A DNA stretch of 46,619 nt from a virus. Positions 1-46,619 of the stretch are shown piece by piece. The position numbers and the translations under genes were made by a program. The stretch spans positions 1-46,619 of the IMG/VR virus record IMGVR_UViG_3300035670_008640. One strand, 5' to 3'. The notes below the pieces were generated by a model that worked only from the letters and a program-made list of their open reading frames with translations, did no database searches and was not told the origin of the DNA. The first letter of the stretch is position 1. Every line of letters starts with the position of its first letter.

Positions 1-1183
1 TTGATAATTTATATGGGTCTGAATTAAAAGTTTCATATTGTACTATACCCGCAATATTAAAATTGAAATTACCGTTAGATGGTGGTGTGTTATATAATTG
101 ATTTACATAAAAATTCTGTATCTCTACGAACTCTTGTACTGTGTATGTTGCATTGGTTGTTATTGCCGAATACATATTATATGGTATTTCATATAATAGA
201 TTAATACATAAATTATCCGTAGTTGCGTTTCTAGTAGAAATATTTTTTCTTATACTGTCTAAATCAATACCTGTTGATTCTATACCAAACGGTTCACATA
301 AAAAATCTGAGTCATCATCGTCCTTAATTACGTTACAATATCTTTCATTTAATTTATATATAGTACTTGTTTCACCACTTAAAGCATAAGTACCAACAAA
401 ATTATTGGATTGAATTACCATACCACCGATAATACCGTCATCATTAAAAATCTCATAAGATATAAATTTTGACTTTTCTGTTCGAACCTTTTTTAAACCA
501 TCTTCACTATATACTATTTTATAATCACCCGAAACCCAATTGTTCTTTCTAAGATTTACTAATGTCATATCTCCCTTATAATCGGGCAAATTAATTTTTA
601 TAAATTCTAATTGATTTTCATATGCATCTGAAAATGGATTTTCAACATAATCAAATTGTGTCTTATTTGAATTTATTATATTTTTTGAACTAAATACATC
701 ATATGTTGGTGCAGTATCAATTGTATTTTTACTCAAAGACGATGGTGATAATTCATTTATATATTCCGCAGAACAAATTATATAATTTGTTTGAGTTGGT
801 ATTATACCTTCACCAAATGAAGACCAATACCCATTCGATATTAACCAACTATGAGCATCTAAACCTGTAACAAATTGAGTTTGACCAATTCTAGGTGGTA
901 TAGTATTAACTAAAGAAACAAAAGACTCTTCAGTTTTTTCTACAGATCCCCAAAATCCAACACATGCTGTAACACCATCTATAGGTGTTGGTTGACTGCA
1001 TGTTGAATCATGAAATGCTATTACATACATTTCGTCTAAATCTGGTGTTGACCACCACACGACATTTCCAGGTTTGGAGGAATAATCTTGATCTGTTGTT
1101 CCTATGGCCAATAAACCATATTGTGTTGTTCCTTCTATTGGAATTCCTGAATTATTGTACGATACCGCTAATGTTGAAGCCAT
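1..1183 (-). CDS. Virion surface/tail-appendage protein, 3' end cut by window edge
   Basis: An open frame of 394 codons runs from an ATG at 1183 off the left edge, so the C-terminus is missing. I do not recognise the family. The N-terminus (MASTLAVSYNNSGIP) is followed by a Gly/Ser/Thr/Asn-rich sequence with many aromatic residues and short beta-like stretches, typical of secreted or virion surface proteins. No signal peptide or membrane segment is visible. It has the same orientation as the Thr/Pro-rich and LamG-like genes just upstream, which suggests one appendage or neck-fibre gene group. A TATTTATT-type element lies 24 bases before the start. Confidence 0.7.
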   Translation of the reverse strand, partial: MASTLAVSYNNSGIPIEGTTQYGLLAIGTTDQDYSSKPGNVVWWSTPDLDEMYVIAFHDSTCSQPTPIDGVTACVGFWGSVEKTEESFVSLVNTIPPRIGQTQFVTGLDAHSWLISNGYWSSFGEGIIPTQTNYIICSAEYINELSPSSLSKNTIDTAPTYDVFSSKNIINSNKTQFDYVENPFSDAYENQLEFIKINLPDYKGDMTLVNLRKNNWVSGDYKIVYSEDGLKKVRTEKSKFISYEIFNDDGIIGGMVIQSNNFVGTYALSGETSTIYKLNERYCNVIKDDDDSDFLCEPFGIESTGIDLDSIRKNISTRNATTDNLCINLLYEIPYNMYSAITTNATYTVQEFVEIQNFYVNQLYNTPPSNGNFNFNIAGIVQYETFNSDPYKLS

Positions 1184-1207
1184 GACAAATTTTTAAAAGT
1201 ATTATTC

Positions 1208-1217
1208 AATAAATACT
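1208..1217 (-). promoter_or_regulatory. TATATTTATA-family element (AGTATTTATT)
   Basis: The sense-strand sequence AGTATTTATT lies 24 bases before the ATG at 1183. It is an imperfect member of the element found before many transcription units here. A promoter role is inferred. Confidence 0.3.
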
Positions 1218-1247
1218 TTCAGTTCTATTAAAATAATTTGTCATACA

Positions 1248-2756
1248 TTATAAAACATTAAACTTTACAAACACAGTTCTTATACCTGCAGATGTTACAC
1301 TTGGTGTTGGTGTTTTTGTCGCAGTAATGGTCGGTGTTGGTGTTCTTGTTGGTGTTAAATTTGGTGTTTTTGTCATTGTTGGTGTCACCGTATTTGTTGG
1401 AGTAACTGTTGGTGTTACAGTATTTGTCGGTGTTACAGTATTTGTTGGAGTTACCGTTGCCGTATTTGTCGGAGTTACTGTCGGTGTGGGTGTGTTGGTT
1501 GGTGTCGGTGTGGGTTCGATATATACCGAAGCAGATTTAAAATAAAATTCATTTTCTGAATTATCTAATCTAAATGCCTGATCTGGCCATGTAGTATAAA
1601 CACGATAATTACCCTCATTAAATGATTCACCATTATAATATATTAAACCAAATTCATATAATGATTGATTTAACGAAAATATATTTCCACCAAACTCAGA
1701 GGTTCCTAAATTTATTTCAGTAACTCTATTAAACTCACCACCCAAAGATTCTTGAGGGATAAAGAACGAATACCAAGCCTTTTCATTAACAGTTCCTATT
1801 GGTATGTGTATTTGTTCAAAATTAAATACATCATTACCCCATTGTGGTATTTGTAACTCATACCACAATAAACCTTCAATATCTCCGCTACCAAACGAAT
1901 TCATATATATACTTAAACTTTCTGTTGTCGTTGGCAGGAATGTATTATTAAATCCTCTAAAATCAGGGAAGGACACCCCGTTGTCTTCCAAATAGTTTGA
2001 CACCTCATCCCCTAAGCTTTGGGGTTCAATCAATAAATAAGCACTTAGATATGTGACAACACCACTTGGTGTTGGTGTCATCGTTGGAGTTACAGTTGGT
2101 GTTACTGTTTCTGTTGGGGTTACTGTTGGTGTGGTTGTTGGGGTAACTAACGGAGCCTTTGTAACTGATAGTGTGGTTCTTGGTGTTTGTGTTGGAGTTC
2201 TTGTAGGTGTTCTTGTTGGAGTTGGTGTTTTTGTTGATGTTGGCGTTTGTGTTGGAGTTCTTGTTGGTGTTCTTGTTGGAGTTACCGTTGGTGTTGGTGT
2301 GGGTGTTGAAGTTGATGTTGGTGTGGGAGTTGGAGTTGATGTTGGAGTTGATGTTGGGGTTTTTTTGGGTGTTTGTGTTGGGTCAATAAAATATAAAGAC
2401 TTGTCATCAACACAGCATAAATCAACAATGGAATGAGAATCAATAACATTTATTTTTAACACATCATTAAACGGAAGATTTATTTCACCTTGTTCATTTA
2501 TAATTTTAAACTCTCCAATATATTCGGATATTTTTTTTGTAAATTTCTTTGGTATTTTAAATTCTATAAAATTTCCATTTATTGTTGCGTCTTGGTCTAT
2601 AATTACATAAACTCCATTTTTGGAATTCTTTAAAGAAAATTTTACTTGAGATGTACTTAATAAATCATCATTAAGGTTAAAATCATGTCTACCTGATTTT
2701 ATAACCTCAATTTTTATAGATGGTAAGTTACTATTTTTTTTAATAAAAAATTCCAT
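1248..2756 (-). CDS. Virion protein with two mucin-like Thr/Pro repeat linkers
   Basis: The 502-residue protein is modular. Residues 1-125 form a beta-rich N-terminal domain. Residues 127-231 are a Thr-Pro repeat with Ser/Val/Arg substitutions. Residues 232-412 form a globular domain rich in aromatic residues and Gly. Residues 414-488 are a second Thr-Pro repeat, followed by a short hydrophobic tail (VFVKFNVL). Thr/Pro linkers of this kind hold folded modules apart in extended phage appendages and are chemically suited to O-glycosylation. The ATG directly abuts the stop of the LamG-like gene upstream, so the two are probably co-transcribed. Function beyond a fibre or appendage role is not known. 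Confidence 0.75.
1293..1517 (-). repeat. Thr/Pro-coding repeat, second linker
   Basis: A degenerate tandem repeat of Thr-Pro codons (residues 414-488) within the mucin-like protein. Units such as TPTNTV recur with varied codons, so the DNA repeat is imperfect. Confidence 0.85.
2064..2378 (-). repeat. Thr/Pro-coding repeat, first linker
   Basis: A degenerate tandem repeat coding residues 127-231 of the mucin-like protein, with alternating Thr-Pro and Arg, Ser or Val replacements (for example [12 protein letters not shown]). It is the longer of the two linkers. Confidence 0.85.
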
Positions 2757-4846
2757 TATTTAATAATTTCAAAATTAAAGTCACAGGTTATTTCACTTAT
2801 CACCGCGTCGAAAGAACAATCCACATCACAAAAACTGAAATCAAATTCACATAGGTCATTGGCCACCTCAAAATTAAAGTAACAACTTAATAGGCAGTTA
2901 TAACAGTTTGGACACCAGTAGTCGAATAAGTCAAATCTATTTTTTAACCTTCTAAAATTATGTTGAATTTGTGGAGAACTTAAAGGTTCGACATACATTC
3001 TAAATTGAGATATTCCACCCATAAATGTTCCCGCGAAGTTTGGTTCAAGTAAAATATTTGTTTTTAATTCAGATAAACTTGTTCCTGATAATGTTTCATT
3101 TGGCATCAATTCAGGGTCTTGCATATATGGACCGTCCAAATCGTCACAATTTTTAAATATCAAACTTTCCTTAAGTCCTTGTGTTCCACCACCAAAAGAG
3201 ATATTAAAAGGAACACCAATTTGTTTTTCTTTTTGTGTGTTTAATTCTCTTGGGATAATTTCTTCAAAATCTTCGATTATCATAAACAAATAACCATTGA
3301 CGTAGATTTTTAACTTCCCTAACCTTTTATTGTCATTACTCAACCATTTTTTATTGATGGTTGTGATATTTTGTTTTTCTTCTTTTTCTGAACCAATATG
3401 TGTGTGAGGTGGTTGTATTAAATTATATGATGAACCATTTATCGATGAAGGGTATAAAAATTGTCTAATATCCCCCAATCCACCCCAATTCAATAAGTCA
3501 CACTCTTCAAGAGTTTTGTATCTCTCAAAAACCGTGCTTATCATAACCCATCTCTCTTCTGTATTTGCAGTTTGACATAATATATTTTCATATCCACAAA
3601 CATCGTATATCCCCCTCGATGAACATATTTCATTTATTGTATAACCCGAACAATATTGTGTATCCGTTTTTTCACATGTTACCGTTGTTGTGCAGTCTCC
3701 TGTCATCTTTACATATTTAACACATATCTTTGGATTTTTCGGGTCACCCTCAAATCGTATGGACATTGCATTTGAAACCACGTCCATTGCCGGATCCACT
3801 GGTGGGTTTTCTATATCTTCTGTATATGACCCACAACGACTAATTTGATGTTCTTGAGTGGTTGCCGATGTTGGGTAAATGCTAAAACAATTCGATATGG
3901 TAATTCCTGTATCTGAACACGCACAAGTATTTAAACACTCAAGTTCTGAAGTGACTCGTTCATATGTAAACGTGGTTGCCGATGCTGCAGAAAATGAAAA
4001 ATCAAAAACACATAAATCACATCTGTTTACAGGTAAATTGGCAACATCATCTTGGTTACCTTTTGCGTGGTGATAAAATTTATTCTCAGACCTCGTTCCA
4101 AAATAAAAGAAGGTACCTGAATTATTTGGGTAGATATCATTTAAATAACTTTGACCTGGAGTACAAGTAAACTCATCTCTCTGTCTTGGTTTTAACATCA
4201 TCTCTGCTGTCCAACCCTTATTTACCCTTTCAGGAAACACCTCATAATCATATCCGTATAATTTATAAAATCCTTGGTAAAAACCACCATATAGTTCATG
4301 ATACCATCCGGCTTTGTTATCTTCTTTTGAAACCATATTATATGCTATAGGTGTATTTCCTGAAAACCTTTCGTTGGGGTTTTGTGCGAATGTACCAACC
4401 GAATGCATTTTGAATCTCCTATCGTAGTGATGGGGTTCGTACATATAATTGTCATTTAAACCCATTGTAAATGTCAGGGTTTGTCCCGACATTTTTTGAT
4501 ATAATCCAGTATCAATACCGGTTAAACCAACGTCACAAATCGTTTTTTCTTCCTCACAAGACAAATCTAAATTTTTTGGATTGTAGTAGTTTTTGGATAT
4601 AACATTATTTTTTGGATTTTTTAAACCAAAATATAATTTTCTTTTCTCATTACTTAATGCAGAGTTTAAATCAATATTTATTGGTAATCTATTACCATCA
4701 TTTTCTGCTATTAATTTTTTAGAGAAAACAACCTCTTCGTCGTAATCTTTTTCATCAGACACTAGCGTTAAATCAAAATAATCCTGATTACTTAAATTAA
4801 TTTTATACCTATTGAAAAAATAATTTTTTGTGTTCTGACCGAGCAT
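2756..4846 (-). CDS. Large virion surface protein with LamG-like C-terminal region
   Basis: The 696-residue protein has a central and C-terminal region (about 440-640) resembling a LamG/concanavalin-like sandwich. It shows the usual sequence of a strand with [11 protein letters not shown], a Gly-rich turn (SFGGGTQG), and a closing [20 protein letters not shown] segment. These domains usually bind glycans or form fibre modules. The protein is unusually Cys-rich, with clusters near residues 280-420. Its tail holds [11 protein letters not shown] and repeated C-x-F-x-F strings. It starts a minus-strand unit of at least three appendage genes and is divergent from the gene at 4904. Start at 4846 is the first ATG. 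Confidence 0.7.
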
Positions 4847-4860
4847 AAATCTTTTTTTAA

Positions 4861-4870
4861 GATAAATAGT
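4861..4870 (-). promoter_or_regulatory. TATATTTATA-family element (ACTATTTATC)
   Basis: Sense-strand ACTATTTATC lies 14 bases before the start of the LamG-like gene. It is an imperfect match to the recurrent element and lies in the divergent region shared with the gene at 4904. Confidence 0.35.
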
Positions 4871-4879
4871 TTATTGATT

Positions 4880-4888
4880 GTATTTATA
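4880..4888 (+). promoter_or_regulatory. TATATTTATA-family element (GTATTTATA)
   Basis: GTATTTATA ends 15 bases before the ATG at 4904, followed by an A-rich stretch as at other copies. It is the likely promoter of the long plus-strand gene series. Confidence 0.4.
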
Positions 4889-4903
4889 GAAAAAAAGTCA
4901 ACT

Positions 4904-5659
4904 ATGAAATCACATCTTTATAAGAATAAAGAAGAAGCAAAAGAGGCTGCTAAGCAATTGGGTTGTGAAGGATATCACAAATCAAAAAGAAATACATACA
5001 AACCATGCCGTAGTAACGAAGAGTTGCTCGAAACTGAAAATAATGGTGATAATAAAGTTGAATTGGAAGAACTTGTTGATTTTGATGGAACGTTAAATAG
5101 TTCAAAAATTCCATTTTTAAATCCTGCAACAACTGCACCGGGTTGGAGTACAATGGATAAAAGAGTTGCTTCAGGTCATCAAACACAAGACCCTTTAACA
5201 AGAGGATATAGAGTTTATTATGGAGAATCTGTTGTTAGAGAAGAAGATATGTCAGGCGCTTTTGGGTATGATGAAACGGAAAATATGGACGGTGAAGAAA
5301 CCGTAGAATATTTCGTTAAAAAACTCGGATTTGATAAAGAAAATGCTAAAGAGAGAACCGAAGAGTTAGGAAAAGACCCTGAAGGTAAACTTGATGAAAA
5401 ATCTCGTTTTAAAAATAAAAAAGGATTTGTAGGTAAATTGAGATTAAAAGAAAAAAAATATTTTACAAAAGAAGAGATTATGAAGATGTCTGAAGAATTG
5501 GTTTTTGACAAATCTGATGACAACGAAATAAGACCTAAAGATTCTTATGAGGAAGAGATATCACCCGTATTGTTGAGAAACTTAACCGCCTTAAAAAACA
5601 TGGCCAACGCTGAAGGTATATCAATTCCAAAATTAATTGATTTAATTAAAAAATCATGA
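4904..5659 (+). CDS. Hypothetical virion-type protein with Cys/His N-terminal motif
   Basis: I chose ATG 4904 over an upstream TTG at 4874 because the start then follows the putative promoter and gives MKSHLYKNKEEAKEAAKQLG. The 251-residue product has an N-terminal motif with C21, H25 and C35 (GCEGYH...YKPC). Similar short motifs occur in other phage virion proteins, and it may bind a metal or form a small fold. The rest is charged and largely helical, with a DUF-like segment (EEIMKMSEELVFDK) and a C-terminal helix (ISIPKLIDLIKKS). Its stop overlaps the next start (ATGA), so the genes are translationally coupled. Function is not recognised. Confidence 0.75.
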   Translation: MKSHLYKNKEEAKEAAKQLGCEGYHKSKRNTYKPCRSNEELLETENNGDNKVELEELVDFDGTLNSSKIPFLNPATTAPGWSTMDKRVASGHQTQDPLTRGYRVYYGESVVREEDMSGAFGYDETENMDGEETVEYFVKKLGFDKENAKERTEELGKDPEGKLDEKSRFKNKKGFVGKLRLKEKKYFTKEEIMKMSEELVFDKSDDNEIRPKDSYEEEISPVLLRNLTALKNMANAEGISIPKLIDLIKKS

Positions 5660-6120
5660 ATAGTTCTTTGTATGATAGAAAAGCAAAATTACCCGACACA
5701 CTAAAAGACCATTTATCAAAAAGTTTTGAGATGGTTGAAAGTGATGCAAATACTGAAGGACACAATAGAAATAAAGAAATCAGAGAATCAGGAATTTTGA
5801 CTTATCAACAAATTAAAAGAATTAAAAATTGGTTTGATGGTTATGATGGTGACGGAAAAGATGCTCCATTTATTCTTAATGGTGGAGAAAGAATGAAAAC
5901 ATGGTGTGACCACGTATTGAATCATTGGAGAGGATCCTTAGAATCGGGAAAAAAGATAAAATCAGATACAGGTATGTCAAATCAATATATAGATGACCAC
6001 CAAAAAGATGGGATAGTTCTAAATCCAAATGACAAACATGAATCAGGTTCTAGTAAGTTCGATACTGCAGTCAATGAGGAAATACAAAGAATAAATAAAT
6101 TATTTAAAAAATTAAAATAA
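5656..6120 (+). CDS. Conserved-type phage protein of unknown function
   Basis: A 154-residue hydrophilic protein whose ATG overlaps the previous stop by four bases. Visible features are a helical N-terminus, an INWFDGYDGDGKDAPF-like acidic turn (residues near 55-70), and a Trp/His segment WCDHVLNHWRGSLESGKK (near 90-107). The organisation resembles small phage virion proteins that contain a conserved WF-D...GG-W...L core. No signal peptide or membrane segment. It lies in a run of short genes leading to the glycosyltransferase block. Function is unknown. Confidence 0.75.
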   Translation: MNSSLYDRKAKLPDTLKDHLSKSFEMVESDANTEGHNRNKEIRESGILTYQQIKRIKNWFDGYDGDGKDAPFILNGGERMKTWCDHVLNHWRGSLESGKKIKSDTGMSNQYIDDHQKDGIVLNPNDKHESGSSKFDTAVNEEIQRINKLFKKLK

Positions 6121-6121
6121 A

Positions 6122-6421
6122 ATGGCAACACAAAACGATAGATTGGTTTTTGACCAACCAAATAATCAGTTGTCGGCTATAGCTGATGCTGAAAGAGCGA
6201 AATTATTCCCAAAAAACGATTTTTCACCAAAATCAGATAAATATTCATCAGTTCACCCTGATGCTCTTGCCGATGGTGACAATATTGGAAGAGGTACTGG
6301 AAAATTCTTGGATATTTATAACACAAACGCTGGAACAAAAACAGATATTGTTGAAAGAGTTGAGGATATTAAAATAAATAAGTACAACTCAAATAATCCA
6401 TATTATAACGTAACAGTTTAA
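6122..6421 (+). CDS. Small hypothetical phage protein
   Basis: A 99-residue protein starting one base after the previous stop. It is rich in Asp, Asn and Pro, with little predicted hydrophobic core (for example VHPDALADGDNIGRGTGKFLDIYN), and ends in YYNVTV. Composition suggests an extended virion-associated or linker protein rather than an enzyme. No SD sequence precedes the ATG. Family not recognised. Confidence 0.7.
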   Translation: MATQNDRLVFDQPNNQLSAIADAERAKLFPKNDFSPKSDKYSSVHPDALADGDNIGRGTGKFLDIYNTNAGTKTDIVERVEDIKINKYNSNNPYYNVTV

Positions 6422-6425
6422 ACAT

Positions 6426-6806
6426 ATGAAATTAGTCAACACATTTAAATCATTATTATTAGAAATAGCCAATCTCGATGACATTCAAAAGTCAATTCGA
6501 GAAAAAACGGTTGTTACTATATATTATGATGGTGATATTCCAGGTGGTAAAGGATATAGAAGAATAGAACCCGTATGTGTTGGATATAGTAAAGCAAATA
6601 ATTTAGTATTAAGAGCTTGGGATTTAGATGGTGCCTCACACACTAACACAACAGGAGAACAACCATTACCCGGTTGGAGATTATTCAGAGTAGACAAAAT
6701 ATTTACTTATCAACCGACCAATGATAATTTTACAGAAGTAAGGGATGGTTATAACCCTAATGGAGATAAAGGAATGACAAAAGTCATAATAAACGCAGTA
6801 TACTAA
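6426..6806 (+). CDS. WYL-domain-like small protein
   Basis: The 126-residue protein matches the pattern of a WYL domain. An early strand VVTIYYDG (29-36) precedes the basic strand YRRIEPV (44-50), then NLVLRAWDL (59-67) sits where WYL proteins have their name-giving motif, and RLFRVDKI (85-92) is the usual closing strand and helix. WYL domains are SH3-like folds that sense nucleic acid or nucleotides in bacterial regulators. Here there is no DNA-binding helix-turn-helix, only a short amphipathic N-terminal helix (MKLVNTFKSLLLEI). Stand-alone versions occur in phages, with unproven roles. The position among virion-type genes suggests a structural or injected protein, but this is inference. Confidence 0.6.
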   Translation: MKLVNTFKSLLLEIANLDDIQKSIREKTVVTIYYDGDIPGGKGYRRIEPVCVGYSKANNLVLRAWDLDGASHTNTTGEQPLPGWRLFRVDKIFTYQPTNDNFTEVRDGYNPNGDKGMTKVIINAVY

Positions 6807-6825
6807 GATAATTAAAATACAAATT

Positions 6826-7380
6826 ATGCACGATTTAATGAACAAGTTAGCATTATCTAAAAAGATAATGGACAAACACAACGAACTTCCTAGAAACAAT
6901 TCATTAGGGATGGAGGTAAATGAAAATACTAACAGAACATATAATATTCCTGAAAATATTACTGATGATTTTGAAGAAATGAATTATACAAAAGATTTTA
7001 ATTCATCTCGACCGATAAATGAGGAGGCGGTAATGAAATCAAAATTACCTGAGGAGATAAAAAGACTTATGATTGAGAATCCAATATCAAAACCTGAAGT
7101 TTCAGGTCCTGTATTATCTGATAAATTAATTGCAGGAGCAACTAGATTAATGGGTAACACACAAAAAAAGGAAAATACCAAAAAAGAATATGTCAATGAA
7201 GATTTAAAAAGTACTATTAAATCGATTGTTGAAGAAAGTATACGAGATATTGTTAGAGAAGAATTACGTAACTTTAATCAGTTAAATGAATCCTCACAAA
7301 AAACAAATGAAGCCATAAGTATACGAGTGGGTAAACATATTTTTGAAGGTAAAATATCAAAAGTAAAAAAGATAGACTAA
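6826..7380 (+). CDS. Hypothetical phage protein with amphipathic helix region
   Basis: A 184-residue hydrophilic protein. The first half is disordered-looking and Asn/Glu-rich. A helix around residues 60-75 (LPEEIKRLMIENP) is followed by a strongly amphipathic one (LKSTIKSIVEESIRDIVREEL, about 125-146), then LNESS. The tail is a small basic beta segment (ISIRVGKHIFEGKISKVKK). A comparable C-terminal beta segment ends the 496-residue protein at 42934. A conserved-looking TGARLMG-type turn (AGATRLMG) sits near residue 105. Probably virion-associated; the function is not recognised. Confidence 0.7.
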   Translation: MHDLMNKLALSKKIMDKHNELPRNNSLGMEVNENTNRTYNIPENITDDFEEMNYTKDFNSSRPINEEAVMKSKLPEEIKRLMIENPISKPEVSGPVLSDKLIAGATRLMGNTQKKENTKKEYVNEDLKSTIKSIVEESIRDIVREELRNFNQLNESSQKTNEAISIRVGKHIFEGKISKVKKID

Positions 7381-7431
7381 AAAACTTTTCTTATTTGTTG
7401 TGTTTTGTTATACTTTATTAAAATAATAAGT

Positions 7432-8640
7432 ATGGCAAAATTAAGAGTTTTAGTATTACCATCAGACAAGACAGGTGTTGGTAAATTTAGGTCGGTAGAC
7501 CCACACATATATCTACAAAAATATTATCCCGAAGATTTTCATGTGGATATTGATTATGAACCAAAATATAACGATGAAAACTATTGGAAAAGCTATGATA
7601 TAGTTCACTTCCATCGTTCTATTACCCATAACTATGAAATTTCAGAACAAGTTATTCGTAAATTAAATGAGTGGGGTATCATCACAATTTGTGATGTTGA
7701 CGATTATTGGAATCCAGGTAAAGAACATCCTGCACATAATTTAATCGTCATGAATAAAATTGATGAAAAGATTAGATTAAATCTAAAACTCGCGAAGTAT
7801 GTTACCACAACAACACCTCATTTCGCACAAGAGATAAAAAAAATCAATAAAAATGTTTTTGTTATTCCAAACGGAATAGATCCAGAAGAAGAACAATACT
7901 CACAAAAGACAGAAAAATCCGATAAGGTTCGTTTTGGATGGTTAGGTGGGTCGTCTCACTTGTATGATATTATGCTTCTTGAAGGTACGATATCAAAACT
8001 ACATGAAGAAATTAATAATTTCCAATTCTATTTGTGTGGTTTTGACACCAGAGGAAGTGTTACCGAAATTGACCCTAAAACCAAAAATACAAAGAAAAGA
8101 GACATCTTACCTGAAGAGACCGTATGGGTTAAATATGAAAAAATATTAACCGAAAACTATAAGTACGTAGATAAAAAACAATTAGAGTTTTTACAAAAAT
8201 ACACTCCCGAAGATTATGAAGATAGTGGTGTTTTTTATCATAGAGTTTGGACCGAACCAATAAATAGTTATGGTAAAAACTATACAAAATTTGATGTTTC
8301 TTTAGCACCTCTTAAAGATACCATGTTTAATCGGATGAAGTCACAGTTGAAGGTGATTGAAGCGGGATTTTACAAAAAAGCACTTATCGCAACTGAAATA
8401 GAACCATACACTATCGACTTGACACATTCACTCGATAATGGTAATTTTACTGATGGTAATGCTCTTATAGTCAGAAACGGAAGAAACAAATCCGATTGGA
8501 GTAAGTATATGAAGAAACTGATTCAAAACCCGTCATGGGTTGAGGATTTGGGTGAAAGACTATATGAAACTGTAAACGGAAAATATGACCTTAAGAGTTT
8601 ATCTAAATTAAGATCTGACATATACAAAAACTTAAAATAA
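7432..8640 (+). CDS. GT-B glycosyltransferase, family 4-like
   Basis: The 402-residue protein starts at ATG 7432 (a longer frame from 7405 uses a non-ATG start and adds a hydrophobic nonsense leader). The GT-B fold is indicated by an N-terminal Rossmann strand (LRVLVLPSDKTGVGKFRS), then VPNGID-like FVIPNGIDPEE in the interdomain region. A second Rossmann strand follows (VRFGWLGGSSHLYD), then the acidic C-terminal stretch AGFYKKALIATEIEPY, where family 4 enzymes bind the nucleotide sugar. It would transfer a sugar from an activated donor in the cytoplasm; donor and acceptor cannot be told. It is immediately followed by the exonuclease gene (TAATG overlap). Confidence 0.8.
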   Translation: MAKLRVLVLPSDKTGVGKFRSVDPHIYLQKYYPEDFHVDIDYEPKYNDENYWKSYDIVHFHRSITHNYEISEQVIRKLNEWGIITICDVDDYWNPGKEHPAHNLIVMNKIDEKIRLNLKLAKYVTTTTPHFAQEIKKINKNVFVIPNGIDPEEEQYSQKTEKSDKVRFGWLGGSSHLYDIMLLEGTISKLHEEINNFQFYLCGFDTRGSVTEIDPKTKNTKKRDILPEETVWVKYEKILTENYKYVDKKQLEFLQKYTPEDYEDSGVFYHRVWTEPINSYGKNYTKFDVSLAPLKDTMFNRMKSQLKVIEAGFYKKALIATEIEPYTIDLTHSLDNGNFTDGNALIVRNGRNKSDWSKYMKKLIQNPSWVEDLGERLYETVNGKYDLKSLSKLRSDIYKNLK

Positions 8641-9341
8641 TGTTTGACATTTCAATCAATAAACTTCTATTTTTTGACCTCGAAACCGCAGGGGTAGAAA
8701 AAGATTATACAACACTTTTAGAGAAAGACCCTGAGTTGGCTAGACTTTTTGAAAGCTATCGTAATTGGTTTGAAAAAAGATACCCTGAGGATGAAGATAA
8801 ATCTTTAGATGAAATTTTTGTAAATCATGCCGCTTTAGTTTCTGATTTTGCTAAAATTGTTGTGGCAACATTTGCCTTTATCACACCCGATAATAAGGTA
8901 CACGTAACCACATTTGCTGACAAAGAGGAAAAAAACATTCTATTGGAAGTAAAAAATCTTTTGAATAAAGTTGAAAAGTTAAATTTTCACCTATGTGGAC
9001 ACAATATCAAAGGATTTGATTTACCGATGTTGTCAAAAAGATTTATAGTTAATGGAATGAAACCACCAAATATTTTACCAAAATTAGGTACAAAACCGTG
9101 GGAATTAAAAGCAATTGACACCAAAGAATTTTGGCAGTTTGGTTCATTCAACTCACCCGCATCTTTGGATTTAATGTGTGTTACCTTGGGAGTTGAAAGT
9201 CCAAAAACAGGTGAGATTTCAGGTAATTTAGTACATGAATACTTTTGGGAAAAAGATAAATTGGAAACAATATCAAAATATTGTGAAAGAGATGTTAATG
9301 TTTTGGTTGAATTAATAAAAAAATTATACGAATTAAAATGA
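8640..9341 (+). CDS. DEDD-family 3'-5' exonuclease (PolB exonuclease-like)
   Basis: All three exonuclease motifs are present in the 233-residue protein: Exo I FDLET (D13, E15), Exo II NIKGFDLP (D127) and Exo III YCERDV (Y214, D218). The three-aspartate/one-glutamate site binds two metal ions and removes nucleotides from 3' ends. The form LCGHNIKGFD is typical of the stand-alone PolB-type exonuclease domain rather than DnaQ with HxxxD. The ATG overlaps the preceding stop by one base, and the gene overlaps dUTPase by four. A role in phage DNA replication, repair or recombination is likely; exact substrate unknown. Confidence 0.85.
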   Translation: MFDISINKLLFFDLETAGVEKDYTTLLEKDPELARLFESYRNWFEKRYPEDEDKSLDEIFVNHAALVSDFAKIVVATFAFITPDNKVHVTTFADKEEKNILLEVKNLLNKVEKLNFHLCGHNIKGFDLPMLSKRFIVNGMKPPNILPKLGTKPWELKAIDTKEFWQFGSFNSPASLDLMCVTLGVESPKTGEISGNLVHEYFWEKDKLETISKYCERDVNVLVELIKKLYELK

Positions 9342-9946
9342 TGTCTAAAATTTCAGAATTTAAGGATACTATGAAGATGCTCAAAGAACTTCAATCTAAT
9401 TTGGGCAACATGAAAGATATTAACATTGATAATCCACACAAGATACTTGAGAGTTTAGGTGTGGATGTCGATGTCGTTGAAAAGACATTTAAAGAATCTT
9501 TTAATAAGAAATTAGAAGTGAAGTATGTATATAAATCGGTTAATAAAGAACCTAAATATGAATACTTAACAGATTCTGGTTTTGATTTGAGGTCAAATAT
9601 TAAAGTGACTCTTAAGTCTTTAGAGAGGGCTTTAGTCCCAACAGGACTATATGTTGACGTACCAAGTAGACACGAACTACAAGTACGACCAAAGAGTGGT
9701 TTGGCGTTAAATAAAGGTCTGTCTGTACTAAACACACCTGGAACAGTAGATTATGGATATACGGGTGAAATTAAAGTAATCGTTATTAATTTAAGTGCTG
9801 AAGAACAAACTATTGAAGTTGGTGATAAAATAGCTCAAGCCGTCATATGTCCTGTAGTACAAGGAGGTGAAGTCGAATTGGTAAGAGTTATGGAAATAGA
9901 GGAAAAGGATAGAAACTCAAATGGATTCGGGTCAACAGGAAACTAA
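9338..9946 (+). CDS. dut: dUTPase with N-terminal extension
   Basis: All five trimeric dUTPase motifs are visible: SGFDLRS (80-86), RPKSGLAL (117-124), GTVDYGYTGEI (135-145), GDKIAQAVICPV (162-173) and RNSNGFGSTG (192-201). The enzyme hydrolyses dUTP to dUMP and pyrophosphate, keeping uracil out of phage DNA and supplying dTMP precursor. About 65 helical residues precede the domain, which single-domain dUTPases lack; this extension is of unknown use. Two ATG codons in a row (9338, 9341) could start it. The sequence for motif 5 overlaps the start of the HAD gene in another frame. Confidence 0.93.
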   Translation: MMSKISEFKDTMKMLKELQSNLGNMKDINIDNPHKILESLGVDVDVVEKTFKESFNKKLEVKYVYKSVNKEPKYEYLTDSGFDLRSNIKVTLKSLERALVPTGLYVDVPSRHELQVRPKSGLALNKGLSVLNTPGTVDYGYTGEIKVIVINLSAEEQTIEVGDKIAQAVICPVVQGGEVELVRVMEIEEKDRNSNGFGSTGN

Positions 9947-10325
9947 TAAAAGTCCAATACTACCAAATAACAAAAAGAACTATCTAATTGATATTGATGG
10001 TACAATAACCGACGACATTCCAAATGAGGAACCCGAAAGAATGTCCACATGTTTACCATACGATAATTCAGTTAATATAATTAACAGTTGGTATGATGAT
10101 GGACATATAATTACATTTTTTACGTCTAGAACAACTGAACATAGAGAAGTTACCGAAAATTGGTTAAAAAAACATGGTTTTAAATATCATAATCTTTTAA
10201 CCAATAAACCAAGAGGAGGGAACTACCATTGGATAGATAACCATATGGTTAGAGCAACAAGATATGATGGTGTTTGGAGTGAATTGATAAAAAAGAATGT
10301 TAGTATAGAAGTATTTAAAAAATGA
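9921..10325 (+). CDS. Small HAD-superfamily phosphatase
   Basis: The 134-residue protein has the HAD signature LIDIDGT (nucleophile D24, acid/base D26), motif II in FFTSRT (S69), a motif III lysine in TNKPRGGNYHWID (K96), and D106 as a candidate motif IV acid. It lacks a cap insertion, so it belongs to the small cap-less phosphatases, often acting on sugar phosphates or in capsule and nucleotide-sugar pathways. It sits between dUTPase and a large glycosyltransferase and overlaps both (26 and 4 bases). A sugar-phosphate role fits the neighbours; a nucleotide role fits dut. The sequence cannot decide. Confidence 0.8.
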   Translation: MDSGQQETNKSPILPNNKKNYLIDIDGTITDDIPNEEPERMSTCLPYDNSVNIINSWYDDGHIITFFTSRTTEHREVTENWLKKHGFKYHNLLTNKPRGGNYHWIDNHMVRATRYDGVWSELIKKNVSIEVFKK

Positions 10326-11821
10326 TAACTATAGGTTTTAGTACTAGAAAAATAGACGAATCTTTTTTACAACACATTAAAAAAAGTTCTGGAATTAAAG
10401 ATGTTGAAATAATTCCCATTGAAAATAATGGGATATATTCGTTAACACAAGCATATAACATGATAATAGAACGGTCATCAAATGACATCGTAGTTCTATG
10501 TCATGATGATATATTTTTTGATACAAATGATTGGGGTGTTAAATTGTTAAATCATTTTAATACCACAGAATACGGAATTTTAGGTGTTGCAGGAACGACA
10601 CACCTAACTAATAGTGGAAGATGGTGGGAAAATATGAATAATATGGTTGGTATTGTAAATCACCAATCAAATGGTAAAAAATGGAAATCTCAATATTGTT
10701 ATGATTTTAAATCTGAAATAATTGAAACTGTATTATTAGATGGTGTTTTTTTATCAATTAATAAAAAATTAATTAAAAACATTTTCGATGAAGATATAAA
10801 AGGGTTTCATTTTTACGATGTTGATTTTACATTTTCAAATCATATAAATAATGTAAAAGTTGGTGTTTTTTTTGATATAAGAATAACTCATTTTTCTGTT
10901 GGTCAGACAAACAATGAATGGGAATTGAATAGAATTCAATTTGTTAATAAACACAATGAATTTTTACCCTATAATATAAAACCAAAAATATTCTATAAAG
11001 AAATTACAAGTAAATTAAAATCGACACCCAAGGTTTCTATTGTGATTTTAACAAAAAATAATTTTGAATTACTTAATAATTGTATTAATTCATATAAAAA
11101 TATTTCCAAATATCCGATATACGAGATAATAATTGCTGATACAGGTTCAGATAACGAAAATCTTTTGATGATTGAGGATTTAGTTAAATCAACCTCAAAT
11201 GTAACATTAGTAAAATATGATTATTATAATTTTGCAAAAATTAATAATGATGTGGTTAAAAATCATGTTTCTAACGATACTGAATTAATTTTATTTAGTA
11301 ATAATGATATACAGATATTAAATGATGTTATTACATCTATGGTGAACACCTATAATAACGATAAAAACAGGATAGGTACTATTGGTTGTAGATTACACTA
11401 TGACGATAATACTATCCAACATTCAGGAATGCAAGTGAGTATAAATAAAAATAATATGATTGTCTTTACACACTTTGGATTAAAATCTTCATATGTCTAT
11501 TTTGATAGTAAAAAAGAAGTTTTTGGAAATACTGCCGCGTTATTAATGATTTCAAAAAAACTATTCGAAAATATTGGAGGGTTTAATGAATCATATAAAG
11601 AATGTTTTGAAGATGTCGAACTTAATATTGAATGTTTAAAAAGAAAAAAAATAAACATTCTACAATCAGACGCGGTTTCTTATCATTTCGAAAGTAAAAC
11701 TAGAAATTTAAATCCTGAAAAGAATAAAAATATGTCAATAGATTATGAAAAACTTATGATCGGGTCAGTATCTGATAATTTAAGTATTATTCAAAAATAT
11801 ATTTACAAGAAAGTATTTTAA
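10322..11821 (+). CDS. Two-domain GT-A glycosyltransferase
   Basis: The 499-residue protein carries two GT-A type domains. Residues 1-225 resemble the Glyco_tranf_2_5 group: Rossmann-like start, DIVVLCHDDIFF (acidic DD as metal site), a WWENMNN loop and a FHFYDVDFTF segment. Residues 235-499 form a classic GT2 domain: KVSIVILTKNNFELLNNCINSY, EIIIADTGSDNE, then LILFSNNDIQ in the DxD position, with GGFNESYKECFEDVELNIECLKR as the acceptor-side ED motif. It overlaps the HAD stop by four bases. Donor and acceptor are unknown. The next gene, PhoH, follows after a 39-base gap. Confidence 0.82.
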   Translation: MITIGFSTRKIDESFLQHIKKSSGIKDVEIIPIENNGIYSLTQAYNMIIERSSNDIVVLCHDDIFFDTNDWGVKLLNHFNTTEYGILGVAGTTHLTNSGRWWENMNNMVGIVNHQSNGKKWKSQYCYDFKSEIIETVLLDGVFLSINKKLIKNIFDEDIKGFHFYDVDFTFSNHINNVKVGVFFDIRITHFSVGQTNNEWELNRIQFVNKHNEFLPYNIKPKIFYKEITSKLKSTPKVSIVILTKNNFELLNNCINSYKNISKYPIYEIIIADTGSDNENLLMIEDLVKSTSNVTLVKYDYYNFAKINNDVVKNHVSNDTELILFSNNDIQILNDVITSMVNTYNNDKNRIGTIGCRLHYDDNTIQHSGMQVSINKNNMIVFTHFGLKSSYVYFDSKKEVFGNTAALLMISKKLFENIGGFNESYKECFEDVELNIECLKRKKINILQSDAVSYHFESKTRNLNPEKNKNMSIDYEKLMIGSVSDNLSIIQKYIYKKVF

Positions 11822-11860
11822 TTATTAAAAAATAATTTATTATAATATAAAACAGTATTA

Positions 11861-12562
11861 ATGTCAGAAAAAAAAACACAAAATTCAAAAAAAACAAATA
11901 AAGAAATTATTAAGGATATTATAACAAAAACACCTAGAAATAAATTTCTTTCAGAAAATCAAAAAGATTATTACTCAGAATTATTAAAAAATGAAATTAC
12001 CATATGTACAGGACCTGCCGGTGTAGGTAAGTCATATGTGGCAATGAAAGCTGCAATAAATCTTTTAATTGATGATGATAATTCATATGAAAAAATAATC
12101 ATTGTGAGACCGGCAGTTGAGGCGGAAGAAAAACTAGGTTCACTACCAGGTAATGTAGAAGAAAAATTAGATCCATATATATTCCCATCATATTATTTGT
12201 TAAATAAAATAATAGGAAAAGAAGCGAGAGAAAAATTAAAACAAAGTGAAATTATAGAGGTTTTCGCCCTTGCATATATGAGAGGTATGAATATAGATAA
12301 TTCAATCCTAATATTTGAAGAGGCTCAAAATAGTACTCCATCACAGATGAAATTACTATTGACAAGAATTGGATTTAATTCTAAATTCTTTATATCAGGT
12401 GATATTGAACAAACTGATCGTTATAAAGATAAAAAACAATCGGGGTTGTATGATGCTATGAATAGATTTAACGGTATTGAAGGTATTGGTGTATTTGAGT
12501 TTAACAACAAAGATGTAATAAGAAATCCTTTGATAAGTAAAATTTTAGATAAATACGAATAA
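11861..12562 (+). CDS. phoH: PhoH-like ATPase
   Basis: The 233-residue protein has Walker A GPAGVGKS (51-58), the PhoH segment IVRPAVEAEEKLGSLPG (81-97), and Walker B ILIFEEAQN (149-157), followed by TPSQMKLLLTRIGFNSKFFISGDIEQTD, the PhoH hallmark. The usual DEAQN is EEAQN here. PhoH proteins are ATPases related to helicase cores and are very common in marine phages; their role is uncertain, with RNA or phosphate-stress links suggested. It starts after a 39-base AT-rich gap and abuts the next gene (TAATG). The upstream gap has no clear TATATTTATA copy. Confidence 0.88.
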   Translation: MSEKKTQNSKKTNKEIIKDIITKTPRNKFLSENQKDYYSELLKNEITICTGPAGVGKSYVAMKAAINLLIDDDNSYEKIIIVRPAVEAEEKLGSLPGNVEEKLDPYIFPSYYLLNKIIGKEAREKLKQSEIIEVFALAYMRGMNIDNSILIFEEAQNSTPSQMKLLLTRIGFNSKFFISGDIEQTDRYKDKKQSGLYDAMNRFNGIEGIGVFEFNNKDVIRNPLISKILDKYE

Positions 12563-13200
12563 TGAGAGTATACATAGATACAACTGACGTACTTAGAAAT
12601 ACTTTTCTAAAGGCAGAACAACTGTATACTAAATTTTACCTTGAAGAGTTATCAGAAATAGATAAATTTGAGTCTTTAGATGGTGAGTGGAAAAAGAATG
12701 AGGACGAAAGCTTTAAATATGAATTAAACTTACCAATAACATCGTATAATTTAATAGACCACTTTAAATTTCCTAATCAGGAAGAATTATTTGACTTTTT
12801 TTATACGGACTTCCCTATGCAAATATTTGGAAATAGTTCAACAATGTCTTCAGATACCTTTAAAGTATTAAATGAATTATATGAAGAGTATAGAGAATCT
12901 ATTGAGTTTACAATAATATCTGAAGAAATTCAAAAATCCAAGCCCGCAACTTTATTTTTTTTATCAAAAAATGGATGTTTAATAGAAAATATAAAATTTT
13001 ATTCAAATTTTACAATAAATGAGATTATTGATTTATCTGACATTATTGTAACAGCAAATCCAAATATATTAACTATTTTACCTGAAAGTGAAAAAATAAT
13101 TAAGGTTGAAACAACTTATAATGAAAATTTAAATTTTAAAAATAACATAAAAAGTATTGAGGAATTAAAAACAAAATTAACCGAATTAAAAATTATATAA
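12562..13200 (+). CDS. Hypothetical, possible degenerate HAD-like protein
   Basis: The 212-residue product begins MRVYIDTTDVLRNTF, which resembles the HAD/5'-nucleotidase opening (normally D-x-D-G-V-L), but the second catalytic Asp is displaced. A possible motif II strand (EFTIISEEI) and motif III helix (KSKPATLFFLSKNG) follow. Near residue 160, SDIIVTANPNILTIL lines up in layout with the usual D-x-x-x-D-D-x-P motif IV, with the acids missing. If the resemblance is right, it kept the fold and lost catalysis. The similarity is weak and judged by eye. ATG overlaps the PhoH stop by one base, so it is likely co-translated. Confidence 0.6.
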   Translation: MRVYIDTTDVLRNTFLKAEQLYTKFYLEELSEIDKFESLDGEWKKNEDESFKYELNLPITSYNLIDHFKFPNQEELFDFFYTDFPMQIFGNSSTMSSDTFKVLNELYEEYRESIEFTIISEEIQKSKPATLFFLSKNGCLIENIKFYSNFTINEIIDLSDIIVTANPNILTILPESEKIIKVETTYNENLNFKNNIKSIEELKTKLTELKII

Positions 13201-13201
13201 T

Positions 13202-13474
13202 ATGTTAGAATTATTTGGAGAAAATTATTACATAGATTTCGAGTCTATTAATGAAGCAATAAATTTAAAAACAAATGAAACCTTATCAGGAGAAACAGAA
13301 CAAACTATAAATTTTGTTTCTTTTGAGGTTATAAAAATTATGTTGGAAGTGATAATGTCCGAACGGGAAGACTTAGATAATAACTTAGGTGTTATTACCA
13401 CAAAAAATCTAAGTATACCTTTTAGGTTTGCATTTAATACACTATTAACTCATGGAATTATAAAAACTATGTAA
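13202..13474 (+). CDS. Small hypothetical protein
   Basis: A 90-residue protein one base after the previous stop. It begins MLELFGENYYIDFESINEAINLK and ends in a helix (FRFAFNTLLTHGIIKTM). A middle helix (FEVIKIMLEVIMSEREDLD) is followed by a strand LGVITTKNLSIPF. No known motif. The tight packing supports a real gene. Confidence 0.7.
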   Translation: MLELFGENYYIDFESINEAINLKTNETLSGETEQTINFVSFEVIKIMLEVIMSEREDLDNNLGVITTKNLSIPFRFAFNTLLTHGIIKTM

Positions 13475-13475
13475 A

Positions 13476-14540
13476 ATGGATACAGAAAAATTAAATAAAT
13501 TAGAAAAAACAATTAAAAATTTAGAAGAAAAAAATTCTATACTGTACTTTTTTGTTCAGGATACTAACGGTAACGCAAAAGGAGGTATAAGATACATATA
13601 TCAGATTGCATTAACACTTTTCAATAATGGGTATAATGTAGTTATTATACATGAAAAAAATAATTACAAAGGTGTTGGTGATTGGTTAGGGTCTGAGTAT
13701 ACTGAAATACCTCACGAATCTATTGAAAATCAAAGTTTAAGGATTTCTCCCGAAGATTTTGTAATTATACCTGAAATTTTTGGTTATATTATAGAACAAA
13801 TCACTAATTTACCATGTGGTAAAGTAGTTTTATGTCAAGCGTATGATAATATTTTTGAGACACTAAAACCTGGTATGACTTGGGCTGATTTTGGATTTTT
13901 TAAATGTATTACAACAACTAACGAACAAAAAAATTATATTGAATCTATTATGAGGAATGTAACTTTAGATGTTATAGAACCTTATATCCCAACTAATTTT
14001 TCAAAAAAACCCAAACCATCTAAACCAATTATTAGTATCCACACTAGAGACCAAAGAGATACTATGAAAATAATTAAAAGTTTTTACATAAAATACCCAC
14101 AGTTTCGATGGATTACTTTTAGAGATATGAGAGGGTTAAATCAAGAAGAGTTTTCAAATTATTTAAAAGATTCTTTTGTATCTGTATGGGTAGACGATAT
14201 ATCAGGATTTGGTACATTCCCAATCGAATCCATGTTAAGTAACACACCTGTTATTGGTAAAATACCTAATATGAAGCCTGAATGGATGAATGAAGATAAT
14301 GGTATATGGACATATGAATTAAATAAAATCATAGACATTATTGGAGAGTTTATACAAAATTGGCTTGAGGATAATATCAATGAGGAATTATACACAAAGG
14401 GTTATGAAACTGCAATTAACTATCAAAATAAGGAAAATTTTGATAAAAAAATTATAGAAACATTCGATTCATTTATTGAGAATAGAAGAAAATCTTTTGC
14501 GGAACAATTTGAAAAAATAAAAATAGAAGAAGAAGTATAA
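13476..14540 (+). CDS. GT-B type glycosyltransferase
   Basis: The 354-residue protein opens with a coiled segment (KLEKTIKNLEEKN) and then a Rossmann strand ILYFFVQDTNGNAKGGIRYIYQIALTL (GT-B acceptor domain; GG loop). A second domain starts near residue 185 (KPIISIHTRDQRDTMKIIKSF) and ends in VSVWVDDISGFGTFPIESMLSNTPVIGKIPN, matching the family 1/4 donor-binding motif with conserved Glu (FPIESM). The linked helix EWMNEDNGIWTYEL matches the usual C-terminal crossing. A sugar transfer role is likely; specificity is not known. It lies one base after the 90-residue protein and one base before another glycosyltransferase. Confidence 0.78.
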   Translation: MDTEKLNKLEKTIKNLEEKNSILYFFVQDTNGNAKGGIRYIYQIALTLFNNGYNVVIIHEKNNYKGVGDWLGSEYTEIPHESIENQSLRISPEDFVIIPEIFGYIIEQITNLPCGKVVLCQAYDNIFETLKPGMTWADFGFFKCITTTNEQKNYIESIMRNVTLDVIEPYIPTNFSKKPKPSKPIISIHTRDQRDTMKIIKSFYIKYPQFRWITFRDMRGLNQEEFSNYLKDSFVSVWVDDISGFGTFPIESMLSNTPVIGKIPNMKPEWMNEDNGIWTYELNKIIDIIGEFIQNWLEDNINEELYTKGYETAINYQNKENFDKKIIETFDSFIENRRKSFAEQFEKIKIEEEV

Positions 14541-14541
14541 T

Positions 14542-15351
14542 ATGGAAAATCAAACAATAGATATTAGTGTAATTCTACCAATAGAATCAACTAAACACAA
14601 AAATTTTGAGACTCTATTTGAGTCATGTATAACATCAATAAAAAATCAATCGGTATGTCCATCTGAATTAATTATAGTACACACAGATGAGGAATTATTA
14701 AAAAATTTTTTAGAAAATTATTATTTTGATTTTTTAAATGTAAGATTAATTGAAAACAGTGGGGATAGTGATTTTGCAACACAAGTAAATTTAGGTGTCG
14801 GTAAATCCACTAATCCTTGGGTTTCTGTTATTGAATTTGATGACGAATACGCATCAATATGGTTTAAAAATGTTAAAAGATTTATAGAATCATATGATGA
14901 TGTAAATGCGTTTTTACCTTTAGTTGTTGATGTTGACGATAAGGGAATATTTGCCGGATTCACTAACGAAGCAACATTCGCAGCAAATATCAACACTGAA
15001 ATTGGTTATCTAACAAATGAGGTTCTTTTAAATTATCAAAATTTTCAAACAAGTGGAATGGTTATTAAAAAGGATACATGGATAAAATATGGTGGACTTA
15101 AAAAGTCTATGGTTTTAACATTTGTTTATGAATTCTTATTAAGATTAACATATAATAATGTTAAAATTATGACTATTCCAAGAATCGGTTATAAACATAT
15201 TAACATGAGAGAAGGATCAATTTTTTGGAATTATAAATTTGGTGAAAATAAATTATCTAAGGATGAGGTTTCTTTTTGGATGGAATCTGCTAAAAAAGAA
15301 TATTTTTTTACAGAAGATAGAAACATAAATTTTGAAACAACAAATAATTAA
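14542..15351 (+). CDS. GT2 (GT-A) glycosyltransferase
   Basis: The 269-residue protein has the GT2 start (DISVILPIESTKHKNFETLFESCI), a nucleotide-sugar binding strand ELIIVHTDEELL, the acidic motif VIEFDDEYA in the DxD position, and a GGLKKSMVLTFVYEFLLRL segment in the acceptor region. It has no membrane segment, so it is cytoplasmic. With the preceding GT-B gene it likely builds a short glycan or decorates one acceptor. Stop overlaps the sigma factor start by one base, linking it to a transcription gene. Confidence 0.8.
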   Translation: MENQTIDISVILPIESTKHKNFETLFESCITSIKNQSVCPSELIIVHTDEELLKNFLENYYFDFLNVRLIENSGDSDFATQVNLGVGKSTNPWVSVIEFDDEYASIWFKNVKRFIESYDDVNAFLPLVVDVDDKGIFAGFTNEATFAANINTEIGYLTNEVLLNYQNFQTSGMVIKKDTWIKYGGLKKSMVLTFVYEFLLRLTYNNVKIMTIPRIGYKHINMREGSIFWNYKFGENKLSKDEVSFWMESAKKEYFFTEDRNINFETTNN

Positions 15352-16106
15352 TGTTTTTAAGTGAAAAAAATGAAAATGAAAAACCTGTACAAGATGATTT
15401 AATCAAAAAAAAACTTAAAACCAAGGTAAACTATTTTGATGTCAGGGAAGAGGATGCGGTGAAACTTTTTTTGTTAGCGGAAACCGCTCATGAAAAAAAT
15501 CAGATATATAATGAATATCTTAGAAAACCGATAGATAAAATGATAGAATCTATCATAAGAAGATATAAATTATATAGAAAAGATATGGATTTTAATGAAA
15601 TTCATAATGACACACATTCTTTTTTAATGACAAAGGTAGACAAATTTAAACCGAGTAAAAATAAAAAAGCATATTCTTACTTTGGTACAATTTGTAAAAA
15701 CTATTTGATGGGTCAAATTCTAAAAGAACAGAAAGAACAAAACAAAAAAATATCTTATGAAGATATAACAAGTATTTTAGAGAACCGACCTGATATGATT
15801 TATTATTTAGAATATGAAAAAATACAACCTGAGGAAATAATAGGTGATTTTTTAAAGAGACTTGAGGTTTATATTGAAAAAACTGATTTAAACAGTTCTG
15901 AATTAAAGTTGGGATACGCGTTAATAGAATTATTCAGTAATTATGATGAAATTTTTATTGGTACAGATAATAATAAGTTCAACAAAAATATAATCTTATT
16001 GTCTTTAAGAGAGATGACAAACATGTCAACTAAAGAAATTAGAACTGCCATGAAAAAGTTTAAAGTATTGTATTTTGAAATTTCTGAAAAATTAAATAAT
16101 TTATAA
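15351..16106 (+). CDS. gp55: gp55-like late sigma factor
   Basis: The 251-residue protein matches the sigma region-2-like layout of T4 gp55 relatives: a helical N-terminus, YNEYLRKPIDKMIESIIRRYKLY, then the core recognition segment KKAYSYFGTICKNYLMGQILKEQKEQNKK. Sigma factors replace the host sigma and direct RNA polymerase to phage late promoters. T4 gp55 is 185 residues, so this one is longer. Its C-terminal half (VYIEKTDLNSSELKLGYALIELF...IRTAMKKFKVLYFEI) is a possible extra helical domain. No motif for sliding-clamp binding could be confirmed. Its likely target is the TATATTTATA element class, which is inference. Confidence 0.75.
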   Translation: MFLSEKNENEKPVQDDLIKKKLKTKVNYFDVREEDAVKLFLLAETAHEKNQIYNEYLRKPIDKMIESIIRRYKLYRKDMDFNEIHNDTHSFLMTKVDKFKPSKNKKAYSYFGTICKNYLMGQILKEQKEQNKKISYEDITSILENRPDMIYYLEYEKIQPEEIIGDFLKRLEVYIEKTDLNSSELKLGYALIELFSNYDEIFIGTDNNKFNKNIILLSLREMTNMSTKEIRTAMKKFKVLYFEISEKLNNL

Positions 16107-16109
16107 ATA

Positions 16110-16119
16110 GATATTTATT
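16110..16119 (+). promoter_or_regulatory. TATATTTATA-family element (GATATTTATT)
   Basis: GATATTTATT ends only four bases before the ATG at 16124. If it is a -10-like box, the mRNA would start at or next to the start codon. Confidence 0.35.
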
Positions 16120-16123
16120 ATCA

Positions 16124-16489
16124 ATGGCCAGACCTAAGAAAAAAGAAATAGTATTAACTAAAGATTCAGTACTTAGTTTAATGCAAGAAATCTACAATGA
16201 ACTTGTAGAACAAAGAATTACTGCCGTAAGAATTCAAAACAAAATGATGTCTTTATTAAAAGACGCGGAAGATATGACTGTAATCGGTCCAGTAATTAAA
16301 GAACAACAGAAAATTATAAATGATACGATAGAAAAGAAATTATCTTTATCTAAATTACAATCATCTATATGGGAAAAATCAAATCAATCATCAGATGATA
16401 ATTTTAATATTTCTGAAATGGATGATGACGTTTTAAAAGCTTTAATTGATAAAGATATAAACTCAGATAATGAAGGATATACCATATAA
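16124..16489 (+). CDS. Small helical protein downstream of the sigma factor
   Basis: The 121-residue protein is almost all helix: a basic N-terminus (MARPKKKEIVLT), two long helices (DSVLSLMQEIYNELVEQRIT and AVRIQNKMMSLLKDAEDM), and an acidic C-terminus (MDDDVLKALIDKDINSD). Size, charge pattern and position after gp55-like make a late-transcription accessory protein (T4 gp33-like) or a small terminase possible, but no diagnostic motif is visible. An element resembling the late promoter ends four bases before the ATG. Confidence 0.6.
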   Translation: MARPKKKEIVLTKDSVLSLMQEIYNELVEQRITAVRIQNKMMSLLKDAEDMTVIGPVIKEQQKIINDTIEKKLSLSKLQSSIWEKSNQSSDDNFNISEMDDDVLKALIDKDINSDNEGYTI

Positions 16490-16491
16490 TC

Positions 16492-18543
16492 ATGTCTTTA
16501 GATAAAAAGGATTCACTTAAGGATGCTAAAAGTTTAATTCAGGCATATAAAACTGTAATTGAAGTTCAAAATTCTGAGGTTGAAATCAAAAAACAAAATT
16601 TGGGGTCAACTTTTGAGGACGATAAAAGCGAGTCGATAAGACAGTTAAATGAAATAAAGGATGCATCCCAAAGAGCTAAAGACGAAATAAAAAATCAATT
16701 TGATGAACTTATTGAACTTTTTAAATTATCAATACCAAGTGAAACTGATATAAAAAGTAAATTAAATAAATTTACAAGTGACGCTAAATCAAACGTTAAA
16801 TCTAAAATACCTAATATACCGACCGATACGAAAAATGACGGAATTGATTTTTTATTAAAACAAGTATTATTAGCCGTACAAAATACTAAATCAAGAATAT
16901 CAGAAATTTTTATTGATGAAGTTTTAAAGACTGCTGGTTGTTCAGAAGAACAGTTGTTTAACGGAAATGATGAGGGTGGTAATAGAAATAATAAAATCCA
17001 TATTAGAGTAAATCAGATAGATTTAAAAAAACTATTAACTAAAAATCCTGTAGAAAAAGAAAACTCAATATTATATGAAAAAGAGGATAGATCCAATGGG
17101 TACTTACCATACCCAATGAACAAAGAACTTTTTTATAGAATACAAAATGAGAATGTATCTTTTTATGACGAATTTGGACAAGATTATATTGGAGAATCTG
17201 GTGTAGGTATTTTAGATATTAAATATGTAACAAGTTATGTTGAAGAAGGTCAAACAAAATATGGAGATTTTTTTGAGGTAACCTTAACGAATAGACTTAC
17301 CGGAAATAACATTAGTAATTTTTTACGAGATTATTATAAGTCTATAGACATAATAGATTTTGACACTTTTGTTCCAAAAGTTCTTAATGAATTAACAAAT
17401 TTTATTGATATATCTGCAAATATATCAAAAACAGAAAAAGAAGAAGAGAAAAAATTTAATAAAATTATACAAAGAATTCTTGGGTTGTGTTTTGATAATA
17501 CCAAAGAAATTGATGTATCAGGGACATCTAAATTGTCAGTATTAGATGATATCGATGATTCGTTTTTTGAAATGTCATTTGTCGATTTAAGAAATATAGA
17601 AAATGAAACAAATAATTTTACTAACGGAGTTATTGAATTTAAAGATTGTGATAATATAAAATTAAAAGTAAATCCCGATTCTTTTATTGAATCGGTTAAC
17701 AATATTAGAAATGTACCTGATAATCAAAAGGTAGATAAATTTATTGAGGAAATTGAAAATAAATTAAACGATACTGATTGGAAAACTAATACTTCTATAG
17801 ATTTAAATTTAGATGTGTCATTTAAAAGTGATATTTTAAAAAGTATACCGAGAGCCGCCGTAAGTGCAATATTATCACCAAAAGTATTATTAGGTATGAT
17901 GGTTGTTTTAAAATCTGTTGGTAGTAATGTTGCGGATTTGGTAGAGGATTTTAGAACATTTATGAGTAGTATGAAACAATTTATGGTTGAATTAGTTTCT
18001 AAAATAGGTTCTATCTTTATTGAAGAATTATTCACTCTACTAAAGAAAAATATTAAAAAATTAATAAGTGTTATATTATTACAGATTATACGAGAATCGA
18101 AAGACACAAGAGTTAAAATAATTACTTCTATAGTTGCTGTACTTTTACAGTTAGGTTCTGCGGTTGTTGACTGGAGACAATGTAAAAGTGTTGTTGATGA
18201 GATAATTAATTTATTAAATATTTCAATACAGGCAATAAATGGTTCAGGATCTAGAGGATTACCATCTTTTGTATTGGCTTCTAGTGGTTTATTAGGTGGA
18301 TATTCACCAACAAGGGCATTCGCAAATGTAACAGAGAATTTACAAAAATTAGGACTACCCACAGGTCCATTACCTGACGGGTCACCAAATATCGCATTAT
18401 CAGCAATTTATCAAACACTAAAAGCGTCTCATGATGAACAAATTAAAAATGGTAAAACTGAAATTTTTGTACCCCCACTCACTGTCGTATCCTTAGGTGG
18501 AGGAACAACATTACCAACAGTTGTTAACGGAAAATCTTATTAA
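16492..18543 (+). CDS. Large virion/baseplate-region protein with hydrophobic helices
   Basis: A 683-residue protein of unknown family. The N-terminal 120 residues form coiled-coil-like helices. Mixed alpha/beta regions follow. Two long hydrophobic stretches lie near residues 449-480 (around SPKVLLGMMVVLKSVGSNVADL) and 523-562 (ISVILLQIIRES...IITSIVAVLLQLGSAVVDW). The C-terminus is Gly/Pro-rich (GYSPTRAFANVTENLQKLGLPTGPLPDG). Position directly before the gp5-like hub protein suggests a baseplate or tail component. It is too short to call a tape measure for a T4-like tail, so I leave it unassigned. Confidence 0.7.
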   Translation: MSLDKKDSLKDAKSLIQAYKTVIEVQNSEVEIKKQNLGSTFEDDKSESIRQLNEIKDASQRAKDEIKNQFDELIELFKLSIPSETDIKSKLNKFTSDAKSNVKSKIPNIPTDTKNDGIDFLLKQVLLAVQNTKSRISEIFIDEVLKTAGCSEEQLFNGNDEGGNRNNKIHIRVNQIDLKKLLTKNPVEKENSILYEKEDRSNGYLPYPMNKELFYRIQNENVSFYDEFGQDYIGESGVGILDIKYVTSYVEEGQTKYGDFFEVTLTNRLTGNNISNFLRDYYKSIDIIDFDTFVPKVLNELTNFIDISANISKTEKEEEKKFNKIIQRILGLCFDNTKEIDVSGTSKLSVLDDIDDSFFEMSFVDLRNIENETNNFTNGVIEFKDCDNIKLKVNPDSFIESVNNIRNVPDNQKVDKFIEEIENKLNDTDWKTNTSIDLNLDVSFKSDILKSIPRAAVSAILSPKVLLGMMVVLKSVGSNVADLVEDFRTFMSSMKQFMVELVSKIGSIFIEELFTLLKKNIKKLISVILLQIIRESKDTRVKIITSIVAVLLQLGSAVVDWRQCKSVVDEIINLLNISIQAINGSGSRGLPSFVLASSGLLGGYSPTRAFANVTENLQKLGLPTGPLPDGSPNIALSAIYQTLKASHDEQIKNGKTEIFVPPLTVVSLGGGTTLPTVVNGKSY

Positions 18544-18545
18544 CT

Positions 18546-18743
18546 ATGGACGAAAAATTAAAAAATATTATTCTTGACTATAAGTCTTTACCGAATAAAG
18601 ACTTAGAATTTGGAATGGACGAATTAAAAAAAGATTTTGAAAATACAAAATCTTTGATAATTAAATTGACATATCATTTGGATAGTGTTGAGATGGCTTA
18701 TGAAAATTTACTAACGGAATATAAAAACAGAAACAAGATATAA
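18546..18743 (+). CDS. Small coiled-coil protein
   Basis: A 65-residue protein made of charged helices (MDELKKDFENTKSLIIKLTYHLDSVEM), with no known motif. It lies between the 683-residue baseplate-region protein and the gp5-like gene, overlapping the latter by one base (ATAATG). It is likely a chaperone or small structural subunit, which is inference from place and shape. Confidence 0.65.
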   Translation: MDEKLKNIILDYKSLPNKDLEFGMDELKKDFENTKSLIIKLTYHLDSVEMAYENLLTEYKNRNKI

Positions 18744-20320
18744 TGTCATTTTTAGATGGTAAGATAAAAAGTATAATACCTATTAATAAGGTAATCTTTA
18801 AGGGTCAGTGTATCGATTCTAACGACCCCTTAAGATTGGGTAGAATTCGTGCTATATTAAAAACTGAAAATTCCACAGAAAGAAGTCAAGCGAACGAACT
18901 AAAGGAATTTGAAAAGTGGACGAGTAAAGACCCCTTTGTTTTCAAGCCACTATTACCTTGGTTTTTCAACAGTCCTCCTGTTAAGGAGGAGTATATTCAT
19001 ATTTTTTACAGTAATATAGACCGTAAAGGGTCAAAAGATAAGTATTATATTTCTGGTATTTTTTCTCACCCGACATTGTCTAGTGGTGAACCATATGATT
19101 CTGCAATTTTAGAAACTGATGAAGGTAGTCAAAATAAATCTACATTAGATTTGTTAGATACTTTAGGTAACTATAAAAAAAATGTGGAGGGTGTATATGG
19201 GGAACCGAATGACATTTCGATATATGGTAGAGGTACTTGTGATATAATTATTAGGGATAACACCATAGTTTTAAGATCGGGAAAACAGATTAGAACACAA
19301 CCCAACAAATTACCTGTTAAAAATGAAAGAAGGTCATTTTTGCAGTTAAGTAATTTTGATACTGAAACAAAATATGGAAATCCTAAAAAATGGTACAAAT
19401 TTGATTTCGATGAAAAACCTATAAAAAAATTAATAGAATACAACTTAATTAATCCTGAAAATGCGGAAGATAATTTTTCGGGACATATTGATATTTTTCA
19501 TTTAAGTAACACGGGTATTACCAGTGTAAATATGACTGTTGACACAAAAATAGATTCACAATATAAGTCAAAACAAACGATTGTTAGTTTTAATAATTTA
19601 AAGATGAGTCAAGTTATTGAATTAACAAATAAAACAATAAAGGGCGTATTAAATGGAACGATATCGGATGTTAAAAATCTTGGATTCAATTCGGTTATCA
19701 TAGGGGAAGAAAATCAGTTTACTAGAGAAAATTTTGACTTATATGAAGTTTATCCTTTATTTTTTAGACCGAATGAATTGTTAAAAAAGATAATTGATGA
19801 CGTATCTATATCTAGTGATTTAAACTCAGTATTTAACGCATCGAATTACATAAATTCGATAAAGATAAGACCGGATTTAACTCCGGGTCATAGTTTGGTA
19901 TTTAACAATACACTTATTGATAGCACACCATATAAATTCAATTTGGAAACAACCACAGATAAAGAAATAAAACTTAAAAATCATTCTGTATCTGTTTTGG
20001 GTGGGGACGAATTATATTTTGTTGCATATCAATCGAACAACCCTGTAAAAGAACCTATAAACATATCGGATTCTATGTTGGGATTTAGTGAATCTCAAAT
20101 TTCCGATAATTTTGAACCAAACACATCGTCTATGGTTCGAGGTGAAGAACTTCAAGAATTTTTGAGGTTGGTTATTAATTTCTTATCCTCACATGTTCAC
20201 CCTTGGCATGGTATGCCACCCAACCCAGTTGGTCTTGACGGGACAAGATTGGATCAAATTTTAAGAGAGTTAGAATTATCATCAGAGAAAATTCTTAATA
20301 AGTATATTCGTATCAACTGA
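18743..20320 (+). CDS. gp5: gp5-like baseplate hub/spike protein (OB-fold)
   Basis: The N-terminal region (about 17-100) has the OB-fold signature of gp5/VgrG hubs: FKGQCIDSNDPLRLGRIRAIL, followed by WFFNSPPVKEEYIHIFYSN. In T4 this domain joins the baseplate hub to the spike. No lysozyme domain (T4 gp5 residues about 170-340) is recognisable, so it would be a lysozyme-less variant. The middle is beta-rich and includes a repeated Gly/Asp sequence (YGRGTCDIIIRDNTIVLRSG), typical of beta-helical spikes. The C-terminus has an unusual SSHVHPWHGMPPNPVG motif with three His residues in a Pro-rich loop. Confidence 0.65.
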   Translation: MSFLDGKIKSIIPINKVIFKGQCIDSNDPLRLGRIRAILKTENSTERSQANELKEFEKWTSKDPFVFKPLLPWFFNSPPVKEEYIHIFYSNIDRKGSKDKYYISGIFSHPTLSSGEPYDSAILETDEGSQNKSTLDLLDTLGNYKKNVEGVYGEPNDISIYGRGTCDIIIRDNTIVLRSGKQIRTQPNKLPVKNERRSFLQLSNFDTETKYGNPKKWYKFDFDEKPIKKLIEYNLINPENAEDNFSGHIDIFHLSNTGITSVNMTVDTKIDSQYKSKQTIVSFNNLKMSQVIELTNKTIKGVLNGTISDVKNLGFNSVIIGEENQFTRENFDLYEVYPLFFRPNELLKKIIDDVSISSDLNSVFNASNYINSIKIRPDLTPGHSLVFNNTLIDSTPYKFNLETTTDKEIKLKNHSVSVLGGDELYFVAYQSNNPVKEPINISDSMLGFSESQISDNFEPNTSSMVRGEELQEFLRLVINFLSSHVHPWHGMPPNPVGLDGTRLDQILRELELSSEKILNKYIRIN

Positions 20321-20330
20321 TATATTTATA
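20321..20330 (+). promoter_or_regulatory. TATATTTATA element (exact)
   Basis: The exact element begins right after the gp5-like stop and ends 14 bases before the next ATG (20345). It is followed by an A-rich stretch. Likely promoter for the gene at 20345. Confidence 0.5.
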
Positions 20331-20344
20331 TTAAAACAAACTTA

Positions 20345-21850
20345 ATGTCAATTCATAGGTCTTATTTTAAAAAAAATAATACCTTGATGTCTTTTAGTGA
20401 AACTAATACATCAAGGAGTCCGTATATTGAACTTTTTTTTGGTAATTTTGAAAATGCCTTAATACCAAATGGGTTCTCAAGATTTATATTTGATTTGGAT
20501 TTAGATTTACTTAGGTCAAAATTTAATGATGGTTTAATCTCAACATCGTGTGAAAATAATATTTCACATATTTTAAAAATGAAAAACACTTCATCGTTCG
20601 ATGAAGAATTATTGAACGATACTTGGTCAAACGGCAGAAGAAGGGCAACATCATTTGATTTGGTCTTATGGAGAATACCAAAAATTTCAGGAGACACTGG
20701 AAATAGTCAAGAATGGGATGAGGGTGTTGGTTATGATTATTATTTGGGAAAAGGTAGCAACGGAGGGTCACAGTCGTCTGTGAAAAACGCAATACAAACC
20801 GACAAATCTTTTTCAGATAGACCAACAAATTGGTTTAAGAGACAAACAATACATGAGTGGTCTCAAGAAGGTATATATGATAATACAAATTCAAATCCCA
20901 TAAATGGATTAAACTATAACGGACTTACCATTATCGGAACACAACATTTTGAATTTGGAAATGAAGACATTGAATTTGATATGTCATCAGAAATAAATGG
21001 AATATTAAATGGAACAATAACCGGAGTTACCGGTTGGGGTATTTCTTTTGTTCCTGATGTTGAAAACATAACGGGTCTTACAGAAAATTATTCTGTTGGA
21101 TTCTTTTCTAGACATACACAAACATTTTATGAACCCTTTTTGGAAACAAAGTATGATGATGTAATCTCTGATGATAGAAATTCCTTCTATGAAAAGAGAA
21201 CCAACTTTTTATATTTATTCTCAAATAAAAATGGAAGACCAAAAAATTTAGATAATTTACCATCGGTGTCGATAGTTGATGGTAATGGAGATACTGTTAG
21301 TGGTTTTGAAAATTTACCTTCATGTCAGATTACAGAAGGTGTATATAAAGTGTCAGTCGCAGGACTAACAGGAGCAACGTTACCGTGTATTTTTAACGAT
21401 ATATGGACAAATATATCCATAGATGGGATGGACCTTAACGATATCGAAAATCAGTTCGTTATGTACCCTCTAAATCAGTTATATCAACTAAGTAACGATG
21501 ATAACCAACCCGAACTTTATGGATTCAATTTTTCGGGGATAAAACAAGATGAAAAAATTCTAAATACAGATATTAGAAAAATTAACGTTATAGTTAAAAA
21601 GGCATATACAACCAAAGAAATTTTATCAAATGTTGAAGTTTATTACAGAGTATATGTTAGAGAAGGTAACACCGAGGTTCAAGTAGAAGATTGGACAAGA
21701 TTAAACAGAACAATGAGTGGGTTCTACTTTATATTTGATACCAGAGACAAAATACCTAATGAATATTTTGTGGATATTAAAGTATTCTCAGACAGAGATG
21801 TTAATACATATAAAAAACAATTAAAGTTTCAAATAGTTAACAAAAAATGA
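20345..21850 (+). CDS. Beta-rich virion/tail protein
   Basis: The 501-residue protein has an early segment SRFIFDLDLDLLRSKFNDGL followed by a long loop with WDEGVGYDYY. This resembles the DNRLRE/CBM-type beta sandwich, where strands hold one structural domain in secreted or virion proteins. The rest is beta-rich with Gly-rich turns (GWGISFVPDVEN; a VYYRVYVREGN Ig-like end). Probably a baseplate or tail appendage, given its place after the gp5-like gene and its own promoter-like element. Not enough matches to name a homologue. The last codon overlaps the next start (ATGA). Confidence 0.6.
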   Translation: MSIHRSYFKKNNTLMSFSETNTSRSPYIELFFGNFENALIPNGFSRFIFDLDLDLLRSKFNDGLISTSCENNISHILKMKNTSSFDEELLNDTWSNGRRRATSFDLVLWRIPKISGDTGNSQEWDEGVGYDYYLGKGSNGGSQSSVKNAIQTDKSFSDRPTNWFKRQTIHEWSQEGIYDNTNSNPINGLNYNGLTIIGTQHFEFGNEDIEFDMSSEINGILNGTITGVTGWGISFVPDVENITGLTENYSVGFFSRHTQTFYEPFLETKYDDVISDDRNSFYEKRTNFLYLFSNKNGRPKNLDNLPSVSIVDGNGDTVSGFENLPSCQITEGVYKVSVAGLTGATLPCIFNDIWTNISIDGMDLNDIENQFVMYPLNQLYQLSNDDNQPELYGFNFSGIKQDEKILNTDIRKINVIVKKAYTTKEILSNVEVYYRVYVREGNTEVQVEDWTRLNRTMSGFYFIFDTRDKIPNEYFVDIKVFSDRDVNTYKKQLKFQIVNKK

Positions 21851-22089
21851 AAAAAATATTATTAAATGAAAGTGAACTTGTGGAAGTTATCGAGTCCATC
21901 ATAAGAGAATATAAAAAGAAAAAGTCCAATAAGTTGTGTGCTCGTGGAATATCCGCAGCCAAAGCAAAATATGATGTTTATCCAAGTGCTTACGCTAATG
22001 GATATGCTGTCCAAGTATGTAAAGGTAAGATGCCAGGGTTAGATGGTAAAAAAAGATGTTCAGGAACATATTGTTCCGGTAAAAAATAA
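21847..22089 (+). CDS. Small Cys-rich phage protein with VYPSAYAN motif
   Basis: The 80-residue protein starts with an amphipathic helix (MKKILLNESELVEVIESII), then a basic linker (KKKKSN) and the conserved motif LCARGISAAKAKYDVYPSAYANGYAVQVCKG, where I see C31, C58, C71 and C76. This motif, with VYPSAYA, appears in many phage proteins of unknown function and may be a small fold stabilised by the cysteines. The N-terminal segment holds LNES, matching a gp21-type protease site, which would release the conserved part. It overlaps the previous stop by four bases. Confidence 0.7.
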   Translation: MKKILLNESELVEVIESIIREYKKKKSNKLCARGISAAKAKYDVYPSAYANGYAVQVCKGKMPGLDGKKRCSGTYCSGKK

Positions 22090-22119
22090 TCGTTATATTT
22101 GTTTCTAATTTATAAAAAA

Positions 22120-22293
22120 ATGAAAGAAGTAAACTACAGAACGTATCAAATGTTGAAGAATAATGTTGTAATTGAAGAGATTCAAAGCGCAACTCTTGAT
22201 CGTGCAATAGATTATTTCTTAGAGATTCACCCACACGCATATAGTGACAACACATACTCTTATAAGTATGTAAAAAAAGTATACGACCGTTAA
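22120..22293 (+). CDS. Small hypothetical protein
   Basis: I use ATG 22120 because the longer frame from 22099 begins with a non-ATG codon. The 57-residue product (MKEVNYRTYQMLKNNVVIEEIQ...) is charged, with a central helix and an aromatic C-terminus (YSYKYVKKVYDR). Its stop is interlocked with the stop of the convergent minus-strand gene (shared TTAA), with a hairpin over both ends. The family is not recognised. Confidence 0.65.
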   Translation: MKEVNYRTYQMLKNNVVIEEIQSATLDRAIDYFLEIHPHAYSDNTYSYKYVKKVYDR

Positions 22294-22315
22294 AATTCTT
22301 CGATAAGGATTTTAA
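22290..22315. terminator. Hairpin over convergent gene ends
   Basis: TTAAAATTCTT and AAGGATTTTAA form an 11-base-pair stem (one G-U or mismatched pair) around a CGAT loop. It lies across the interlocked stops of genes at 22120 (+) and 22290 (-). A two-way terminator is likely; no extra T-run follows beyond the stem ends. Confidence 0.45.
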
Positions 22316-22559
22316 GGTCTGTACTACCTTTTATTACTCTATGAAATGTCTCTTTTGGGATGGTAAATTTTATTCCTTTTTTTAAGGGAATGGGTAAGTT
22401 ATTGTCCATTTGAAAAAACCAATCGGTGTCTTCTATAACTTCTACAACCCTATTATTTCTGTCTCTGTGCCACACCAATTCATCTTCTGATACTTCAGAA
22501 GAGAATACCCTTTTAAATTTTTTATCAGAAATATTTTCTTGACTATAAATCATTACCAA
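22290..22559 (-). CDS. Cupin-like protein (WHRD type)
   Basis: The 89-residue protein contains LVWHRDRNNRVVEVIEDTDWFFQMDNNLPIPL with KFTIPKETFHRVIKG, a layout shared by small cupin-like barrels in marine phages. The WHRD and FHR segments hold two histidines (a metal-binding candidate); a full canonical H-x-H cupin motif is not visible. Function is unknown. The ATG at 22559 lies inside the end of the gene upstream (stop at 22553), so the two are overlapped and co-transcribed. Confidence 0.6.
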   Translation of the reverse strand: MVMIYSQENISDKKFKRVFSSEVSEDELVWHRDRNNRVVEVIEDTDWFFQMDNNLPIPLKKGIKFTIPKETFHRVIKGSTDLKILIEEF

Positions 22560-23470
22560 TATCTACCAGGAACGTTTGAACCAAAGTCTTTATGTGCCCT
22601 ACATGCCCAATATCCAGGTGTTGTTCTATCTTTCTTCTTATGACATTGATGTCTAGCAGCAAACGAAGCCCTTGCACCTGAATCATTCCAATTGGAGCTC
22701 ATATCAGGAGAACCATAAGAAACCTTTTTGATATTACCTGTTTTTGGGTTTCTAACATATACATAATATTTTTTAGAACCACCCTTTTTAGGTTTACCTA
22801 TCTGAACCTTTTTACCCTGAAACTCTGATTCCATCAAATTTTCATACTCAAAAGGAAAGTCCAAAGGCACTTTCTTCCCTGTTTTAAGCGTTACAATTTT
22901 ACCAACCTCAGATTCTAAAATCTCCCTATCAAAATTGTCAAACTGATATCCTTTATCGTATAGTTTCCTCGCTTCATTGATAACATCAAAATATTTTTCA
23001 CTTCCAAACCTAAATATATTGTCAGTTATTGAGACGTTATTATCAAAATGATATTTTAATTCTTTTGATATTTCTGTTTTTTCTAATATTAATTGATTAA
23101 CACTTTCTTTAATGATATTTTTCATAGTTTTTGATTCATTGGTTTTTTTAACTTTATAATTTTTAATGTCAATTCTTGTTGGTTTTTGTCCTTTTCCTGT
23201 TTGCGGATCTTTTCTTTCTTTTTCCCTTTTCCTTCTACAAGCCGAATTTTTTTCTTCCTGAGACATTTTTGAGGCAACACCCGCAGCCCTACATACAGGA
23301 TATGACTTTTCATCCGCATCCTTCCTACCACAAGGGGGATGTCCACCACCTTCTTTTTTTCTACAGATATTAACCCAAGGACCCTTTGGTTGTGATGACC
23401 CTTTTTTCTTTTTTTTGGTACCAAACCAAACAGCTAAATCTTCGTTTAAAGTATAGTTTTCATTTGACAT
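22553..23470 (-). CDS. Cys-rich basic phage protein with conserved termini
   Basis: The 305-residue protein has two recognisable ends. The N-terminus has WFGTKKKKKG, GGGHPPCGRKDADEKSYPVCRAAG and SQEEKNSACRRKREKERK, with C36, C47, C60 and C78 as a candidate zinc site. The C-terminus holds KKYYVYVRNPKTGNIKKVSYG and ARASFAARHQCHKKK...TPGYWACRAH, a domain familiar from marine phage virion proteins. The linker has ESKTMKNIIKESVNQLIL and INEARKL, matching an amphipathic helix plus gp21-type site. Function unknown. A TATAAATATC (sense GATATTTATA) lies 30 bases upstream. Confidence 0.7.
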   Translation of the reverse strand: MSNENYTLNEDLAVWFGTKKKKKGSSQPKGPWVNICRKKEGGGHPPCGRKDADEKSYPVCRAAGVASKMSQEEKNSACRRKREKERKDPQTGKGQKPTRIDIKNYKVKKTNESKTMKNIIKESVNQLILEKTEISKELKYHFDNNVSITDNIFRFGSEKYFDVINEARKLYDKGYQFDNFDREILESEVGKIVTLKTGKKVPLDFPFEYENLMESEFQGKKVQIGKPKKGGSKKYYVYVRNPKTGNIKKVSYGSPDMSSNWNDSGARASFAARHQCHKKKDRTTPGYWACRAHKDFGSNVPGRYW

Positions 23471-23500
23471 TATTAAAAAAATAAATTAAATTTATCTACA

Positions 23501-23510
23501 TATAAATATC
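23501..23510 (-). promoter_or_regulatory. TATATTTATA-family element (GATATTTATA)
   Basis: Sense-strand GATATTTATA lies 30 bases before the ATG at 23470, the longest gap in the set. It is also just before the divergent gene at 23514, but in the wrong orientation for it. Confidence 0.3.
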
Positions 23511-23513
23511 ACT

Positions 23514-23774
23514 ATGTCAGAAGAAAAAAAAATTGTAGGTAATCTTTTTGGAGTTATAAATTATAGTAGTATAGACGATTTAGATAGATTTATTTCTGAA
23601 ATGAAACGTGACCATGCATTGTATTGTTTAATTCAAGCAGTAAATTTCGCATATAGTAAAAATGTTTTTTCTATCGATGAAAGTGAAGTAGTATCTAAAT
23701 CAATAAGAATCTTGTCTTCTCCACCTAAAGAAGATGATGTAGATTTGAAAAATCCAGAAATTTATGAAGCATAA
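23514..23774 (+). CDS. Small hypothetical protein
   Basis: An 86-residue protein (MSEEKKIVGNLFGVINYSS...) with helices SIDDLDRFISEMKRDHALYCLIQAVNFAYSKN and SEVVSKSIRILSS. No known motif. It is divergent from the Cys-rich gene and convergent with gp23, with a strong hairpin after its stop. It might be a small regulator, but the sequence gives no direct sign. Confidence 0.65.
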   Translation: MSEEKKIVGNLFGVINYSSIDDLDRFISEMKRDHALYCLIQAVNFAYSKNVFSIDESEVVSKSIRILSSPPKEDDVDLKNPEIYEA

Positions 23775-23801
23775 AAAAAGGGAGAAAAAATCTCCCTTTT
23801 T
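23775..23801. terminator. Bidirectional intrinsic terminator between 23514 gene and gp23
   Basis: AAAAAGGGAGA (23775-23785) pairs perfectly with TCTCCCTTTTT (23791-23801) around an AAAAA loop. The A- and T-rich outer stem gives a U-tract in both directions, ending both the plus-strand gene and the gp23 transcript. Confidence 0.85.
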
Positions 23802-23823
23802 ATTATCACACATAAGATAATGA

Positions 23824-25560
23824 TTATCTTAATTCTCTTAAATCGAATGTTCTAACACCATCAACCAAGATTCTTCCGTAGAATCTGTTGTTAACCATCT
23901 TCTTAGCGTATCTAGTCATGATACCCTTGATTGGTGTGAAGTTGAATGGGTTATACATTGTTGGTGTCAACTGAAGAGGTACGTAAGGTGCGTATACATA
24001 ACCAGTGTCAAGTAATGATGAACCCTTGTGTCCTAACAAAATTGTGTTTGCTGGGAAGTAGGGGTCACGATAAACTTGATATCTTCCTGACAATGTACCA
24101 ACTCTTTCGATACCCATGTTGTACTGATCCTGTTCAGGCGCTGCGTTTGAAACGTGGAAGTATTCCAAGTCATCAAATATAGCTGAAACTTCAGATGAAA
24201 CAACGATCCAGTTAGCACCACCTCTCAATGTAGACTTGTGAATCTGAGCAGAAATTTGGTTAATTGCTGTGATTAATGTTTGATTCCAATCCTTTTGGTT
24301 ATAGTTAATTGGTCCGTTAGCAATTCTCTTCCATCCGTTGTAATCCCAACGTAATGTCCAAGCCGCACCTTTTCTTAAGTCTCTTAAGATTTCACGGTCA
24401 ATTTCAGCTGCAACTTGCTCTGACAACAACGCTGTCAATTCAGCTTCAGCATCGATATTATGGAATGCTGAAACGTCTTGTGCAAGTTCTGGTGACCACT
24501 GAGCTCTTAACTTTCTTTCAGTAACAGAAACTGTAACAGATTCTAAGTCAAAAGAAACTTCACCAATAGCATCTTCAAATTCTAAAGTCTTATAGATTCT
24601 ATATGTTGCTTGGAAAGCAGGTGTACTACCAAAAGTTGTTCCAGTGTAACCATCGATAGAACTACTACCTAAGTCAGCAACTGTAGAAACATCGATACCT
24701 AAGTAAATTTTACCTTCTTCATCACAAATATCATCATATTTTCCACCTGGGAAAGTTGTAGTAGAAGATTGTCCATATTGAACAATACCTTTACCATATT
24801 TTTGTGTCAACACTCTAAAATTATAGAAAACTGTTGGTGTTGCAGCACTAAGATTAACCTTCAACGATGATAAAAACTCTTCAGTGTCCATAGCGTTTCC
24901 GTCAGGACCAATTAATTTACCTTGTCCGTCTTTTGTAAATCCAGACAAAACCGCTAAAACTTCTCTGTGTTCTTCAGAATCATCATAATCATAAGCCACT
25001 AATTCACCATTATCCCAAGCAACGGTTTCTAATGTTTTAGTAACTGCAGAGTATTCACCTTTTGAATAATCAAACAATCCTGCTGGATCTTCATCTGGTA
25101 AAGCTCCTTCATAAAATCTATCATATAGATTTTTACCTGTATCATAACCATCATAAGGAGTTCCACTACCACCTATTTCGTTACCTGGTGCGCCATATGG
25201 TTTGTAATGAGATACTCCATCTCTTTCTTGAATTTTAGGTACAAAGAAGAATAACTTTCCGATAGGAAGGTTCATAGCTTGAACTGAAACGATGTCGTTA
25301 GCCAATAATTTAGAGAAAACTCTTCTAACAATTGGGAAAACTACAGTTTCAAATGAACCTGTGCTATCACTAGCAGATGCTTCGTTTATCAAAAATGACG
25401 CTTGGTTTTCGTACAACTGCGCCATATTTTCTTTTACATGTCCTCTAAGACCTTCTAGGAACCCTAATTTGTCCCACTTATTGATTGTATCTTCCTTGAT
25501 AACTTTAAGGTGCTTAAGACCGATGTTACCAACGAGACCTGATTCTAATAATGCTCCCAT
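23824..25560 (-). CDS. gp23: Major capsid protein gp23
   Basis: The 578-residue protein has the order of T4 gp23: a leader with a FLINEASAS site at residues 57-64, then VVFPIVRRVFSKLLANDIVSVQAMNLPIGKLFF, typical of the gp23 N-arm region. Later come the long insertions and LDTGYVYAPYVPLQLTPTMYNPFNFTPIKGIMTRYAKKM near the C-terminus. It forms the hexameric shell. The cut between E60 and A61 matches the gp21 rule (L/I-x-E then A/G/S), so the leader would be removed in the prohead. It lies just after scaffold gp22-like, as in T4, and is followed by a two-way terminator. Length is close to T4's 521. Confidence 0.92.
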   Translation of the reverse strand: MGALLESGLVGNIGLKHLKVIKEDTINKWDKLGFLEGLRGHVKENMAQLYENQASFLINEASASDSTGSFETVVFPIVRRVFSKLLANDIVSVQAMNLPIGKLFFFVPKIQERDGVSHYKPYGAPGNEIGGSGTPYDGYDTGKNLYDRFYEGALPDEDPAGLFDYSKGEYSAVTKTLETVAWDNGELVAYDYDDSEEHREVLAVLSGFTKDGQGKLIGPDGNAMDTEEFLSSLKVNLSAATPTVFYNFRVLTQKYGKGIVQYGQSSTTTFPGGKYDDICDEEGKIYLGIDVSTVADLGSSSIDGYTGTTFGSTPAFQATYRIYKTLEFEDAIGEVSFDLESVTVSVTERKLRAQWSPELAQDVSAFHNIDAEAELTALLSEQVAAEIDREILRDLRKGAAWTLRWDYNGWKRIANGPINYNQKDWNQTLITAINQISAQIHKSTLRGGANWIVVSSEVSAIFDDLEYFHVSNAAPEQDQYNMGIERVGTLSGRYQVYRDPYFPANTILLGHKGSSLLDTGYVYAPYVPLQLTPTMYNPFNFTPIKGIMTRYAKKMVNNRFYGRILVDGVRTFDLRELR

Positions 25561-25583
25561 TTTATTTAATTTTTTTTAATTTA

Positions 25584-26876
25584 TTATTTTATTTTATCCA
25601 TCAAATCCTTCATTCTTAAGAACTGAGGATTTTCATATGTTTTATTCTCTATAAGATTTGTTGCTGATCCACGACTAGGAGATTTTTGTACCTTAGATTC
25701 AATAGACTCAGTAACAATATTATTTTCTTTACTACTTAAATCTTCTTTGATAGTCTTGTACAAGTTTTTAGACTCTTTTAATGTTTCAGCGGTATCAAAT
25801 CTTCTTAGAATATTAACTTTTTCTTGTTTTGTTGTTGAATGCTCGGTAAATAGACGAGTTGCGTATGCTAGATTAGAATTAAAGACTGCAACTTCATTCA
25901 ACTTCTCTCTGAAAATATTAAGAGCCTTTCTATACTCTTCATTTTTTTCTCTCAATGAAATAATTTCTTTTTCTAATTCTTCATTTCTCAACGCAGGTCT
26001 TCTACGTTCTTTTGGATATGTAGATGGGAATTTTACATTTCTTCTACCTAAAGAATTCGATCTTGTTCTAGATTCTTTAGCTTCAACGTATTCTTCTTCT
26101 TCACCTTCTACATCTTCTTCACCTTCTACATCTTCTTCACCTTCTTCCTCTCCATCAGATCTAGGTAAACCTTCTTCTTCGTCGAGTTCAAGTTCATAAA
26201 TTGAACCTTCTTCTTCTTCTTCGTCTTCTTCATCGTCGAGTTCAAGCTCATAGATAATATCATCATCTTCCTCTTCTTCATACATTTCCTCTTCATCATC
26301 AAGTTCTATTTCATAAATTGGTTCTTCATCAGATTCTTCTGACTCACTCAATTTTAAAATATAATCTTCACCAGTACCCTCATCTGAAATTTCAATTTTA
26401 TTATCTTGTTTTACTACTTTAATCCCATCTTCAGGACCCATAGATTTAAAGATTTTTATAATATCACTATCAGATGCGTTTGTTAGATCAAGAGGTAATA
26501 ATTCTTCAGAGTCTGATTCAAGTTCTTGACTATCTAAATCGTCAAAATCTTCTCCTTCGTCTCCGAATGATTCAGAATCTTCCATGTCCATATCCATGTC
26601 CATTTCTTCCTCATCACCAGATTCATCTTCAAGATTTTCTAAATCTTCTTCTTCATTATCATCATCTTCTTCAGGAGATAAACCTTGTTCGTTCATATCC
26701 AATTCTTCAGATGATTCTTCTTCGTCTTCAACCTCATTTAGAGATTCCTTTACTAATTCTTTGATTTCTTCCTTCATAGTAGAAGCAAGTATTCCTTTTG
26801 CATTTTCGGTTATTGCGTCTTGTAGATATTCCATTTGCAATAACGCTTCTTCAACGATCGATTTATTATTCGTCAT
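25584..26876 (-). CDS. gp22: Prohead core scaffold, gp22-like
   Basis: The 430-residue protein is extremely acidic between about residues 45 and 270, with Glu/Asp runs and repeats around IYELELDDEE. The C-terminal part is a coiled-coil (ELEKEIISLREKNEEYRKALNIF) followed by VFNSNLAYATRLFTEHSTTKQEKVNILRRFDTAETLKESKNLYKTIKEDL, familiar from gp22-like scaffolds of marine T4-like phages. Scaffolds fill the prohead core and are degraded by gp21. Its place before gp23 fits. T4 gp22 is 269 residues; the acidic insert accounts for the extra length. A TATATTTATA element lies 28 bases upstream. Confidence 0.75.
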   Translation of the reverse strand: MTNNKSIVEEALLQMEYLQDAITENAKGILASTMKEEIKELVKESLNEVEDEEESSEELDMNEQGLSPEEDDDNEEEDLENLEDESGDEEEMDMDMDMEDSESFGDEGEDFDDLDSQELESDSEELLPLDLTNASDSDIIKIFKSMGPEDGIKVVKQDNKIEISDEGTGEDYILKLSESEESDEEPIYEIELDDEEEMYEEEEDDDIIYELELDDEEDEEEEEGSIYELELDEEEGLPRSDGEEEGEEDVEGEEDVEGEEEEYVEAKESRTRSNSLGRRNVKFPSTYPKERRRPALRNEELEKEIISLREKNEEYRKALNIFREKLNEVAVFNSNLAYATRLFTEHSTTKQEKVNILRRFDTAETLKESKNLYKTIKEDLSSKENNIVTESIESKVQKSPSRGSATNLIENKTYENPQFLRMKDLMDKIK

Positions 26877-26904
26877 TTGTAATTTACAATTTGTTTATTT
26901 TTCA

Positions 26905-26914
26905 TATAAATATA
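26905..26914 (-). promoter_or_regulatory. TATATTTATA element (exact) before gp22/gp23
   Basis: The exact element on the sense strand lies 28 bases before gp22. gp23 has none of its own, so the scaffold and capsid genes likely share this promoter. Confidence 0.5.
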
Positions 26915-26967
26915 TCAAATATTAAAAAAAATGTTTTTTTAATAAGTTTTAATGAAAAAAAACCTAA

Positions 26968-27624
26968 TTAACCGAAATAAATTTTAGAAACTATTTCTCT
27001 TCTTGGAGTTTGAAATGATTTTTTTGATAGGGATTCGTTTCCTTCTATAAGGTCTTCGAATGACTCAGATAGAAAACTGGGTATTGTTTTATTTGTTAGA
27101 TGAGAACTAACAACTATATCATCACAAGTTAAATCAGGTTTATATGATTTATTTTTAAGAGATTCAGATTTTATAAACATAAATCTACCTTTAAGTATAT
27201 CTACAGGGATATTTTTATTTAAATCAGGAAAAATGTGGTAACTACCAACATACCCATTTTCTTTTTTGTAAATCACACCCTCCCTTCCAAGAGCATCTAT
27301 ATTTTTGTTCTGTTCAAGAAAGTTTACACACTTTTCATAAATCCGATCGTCAATTGGTTTAAGATCATCGTCAAGAATTGTAACATAATCGTAATTATAC
27401 AAATTATTCAAAATAACATTCCACCTTTCCCAACATTTATTTTCATTTTGTTTATTTAAAATGGAAATATTGGTTTGAAAATCAAACTTATGGTTTATAT
27501 CGTTGGATGCATTATCCACCAATATTATATCTGATTTTATGGTTTGATTTTGGATTTGAACTAATATGTCTTTAAGATATCCTTTTCTTCTCCAATTTGT
27601 TAGAACTGTGAGTATCGTATTCAT
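26968..27624 (-). CDS. GT2 glycosyltransferase
   Basis: I start at 27624 (MNTILTVLTNWRRKG) because it forms an ATGA overlap with the methyltransferase stop; a longer frame adds nine residues. The 218-residue protein shows GT2 features: DIILVDNASND, the DxD site VTILDDDLKPID, and KGRFMFIKSES then DLTCDDIVVSSHL in the acceptor side. It has no membrane segment. It is the last of four genes in a sugar/methyl cassette upstream of gp22. Donor and acceptor unknown. Confidence 0.82.
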   Translation of the reverse strand: MNTILTVLTNWRRKGYLKDILVQIQNQTIKSDIILVDNASNDINHKFDFQTNISILNKQNENKCWERWNVILNNLYNYDYVTILDDDLKPIDDRIYEKCVNFLEQNKNIDALGREGVIYKKENGYVGSYHIFPDLNKNIPVDILKGRFMFIKSESLKNKSYKPDLTCDDIVVSSHLTNKTIPSFLSESFEDLIEGNESLSKKSFQTPRREIVSKIYFG

Positions 27625-28157
27625 TTTTTTATAATACCGTATGTTGGACATAGATCTTTTGTTAAATAATCAACCTTCAGATTATTTTCCAAACAGAATT
27701 CATTTACCGCTCTATAAACACCTGAGAAGTTTTCTTTTATATAATCATGTCCTGCTATAATACCTCCCGACTTTACTTTTTTGAGTGAAAGGTCAAGATC
27801 TAACCTGACAGACTCATATGAATGATCTGCGTCAATATAAATTAAATCGAAATAATTGGGTGGTAATCTTTTCAAGATATGATGAGAATTTCCTTTATAT
27901 ATGAAAACATTTTTGTCCATATATTTTGTTTTTAATTCTTCATAAACTTCGTTTAAATTACGATGTTTTATATTTTTTCCGTCCTTATCACCTGAATGAG
28001 ATAATCCATCGAAAATATCAATGAGATGCAATTCAGATGGATTAATCTCGTTTAAAATAAATTCAGAAAATTCTCCTTCAAAAACTCCAACCTCACAAAT
28101 TTTTAAATCTTTATCCAAAGATTTAATGAAGTCATTCCTCGTTTGAAAATAAATCAT
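27621..28157 (-). CDS. SAM-dependent methyltransferase (Methyltransf_24-like)
   Basis: The 178-residue protein has the class I motif CEVGVFEGEFS (21-31) for S-adenosylmethionine, an acidic end of strand 2 LHLIDIFDG (43-51), and DLIYIDADHSYESVRLDL (motif with D-A-D-H) followed by GGIIAGHDYI. The Methyltransf_24 group often methylates sugars or other small hydroxyl groups in glycan biosynthesis gene clusters. It overlaps both neighbours, so one transcript is likely. The acceptor may be a glycan made by the linked transferases. Confidence 0.8.
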   Translation of the reverse strand: MIYFQTRNDFIKSLDKDLKICEVGVFEGEFSEFILNEINPSELHLIDIFDGLSHSGDKDGKNIKHRNLNEVYEELKTKYMDKNVFIYKGNSHHILKRLPPNYFDLIYIDADHSYESVRLDLDLSLKKVKSGGIIAGHDYIKENFSGVYRAVNEFCLENNLKVDYLTKDLCPTYGIIKK

Positions 28158-28707
28158 TTTCTTTTCTTTTCAAGGCAATAATTCCTCTTCCACTCTTTTC
28201 ATATTCAACAACATCATAGATACTCAAGATATCCTCAAAATAGGCTTTGTCTTCATATCCTTCTACATCATTGTGGTTAAAATCGTGAACAAAAACTATT
28301 GTGTCAGGTTTAATATAATTATGGATTACCCTTGCACAATCTTTTCTTGCTCTTCCATCAATTAGACAAATATCAAAATCCAAGTTATTGACAACAGGAT
28401 AATCTACATAATCCTTGAATTGTTCATATCTTGGTTTTGTTCTGTCACCTGAATTTGGTTTTACATAAATCAAATCTATGTTATCCGCTTTGAACAAATC
28501 AATCGTGATTTTGATTTGATTGTAATAATCAATGTCGTGTTCTAACGATATTAATTTATCAACCAAACCTGAAAAATACAACGTTCCGTTGCCAGCACCC
28601 CACTCAAAAAAAGTATAATGTGGTTTCAAAAATTTTTCAATGAATTTGTATTCATTGAAGTGCATCAAAGGTGTAAAAGACTCAAACCTGTTCTTCATAG
28701 ATTTCAA
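28132..28707 (-). CDS. Class I methyltransferase-like protein
   Basis: The 191-residue product has a SAM-binding-like strand and Gly loop (FFEWGAGNGTLYFS, 33-46), an acidic strand 2 end (LISLEHDIDYYNQI), and FDICLIDGRARKDCARVIHNYI, which resembles the metal/substrate site of the family that transfers to sugars. The end is DVVEYEKSGRGIIALKR. It overlaps both flanking genes by about 26 bases, a hallmark of tight co-translation. A distinct acceptor from the adjacent methyltransferase is likely but cannot be read from sequence. Confidence 0.7.
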   Translation of the reverse strand: MKSMKNRFESFTPLMHFNEYKFIEKFLKPHYTFFEWGAGNGTLYFSGLVDKLISLEHDIDYYNQIKITIDLFKADNIDLIYVKPNSGDRTKPRYEQFKDYVDYPVVNNLDFDICLIDGRARKDCARVIHNYIKPDTIVFVHDFNHNDVEGYEDKAYFEDILSIYDVVEYEKSGRGIIALKRKENDLFSNEE

Positions 28708-30277
28708 ATACTTCGTTTACAAGTTCATCAACTTCAGGAATATAATCCCACAATGTCTTACCTTCGGGAATTAAATCTATAGTATCTGTAGTAAATTCTG
28801 TGTGTCTAATTTCCAAATCATCTAACAACAAACTCTTATATAATGCTTTTGTTTTATAATTTTGTGTTCCATTTCTAAAAGGTAAGATATGGTCTGGGTG
28901 TTTACAAGTTGGTACAGTTACAATCCAATTATCAAAAGCACCAGCAATATGTAAAGGTGATGAATCGTTTGTCACCAAACATTTACTTAAAGAAATAAGA
29001 GCAAATAACTCACCAAGAGTTGTTAAATCTCTTAAATCATATCCATTACTTGGACAATTAATGGGTAAATAACCTTGTTTTTCATCGATAGTTTTACCAA
29101 TTAATATTACAGTTAATTTTTCAGATAATTTATCAACTATTTCTTGCCACCATTCGATTGGTAATGTTTTTGATGGCCACCATTTACCGGCATGAATTAA
29201 AACTATTGGTTTTGATGGGTCTTTTTCTTTTAATAGATTAAAAACATATGACACATCCTCAACATCAAGTCTTAATTTTATTTGTTTATCAATATTTGGT
29301 ATTGTTCTTTTTATCATAGACATAGATGAAAAATCTGTTGGGTGAAAAAGAACGTGAGACATCTTATGTTGTGATTGTTCTTCTTCAGGACAGGTATACA
29401 TTGTAAGAATTGCATCATCGATACCCTTCCATTCATTATAATCATAAACAGGTAAATCTAAGTGGTCAAATAACCTTTTAAAGTGGGTTACAACAAAAAT
29501 ATTGGCTTCAGGATAAAGTTTTTCTGTATATCTAATTACTGGTTCAGAACAAAGTTGGTCTCCCATTCCTGCGGTAACTGAAATCAAAATATTTTGTTTA
29601 TATTCATATTCAGGCCCATCTATACTCCATTGATTAATATCCTTTAACAAAACATCAAATATCATTTCTTGTGGCGCACCTGCATAATGAACGATATAAG
29701 AATCTAATCTTGATATTCCACAATGTTTATCAAGAATATCCATTCTGTTGAATTTATAATGTAAATCAAACATATCTACATTATCATTCAATATACGTAA
29801 GTTGAGGTATGGTTGATCGGTTTCCACAAAATCAATCCCTTTTGGAAATTTAAAAATATTTTTGTGTACTCTGGATATAACCATAACTCCACTATTATAA
29901 AATTTCCCATTCCAAGTTTTTAGTGGTTCATTGTAGTATTCGGATGCTTGTTCTAAAAACTCAAATCGAGGAACGTACCTACCTTCATTAAACATTCCTA
30001 ATTTGTTTTGAGGTACCACATCAAAAAGGTTTGGACAATCTTCTCTTATGATGATATCAATATCGAAATAAATAATTCTTTTATATTCATTTAATAATTC
30101 ATGAATATAAAACTTATTCCATTTTTGTGTGATAAAATTACCGTTATGTTCAGTAATATTTAAAAAATCAGCACCAATTTTATCCGCATAATTTTGTAAA
30201 AACGGTAACGTAAAATTTGAAATAGTATTGTAATAATCTCCAATAGATATTGTTAAAACCAAGTTATCTTTTTTCAT
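28682..30277 (-). CDS. Two-domain GT8-like / GT9-like glycosyltransferase fusion
   Basis: Residues 1-220 form a GT-A domain with the DxD site IIYFDIDIIIRED (D72, D74), a GKFYNSGVMVISR loop and HYAGAPQE end, like GT8 relatives. Residues 228-531 form a GT-B domain like GT9 heptosyltransferases: NILISVTAGMGDQLCSEPVIRY, KPIVLIHAGKWWPSKTLP, and TNDSSPLHIAGA (436-447), close to the family's TNDTGPMHLAAA. Both are cytoplasmic. A fusion could add two sugars in sequence to one acceptor. It is the first gene of the sugar/methyl cassette; variant TATATTTCAA lies nine bases upstream. Confidence 0.82.
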   Translation of the reverse strand: MKKDNLVLTISIGDYYNTISNFTLPFLQNYADKIGADFLNITEHNGNFITQKWNKFYIHELLNEYKRIIYFDIDIIIREDCPNLFDVVPQNKLGMFNEGRYVPRFEFLEQASEYYNEPLKTWNGKFYNSGVMVISRVHKNIFKFPKGIDFVETDQPYLNLRILNDNVDMFDLHYKFNRMDILDKHCGISRLDSYIVHYAGAPQEMIFDVLLKDINQWSIDGPEYEYKQNILISVTAGMGDQLCSEPVIRYTEKLYPEANIFVVTHFKRLFDHLDLPVYDYNEWKGIDDAILTMYTCPEEEQSQHKMSHVLFHPTDFSSMSMIKRTIPNIDKQIKLRLDVEDVSYVFNLLKEKDPSKPIVLIHAGKWWPSKTLPIEWWQEIVDKLSEKLTVILIGKTIDEKQGYLPINCPSNGYDLRDLTTLGELFALISLSKCLVTNDSSPLHIAGAFDNWIVTVPTCKHPDHILPFRNGTQNYKTKALYKSLLLDDLEIRHTEFTTDTIDLIPEGKTLWDYIPEVDELVNEVFEIYEEQV

Positions 30278-30286
30278 ATTTTTTAT

Positions 30287-30296
30287 TTGAAATATA
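30287..30296 (-). promoter_or_regulatory. TATATTTATA-like variant (TATATTTCAA)
   Basis: Sense-strand TATATTTCAA begins the leader of the glycosyltransferase fusion gene, nine bases before its ATG. It shares only the first seven bases of the element. Confidence 0.25.
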
Positions 30297-30326
30297 TGAA
30301 AAAAGATACTTTTTGTAAATTAAAAA

Positions 30327-32513
30327 TTATAAATAAGATATTGATGTTGGTGTCATTACTATATTTCTATTTATACCCAAAACGAAATTATTAACATAAC
30401 CCCAACCCCAAGATTTACCTCTATTATCTATAGCTAATACATGATTGGTTCCTGCAAATATTTTACAAAATGTTTTTAATGTTCCAGATACGGCCACCGG
30501 TGTTGATTTATTAGTAAATGAATCATCACCAAGTACACCATAACTATTTGATCCCCAAGACCAAATTTTACCGTATTTATCAATTGCAGTTGAAAATCCA
30601 CTACCCCCCCCAATATGACAAAATGTTTTGGTTGCCCCTAATACTGAAACTGGTGTTCTTTTAGCAGATATAGAATTATCACCAAGTTGACCACTTGAAT
30701 TTTCTCCCCATCCCCAAACTATCCCATTTTTATCTATTGCCATTGAATGGTCAAGACCTGCACTTATTTTACAAAAAGTTTTAACAGCACCTAATACAGA
30801 TATTGGTGTTCGTCTTGATACTGTTGAATTATCCCCAAGTCGACCATTTCCGTTACTTCCCCATCCCCAAACTATCCCATTTTTATCTATTGCCATTGAA
30901 TGGGCAAAACCTGCACTTATTTGACAAAAAGTTTTAACAGCACCTAATACTGAAACTGGTGTTCGTCTGGATGTTAATGAATTATCACCAAGTCGACCAT
31001 TTGTGTTTATTCCCCACGCCCACGCTCTTCCATTTTTATCTATTGCTAAACTATGTGTATACGCGTTTATTTGACAAAAAGTTTTTACAGCACCAAGAAT
31101 AGAAACAGGAGTACGTGTTAAGGTAGTTGAGTTATTACCAAGCCCACCATTAGTATTAACTCCCCATGCCCATACTCTTCCATTTTTATCGATAGCCAAT
31201 GTATAACCTTGACCCGTAGATATTTGACAAAAGGTTTTAACTGCTCCGAGTACCGAAATGGGTGTTCCTCTATCTGTCGATGTGTTATCTCCCAACTGTC
31301 CTGATATATTAATCCCCCAGTTCCATATTCTTCCATTTTTATCTATAACCGTACTATGGTCTCTTCCTGTTGAAATATCGCAAAAAGTTTTGTTTAATCC
31401 AAGTACGGATAAAGGTGTGTTAGTAAGTGGTAAACCAAAAAAATTACCTCCAGCATGACTACCCCAACCCCAAACTCCCCCATTATTTGTGATACCTATT
31501 GCATATCTAAAACTAAAAAAATTATTAGCAGATATATCACAAAATGTTTTAGTGGCACCTAAAACAGAAACAGGAGTATTTGCTTGAAGAGTATTGTTTC
31601 TACCAAGTTCGCCATGTGAATTACTTCCCCAAGCCCATAATCTTCCATTCTTATCTATCCCATATGAGTTACTACTACCGGCAGATATTTTACAAAAAGT
31701 TTTAACAGCACCTAATACTGAAACTGGTGTTCTCTTACTAACAATGGTATTATCACCAAGTTGACCTGTATTATTAAACCCCCATGACCATAATCTTCCG
31801 TTCTTATCTATGGATAAAGAATGATTATTACCTGCTGATATTTGACAAAAAGTTTTAACGGTACCTAATACAGATACAGGTGTTTGTCTATTGGATATAG
31901 AATTATCACCAAGTTGACCGTAAAAATTATATCCCCAACCCCATGCTCTTCCATTTTTATCTATAGCTAAACTATGTAAATACGCACTTATTTTACAAAA
32001 AGTTTTAACAGCCCCTAATACTGAAACTGGTGTTAGTCTGGATGTTGTTGAATTATCACCAAGTTGACCGTAAATATTATATCCCCAACCCCATAATCTT
32101 CCGTTTTTGTCTATACCTAAAGAATGATTAGAACCTGTTGTTACTTTACAAAAAGTTTTTACATCACCAAGAATAGAAACAGGAGTACGTCTTATCGTGG
32201 TTGAGTTATCACCAAGCTGTCCATATGTATTTACCCCCCAACCCCATAATCTTCCGTTTTTGTCTATGGAAATATTAAAATCAAATGATGATGATACACT
32301 ACAAAAAGTTTTTTTAGAACCACCTAACGATACTGGTGAATTATAAAATGCAATGGTGGTAATACCTAATTGACCGTTAGTATTGTCACCAATAGATTCT
32401 ACACCACCTTTATTTGTTAAAGAAGATAAAAACTGACCTCCACTACTTAAACTTGATACTATTTCAGGTACAATAGTCGGTCTATTTTTTAAAGCTAAAG
32501 TGATTTTTGGCAT
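30327..32513 (-). CDS. RCC1-repeat double beta-propeller virion protein
   Basis: The 728-residue protein consists of 13 full RCC1 repeats and one partial, each about 51 residues: DKNGRxWxWGxNxxGQLGDNS, a variable strand, TPVSVLGAVKTFCxISAG and xxHSLAI. Fourteen units would form two seven-bladed propellers. RCC1 folds usually bind protein or DNA surfaces in eukaryotes; in phages they are known only in some tail or fibre proteins. Here the neighbours are a fibre-associated protein and a collagen-like fibre, so a surface role is inferred. Every repeat keeps one Cys, giving 13-14 Cys. The N-terminal 45 residues may be a linker. Confidence 0.85.
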   Translation of the reverse strand: MPKITLALKNRPTIVPEIVSSLSSGGQFLSSLTNKGGVESIGDNTNGQLGITTIAFYNSPVSLGGSKKTFCSVSSSFDFNISIDKNGRLWGWGVNTYGQLGDNSTTIRRTPVSILGDVKTFCKVTTGSNHSLGIDKNGRLWGWGYNIYGQLGDNSTTSRLTPVSVLGAVKTFCKISAYLHSLAIDKNGRAWGWGYNFYGQLGDNSISNRQTPVSVLGTVKTFCQISAGNNHSLSIDKNGRLWSWGFNNTGQLGDNTIVSKRTPVSVLGAVKTFCKISAGSSNSYGIDKNGRLWAWGSNSHGELGRNNTLQANTPVSVLGATKTFCDISANNFFSFRYAIGITNNGGVWGWGSHAGGNFFGLPLTNTPLSVLGLNKTFCDISTGRDHSTVIDKNGRIWNWGINISGQLGDNTSTDRGTPISVLGAVKTFCQISTGQGYTLAIDKNGRVWAWGVNTNGGLGNNSTTLTRTPVSILGAVKTFCQINAYTHSLAIDKNGRAWAWGINTNGRLGDNSLTSRRTPVSVLGAVKTFCQISAGFAHSMAIDKNGIVWGWGSNGNGRLGDNSTVSRRTPISVLGAVKTFCKISAGLDHSMAIDKNGIVWGWGENSSGQLGDNSISAKRTPVSVLGATKTFCHIGGGSGFSTAIDKYGKIWSWGSNSYGVLGDDSFTNKSTPVAVSGTLKTFCKIFAGTNHVLAIDNRGKSWGWGYVNNFVLGINRNIVMTPTSISYL

Positions 32514-32522
32514 AATATATAA

Positions 32523-33047
32523 TTATAAATATAAATTACCTAATCTGAATATTTCGTCAATACCTTCCTGTGAAACATTTAGTTGTTGAGCAAATTGAGT
32601 TATTAATGGATTATTTTTTTCAATAATAATTGCATATTCCCAAGTTATTAAAACTCTCTTTCTTTCAACCTCATCTTCTATTGACAAAATCATATTTGTA
32701 ATACTGTCAGGGTCAATACCATAATCTAATAATCCAAGTCTAAATTGTCTTGGAGTACAAGTATCAGGTACATAAACTAAAGGTTGTTGATTTATACTAT
32801 TAATCTCTTCTTGAGTAAGATTTCTAACAACATATCCTTTTACATATTGTAAATTTGGTATATCTAAATATTCTTGATAATCTATTGTTTGTGTTGACGG
32901 ATCATATAAAGGAGTTTCAGGATAAACAATTTCTATTTCAACAACTGGATAATCAAGTTGTGGTCTTATTCCATCAACCAAAAAATACCCTTCTCTAGTA
33001 GGTCCAATTCTTTCGTTTGTTTGTGTATTATATAAAAAAGTTTCCAT
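32523..33047 (-). CDS. Tail fibre-associated protein
   Basis: The 174-residue protein has a beta-rich N-terminus (FLYNTQTNERIGPTREGYFLVDGIRP) and a C-terminal helical part, TPRQFRLGLLDYGIDPDSITNMIL with TWEYAIIIEKNNPLITQFA. This C-terminal pattern is common in genes beside phage tail fibres (the PRQ-R-L-L...EWEYA...LI type) and may help fibre assembly. It lies one base after the collagen-like fibre gene and ten before the RCC1 gene start. Role inferred from place and pattern. Confidence 0.7.
   Translation of the reverse strand: METFLYNTQTNERIGPTREGYFLVDGIRPQLDYPVVEIEIVYPETPLYDPSTQTIDYQEYLDIPNLQYVKGYVVRNLTQEEINSINQQPLVYVPDTCTPRQFRLGLLDYGIDPDSITNMILSIEDEVERKRVLITWEYAIIIEKNNPLITQFAQQLNVSQEGIDEIFRLGNLYL
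32524..32533 (-). promoter_or_regulatory. TATATTTATA element (exact) before RCC1 gene
   Basis: Exact sense-strand copy ten bases before the RCC1 gene and overlapping the end of the upstream gene (stop at 32523). The close gap implies a leader of only a few bases if it is a -10 element. Confidence 0.45.
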
Positions 33048-33048
33048 A

Positions 33049-33897
33049 TTAAGAAGATGCTAAATCACCAAACAATGTCCAAACATTTTCAGACACTCTT
33101 TTTATTGCAATAACAGAATATTGCTCTTTAGATTTTGATAAATTTGTTGCTGGTTTATTAATTGTTACACCTGTTCCACCACTCATTGATAGTTGACCGG
33201 AGGCCCTTTGTTCCATTACAATTTCAGTATCCGCAGCCCAAATAACAGATGATTGTGGTGGTATGGCAACAGTGACTTCAGTTAATCCACTTATTCTTAA
33301 GTATTCTGAAGCGTCTCCAGTTCCTAAAACTAAGCTTGTTGTATTATATTCAACAACAGGATATGCATTTATCCCAGATGCGCCACTAGATCCTGAAGTT
33401 CCACTACTTCCACTAGTTCCACTAGTTCCTGAAGCACCTCCTAATACACAAATCGTACCCATACCATTATTAATAGAGTTACTAGTTCCTAAAGAATATG
33501 TTACAGTAAATGTGTATATGTTTGAAGCAAGTGAACCTGAAGTAACGTTATACCAAATTATTGTACCATTACTAAATGTAACTTTTAGAGTACCTCCATT
33601 ATTCAATAATTGATTAAATTGTAATGTATTATCACTACCATTATCATCTGACTTATATATTTTTATACTTGTAACTGTGTTTCCTGAATTCGTATTAAAT
33701 TCAGCCTCTCCTAGCTCAGGATTTGCTGTGCTATCTACTGATATTAGATAAGGAAAACATCCTCCAACACTAATACCACTAGACCCTGATGTTCCACTAG
33801 ACCCTGATGTTCCACTAGACCCTGATGTTCCACTAGATCCTGATGTTCCACTAGACCCTGATGTTCCCGCGGATATTTGTATACCATTTATTTTCAT
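33049..33897 (-). CDS. Collagen-like tail fibre protein
   Basis: The 282-residue protein alternates folded and collagen-like parts. Residues 11-41 and 154-175 are Gly-X-Y triplets made of GTS and GSS units, which can form a triple helix. Between them is a beta domain (residues 43-152). The C-terminal domain ends in NVWTLFGDLASS, typical of fibre tips. Ser/Thr-rich triplets are also suited to O-glycosylation. Starts a transcription unit with a TATATTTATA element at 33919; the two downstream genes are probably fibre-associated. Confidence 0.78.
   Translation of the reverse strand: MKINGIQISAGTSGSSGTSGSSGTSGSSGTSGSSGTSGSSGISVGGCFPYLISVDSTANPELGEAEFNTNSGNTVTSIKIYKSDDNGSDNTLQFNQLLNNGGTLKVTFSNGTIIWYNVTSGSLASNIYTFTVTYSLGTSNSINNGMGTICVLGGASGTSGTSGSSGTSGSSGASGINAYPVVEYNTTSLVLGTGDASEYLRISGLTEVTVAIPPQSSVIWAADTEIVMEQRASGQLSMSGGTGVTINKPATNLSKSKEQYSVIAIKRVSENVWTLFGDLASS
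33373..33438 (-). repeat. Gly-X-Y coding repeat, second block
   Basis: Short block of GTS/GSS/GAS triplets (residues 154-175) coding collagen-like sequence in the fibre protein. Confidence 0.8.
33775..33867 (-). repeat. Gly-X-Y coding repeat, first block (18-bp tandem unit)
   Basis: An 18-base unit coding GTSGSS is repeated about five times, nearly identical at DNA level. Recent slippage is likely. It codes residues 11-41 of the collagen-like fibre. Confidence 0.85.
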
Positions 33898-33918
33898 GTG
33901 TAAATGAATTATTTTATT

Positions 33919-33928
33919 TATAAATATA
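33919..33928 (-). promoter_or_regulatory. TATATTTATA element (exact) before fibre operon
   Basis: Exact sense-strand copy 21 bases before the collagen-like fibre gene, followed by AATAAAA. Confidence 0.5.
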
Positions 33929-33945
33929 TTACTTATAAAAAAAAA

Positions 33946-34230
33946 TTATATCTCTATTTTTATTTTTTTTATATCCGATATTTTTATGTTTTGTAATCTA
34001 TTTGTCCCTCTTGACATCTGACTAAAAATACCTTTACCATGTAAAAACATAAAATAATAATATAGATATGAGGAATCTATAATGGTATTATCCTTTATTT
34101 TAACTCCAATATTTTCAGGATTATATTCTCTTATAGGTTTTCCAACCACAGATTCTGTACCTTTCCTTACTAACCAAAAATCAGCATCTTCTGAATTTGT
34201 TTTAAAATCAACTAAGTCCCCTAAAGTCAT
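33946..34230 (-). CDS. HsdS-like single half-TRD protein
   Basis: The 94-residue protein resembles the C-terminal half of a target recognition domain from type I restriction specificity subunits: DADFWLVRKGTES, IGVKIKDNTIIDSSYLYYYFMFLHGKG, then SRGTNRLQNIKISDIKKIKI, matching the GT...L..I...DIKKI closing of HsdS. A full HsdS has two such domains of about 150 residues; here only a fragment exists, with no methylase or nuclease nearby. Similar small proteins occur in marine T4-like phages. It could bind DNA or mimic a specificity subunit. Own element 9 bases before the start. Confidence 0.6.
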   Translation of the reverse strand: MTLGDLVDFKTNSEDADFWLVRKGTESVVGKPIREYNPENIGVKIKDNTIIDSSYLYYYFMFLHGKGIFSQMSRGTNRLQNIKISDIKKIKIEI

Positions 34231-34239
34231 TTTTTTTAT

Positions 34240-34249
34240 TATAAATATA
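34240..34249 (-). promoter_or_regulatory. TATATTTATA element (exact) before HsdS-like gene
   Basis: Exact sense-strand copy nine bases before the start. It lies immediately downstream of the terminator at 34256-34286, so the gene has its own transcript. Confidence 0.5.
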
Positions 34250-34255
34250 TCAAAA

Positions 34256-34286
34256 AAAAAATTCAGGGATTTACCCTGAATTTTTT
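34256..34286 (-). terminator. Intrinsic terminator after the 34296 gene
   Basis: AAAAAATTCAGGG (34256-34268) pairs with CCCTGAATTTTTT (34274-34286) around ATTTA. It ends the gp21 unit; the run of A on the plus strand gives a U-tract on the minus strand. Confidence 0.85.
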
Positions 34287-34295
34287 ATGTTTTAA

Positions 34296-34505
34296 TTACA
34301 CATAAACTTCATCTATCTTACTTTCAACACATGCTGTTATTCGCCAATCATAATTAAAGTCTTTAAATTTTTCAGTGACTTTAACTTCAACATCTGTAAT
34401 ACTAAATCCTTTTACTAATTTTTCTTCTCTAATTTTTTTAGTTTTACCTGATGCTTCATCATACAGATCGTATTGAATTTTAACTACAAAATATTTTTCT
34501 TCCAT
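34296..34505 (-). CDS. Small protein, DUF4494-like
   Basis: A 69-residue protein MEEKYFVVKIQYDLYDEASGKTKKIREEKLV, with a central helix (FSITDVEVKVTEKFKDF) and strand. This order (strand, KK-basic turn, EEKLV, acidic helix with VE) resembles DUF4494, found mostly in Bacteroidetes and their phages. The match is by eye and moderate. It follows gp21 after a 10-base gap and precedes a terminator, so it ends that transcript. Function unknown. Confidence 0.5.
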   Translation of the reverse strand: MEEKYFVVKIQYDLYDEASGKTKKIREEKLVKGFSITDVEVKVTEKFKDFNYDWRITACVESKIDEVYV

Positions 34506-34515
34506 TTTTATTAGA

Positions 34516-35229
34516 TTATTTATCTAAAAAATGAGTTAATTTTTTCATTAAGTCAAGTGTTTTGTTTATTGACCCATTATTTTCTTCTTTTGATTTAATC
34601 TCTTCTTCTAAATTCTCTTCATATCTATTTTTATCATCTTTATTTAAGAAGAGATATGCTCCAGGTGTTGATGGAGAACTAACCAAGTCAAAACAGATTA
34701 ATTCAAAATCTTCTTGAACCTCATTTCTTTCTCCCTTTTTAACCAATGACCCAACACCTCTTGATGATATTCCCATTGTTACTCCCTGTCTCATTAAATT
34801 AGCGGCTCTATCTCCTGGACAAGATACTATTCCTCTTTCATGGAAACCTGGAGATGTCAATAGTTTTATTTTACCCATCAATACGTTTGATTCCCACCAC
34901 ATATCTGTAATAAGATGAGAAACTCTATCTAAATCAATTAGAGAAGATTCTGGGTGATTTAATTCAGAAATAGACTGACCCTTTTCGATAATTTTTTTAT
35001 ACTTTTCAGCCTCTCTTTTGAGTATTTTTTCAGGGTATACTCTACCGTTTCTATTTGGAATGTCATGTTTTTGTAATACCGCATAAAAAACAAATGGTTT
35101 AGAATGTTCTAAATTTCCATATGATTCTTGTATTACCCTATCATTTCTAACATCGTTAGGGTTAATATACCCCGCATCCCACTCAATTAATATACCTTTA
35201 CCTAAATCGTTAGGACCTAAAACTTTCAT
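34516..35229 (-). CDS. gp21: Prohead protease gp21
   Basis: The 237-residue protein has the serine protease triad layout of this family: NHP (H92), GISSRGVG (S155/S156 region) and FDLVSSPSTPG (D181). The PGFHERGIVSCPGDRAANLMRQG segment precedes the Ser. It matures the prohead, cutting scaffold and capsid at L/I-x-E then A/G/S. A matching site exists in gp23. It is a serine protease of the same fold as herpesvirus assemblin. T4 gp21 is 212 residues. It is the first gene of a transcript with a TATATTTATA element 11 bases upstream. Confidence 0.88.
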   Translation of the reverse strand: MKVLGPNDLGKGILIEWDAGYINPNDVRNDRVIQESYGNLEHSKPFVFYAVLQKHDIPNRNGRVYPEKILKREAEKYKKIIEKGQSISELNHPESSLIDLDRVSHLITDMWWESNVLMGKIKLLTSPGFHERGIVSCPGDRAANLMRQGVTMGISSRGVGSLVKKGERNEVQEDFELICFDLVSSPSTPGAYLFLNKDDKNRYEENLEEEIKSKEENNGSINKTLDLMKKLTHFLDK

Positions 35230-35240
35230 GATATTTTTAT

Positions 35241-35250
35241 TATAAATATA
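35241..35250 (-). promoter_or_regulatory. TATATTTATA element (exact) before gp21
   Basis: Exact sense-strand copy 11 bases before gp21. The following ATAAAAATATC leads to the ATG with no SD. Confidence 0.5.
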
Positions 35251-35266
35251 GTTTTATAATAAAAAC

Positions 35267-35722
35267 TTAAACTTCTATTAAATTTTTTTCTTTTACACTC
35301 TTATTTAAGTGTATTTGAAAAAATCCTGAACCCTTTATATTGTCTTGATAAACAGATGAAATAATATTTTTTACACTATTTCTTATTATTGTGGATTTAA
35401 AATCCATTTGATTCTTTAAATATAAAGTTATCTCTAAATTCATAAAACTTCTCTTCCCTTTTTTAATTCCACTACTTCGTAAGTCTAAATCGACTATATT
35501 ATGTTTTTCGAAATAGTCGTTATCCACAACTTCAAGAAGACTATGTTTTATGTATCTTTCTAATAAACCTGTAGACCTATCCCAATTATCAAATTCTTTT
35601 ATTGGTTCTACCCAAGTTTGTAATACTATATATATTGTTTTTAAATTTACTGAATCGACAGTACCATAATAACATTTCGCGTCTTTAAATAGATTTAACT
35701 GCGATGTTTTTCCCTTTTTCAT
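35267..35722 (-). CDS. Hypothetical phage protein
   Basis: A 151-residue protein. The start MKKGKTSQLNLFKDAKCYYGTVDSVNLKTIYIVLQTWVEPI is followed by a helix-rich part and a C-terminal beta segment (GSGFFQIHLNKSVKEK). No known motif, no membrane segment. It is divergent from bS21 across a 105-base gap, and no element copy is close to its start. It may be virion-associated, judging from neighbours only. Confidence 0.65.
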   Translation of the reverse strand: MKKGKTSQLNLFKDAKCYYGTVDSVNLKTIYIVLQTWVEPIKEFDNWDRSTGLLERYIKHSLLEVVDNDYFEKHNIVDLDLRSSGIKKGKRSFMNLEITLYLKNQMDFKSTIIRNSVKNIISSVYQDNIKGSGFFQIHLNKSVKEKNLIEV

Positions 35723-35798
35723 ATATCCCTCATTGTAAAAAAATTTATTGTTAACACATCAATTATATGTATAAAACTTTAATTTGTCAAAAAATGCG

Positions 35799-35808
35799 TA
35801 TATTTATA
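35799..35808 (+). promoter_or_regulatory. TATATTTATA element (exact) before bS21
   Basis: Exact copy 19 bases before the bS21 ATG and on the same strand as it. This links bS21 to the same promoter class as the head and fibre genes. Confidence 0.5.
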
Positions 35809-35827
35809 ACTAAACTAAAAAATCAAT

Positions 35828-36016
35828 ATGCTAAAAATTAAGGTGCATAATAAAAATATAGATCAAGCGTTGAAGATTTATAAGAATAAAGTTTATAAAA
35901 CTAAACTTTTACTTAATTTATCTCAAAACAAAACCTATAAAAAACCTTCTGAAATAGGTAGAGAAGATAGGAAAAAAGCCGTCTATAAAAACAACAAAAA
36001 TTTAGATAAGGATTAA
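35828..36016 (+). CDS. rpsU: Ribosomal protein bS21
   Basis: The 62-residue protein aligns along its length with bacterial bS21, most like Bacteroidetes: MLKIKVHNKNIDQALKIYKNK, then KTKLLLNLSQNKTYKKPSE, then REDRKKAVYKNNKN. Y53 lies where the Flavobacterium protein has a Tyr reported to contact the 16S tail. bS21 sits on the small subunit near the mRNA exit and anti-SD; in Flavobacteria it helps hide the anti-SD. A phage copy could replace the host's. It is the only plus-strand gene in a 22-kb minus block and has no SD sequence. Confidence 0.85.
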   Translation: MLKIKVHNKNIDQALKIYKNKVYKTKLLLNLSQNKTYKKPSEIGREDRKKAVYKNNKNLDKD

Positions 36017-36237
36017 TCCGCGGATTTCCTTGAAAACTTTTCAACAGCAGTAAATCCTAATCCTGTTGCAACTATATACATCATTCCGTCCCATATAAAT
36101 TGCTCTATTTGGGTACCACAAAATGTATTGGAAAGAAATCCAACACACATAAGAATGAATGCAAAAATAGTAATTACTCTTTTGGATGATGTCTGACCAT
36201 CGACATCGCTTAAAATTGACTTTAAAATTTGTTTCAT
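36013..36237 (-). CDS. Small two-TM membrane protein, holin-like
   Basis: The 74-residue protein has two hydrophobic segments, about residues 20-41 (RVITIFAFILMCVGFLSNTFC) and 47-68 (FIWDGMMYIVATGLGFTAVEK), with a soluble N-terminus carrying DGQTSSKR and a basic C-terminus. Similar short proteins in phages are annotated as holin or membrane proteins. A hole-forming role in lysis is possible but no endolysin is next to it. It overlaps the end of the bS21 gene by four bases on the opposite strand and overlaps 36234 by four. Confidence 0.6.
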   Translation of the reverse strand: MKQILKSILSDVDGQTSSKRVITIFAFILMCVGFLSNTFCGTQIEQFIWDGMMYIVATGLGFTAVEKFSRKSAD

Positions 36238-36968
36238 AATTCTTTTTCTAACTCTTTAATTCTGTAAAGGGTTAGAAAAGAAATATCACTATCAATAATT
36301 TTATTAATAGTTTCTTGAATTTTATCGTTTAATTCTTTGTCCTGAGATTCAGTCAAAGAATTTTTAAGTTTGTTAATAACTGTTTCTTTTGACTCATTAA
36401 TTTGAGTCTTCAAAGACTTTTTATCCAAAGATAATAAGCTATTAAGTTCATTTTTTTCTGATTCTGTTATATTAGAATACTTGTTGTTAAAAATATTGGT
36501 AGCGACTTTAATCATACTTGATAAAGGTAAATTCACTGTTTTTGTTTCCTTTACATCTGATTTATTAGAAACTAGTTTTTTAATATTTAAACTAGATTCT
36601 GCTAATTTTTCCAAATTTTTAACACTACTATTTGTGTAAACAAGAACATCAATATCTTTGTAGTTATTTACCACATCTCTTTTTGATTTCTTATTTACCC
36701 ATTCGTTTAACTCAGATATTTTTTTATATTCTTCGTTAACAATTTTTTTTAATCTATCTACAGATAATTCTATATAGACATCCGCCACCTCATTTGATAA
36801 ACCATTTTTTGATGAAAGATTGTCGTATAAATAATATGCTTCTAATAATCCTTTGTTTGATAAAACGTGTTTCTTAAAACCTTTTAAAAATGATTTGAAA
36901 TCATCTTTTTTATAGTTTTCTATAAGTACGTCTTCTATTTTTGATTTTATTTCACCAAATTTAGTCAT
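36234..36968 (-). CDS. Helical head-region protein (possible prohead core component)
   Basis: The 244-residue, mostly helical protein lies between portal and gp21, where T4 has small core proteins (gp67, gp68). It is charged, with helices such as FGEIKSKIEDVLIENYKKDDF and LKTQINESKETVINKLKNS. Several candidate gp21 sites are seen: ITES, INES and LTES. No catalytic motif. I infer a prohead-core or internal protein. It starts a transcript with a TAATATTTATA element 11 bases upstream. Confidence 0.6.
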   Translation of the reverse strand: MTKFGEIKSKIEDVLIENYKKDDFKSFLKGFKKHVLSNKGLLEAYYLYDNLSSKNGLSNEVADVYIELSVDRLKKIVNEEYKKISELNEWVNKKSKRDVVNNYKDIDVLVYTNSSVKNLEKLAESSLNIKKLVSNKSDVKETKTVNLPLSSMIKVATNIFNNKYSNITESEKNELNSLLSLDKKSLKTQINESKETVINKLKNSLTESQDKELNDKIQETINKIIDSDISFLTLYRIKELEKEL

Positions 36969-36979
36969 AACCTTTTTTA

Positions 36980-36989
36980 TATAAATATT
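36980..36989 (-). promoter_or_regulatory. TATATTTATA-family element (AATATTTATA)
   Basis: Sense-strand AATATTTATA 11 bases before the 36968 start. It overlaps the last codon of the portal gene. Confidence 0.4.
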
Positions 36990-38844
36990 ATGAGTTTAAT
37001 AAATCATTTAATTTTGAATCCATTTCTTGTAAAGATTGTCTAGCTTTTGATAGATCGATATATTTTTCTCCTGTTAATAAACTATCTTCTAAAATTAAAT
37101 TTAAATCTTTATCAAAAATAAATCTCTCAGGTGTTACCTCACCACCACCCTCAGCCGGTGGTGGAGTTTCTCCACCTGCTTCACCTGTTGGAGGTGGAGG
37201 AGGAGGTGGTGGTGAACCGCCACCCAAATCTAACGGAGGAGATCCTCCACCTGATTCTCCACCCGCTTCACCACCCTCTGATGGAGGTCCAGGTGTTTTA
37301 CTACCATATAACTTATCGATATTAGCAAATATTCCTGTATTTTGAATAATTTCAGGTGTCTTTGACAGTTCATTTGCGACAGCCTTTTCAATTCTCTGTT
37401 GTTGTATATCAAGTTTAACTTCTTCATCACTAAATCCAAGAATATGTTTTTTAGCCCAAGAAGAAGATACCGCCTGTATACCATTACCCGGATCGGTAAC
37501 CGCATCTCTATACAACTGCATTTTAGCTTGCCAAGTTTCAACCTTAAGAAGGTCTGCTTGTGTTGATGGATTTGTTAAACCAAGAGTAAAATTAGATAAC
37601 TCATCTTCAAATCCTAAAAGATAAAGATGAATAATTGCAATTTTATTCAACTCTTGTATCATTGATTTTTGTATTCTATTTATTGTTCTCGCAAATCGAA
37701 TATCTTGTAGTGCTAGATTTTTACCGTCACCAACAACCTCTTCAAACCCTAAAAACGCTTTAGGAACTCGTAAAGATGTTAAAAGTTTTTTTTGTATATA
37801 TTCAATATCCGCGATTTCAGATAAATTTTGAGCTCCGGGTAAAGTTTCAATTGGATTTGGTGAGGCCGGGTCTCTAACCGGAATAAAAAAGTCTTGGTCA
37901 ACCGCCATTTGATTATATCTTAAATCAACATTTCCGTTGGTTGGGTCAACAACTTGGTCTCTTTTAAACTTATTTGCAACTTGTTGTACATATGCATCAA
38001 CATCTTTATCATCCATGTTACCAACAAAAACTTTAAATACTCTCCTTTCAGGTGCTCTTGAAGTTCTGTAAATTAACATAGCGTCCTCGGACAATATTAA
38101 CTGCTTCCATATTCTTCTACCTTTTTCTAACATAGAAGTTCCGTAGGGTAATTTTCTATCATCACCGAGTAATCTAAAATGTGCAATTTCCCATGTGTTA
38201 AAAACCAAATCTTTATTTTGCCACAAAAACTTTAAAGAATCATTTTCGGTTTCTACGGTATTCCTATCCGGTTTAATACGCATACCTCTTTCTTGTCTAG
38301 TGATTTCAATATTAGGTAATTGTTGTGTACCCATAACACCCTTATCAGGGTCTAATTTTAGATAAACAAAATTATCACCATACTTACAAGTATTTCTAAT
38401 CCACATCGGTAGATTAGTATTTATATCTAACTTATTATTAAATAAATCCGCAAGTATAGACTTTATTCTTTTACTTTCTGAATATATCTGTAAGATGAAC
38501 CCATCTTCATCTGGTGTTGTCGATTCTTCTGCATATATATCTAATGCTGCTGCGATTTCAGGAGTATACTCCATACTTTCATAATCATAAAATGAGGCTA
38601 ATCTCGTTGGTTCATAGTATACAGCTTGACTATAAAGATTACTCTCAATTTTTTTCCATTGTTGTCCTAAATATAAAGTTTGTTGTCTCTGTAGTTTTTC
38701 TCTCTCAAATTCTGTCCTATCTTGAGTTTTAAGAATTTCTCTTTTATCAAAGGTATATGTAGGTGCTTGTTGATCTAATGTAGAATCAGGACCAAAAACA
38801 TTTGATAATCTTTGCCATATAGTATAATTTCTTTTATCCGCCAT
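36988..38844 (-). CDS. gp20: Portal protein gp20
   Basis: The 618-residue protein has gp20 landmarks: YEPTRLASFYDYESMEYTPEIAAALDIYAEEST, IWKQLILSEDAMLIYRTSRAPERRVFKV and PGAQNLSEIADIEYIQKKLLTSLRVPKAFLGFEE, all typical of the T4-like portal core. It forms the 12-subunit ring through which DNA enters and leaves, and anchors the terminase. The C-terminus is extended by a Gly/Pro/Glu-rich tail (about 535-580) not present in T4. Length of T4 gp20 is 524. It lies after gp17, in the T4 order. Its own TATATTTATA element lies 13 bases upstream. Confidence 0.93.
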   Translation of the reverse strand: MADKRNYTIWQRLSNVFGPDSTLDQQAPTYTFDKREILKTQDRTEFEREKLQRQQTLYLGQQWKKIESNLYSQAVYYEPTRLASFYDYESMEYTPEIAAALDIYAEESTTPDEDGFILQIYSESKRIKSILADLFNNKLDINTNLPMWIRNTCKYGDNFVYLKLDPDKGVMGTQQLPNIEITRQERGMRIKPDRNTVETENDSLKFLWQNKDLVFNTWEIAHFRLLGDDRKLPYGTSMLEKGRRIWKQLILSEDAMLIYRTSRAPERRVFKVFVGNMDDKDVDAYVQQVANKFKRDQVVDPTNGNVDLRYNQMAVDQDFFIPVRDPASPNPIETLPGAQNLSEIADIEYIQKKLLTSLRVPKAFLGFEEVVGDGKNLALQDIRFARTINRIQKSMIQELNKIAIIHLYLLGFEDELSNFTLGLTNPSTQADLLKVETWQAKMQLYRDAVTDPGNGIQAVSSSWAKKHILGFSDEEVKLDIQQQRIEKAVANELSKTPEIIQNTGIFANIDKLYGSKTPGPPSEGGEAGGESGGGSPPLDLGGGSPPPPPPPPTGEAGGETPPPAEGGGEVTPERFIFDKDLNLILEDSLLTGEKYIDLSKARQSLQEMDSKLNDLLNS

Positions 38845-38857
38845 AAGGTACTTTTTG

Positions 38858-38867
38858 TATAAATATA
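38858..38867 (-). promoter_or_regulatory. TATATTTATA element (exact) before portal gp20
   Basis: Exact sense-strand copy 13 bases before the portal start, in a 47-base gap after the terminase gene. Confidence 0.5.
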
Positions 38868-38891
38868 GTATTTAATTGTTTTAATTAAATA

Positions 38892-40661
38892 TTACTTTCT
38901 CATTCCAAATAACCAAGAATAATTATCGTAATCTTTTTTTGTAAACCCATCTATTCTTCTATAATTTGAATTTGATGTGACAGGTATACCGGGATTAAAG
39001 TCTTTTGACAAGTTTTTTTGATTGGATTCATTAACTGTCCAACTTTTTAACATGGCTTTAGTTTGTTCAGTTACCTTTTCTAATTGAGTAAATGAATTTT
39101 CACCAACATATATCGCCATGGCCATCGCCATTATTAAGTCATCGTGTTGACCTTTTATGTGATCTGGTCGACCGTTTATATAAACAAAAGTATTAAGTTC
39201 GTTAATTAATCTCATCGACCTAACTTTAAATTTATGTCTTAATGATTCTTCAAAGGATGAAATAATCTGTACCCTTTTTGAGTTAAAATTTATTCCAGGT
39301 ATTTTTTCGGTCATTTTTGGGTCATATTTCCATTTATCTGCAACATTAATCCCATCAACATATAAATTTTTGTAATTCATTTCTTGTAATTTTCTAGCGG
39401 TAGATACACCCATACCACCAGTGATATCGATTACAATAAATGCCGAATACATTGTTGCCCATTTAAATGCAACTTCAGCCGCTACATCTGGTGGTATTTT
39501 ACCCAAATATTCTAATACTTGTTCTCGTTCATCAAAATCTATAATACAGAACGTGGTAAAGTCTTCACTATCACCTCTAGAAACATCAATACCCATAATG
39601 TATTTATGTCCTTGAACAGGTTCTTTCCATTGCCATAATGAACCACCCATAAATTTATTTTCAGGTTCACAAATAAAATTGTCTTTTATATATTCTACAG
39701 TCTCAGAAGGTATTACATTATCACCAGATCCTAAAAAATTACACTCCAATTCCTGTGCAATCTTTCGTCTATCAAACTTTAGTTTTTTGGCCATTTTTTC
39801 AAACCATGTAGAATATGGTTTGTATCCGTCATTAAATCTTTCTTTTATTTCTTGAAAGTCTCTTTCTGACGGGTTTATATGTGAATAATCAAGAATAATA
39901 CTACTATCATCATAATCTTCCCTATTTAACATATAATGAACAATATCACTACATTTAATTAGTTTTAAATCCTTAGCATATCTTGGGTCACGATACCAAA
40001 ACATTTCGGTAACTTTAAAGTCATTCATACCTCTTAATGATTGATCATATATAGAGTAATAAATTTGGTCAAAACCATTTGGTGTTGATATTACAATTAC
40101 TTTACCTCCTGTAGAAAGTGAAGCCATACATGCAGACCAAAAATCATTGTCCGCTTCAATAAACGCTGCCTCGTCAAAAACAAGTATTGTTGGGGTATAA
40201 CCTCTTAACGCGTCTTTAGATGTTGCTACCGCCTTAACCTCACATCCATTACTTAATTTATAATGTTTTTGTGAGTTTTTTTCATTCGAGAAACTAACAC
40301 CAAACCATGATGGCCATTGTTCTAAAAATGACCTAATTTTATTGGCCATTTCTAAAGAAGTATCAAGTTTGTTAGCTATTATAAGAATTTTTTCAGGTTT
40401 GGATTTTGGTGAGGTTATAAGTCTTTTTGATACCCAAGCAGATGTAACAGTAGATACACCAGCTTGTCTATACTTTAAAGCAATATTTTCTTCAAAATTA
40501 TCATAATCATTAATCAATGATTCTTGGTCAGGAAAAAGTTCTAAAGGAACGTACTTTGATTGGGTATTATCGTATGTTTGTAAATATGTTCTTAATGCAT
40601 ACGTAGTATCTTTTACGCATTTAGCATATTCTAAAAGTACTTTTTCTTTTGTAATAGACAT
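38892..40661 (-). CDS. gp17: Terminase large subunit gp17
   Basis: The 589-residue protein has an N-terminal ATPase: Walker A-like KYRQAGVST (63-71), Walker B VFDEAAF (161-167), then VISTPNG as the coupling motif. The C-terminal RNase H-like nuclease has GIDVSRGD (D359, D364), IDITGG (D412) and GQHDDLIMAMAMA (D507, D508). It pumps and cuts genome concatemers. Its neighbours are portal downstream and a 424-residue virion protein upstream. Length is close to T4 gp17 (610). No small terminase gene is recognised close by. Confidence 0.94.
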   Translation of the reverse strand: MSITKEKVLLEYAKCVKDTTYALRTYLQTYDNTQSKYVPLELFPDQESLINDYDNFEENIALKYRQAGVSTVTSAWVSKRLITSPKSKPEKILIIANKLDTSLEMANKIRSFLEQWPSWFGVSFSNEKNSQKHYKLSNGCEVKAVATSKDALRGYTPTILVFDEAAFIEADNDFWSACMASLSTGGKVIVISTPNGFDQIYYSIYDQSLRGMNDFKVTEMFWYRDPRYAKDLKLIKCSDIVHYMLNREDYDDSSIILDYSHINPSERDFQEIKERFNDGYKPYSTWFEKMAKKLKFDRRKIAQELECNFLGSGDNVIPSETVEYIKDNFICEPENKFMGGSLWQWKEPVQGHKYIMGIDVSRGDSEDFTTFCIIDFDEREQVLEYLGKIPPDVAAEVAFKWATMYSAFIVIDITGGMGVSTARKLQEMNYKNLYVDGINVADKWKYDPKMTEKIPGINFNSKRVQIISSFEESLRHKFKVRSMRLINELNTFVYINGRPDHIKGQHDDLIMAMAMAIYVGENSFTQLEKVTEQTKAMLKSWTVNESNQKNLSKDFNPGIPVTSNSNYRRIDGFTKKDYDNYSWLFGMRK

Positions 40662-40667
40662 TATTCA

Positions 40668-41942
40668 TTAGTTTAGTGATATACCTAAATTACCTAATAA
40701 ATCATTTAAATCGTTATCATCGTCATCATCATCGTTGTTCATAGAGTCCTCATATTCATAACTTTTTAATTCAGCTATGATTTCATTAACCATATCTTCA
40801 ACTATTTTTTTACCCTTATTAGAACCAGATAAAATTAATTTAGAAACCTCAAAAAACTCTTCCGTAGATAATCTTGAAAATTTAGAAAATAGATAATTTT
40901 GTATTTCTCTCATATCATCATCATATAATTTATCAGGATATGATTCAACAAATTTTTCCCAAATTTTAGGACCTAATCTTAAATCCCATATTTCATAAGG
41001 TAAAGTATCAGTACTACCCATTACCATTTCAGCAGCTTCTTTATCTTTCGGAAGTCCCTGACTTGCCATTGATTCATAAACACCTTTTAAAATTTCATGA
41101 ATTAAAACAGGGAAAAATAATCCTTTAGCTATTATTGTTGGTGGATCTGTCTTAGGATTAATTTGTTCAGACCCTTCTACACCTTCACCACTACCTGCAG
41201 CATTCATTACCATTTGGTCGGGTAAAACCCAATACATAAGATCATTAATTGACATAATAATACCATATAAATTTAAGAGTCTAGGGTCTAAGTTGTTTAA
41301 TTCTCGTTCAACTAAATGAAACATATAATGTCCTTTTTTAGATGCACCTTGAATTAATGAATTAATAAATCTTCTTTTATGTTTTTCTAAATCAAATCTT
41401 TCAAAAGCTTCTATAAAATTTTCTATGTCACTTTCAGCCTCATCAGGATCAACACCAAATTGTTTTACAATTTCATCATCACTAAAATTTTTAGGTGATT
41501 TTAACATTTTGGATGTGTCTATTTGATTTAATCCAGACATTAATTCGACATCAAATTGAAATGTATTTTCAGGTATTGATAATTCTGATAAAACTATTTT
41601 TACTGCAAGTTGTTCAAGGAAATCTTCATGTTTAGACTCAATAGATTTTATTGTTCTAACTGAAGACATTAATAAATTTTGTAATTGCATAAATGAGTTT
41701 TGATCTGATACCGTTTCAAAACCTGTATATCGTTTAACTCTTTCTACTACTTCTTTAAATCTACTCGATGCAATTATTTCAGAAAAAGAATTATCGGATT
41801 CATCACCTCCTTGTCTTGGGAAAGATGGGTTTTTAGATAATGGAGTTTCTCCTTGTGATATTTTTCTTTCTATCTCACGATCCATTCTATCAGGTCCATC
41901 ATATTCGATAGCCTCACGAATTCTTTTTTTTAAATTATTCAT
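40668..41942 (-). CDS. Virion structural protein (packaging-region)
   Basis: The 424-residue protein begins with a short amphipathic helix (MNNLKKRIREAIEYDG), followed by a mostly helical body and an acidic tail (DDDDDDNDLNDLLGNLGISLN). I do not recognise the family. The place next to gp17 and portal suggests a head or neck component. Segments such as DPRLLNLYGIIMSINDLMYWVLPD and FFPVLIHEILKGVYESMASQG are the most hydrophobic; no membrane role is assumed. The gene overlaps the next upstream gene by eight bases. Confidence 0.7.
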   Translation of the reverse strand: MNNLKKRIREAIEYDGPDRMDREIERKISQGETPLSKNPSFPRQGGDESDNSFSEIIASSRFKEVVERVKRYTGFETVSDQNSFMQLQNLLMSSVRTIKSIESKHEDFLEQLAVKIVLSELSIPENTFQFDVELMSGLNQIDTSKMLKSPKNFSDDEIVKQFGVDPDEAESDIENFIEAFERFDLEKHKRRFINSLIQGASKKGHYMFHLVERELNNLDPRLLNLYGIIMSINDLMYWVLPDQMVMNAAGSGEGVEGSEQINPKTDPPTIIAKGLFFPVLIHEILKGVYESMASQGLPKDKEAAEMVMGSTDTLPYEIWDLRLGPKIWEKFVESYPDKLYDDDMREIQNYLFSKFSRLSTEEFFEVSKLILSGSNKGKKIVEDMVNEIIAELKSYEYEDSMNNDDDDDDNDLNDLLGNLGISLN

Positions 41943-42537
41943 TTCTAAACTTGATATTTAAATTTTTGAATTTTAAAAATTCAGGTAACTTATTACTATT
42001 GACGGGTTTATCATCTATAGTGTCTATTTCATCTAAAACATCTTTTTTTGTTAAAGTTTTACCATTCTTTTTTTCTAACAAATGTAAAATACTTTCTTCT
42101 ATTTGTTTAATGTCTTCTTCTTTTGTTTCTTTTTTCTTTTTTGGTAAACCTTTGTGTTTGGTTGACGCAAAATCTTCGAGGTCTTTTTCTGACATACTTT
42201 TAACCATGTCTAAAACTTCTTTTGACACTTCACTTTTTGGTGTGTCTCCTCTTTTTACTGAAAGAGCTAAACCCATAAGTTTTTGTTGTTGTCTAGATAC
42301 TGATTTTTCTTTTAATTCAGACTCTGATTGTTCGCCAGATAAATCACTCAACGAATTTTTAGCTTCTTGAGCCGCTTTAGTTAACTCTTCTAAACCTTTA
42401 ATATCTTCCTCATAATTTGATTCTTGTATAAATTTTCTATACAACATATTAATATGAGGATCAGACATATCTTTTAATGTTTGAAATTCAAATCCTTCTT
42501 TCATTAAGGATATGAGTTTTTTATTTCTATTATTCAT
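41935..42537 (-). CDS. Helical phage protein with KHKGLP motif
   Basis: The 200-residue protein contains SVSRQQQKLMGLALSVKRGD, then SKEVLDMVKSMSEKDLEDFASTKHKGLPKKK. This SR-QQ-x-MG...SMS..DL..FA.TKHKGLP pattern is very common in phage virion proteins of unknown function. An N-terminal helix (KKLISLMKEGFEF) precedes it. It may assist head or tail assembly; the motif has no proven role. It overlaps the gene upstream by eight bases and the one downstream also by eight. Confidence 0.7.
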   Translation of the reverse strand: MNNRNKKLISLMKEGFEFQTLKDMSDPHINMLYRKFIQESNYEEDIKGLEELTKAAQEAKNSLSDLSGEQSESELKEKSVSRQQQKLMGLALSVKRGDTPKSEVSKEVLDMVKSMSEKDLEDFASTKHKGLPKKKKETKEEDIKQIEESILHLLEKKNGKTLTKKDVLDEIDTIDDKPVNSNKLPEFLKFKNLNIKFRNE

Positions 42538-42937
42538 TTTCTACAAAATTTTCTTCGTATGAAAGTACAATATCCCTTTCATATAGTTTATCCTCTATAG
42601 ATTTAATACTTTCACCAAATCTAAAAACTAACCTTTTTACATCATCATCAATAGTATAGTCAGCATCAGATTTTTCCCAAGCTAGTGATATAATATCTTC
42701 TACAGAATCATAAACACAAAAAAAATCAGAATTTTGTATTAAATTAAGTTCTATGTCTGAGTTTTTTAAAATACCAACTTTTTTTATATATTCATAATTA
42801 GGCGGTGAAGGTCTTCCTGAAGCAGGTGTAACATCCCAATCGTTACCCCACACCTCTGTTGTGTCGGAAAATATAAATTCATAAATGTTATCTCCCTTAT
42901 AATTAGGACCTAATTCATTCACATATATTAAAATCAT
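42530..42937 (-). CDS. Conserved-type phage protein
   Basis: The 135-residue protein has strand MILIYVNELGPNYKGDNIYEFIFSD followed by the aromatic segment EVWGNDWDVTPASGRPSPP. Its second half is helical and acidic (SVEDIISLAWEKSD, FGESIKSIEDKLYERD). The WGNDWD...PA.G.P.PP motif is familiar from marine T4-like phage proteins of unknown function. It overlaps both neighbours by a few bases in the packaging-region operon. Confidence 0.65.
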   Translation of the reverse strand: MILIYVNELGPNYKGDNIYEFIFSDTTEVWGNDWDVTPASGRPSPPNYEYIKKVGILKNSDIELNLIQNSDFFCVYDSVEDIISLAWEKSDADYTIDDDVKRLVFRFGESIKSIEDKLYERDIVLSYEENFVENE

Positions 42938-44424
42938 ATTAGTTCGCCAGATTTGGTTATTTTAAATTCTATATTATTTATTTCAAAAACTAAATTTCCT
43001 TTATTTGTTTTTCCGATAAACTGAGCATTTTTACTTTCTGACAATAAAAATCCTGCAGTCGATTCTTGTTCAAATGTTTCAGACAATTCAACAACTCTTT
43101 TTTTCTGATTTACCTTTTTAATTTTATCATTTAAAAAGTTATTGATTCTTTTTTCTTCCAATAAAACTTTTTCTTCGTTTGTATATGTGAAGTATTTTTT
43201 TAGAATTTTTTCAGTTTTTGACTCCATAAATGAGTCTTTTTTGAGTGTACCTAATCTTGGACTACCGTATTTTTCTCTGTTAAAGTTAAACACTCTTTCG
43301 TTGAAATCGTTTTCAGGGTCATTTTCATCATATCTTCCTGTCATACTTTTGAAGTCACGATACGATACTGGTGGGTGTGCGTCAAAATCATATTTATCCA
43401 AATCTCTTAAATCAATGGATTCTTCATCACTAAAACGATTGTAACCAAATTCATCATTACCGTAGATATCATATTCTTGTAATTCTTCTGTGTCTCCGAC
43501 ATCCTCACCGCTTGAATCTAAATCTAAATCCATAGCAGCATTATCACCAACACCTAAATCGTCTTCAATTCCGTAATCAATTTCTTCTTCTTCAAAATTA
43601 GATAAGATATCTTCCTTATCTTCATCAGATAATAAATCCAAATTAATTGCTGATAATATAGAATTAAGTATGTACTTAATATTTTCAGAACTTAAATTTT
43701 CTAATTCATTTAATTTTCTTAATTTTTGACCTAATTTCCCAGTGAGTTTTTGAACGGACTTGAATGATGTTTCTTCACCATCTTTTTGGTCTCCTCCCAT
43801 ATCGGCACCCATATCGGCACCCATATCGGCACCCATATCGGCACCCATATCTCCTCCCATATCAGCACCCATATCTCCTCCCATATCAGCACCCATATCT
43901 CCTCCCATATCTCCTCCCATATCAGCACCCATATCTCCTCCCATATCGGCACCCATATCCATACTAGCGTCCGCTGTTGGAGCTGGTGCAGGTGGTGGTG
44001 CAGGAGCTGGTGCAGGTGGTGGTGCACTTTCTGATGAATCTACAGATGGTTTTGGAGTTTTTAAAGTATATTTCTTTTCACCCAATAACTCTATACCTGA
44101 ATGATTTTCATATATTCTATTTAATTCTCCTGCCATTAAATTCAATTTCTTCATGGCTTGAGAATAAGATCTATAGTGTTTTCTATTTTTCATAGGTTCT
44201 ATATAATCAAATTCAGATTCGTTTAAACTTCTCTTGATTACATAACCTAATTTTTCATGGACAATACCATATGTATGTCCATCCGCTAATTCGACAGTAT
44301 AATCTGTATTATTATTGTCATTATTTTTTGTTACAGGTTCATTATAACGCGCGATTTCAAGAATACGATTAATTTTATCATATCCCTGTAATTTTTCACT
44401 ACCTAAAGGTTTTAAATCTGCCAT
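42934..44424 (-). CDS. Acidic virion protein with Asp-Met-Gly-Ala repeats
   Basis: The 496-residue protein has an N-terminal domain (about 1-115), a Pro/Ala linker (133-152), a DMGA/DMGG repeat region (156-210), an acidic middle, and a C-terminal helix-then-beta part ending KGNLVFEINNIEFKITKSGELI. The repeat is at DNA level a 12-base unit (14 copies). I do not recognise a family. It begins a group of six packaging-region genes. Candidate gp21 sites include LNES (N-term) and LSES (C-term). Confidence 0.7.
   Translation of the reverse strand: MADLKPLGSEKLQGYDKINRILEIARYNEPVTKNNDNNNTDYTVELADGHTYGIVHEKLGYVIKRSLNESEFDYIEPMKNRKHYRSYSQAMKKLNLMAGELNRIYENHSGIELLGEKKYTLKTPKPSVDSSESAPPPAPAPAPPPAPAPTADASMDMGADMGGDMGADMGGDMGGDMGADMGGDMGADMGGDMGADMGADMGADMGADMGGDQKDGEETSFKSVQKLTGKLGQKLRKLNELENLSSENIKYILNSILSAINLDLLSDEDKEDILSNFEEEEIDYGIEDDLGVGDNAAMDLDLDSSGEDVGDTEELQEYDIYGNDEFGYNRFSDEESIDLRDLDKYDFDAHPPVSYRDFKSMTGRYDENDPENDFNERVFNFNREKYGSPRLGTLKKDSFMESKTEKILKKYFTYTNEEKVLLEEKRINNFLNDKIKKVNQKKRVVELSETFEQESTAGFLLSESKNAQFIGKTNKGNLVFEINNIEFKITKSGELI
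43795..43959 (-). repeat. 12-bp tandem repeat (Asp-Met-Gly-Ala/Gly)
   Basis: 14 copies of a 12-base unit, codons for DMG plus Ala or Gly. Copies differ only by two versions, GCC and GGA, arranged in an irregular order. Strong DNA identity implies recent slippage. Confidence 0.9.
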
Positions 44425-44438
44425 AATATATATTTTTT

Positions 44439-44615
44439 TTAAGAATTTAATCCATTACCACCAATTAATACAGTGTTGCACTGTATAGACTCAACAATAG
44501 TATAAGCGGATAATGCTTCACTATAGACTACATCTGTCATTATTGAATGAGGAGTTTCCGTTCCTCCCGTGAAAATTATCGCCTCATTATAACTAGTACA
44601 TGCTGTTACTGCCAT
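44439..44615 (-). CDS. Small hypothetical protein (58 aa)
   Basis: A frame from ATG 44615 to TAA 44439 codes MAVTACTSYNEAIIFTGGTETPH...GGNGLNS. It is too short for simple length filters, but the promoter-type element lies 12 bases upstream and it fills the gap between the nucleotidyltransferase and the 496-residue protein. The sequence is hydrophobic/Gly-rich with two Cys; no motif is recognised. Confidence 0.6.
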   Translation of the reverse strand: MAVTACTSYNEAIIFTGGTETPHSIMTDVVYSEALSAYTIVESIQCNTVLIGGNGLNS

Positions 44616-44627
44616 TGGATTTTTCTT

Positions 44628-44637
44628 TATAAATATA
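44628..44637 (-). promoter_or_regulatory. TATATTTATA element (exact) before 44615 gene
   Basis: Exact sense-strand copy 12 bases before the small gene. It would drive the packaging-region operon down to gp17. Confidence 0.5.
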
Positions 44638-44654
44638 TCTAATGTGAATAAATT

Positions 44655-45416
44655 TTATTTATCTTTAATAAAATTTTCCTCAATAGATAAAGATTTATCT
44701 ATAAAATTTATTTTTGAGTCAAATAATTTTTGAATATAACCGTTTCTTCTAAGGTATTTAAATACCAAATTTTCATAAGAAAACTCTCCACCTCTTTCAA
44801 GTCCGCTACTTCTAAATTTCTTTAATTTATTTTTGAGTTTATCCAATTTTTTAATTGAATTTTCTAAATTATCATCATTATGTAAACTGTGTATGGTTGT
44901 ATCAATTAAGTCCATCCAGTGAAATGCCTTATCTTTAATTTTTTTAGAATCTATTTTAACATTTTCAGGTGAAGGTTTCTTAACCCATTTATCGTACATA
45001 ATAGAATAAACACCACTTGATAAATGCATTTCATTTAGGTCTTGAACATATACCTCAACTTCATAACCTTTTATTTTTATATTGTGAGTTGAGTTAAACA
45101 CGGTTCTTTTTAAATCAAACAATTCAGAATATAATTTACTATTATCCCCAAAGTCATCAAAGTTATATATGATATGTAAATCAATATCTGAAAAGTTAGA
45201 CCAATTAAAATTAGCCAAAGACCCTGTCATTGTAACGTCTTGAACGAAGGTATCCACAGACAAGAAATCTAAAAATTCGTCTGATATTTTTATTAATCCT
45301 TTTCTTATCTCTTTTTTTAAAGAAGAATTTTTAAAATCAGAAGAGTTATCCCATAGCATGGGATTTAATGTGTCTTGTAAATAAAAACTACTAATTATTT
45401 TATTTTTATTCTCCAT
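44655..45416 (-). CDS. Predicted nucleotidyltransferase
   Basis: The 253-residue protein carries the minimal nucleotidyltransferase signature: TGSLANFNWSNFSDIDLHI, with the GS motif (65-66) and D77-x-D79. A third acid follows in YEVEVYVQD. Its body is helical. Such enzymes transfer nucleoside monophosphate to protein, nucleic acid or small molecules, and a phage protein of this type is widespread, with unknown target. It starts four bases after a TAATATTTATT-type element and is followed by the small 58-residue gene. Confidence 0.75.
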   Translation of the reverse strand: MENKNKIISSFYLQDTLNPMLWDNSSDFKNSSLKKEIRKGLIKISDEFLDFLSVDTFVQDVTMTGSLANFNWSNFSDIDLHIIYNFDDFGDNSKLYSELFDLKRTVFNSTHNIKIKGYEVEVYVQDLNEMHLSSGVYSIMYDKWVKKPSPENVKIDSKKIKDKAFHWMDLIDTTIHSLHNDDNLENSIKKLDKLKNKLKKFRSSGLERGGEFSYENLVFKYLRRNGYIQKLFDSKINFIDKSLSIEENFIKDK

Positions 45417-45420
45417 AAAG

Positions 45421-45430
45421 AATAAATATT
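45421..45430 (-). promoter_or_regulatory. TATATTTATA-family element (AATATTTATT)
   Basis: Sense-strand AATATTTATT ends four bases before the ATG at 45416. With a -10 role the RNA would start at or inside the start codon. Confidence 0.35.
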
Positions 45431-45438
45431 ATTAATTG

Positions 45439-45687
45439 TCATTTTGTAATTTTTTTATACGGATACTTTTTTGATATTTCTTTACTAAAAAATGAACCTT
45501 GTGATTCGGACATCCTAAATTTTGTATAAAGTTCGTGTGGTACGCCAGTATACTCATATTCGGTATCATTATTAAATGTCACCAGTAAAACACTAGAAGA
45601 TGTATCATATTCTGTTTTTTTAATTGTGGATGACTTAATTTCGTTAATAATTTTTTTTCCTTTGATTTTTTCTGATATAATTCCCAT
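45439..45687 (-). CDS. KTSC-domain protein
   Basis: The 82-residue protein matches the KTSC domain: SSTIKKTEYDTSSSVLLVTF, NDTEYEYTGVPHELYTKF, and SQGSFFSKEISKKYPYKKI. Small stand-alone KTSC proteins are common in bacteria and phages; one group joins lysyl-tRNA synthetases. It is expected to bind RNA or a partner protein, with role unknown. The N-terminus adds a basic helix (KIKGKKIINEIK). Hsp20 lies upstream, separated by a terminator. Confidence 0.75.
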   Translation of the reverse strand: MGIISEKIKGKKIINEIKSSTIKKTEYDTSSSVLLVTFNNDTEYEYTGVPHELYTKFRMSESQGSFFSKEISKKYPYKKITK

Positions 45688-45711
45688 GATTTTTTTTATT
45701 TAAATGATAAA

Positions 45712-45740
45712 AAAAAACCCTACAAAATGTAGGGTTTTTT
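45712..45740 (-). terminator. Intrinsic terminator after Hsp20
   Basis: AAAAAACCCTACA (45712-45724) pairs perfectly with TGTAGGGTTTTTT (45728-45740) around AAA. The A-run just left of it gives a U-tract on the minus strand. It ends the Hsp20 transcript. Confidence 0.9.
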
Positions 45741-45746
45741 CGGGAT

Positions 45747-46130
45747 TCATACTAATTCTATAACCTTCCTTTTTTCTTTTTTTGTTTTTCTCTTTTGCAA
45801 TTCAACTCTTAATATACCGTCAATAATTTCAGCCTCAATATTGTCTTGATCCACGTTTTCAGGGATATTAAAAATTTTATTAATTGAATAATATCCATTT
45901 TTTAATGAATCAGACCCCTTAGTTCTTTCTCCCTTGATGAATAGTTGATTGTTTTCAACCTCAACCGATAAGTTTTGTTTATTAAAACCAGGGACCATCA
46001 TTTCCATATAATATCCATTTTCATCTTCATGTATATTATAAGATGAATGTGACTTTAATGATGGAGTATCAAAAAGATAATCATTAAAAAAGTTATCTAA
46101 CAACGAATGATTTTTTAAAACTGTTAACAT
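45747..46130 (-). CDS. Small heat shock protein Hsp20
   Basis: The 127-residue protein has the alpha-crystallin domain order: SYNIHEDENGYYMEMMVPGFNKQNLSVEVENNQLFIKGER, and NIEAEIIDGILRVELQKRK, where GILRV is the usual GVL signature region. The C-terminal IELV matches the I-x-V-like tail used for oligomer assembly. These proteins hold unfolded proteins for later refolding; phages carry them, and a role in virion assembly or host stress is suspected. It is divergent from a Clp-type ATPase, forming a chaperone pair. Confidence 0.9.
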   Translation of the reverse strand: MLTVLKNHSLLDNFFNDYLFDTPSLKSHSSYNIHEDENGYYMEMMVPGFNKQNLSVEVENNQLFIKGERTKGSDSLKNGYYSINKIFNIPENVDQDNIEAEIIDGILRVELQKRKTKKEKRKVIELV

Positions 46131-46366
46131 TTTATTTTTTATTTTTAAAGTTTATTATTTATGTAAATAAGTTTTATAAAAAATGTGCCAATAAATAAAA
46201 CAAGAAAAAATGTCATTAAAAAAGAAAACAACATGACAAAATGTCAGTATTGATTTTTAAAATAAAAAAAAATATATTTTTAACATGGATATTAATTTAG
46301 ATAATGTTAAAAAAAGAACTTTATTAAGTATCATAGTGAAGTAATAATTTATATAGATAATAGATA
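46131..46366. promoter_or_regulatory. Divergent regulatory region between hsp20 and clp-like
   Basis: These 236 bases hold an inverted repeat TGACA-AAA-TGTCA (46234-46246), a further TGTCA at about 46211, and on the minus strand TTGGCACA-TTTT-TTATA (46191 down), which resembles a sigma-54 -24 box with a poor -12 box. TATATTTTTA lies at 46273-46282 on the plus strand. A 19-codon frame (46285-46344) could be a leader peptide but has no other support. Chaperone genes on both sides suggest stress-linked regulation. Confidence 0.4.
46234..46246. promoter_or_regulatory. Inverted repeat TGACA-N3-TGTCA (operator candidate)
   Basis: A perfect 5-base palindrome around AAA, about 104 bases before hsp20 and 121 before the Clp-like ATG. 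It could bind a regulator. No bound factor is known from the sequence. Confidence 0.35.
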
Positions 46367-46619
46367 ATGATAGAATCAGTAGATCCAAATGAAAAATCAT
46401 CAGGTAAAAAGAGAGACTTTGGTTCCTCAAAAACACCTGTATTAGATAATTTTTCAAGAGACTTAATAAAACTAGCATCTCAAGGAAAATTGGATCCTGT
46501 TGTTGGAAGAGAACAGGAGATAAAAAGAATTGCTCAAATTCTTTCAAGAAGAAAAAAGAATAATCCAATTATAATTGGTGAACCGGGTTGTGGAAAAACC
46601 GCAATTATTGAGGGTTTGG
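46367..46619 (+). CDS. Clp-type AAA+ ATPase, N-domain-less, 3' end cut
   Basis: The frame begins at ATG 46367 (an in-frame stop at 46361 precludes an earlier start) and runs off the right edge. Residues 25-84 match the first AAA+ domain of ClpB/Clp[44 protein letters not shown] and [12 protein letters not shown] (Walker A). The usual N-domain of about 150 residues is missing: only about 24 residues precede the linker. It would unfold or disaggregate proteins. Without the C-terminal part, ClpB, ClpC or ClpA cannot be told apart. Confidence 0.85.

Follow-up and report, generated by a model that had tools for sequence, protein, structure and literature searches.

Among ribosomal proteins, bS21 is the one that phages carry most often, and Flavobacterium is one of the few clear examples of ribosome specialisation. 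The nearest counterparts are the Bacteroidetes myophages with a bS21 gene (clades a-e) described by Chen et al. (2022; PMC9723584), who proposed that the phage protein is expressed late, is substituted into Bacteroidetes ribosomes and selects phage mRNA. In their study, bS21 transcripts accompany those of the late structural genes, most phage bS21 are nearest to those of Flavobacteriia, divergence of the N-terminal part is reported, packaging of bS21 is raised as a possibility, and it is stated that bS21 and an opposite-strand neighbour may be co-transcribed. On the host side, Flavobacterium rpsU is autoregulated via ribosomes that lack bS21, and the presence of a Shine-Dalgarno sequence (SD) at rpsU depends on the bacterial order (McNutt et al., 2023; PMC9976891). 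The bS21 of Pelagibacter phage HTVC008M enters E. coli ribosomes (Mizuno et al., 2019, as cited in PMC9723584). That phage resembles ours in encoding bS21, but its host belongs to a different phylum. To our knowledge, hiding of the anti-SD by bS21 is not expected in that phylum. Phage bS21 itself, its position, the conservation of Tyr54 and the idea of a phage ribosome for late mRNA are thus already published (PMC9723584), and what we add is a comparison of leader SDs, a late motif and a divergent promoter pair. A search of the text of PMC9723584 for SD and promoter terms turned up nothing on the leaders or promoters of bS21, and none of the three additions appeared in that paper, in PMC9976891 or in our literature searches, a scope outside which subscription papers, preprints and supplements lie.

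In this study, we analysed a viral record of 46.6 kb that is probably a fragment; we call it the window (Table 1). Its host is probably a member of the Bacteroidota; no tRNA genes were found in the window. The bS21 gene lies antisense within a TerL-portal-protease-capsid block and is the sole plus-strand gene there, every other gene predicted between 23824 and 46130 being on the minus strand. The phages of PMC9723584 share this arrangement, in which bS21 is antisense between TerL/portal and prohead protease/MCP with two conserved hypothetical genes flanking it, as well as low GC, an aromatic side chain at residue 54 and a late role proposed for bS21. Their genomes span 293-331 kb, and the window is a 46.6-kb fragment. 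One difference is that three relatives in our set have the flanking genes without bS21. We put at about one half the probability that the window bS21 is of this published "bS21 phage" type, is expressed late and acts through the feedback capture proposed below.

Table 1. Features of the bS21 region, in window coordinates.
Feature	Position	Strand	Basis
Major capsid protein	23824..25560	-	PHROG 138, E=2e-66
Prohead (head maturation) protease	34516..35229	-	PHROG 207, E=8e-44
CN151, 151-aa conserved neighbour, divergent to bS21	35267..35722	-	adjoins bS21 in 97/98 distinct loci
Host-type promoter of CN151, TTGACA (35790-35785)-17 nt-TATAAT (35767-35762)	35762..35790	-	12/12 consensus match
Late-type element TATATTTATA, TATTTAT core 27 nt upstream of bS21 ATG (putative)	35799..35808	+	position and conservation
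Phage bS21 (rpsU-like), 62 aa	35828..36016	+	Pfam PF01165, PHROG 21469, purifying selection in relatives
Codon of Tyr53, equivalent to F. johnsoniae bS21 Tyr54	35984..35986	+	aligned proteins (90 phage, 48 host)
Small protein of 74 aa, its gene overlapping bS21 tail to tail by 4 nt	36013..36237	-	ORF
h244, 244-aa conserved protein, late-type element upstream	36234..36968	-	conservation in related loci
Portal protein	36988..38844	-	PHROG 213, E=9e-66
Terminase large subunit (TerL), T4-type	38892..40661	-	PHROG 2, E=8e-40

The product (MLKIKVHNKNIDQALKIYKNKVYKTKLLLNLSQNKTYKKPSEIGREDRKKAVYKNNKNLDKD) had been described from the DNA alone as a full-length bS21, and our searches bear this out. In a Pfam profile search, residues 4-55 match positions 2-54 of the 55 in PF01165 (Ribosomal_S21; E=1.1e-8) with 35.1 bits, above the curated gathering cut-off of 27. 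PHROG 21469 (ribosomal protein S21) also matches (E=2e-4), and among solved structures the window protein is by sequence nearest to two chains of bS21, 9i5v_9 and, from the F. johnsoniae ribosome, 7jil_z. A tyrosine at residue 53 was to be checked against host bS21, and in the alignment Tyr53 indeed falls on host Tyr54, the aromatic residue typical of anti-SD-hiding bS21 of Bacteroidia; all 90 distinct phage proteins carry Y (83), H (5) or F (2) at this position. The phage bS21 is under strong purifying selection, with a median dN/dS of 0.105 over 353 close pairs and no pair above 0.5. Because of the Pfam match, the conserved tyrosine and the low dN/dS, we consider the gene real and maintained; together with synteny, the match and dN/dS also rule out a chance open reading frame. 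Compared with Flavobacterium rpsU, the phage gene belongs to the same family (about 40% identity), with the same tyrosine and the same predicted action on the anti-SD. The phage/host alignment also shows the divergence of the N-terminal part, including positions that are invariant in Flavobacterium (e.g., R21, F23, D24 and G27), and several basic residues of Flavobacterium bS21 (e.g., R30, R33 and R35) are gone from the window protein. A tblastn search of annotated phage records gave relatives of this bS21 in just two entries, both metagenomic, each 735,411 bases long and with the same match statistics.

The control of the two genes differs: Flavobacterium rpsU has an extended SD and is autoregulated, whereas the phage gene has no SD and a late-type element. 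Taking as SD strength the energy with which the 16S tail GAUCACCUCCUUUCU pairs with a 22-nt leader, the window bS21 leader reaches -1.3 kcal/mol, against a mean of -1.6 kcal/mol for the 52 window genes and far from the -13 kcal/mol beyond which we class an SD as extended, as in the SD-autoregulated rpsU of Flavobacteriales. The 97 phage bS21 leaders have a median of -1.5 kcal/mol and none is below -13, whereas all 67 Flavobacterium rpsU leaders are stronger than -13 (median about -21 kcal/mol). In a class-wide draw of Bacteroidia, which kept the loci scoring best against Pfam and may therefore be a biased sample, only 8 of 31 rpsU leaders passed -13; this agrees with the published order-dependence and rules out a universal rpsU SD in the possible hosts. 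The absence of an SD at bS21, as proposed in the preliminary description, therefore stands, and holds for most of the 98 related loci. Its further suggestion that the phage gene escapes SD control survives in part: it fits the contrast with Flavobacterium, but since only 8 of 31 Bacteroidia rpsU had an extended SD, it needs a host that has one.

The search for SDs at the other bS21 genes of the clade, also suggested there, gave a divided answer as well: beside the median and the lack of extended SDs given above, about 19% of phage bS21 leaders (the window not among them) have a partial SD. Such partial SDs occur in only 3 of 253 leaders of protease, h244, scaffold, MCP and portal genes (Fisher p=2e-8, uncorrected for relatedness). 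Four of the 97 bS21 leaders (L135, L138, L258 and L271) contain AAAGGAGG, an 8-nt SD of -12.2 kcal/mol, which together with the partial SDs rules out universal SD absence in the phage clade. In those four phages, the remaining late genes that we examined have no SD, and on the CN151 tree the SD trait of bS21 leaders has changed at least 8 times. SD-anti-SD pairing may thus be used specifically for bS21 in some phage lineages. As a separate observation, the restriction of AAAGGAGG to bS21 in these four phages recalls the single SD of the host at rpsU.

Upstream of bS21, ATATTTATA is found at 35800-35808. Eleven of its 12 copies in the window point in the sense direction and precede a gene start by 18-39 nt (binomial p about 2e-14), the distance being 18-30 nt for most starts. 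A wider form of the motif precedes bS21 in 92% of the related loci (4% in shuffled sequences), and protease, h244 and scaffold in 96%, 96% and 97% (1-5% in shuffles), while its rate of 5% at CN151 equals background. From its position and conservation, we consider ATATTTATA a putative late promoter. Two claims made from the window alone, that bS21 carries an element shared with late genes and that it stands isolated on the plus strand, are thus found again in most of the 98 relatives. A literature search for a TATTTAT late motif returned nothing relevant. The element is also present upstream of the late genes of Flavobacterium phage immuto (MW353177), the best annotated relative of the window TerL, which has the same order TerL-portal-small genes-protease-scaffold-MCP; unlike the window, immuto lacks a match to bS21 and a recognisable CN151, and its TerL is only 27% identical. 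In this cultured, distant T4-type phage, the late-type element occurs in one orientation only (6 copies, against 0 for ATATTTAT).

The divergent neighbour CN151 has a promoter of another kind. The compact intergenic region (35723-35827) holds the late-type element of bS21 together with a consensus host-type promoter for CN151. The latter scores at least 10/12 in 93 of 93 related intergenic regions (14% of shuffles), with a spacer of exactly 17 in 87. With about 10 bp separating the CN151 -35 box from the element of bS21, the polymerase sites of the two genes are likely to overlap, and an exchange from early to late transcription could take place here. In relatives this gap is 6-10 or 18-23 bp, with none between; we do not claim helical phasing, since the pattern involves only two changes on the tree. 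If CN151 is the neighbour bS21_CN of PMC9723584, a single transcript cannot hold both genes in sense, and the co-transcription statement would need strand information; a text search of that paper found no mention of strand-specific libraries.

The related loci are the best matches of each search (98 distinct phage loci), so the percentages describe near relatives rather than all phage bS21 genes. CN151 is divergent and directly before bS21 in 97 of the 98, and in loci extending that far, the 74-aa or the 244-aa gene comes after bS21 on the opposite strand. The 74-aa protein has no Pfam match. When 80 loci were fetched by protease alone, bS21 was present in 73, four ended before the slot and three spanned it without bS21. 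Because these three keep the neighbours, bS21 is not indispensable, and strict dependence of CN151 on bS21 is ruled out (L155/L205, L128 and L165 have CN151 without bS21). The slot is only about 80-90 bp in L155 and L128; in L165 it holds an unrelated small lipoprotein-like ORF (4450-4722, minus strand) on the strand that bS21 would use. The AlphaFold model of CN151 has a pLDDT of 88; fold searches gave only one match, an uncharacterised myovirus protein (TM 0.84), and the search against PDB gave no significant match.

Based on these comparisons, we propose that a full-length bS21, retaining the aromatic residue that hides the anti-SD in F. johnsoniae, would be transcribed from the late-type element, against the direction of the structural operon, with the host-type promoter of CN151 standing back to back with that element. 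Its leader is without the extended SD that turns Flavobacterium rpsU off once ribosomes are bS21-full. Phage bS21 would then occupy 30S subunits, an incorporation that we predict for this clade, and the anti-SD would stay hidden. If the host is Flavobacterium-like, host rpsU would be off while the phage gene is on, because phage bS21 fills the subunits: the host feedback loop would shut rpsU, phage bS21 synthesis would go on, and the subunit pool would shift towards the phage version while virions are being made. With no host mRNA signal limiting its synthesis, phage bS21 could replace the host protein unrestrained. The last and least supported step is that the diverged N-terminal half might favour phage late mRNA. 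The best-supported part, judged from sequence, would be a late-made bS21 still able to hide the anti-SD, with an mRNA free of the host SD switch. We hold more tentatively, and think rather doubtful, a strictly one-way version in which the SD-less late phage bS21 fills ribosomes, host autoregulation silences host rpsU and the phage copy is immune, the partial-SD lineages being a variable, tuned version of the circuit. If phage copies without the host SD switch do retain the anti-SD-hiding residue, phages might take over the feedback control of a ribosomal protein in order to replace it. The timing, too, gets a testable account from the conserved divergent promoter pair, late-type at bS21 and host-type at CN151.

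For feedback capture we counted the family, tyrosine and selection, the SD medians (-1.5 vs -21) along with the autoregulation described in PMC9976891, the late-motif rates, and the order in 97 of 98 loci, which agrees with PMC9723584; against it, the many Bacteroidia rpsU without a strong SD, the partial or 8-nt SDs at bS21 of some relatives, the three relatives without bS21 in the slot and the loss of R30, R33 and R35 in the window. The main rival is plain dosage. The phage copy would then be extra bS21, a late-joining subunit protein, letting 30S assembly and repair keep pace in the late burst, and the missing SD would follow from the generally SD-less, short late leaders of the phage. This is possible, although we would not bet on it. 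It makes altered mRNA choice unnecessary, and it agrees both with the SD-less window genes (mean -1.6 kcal/mol) and with a late element 18-30 nt from most starts, which leaves a leader too short for the extended SD of the host. However, bS21 is strongly constrained, and divergence at the Flavobacterium-invariant R21, F23, D24 and G27 goes beyond the needs of simple supply.

Divergence of the N-terminal half, reported in PMC9723584 and seen in our alignment, would be accommodated if that half changed initiation on phage mRNA while rpsU control was irrelevant, in a host order without an rpsU SD. The scarcity of rpsU leaders stronger than -13 kcal/mol across the class (8/31) leaves room for such a host, but the nearest annotated TerL relative infects Flavobacterium and most phage bS21 are nearest to Flavobacteriia (PMC9723584), and we find this unlikely. 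An extra-ribosomal role, for example as an RNA-binding protein or a virion protein packaged with the head, seems very improbable given the conserved Tyr54 equivalent and the full bS21 domain, even though 97 of 98 loci have bS21 within the head operon and its packaging was raised in PMC9723584.

Other genes of the window were noted in passing. An Hsp20 small heat-shock protein gene (45747-46130, minus strand; Pfam E=1e-19) is present, and this family has been reported near phage bS21 too (PMC9723584). Between the capsid and protease genes are glycosyltransferase-like and methyltransferase genes (26968-30277, minus strand). A further gene (30327-32513, minus strand; PHROG 4219, E=6e-89) encodes 728 aa with repeats resembling those of RCC1 (regulator of chromosome condensation).
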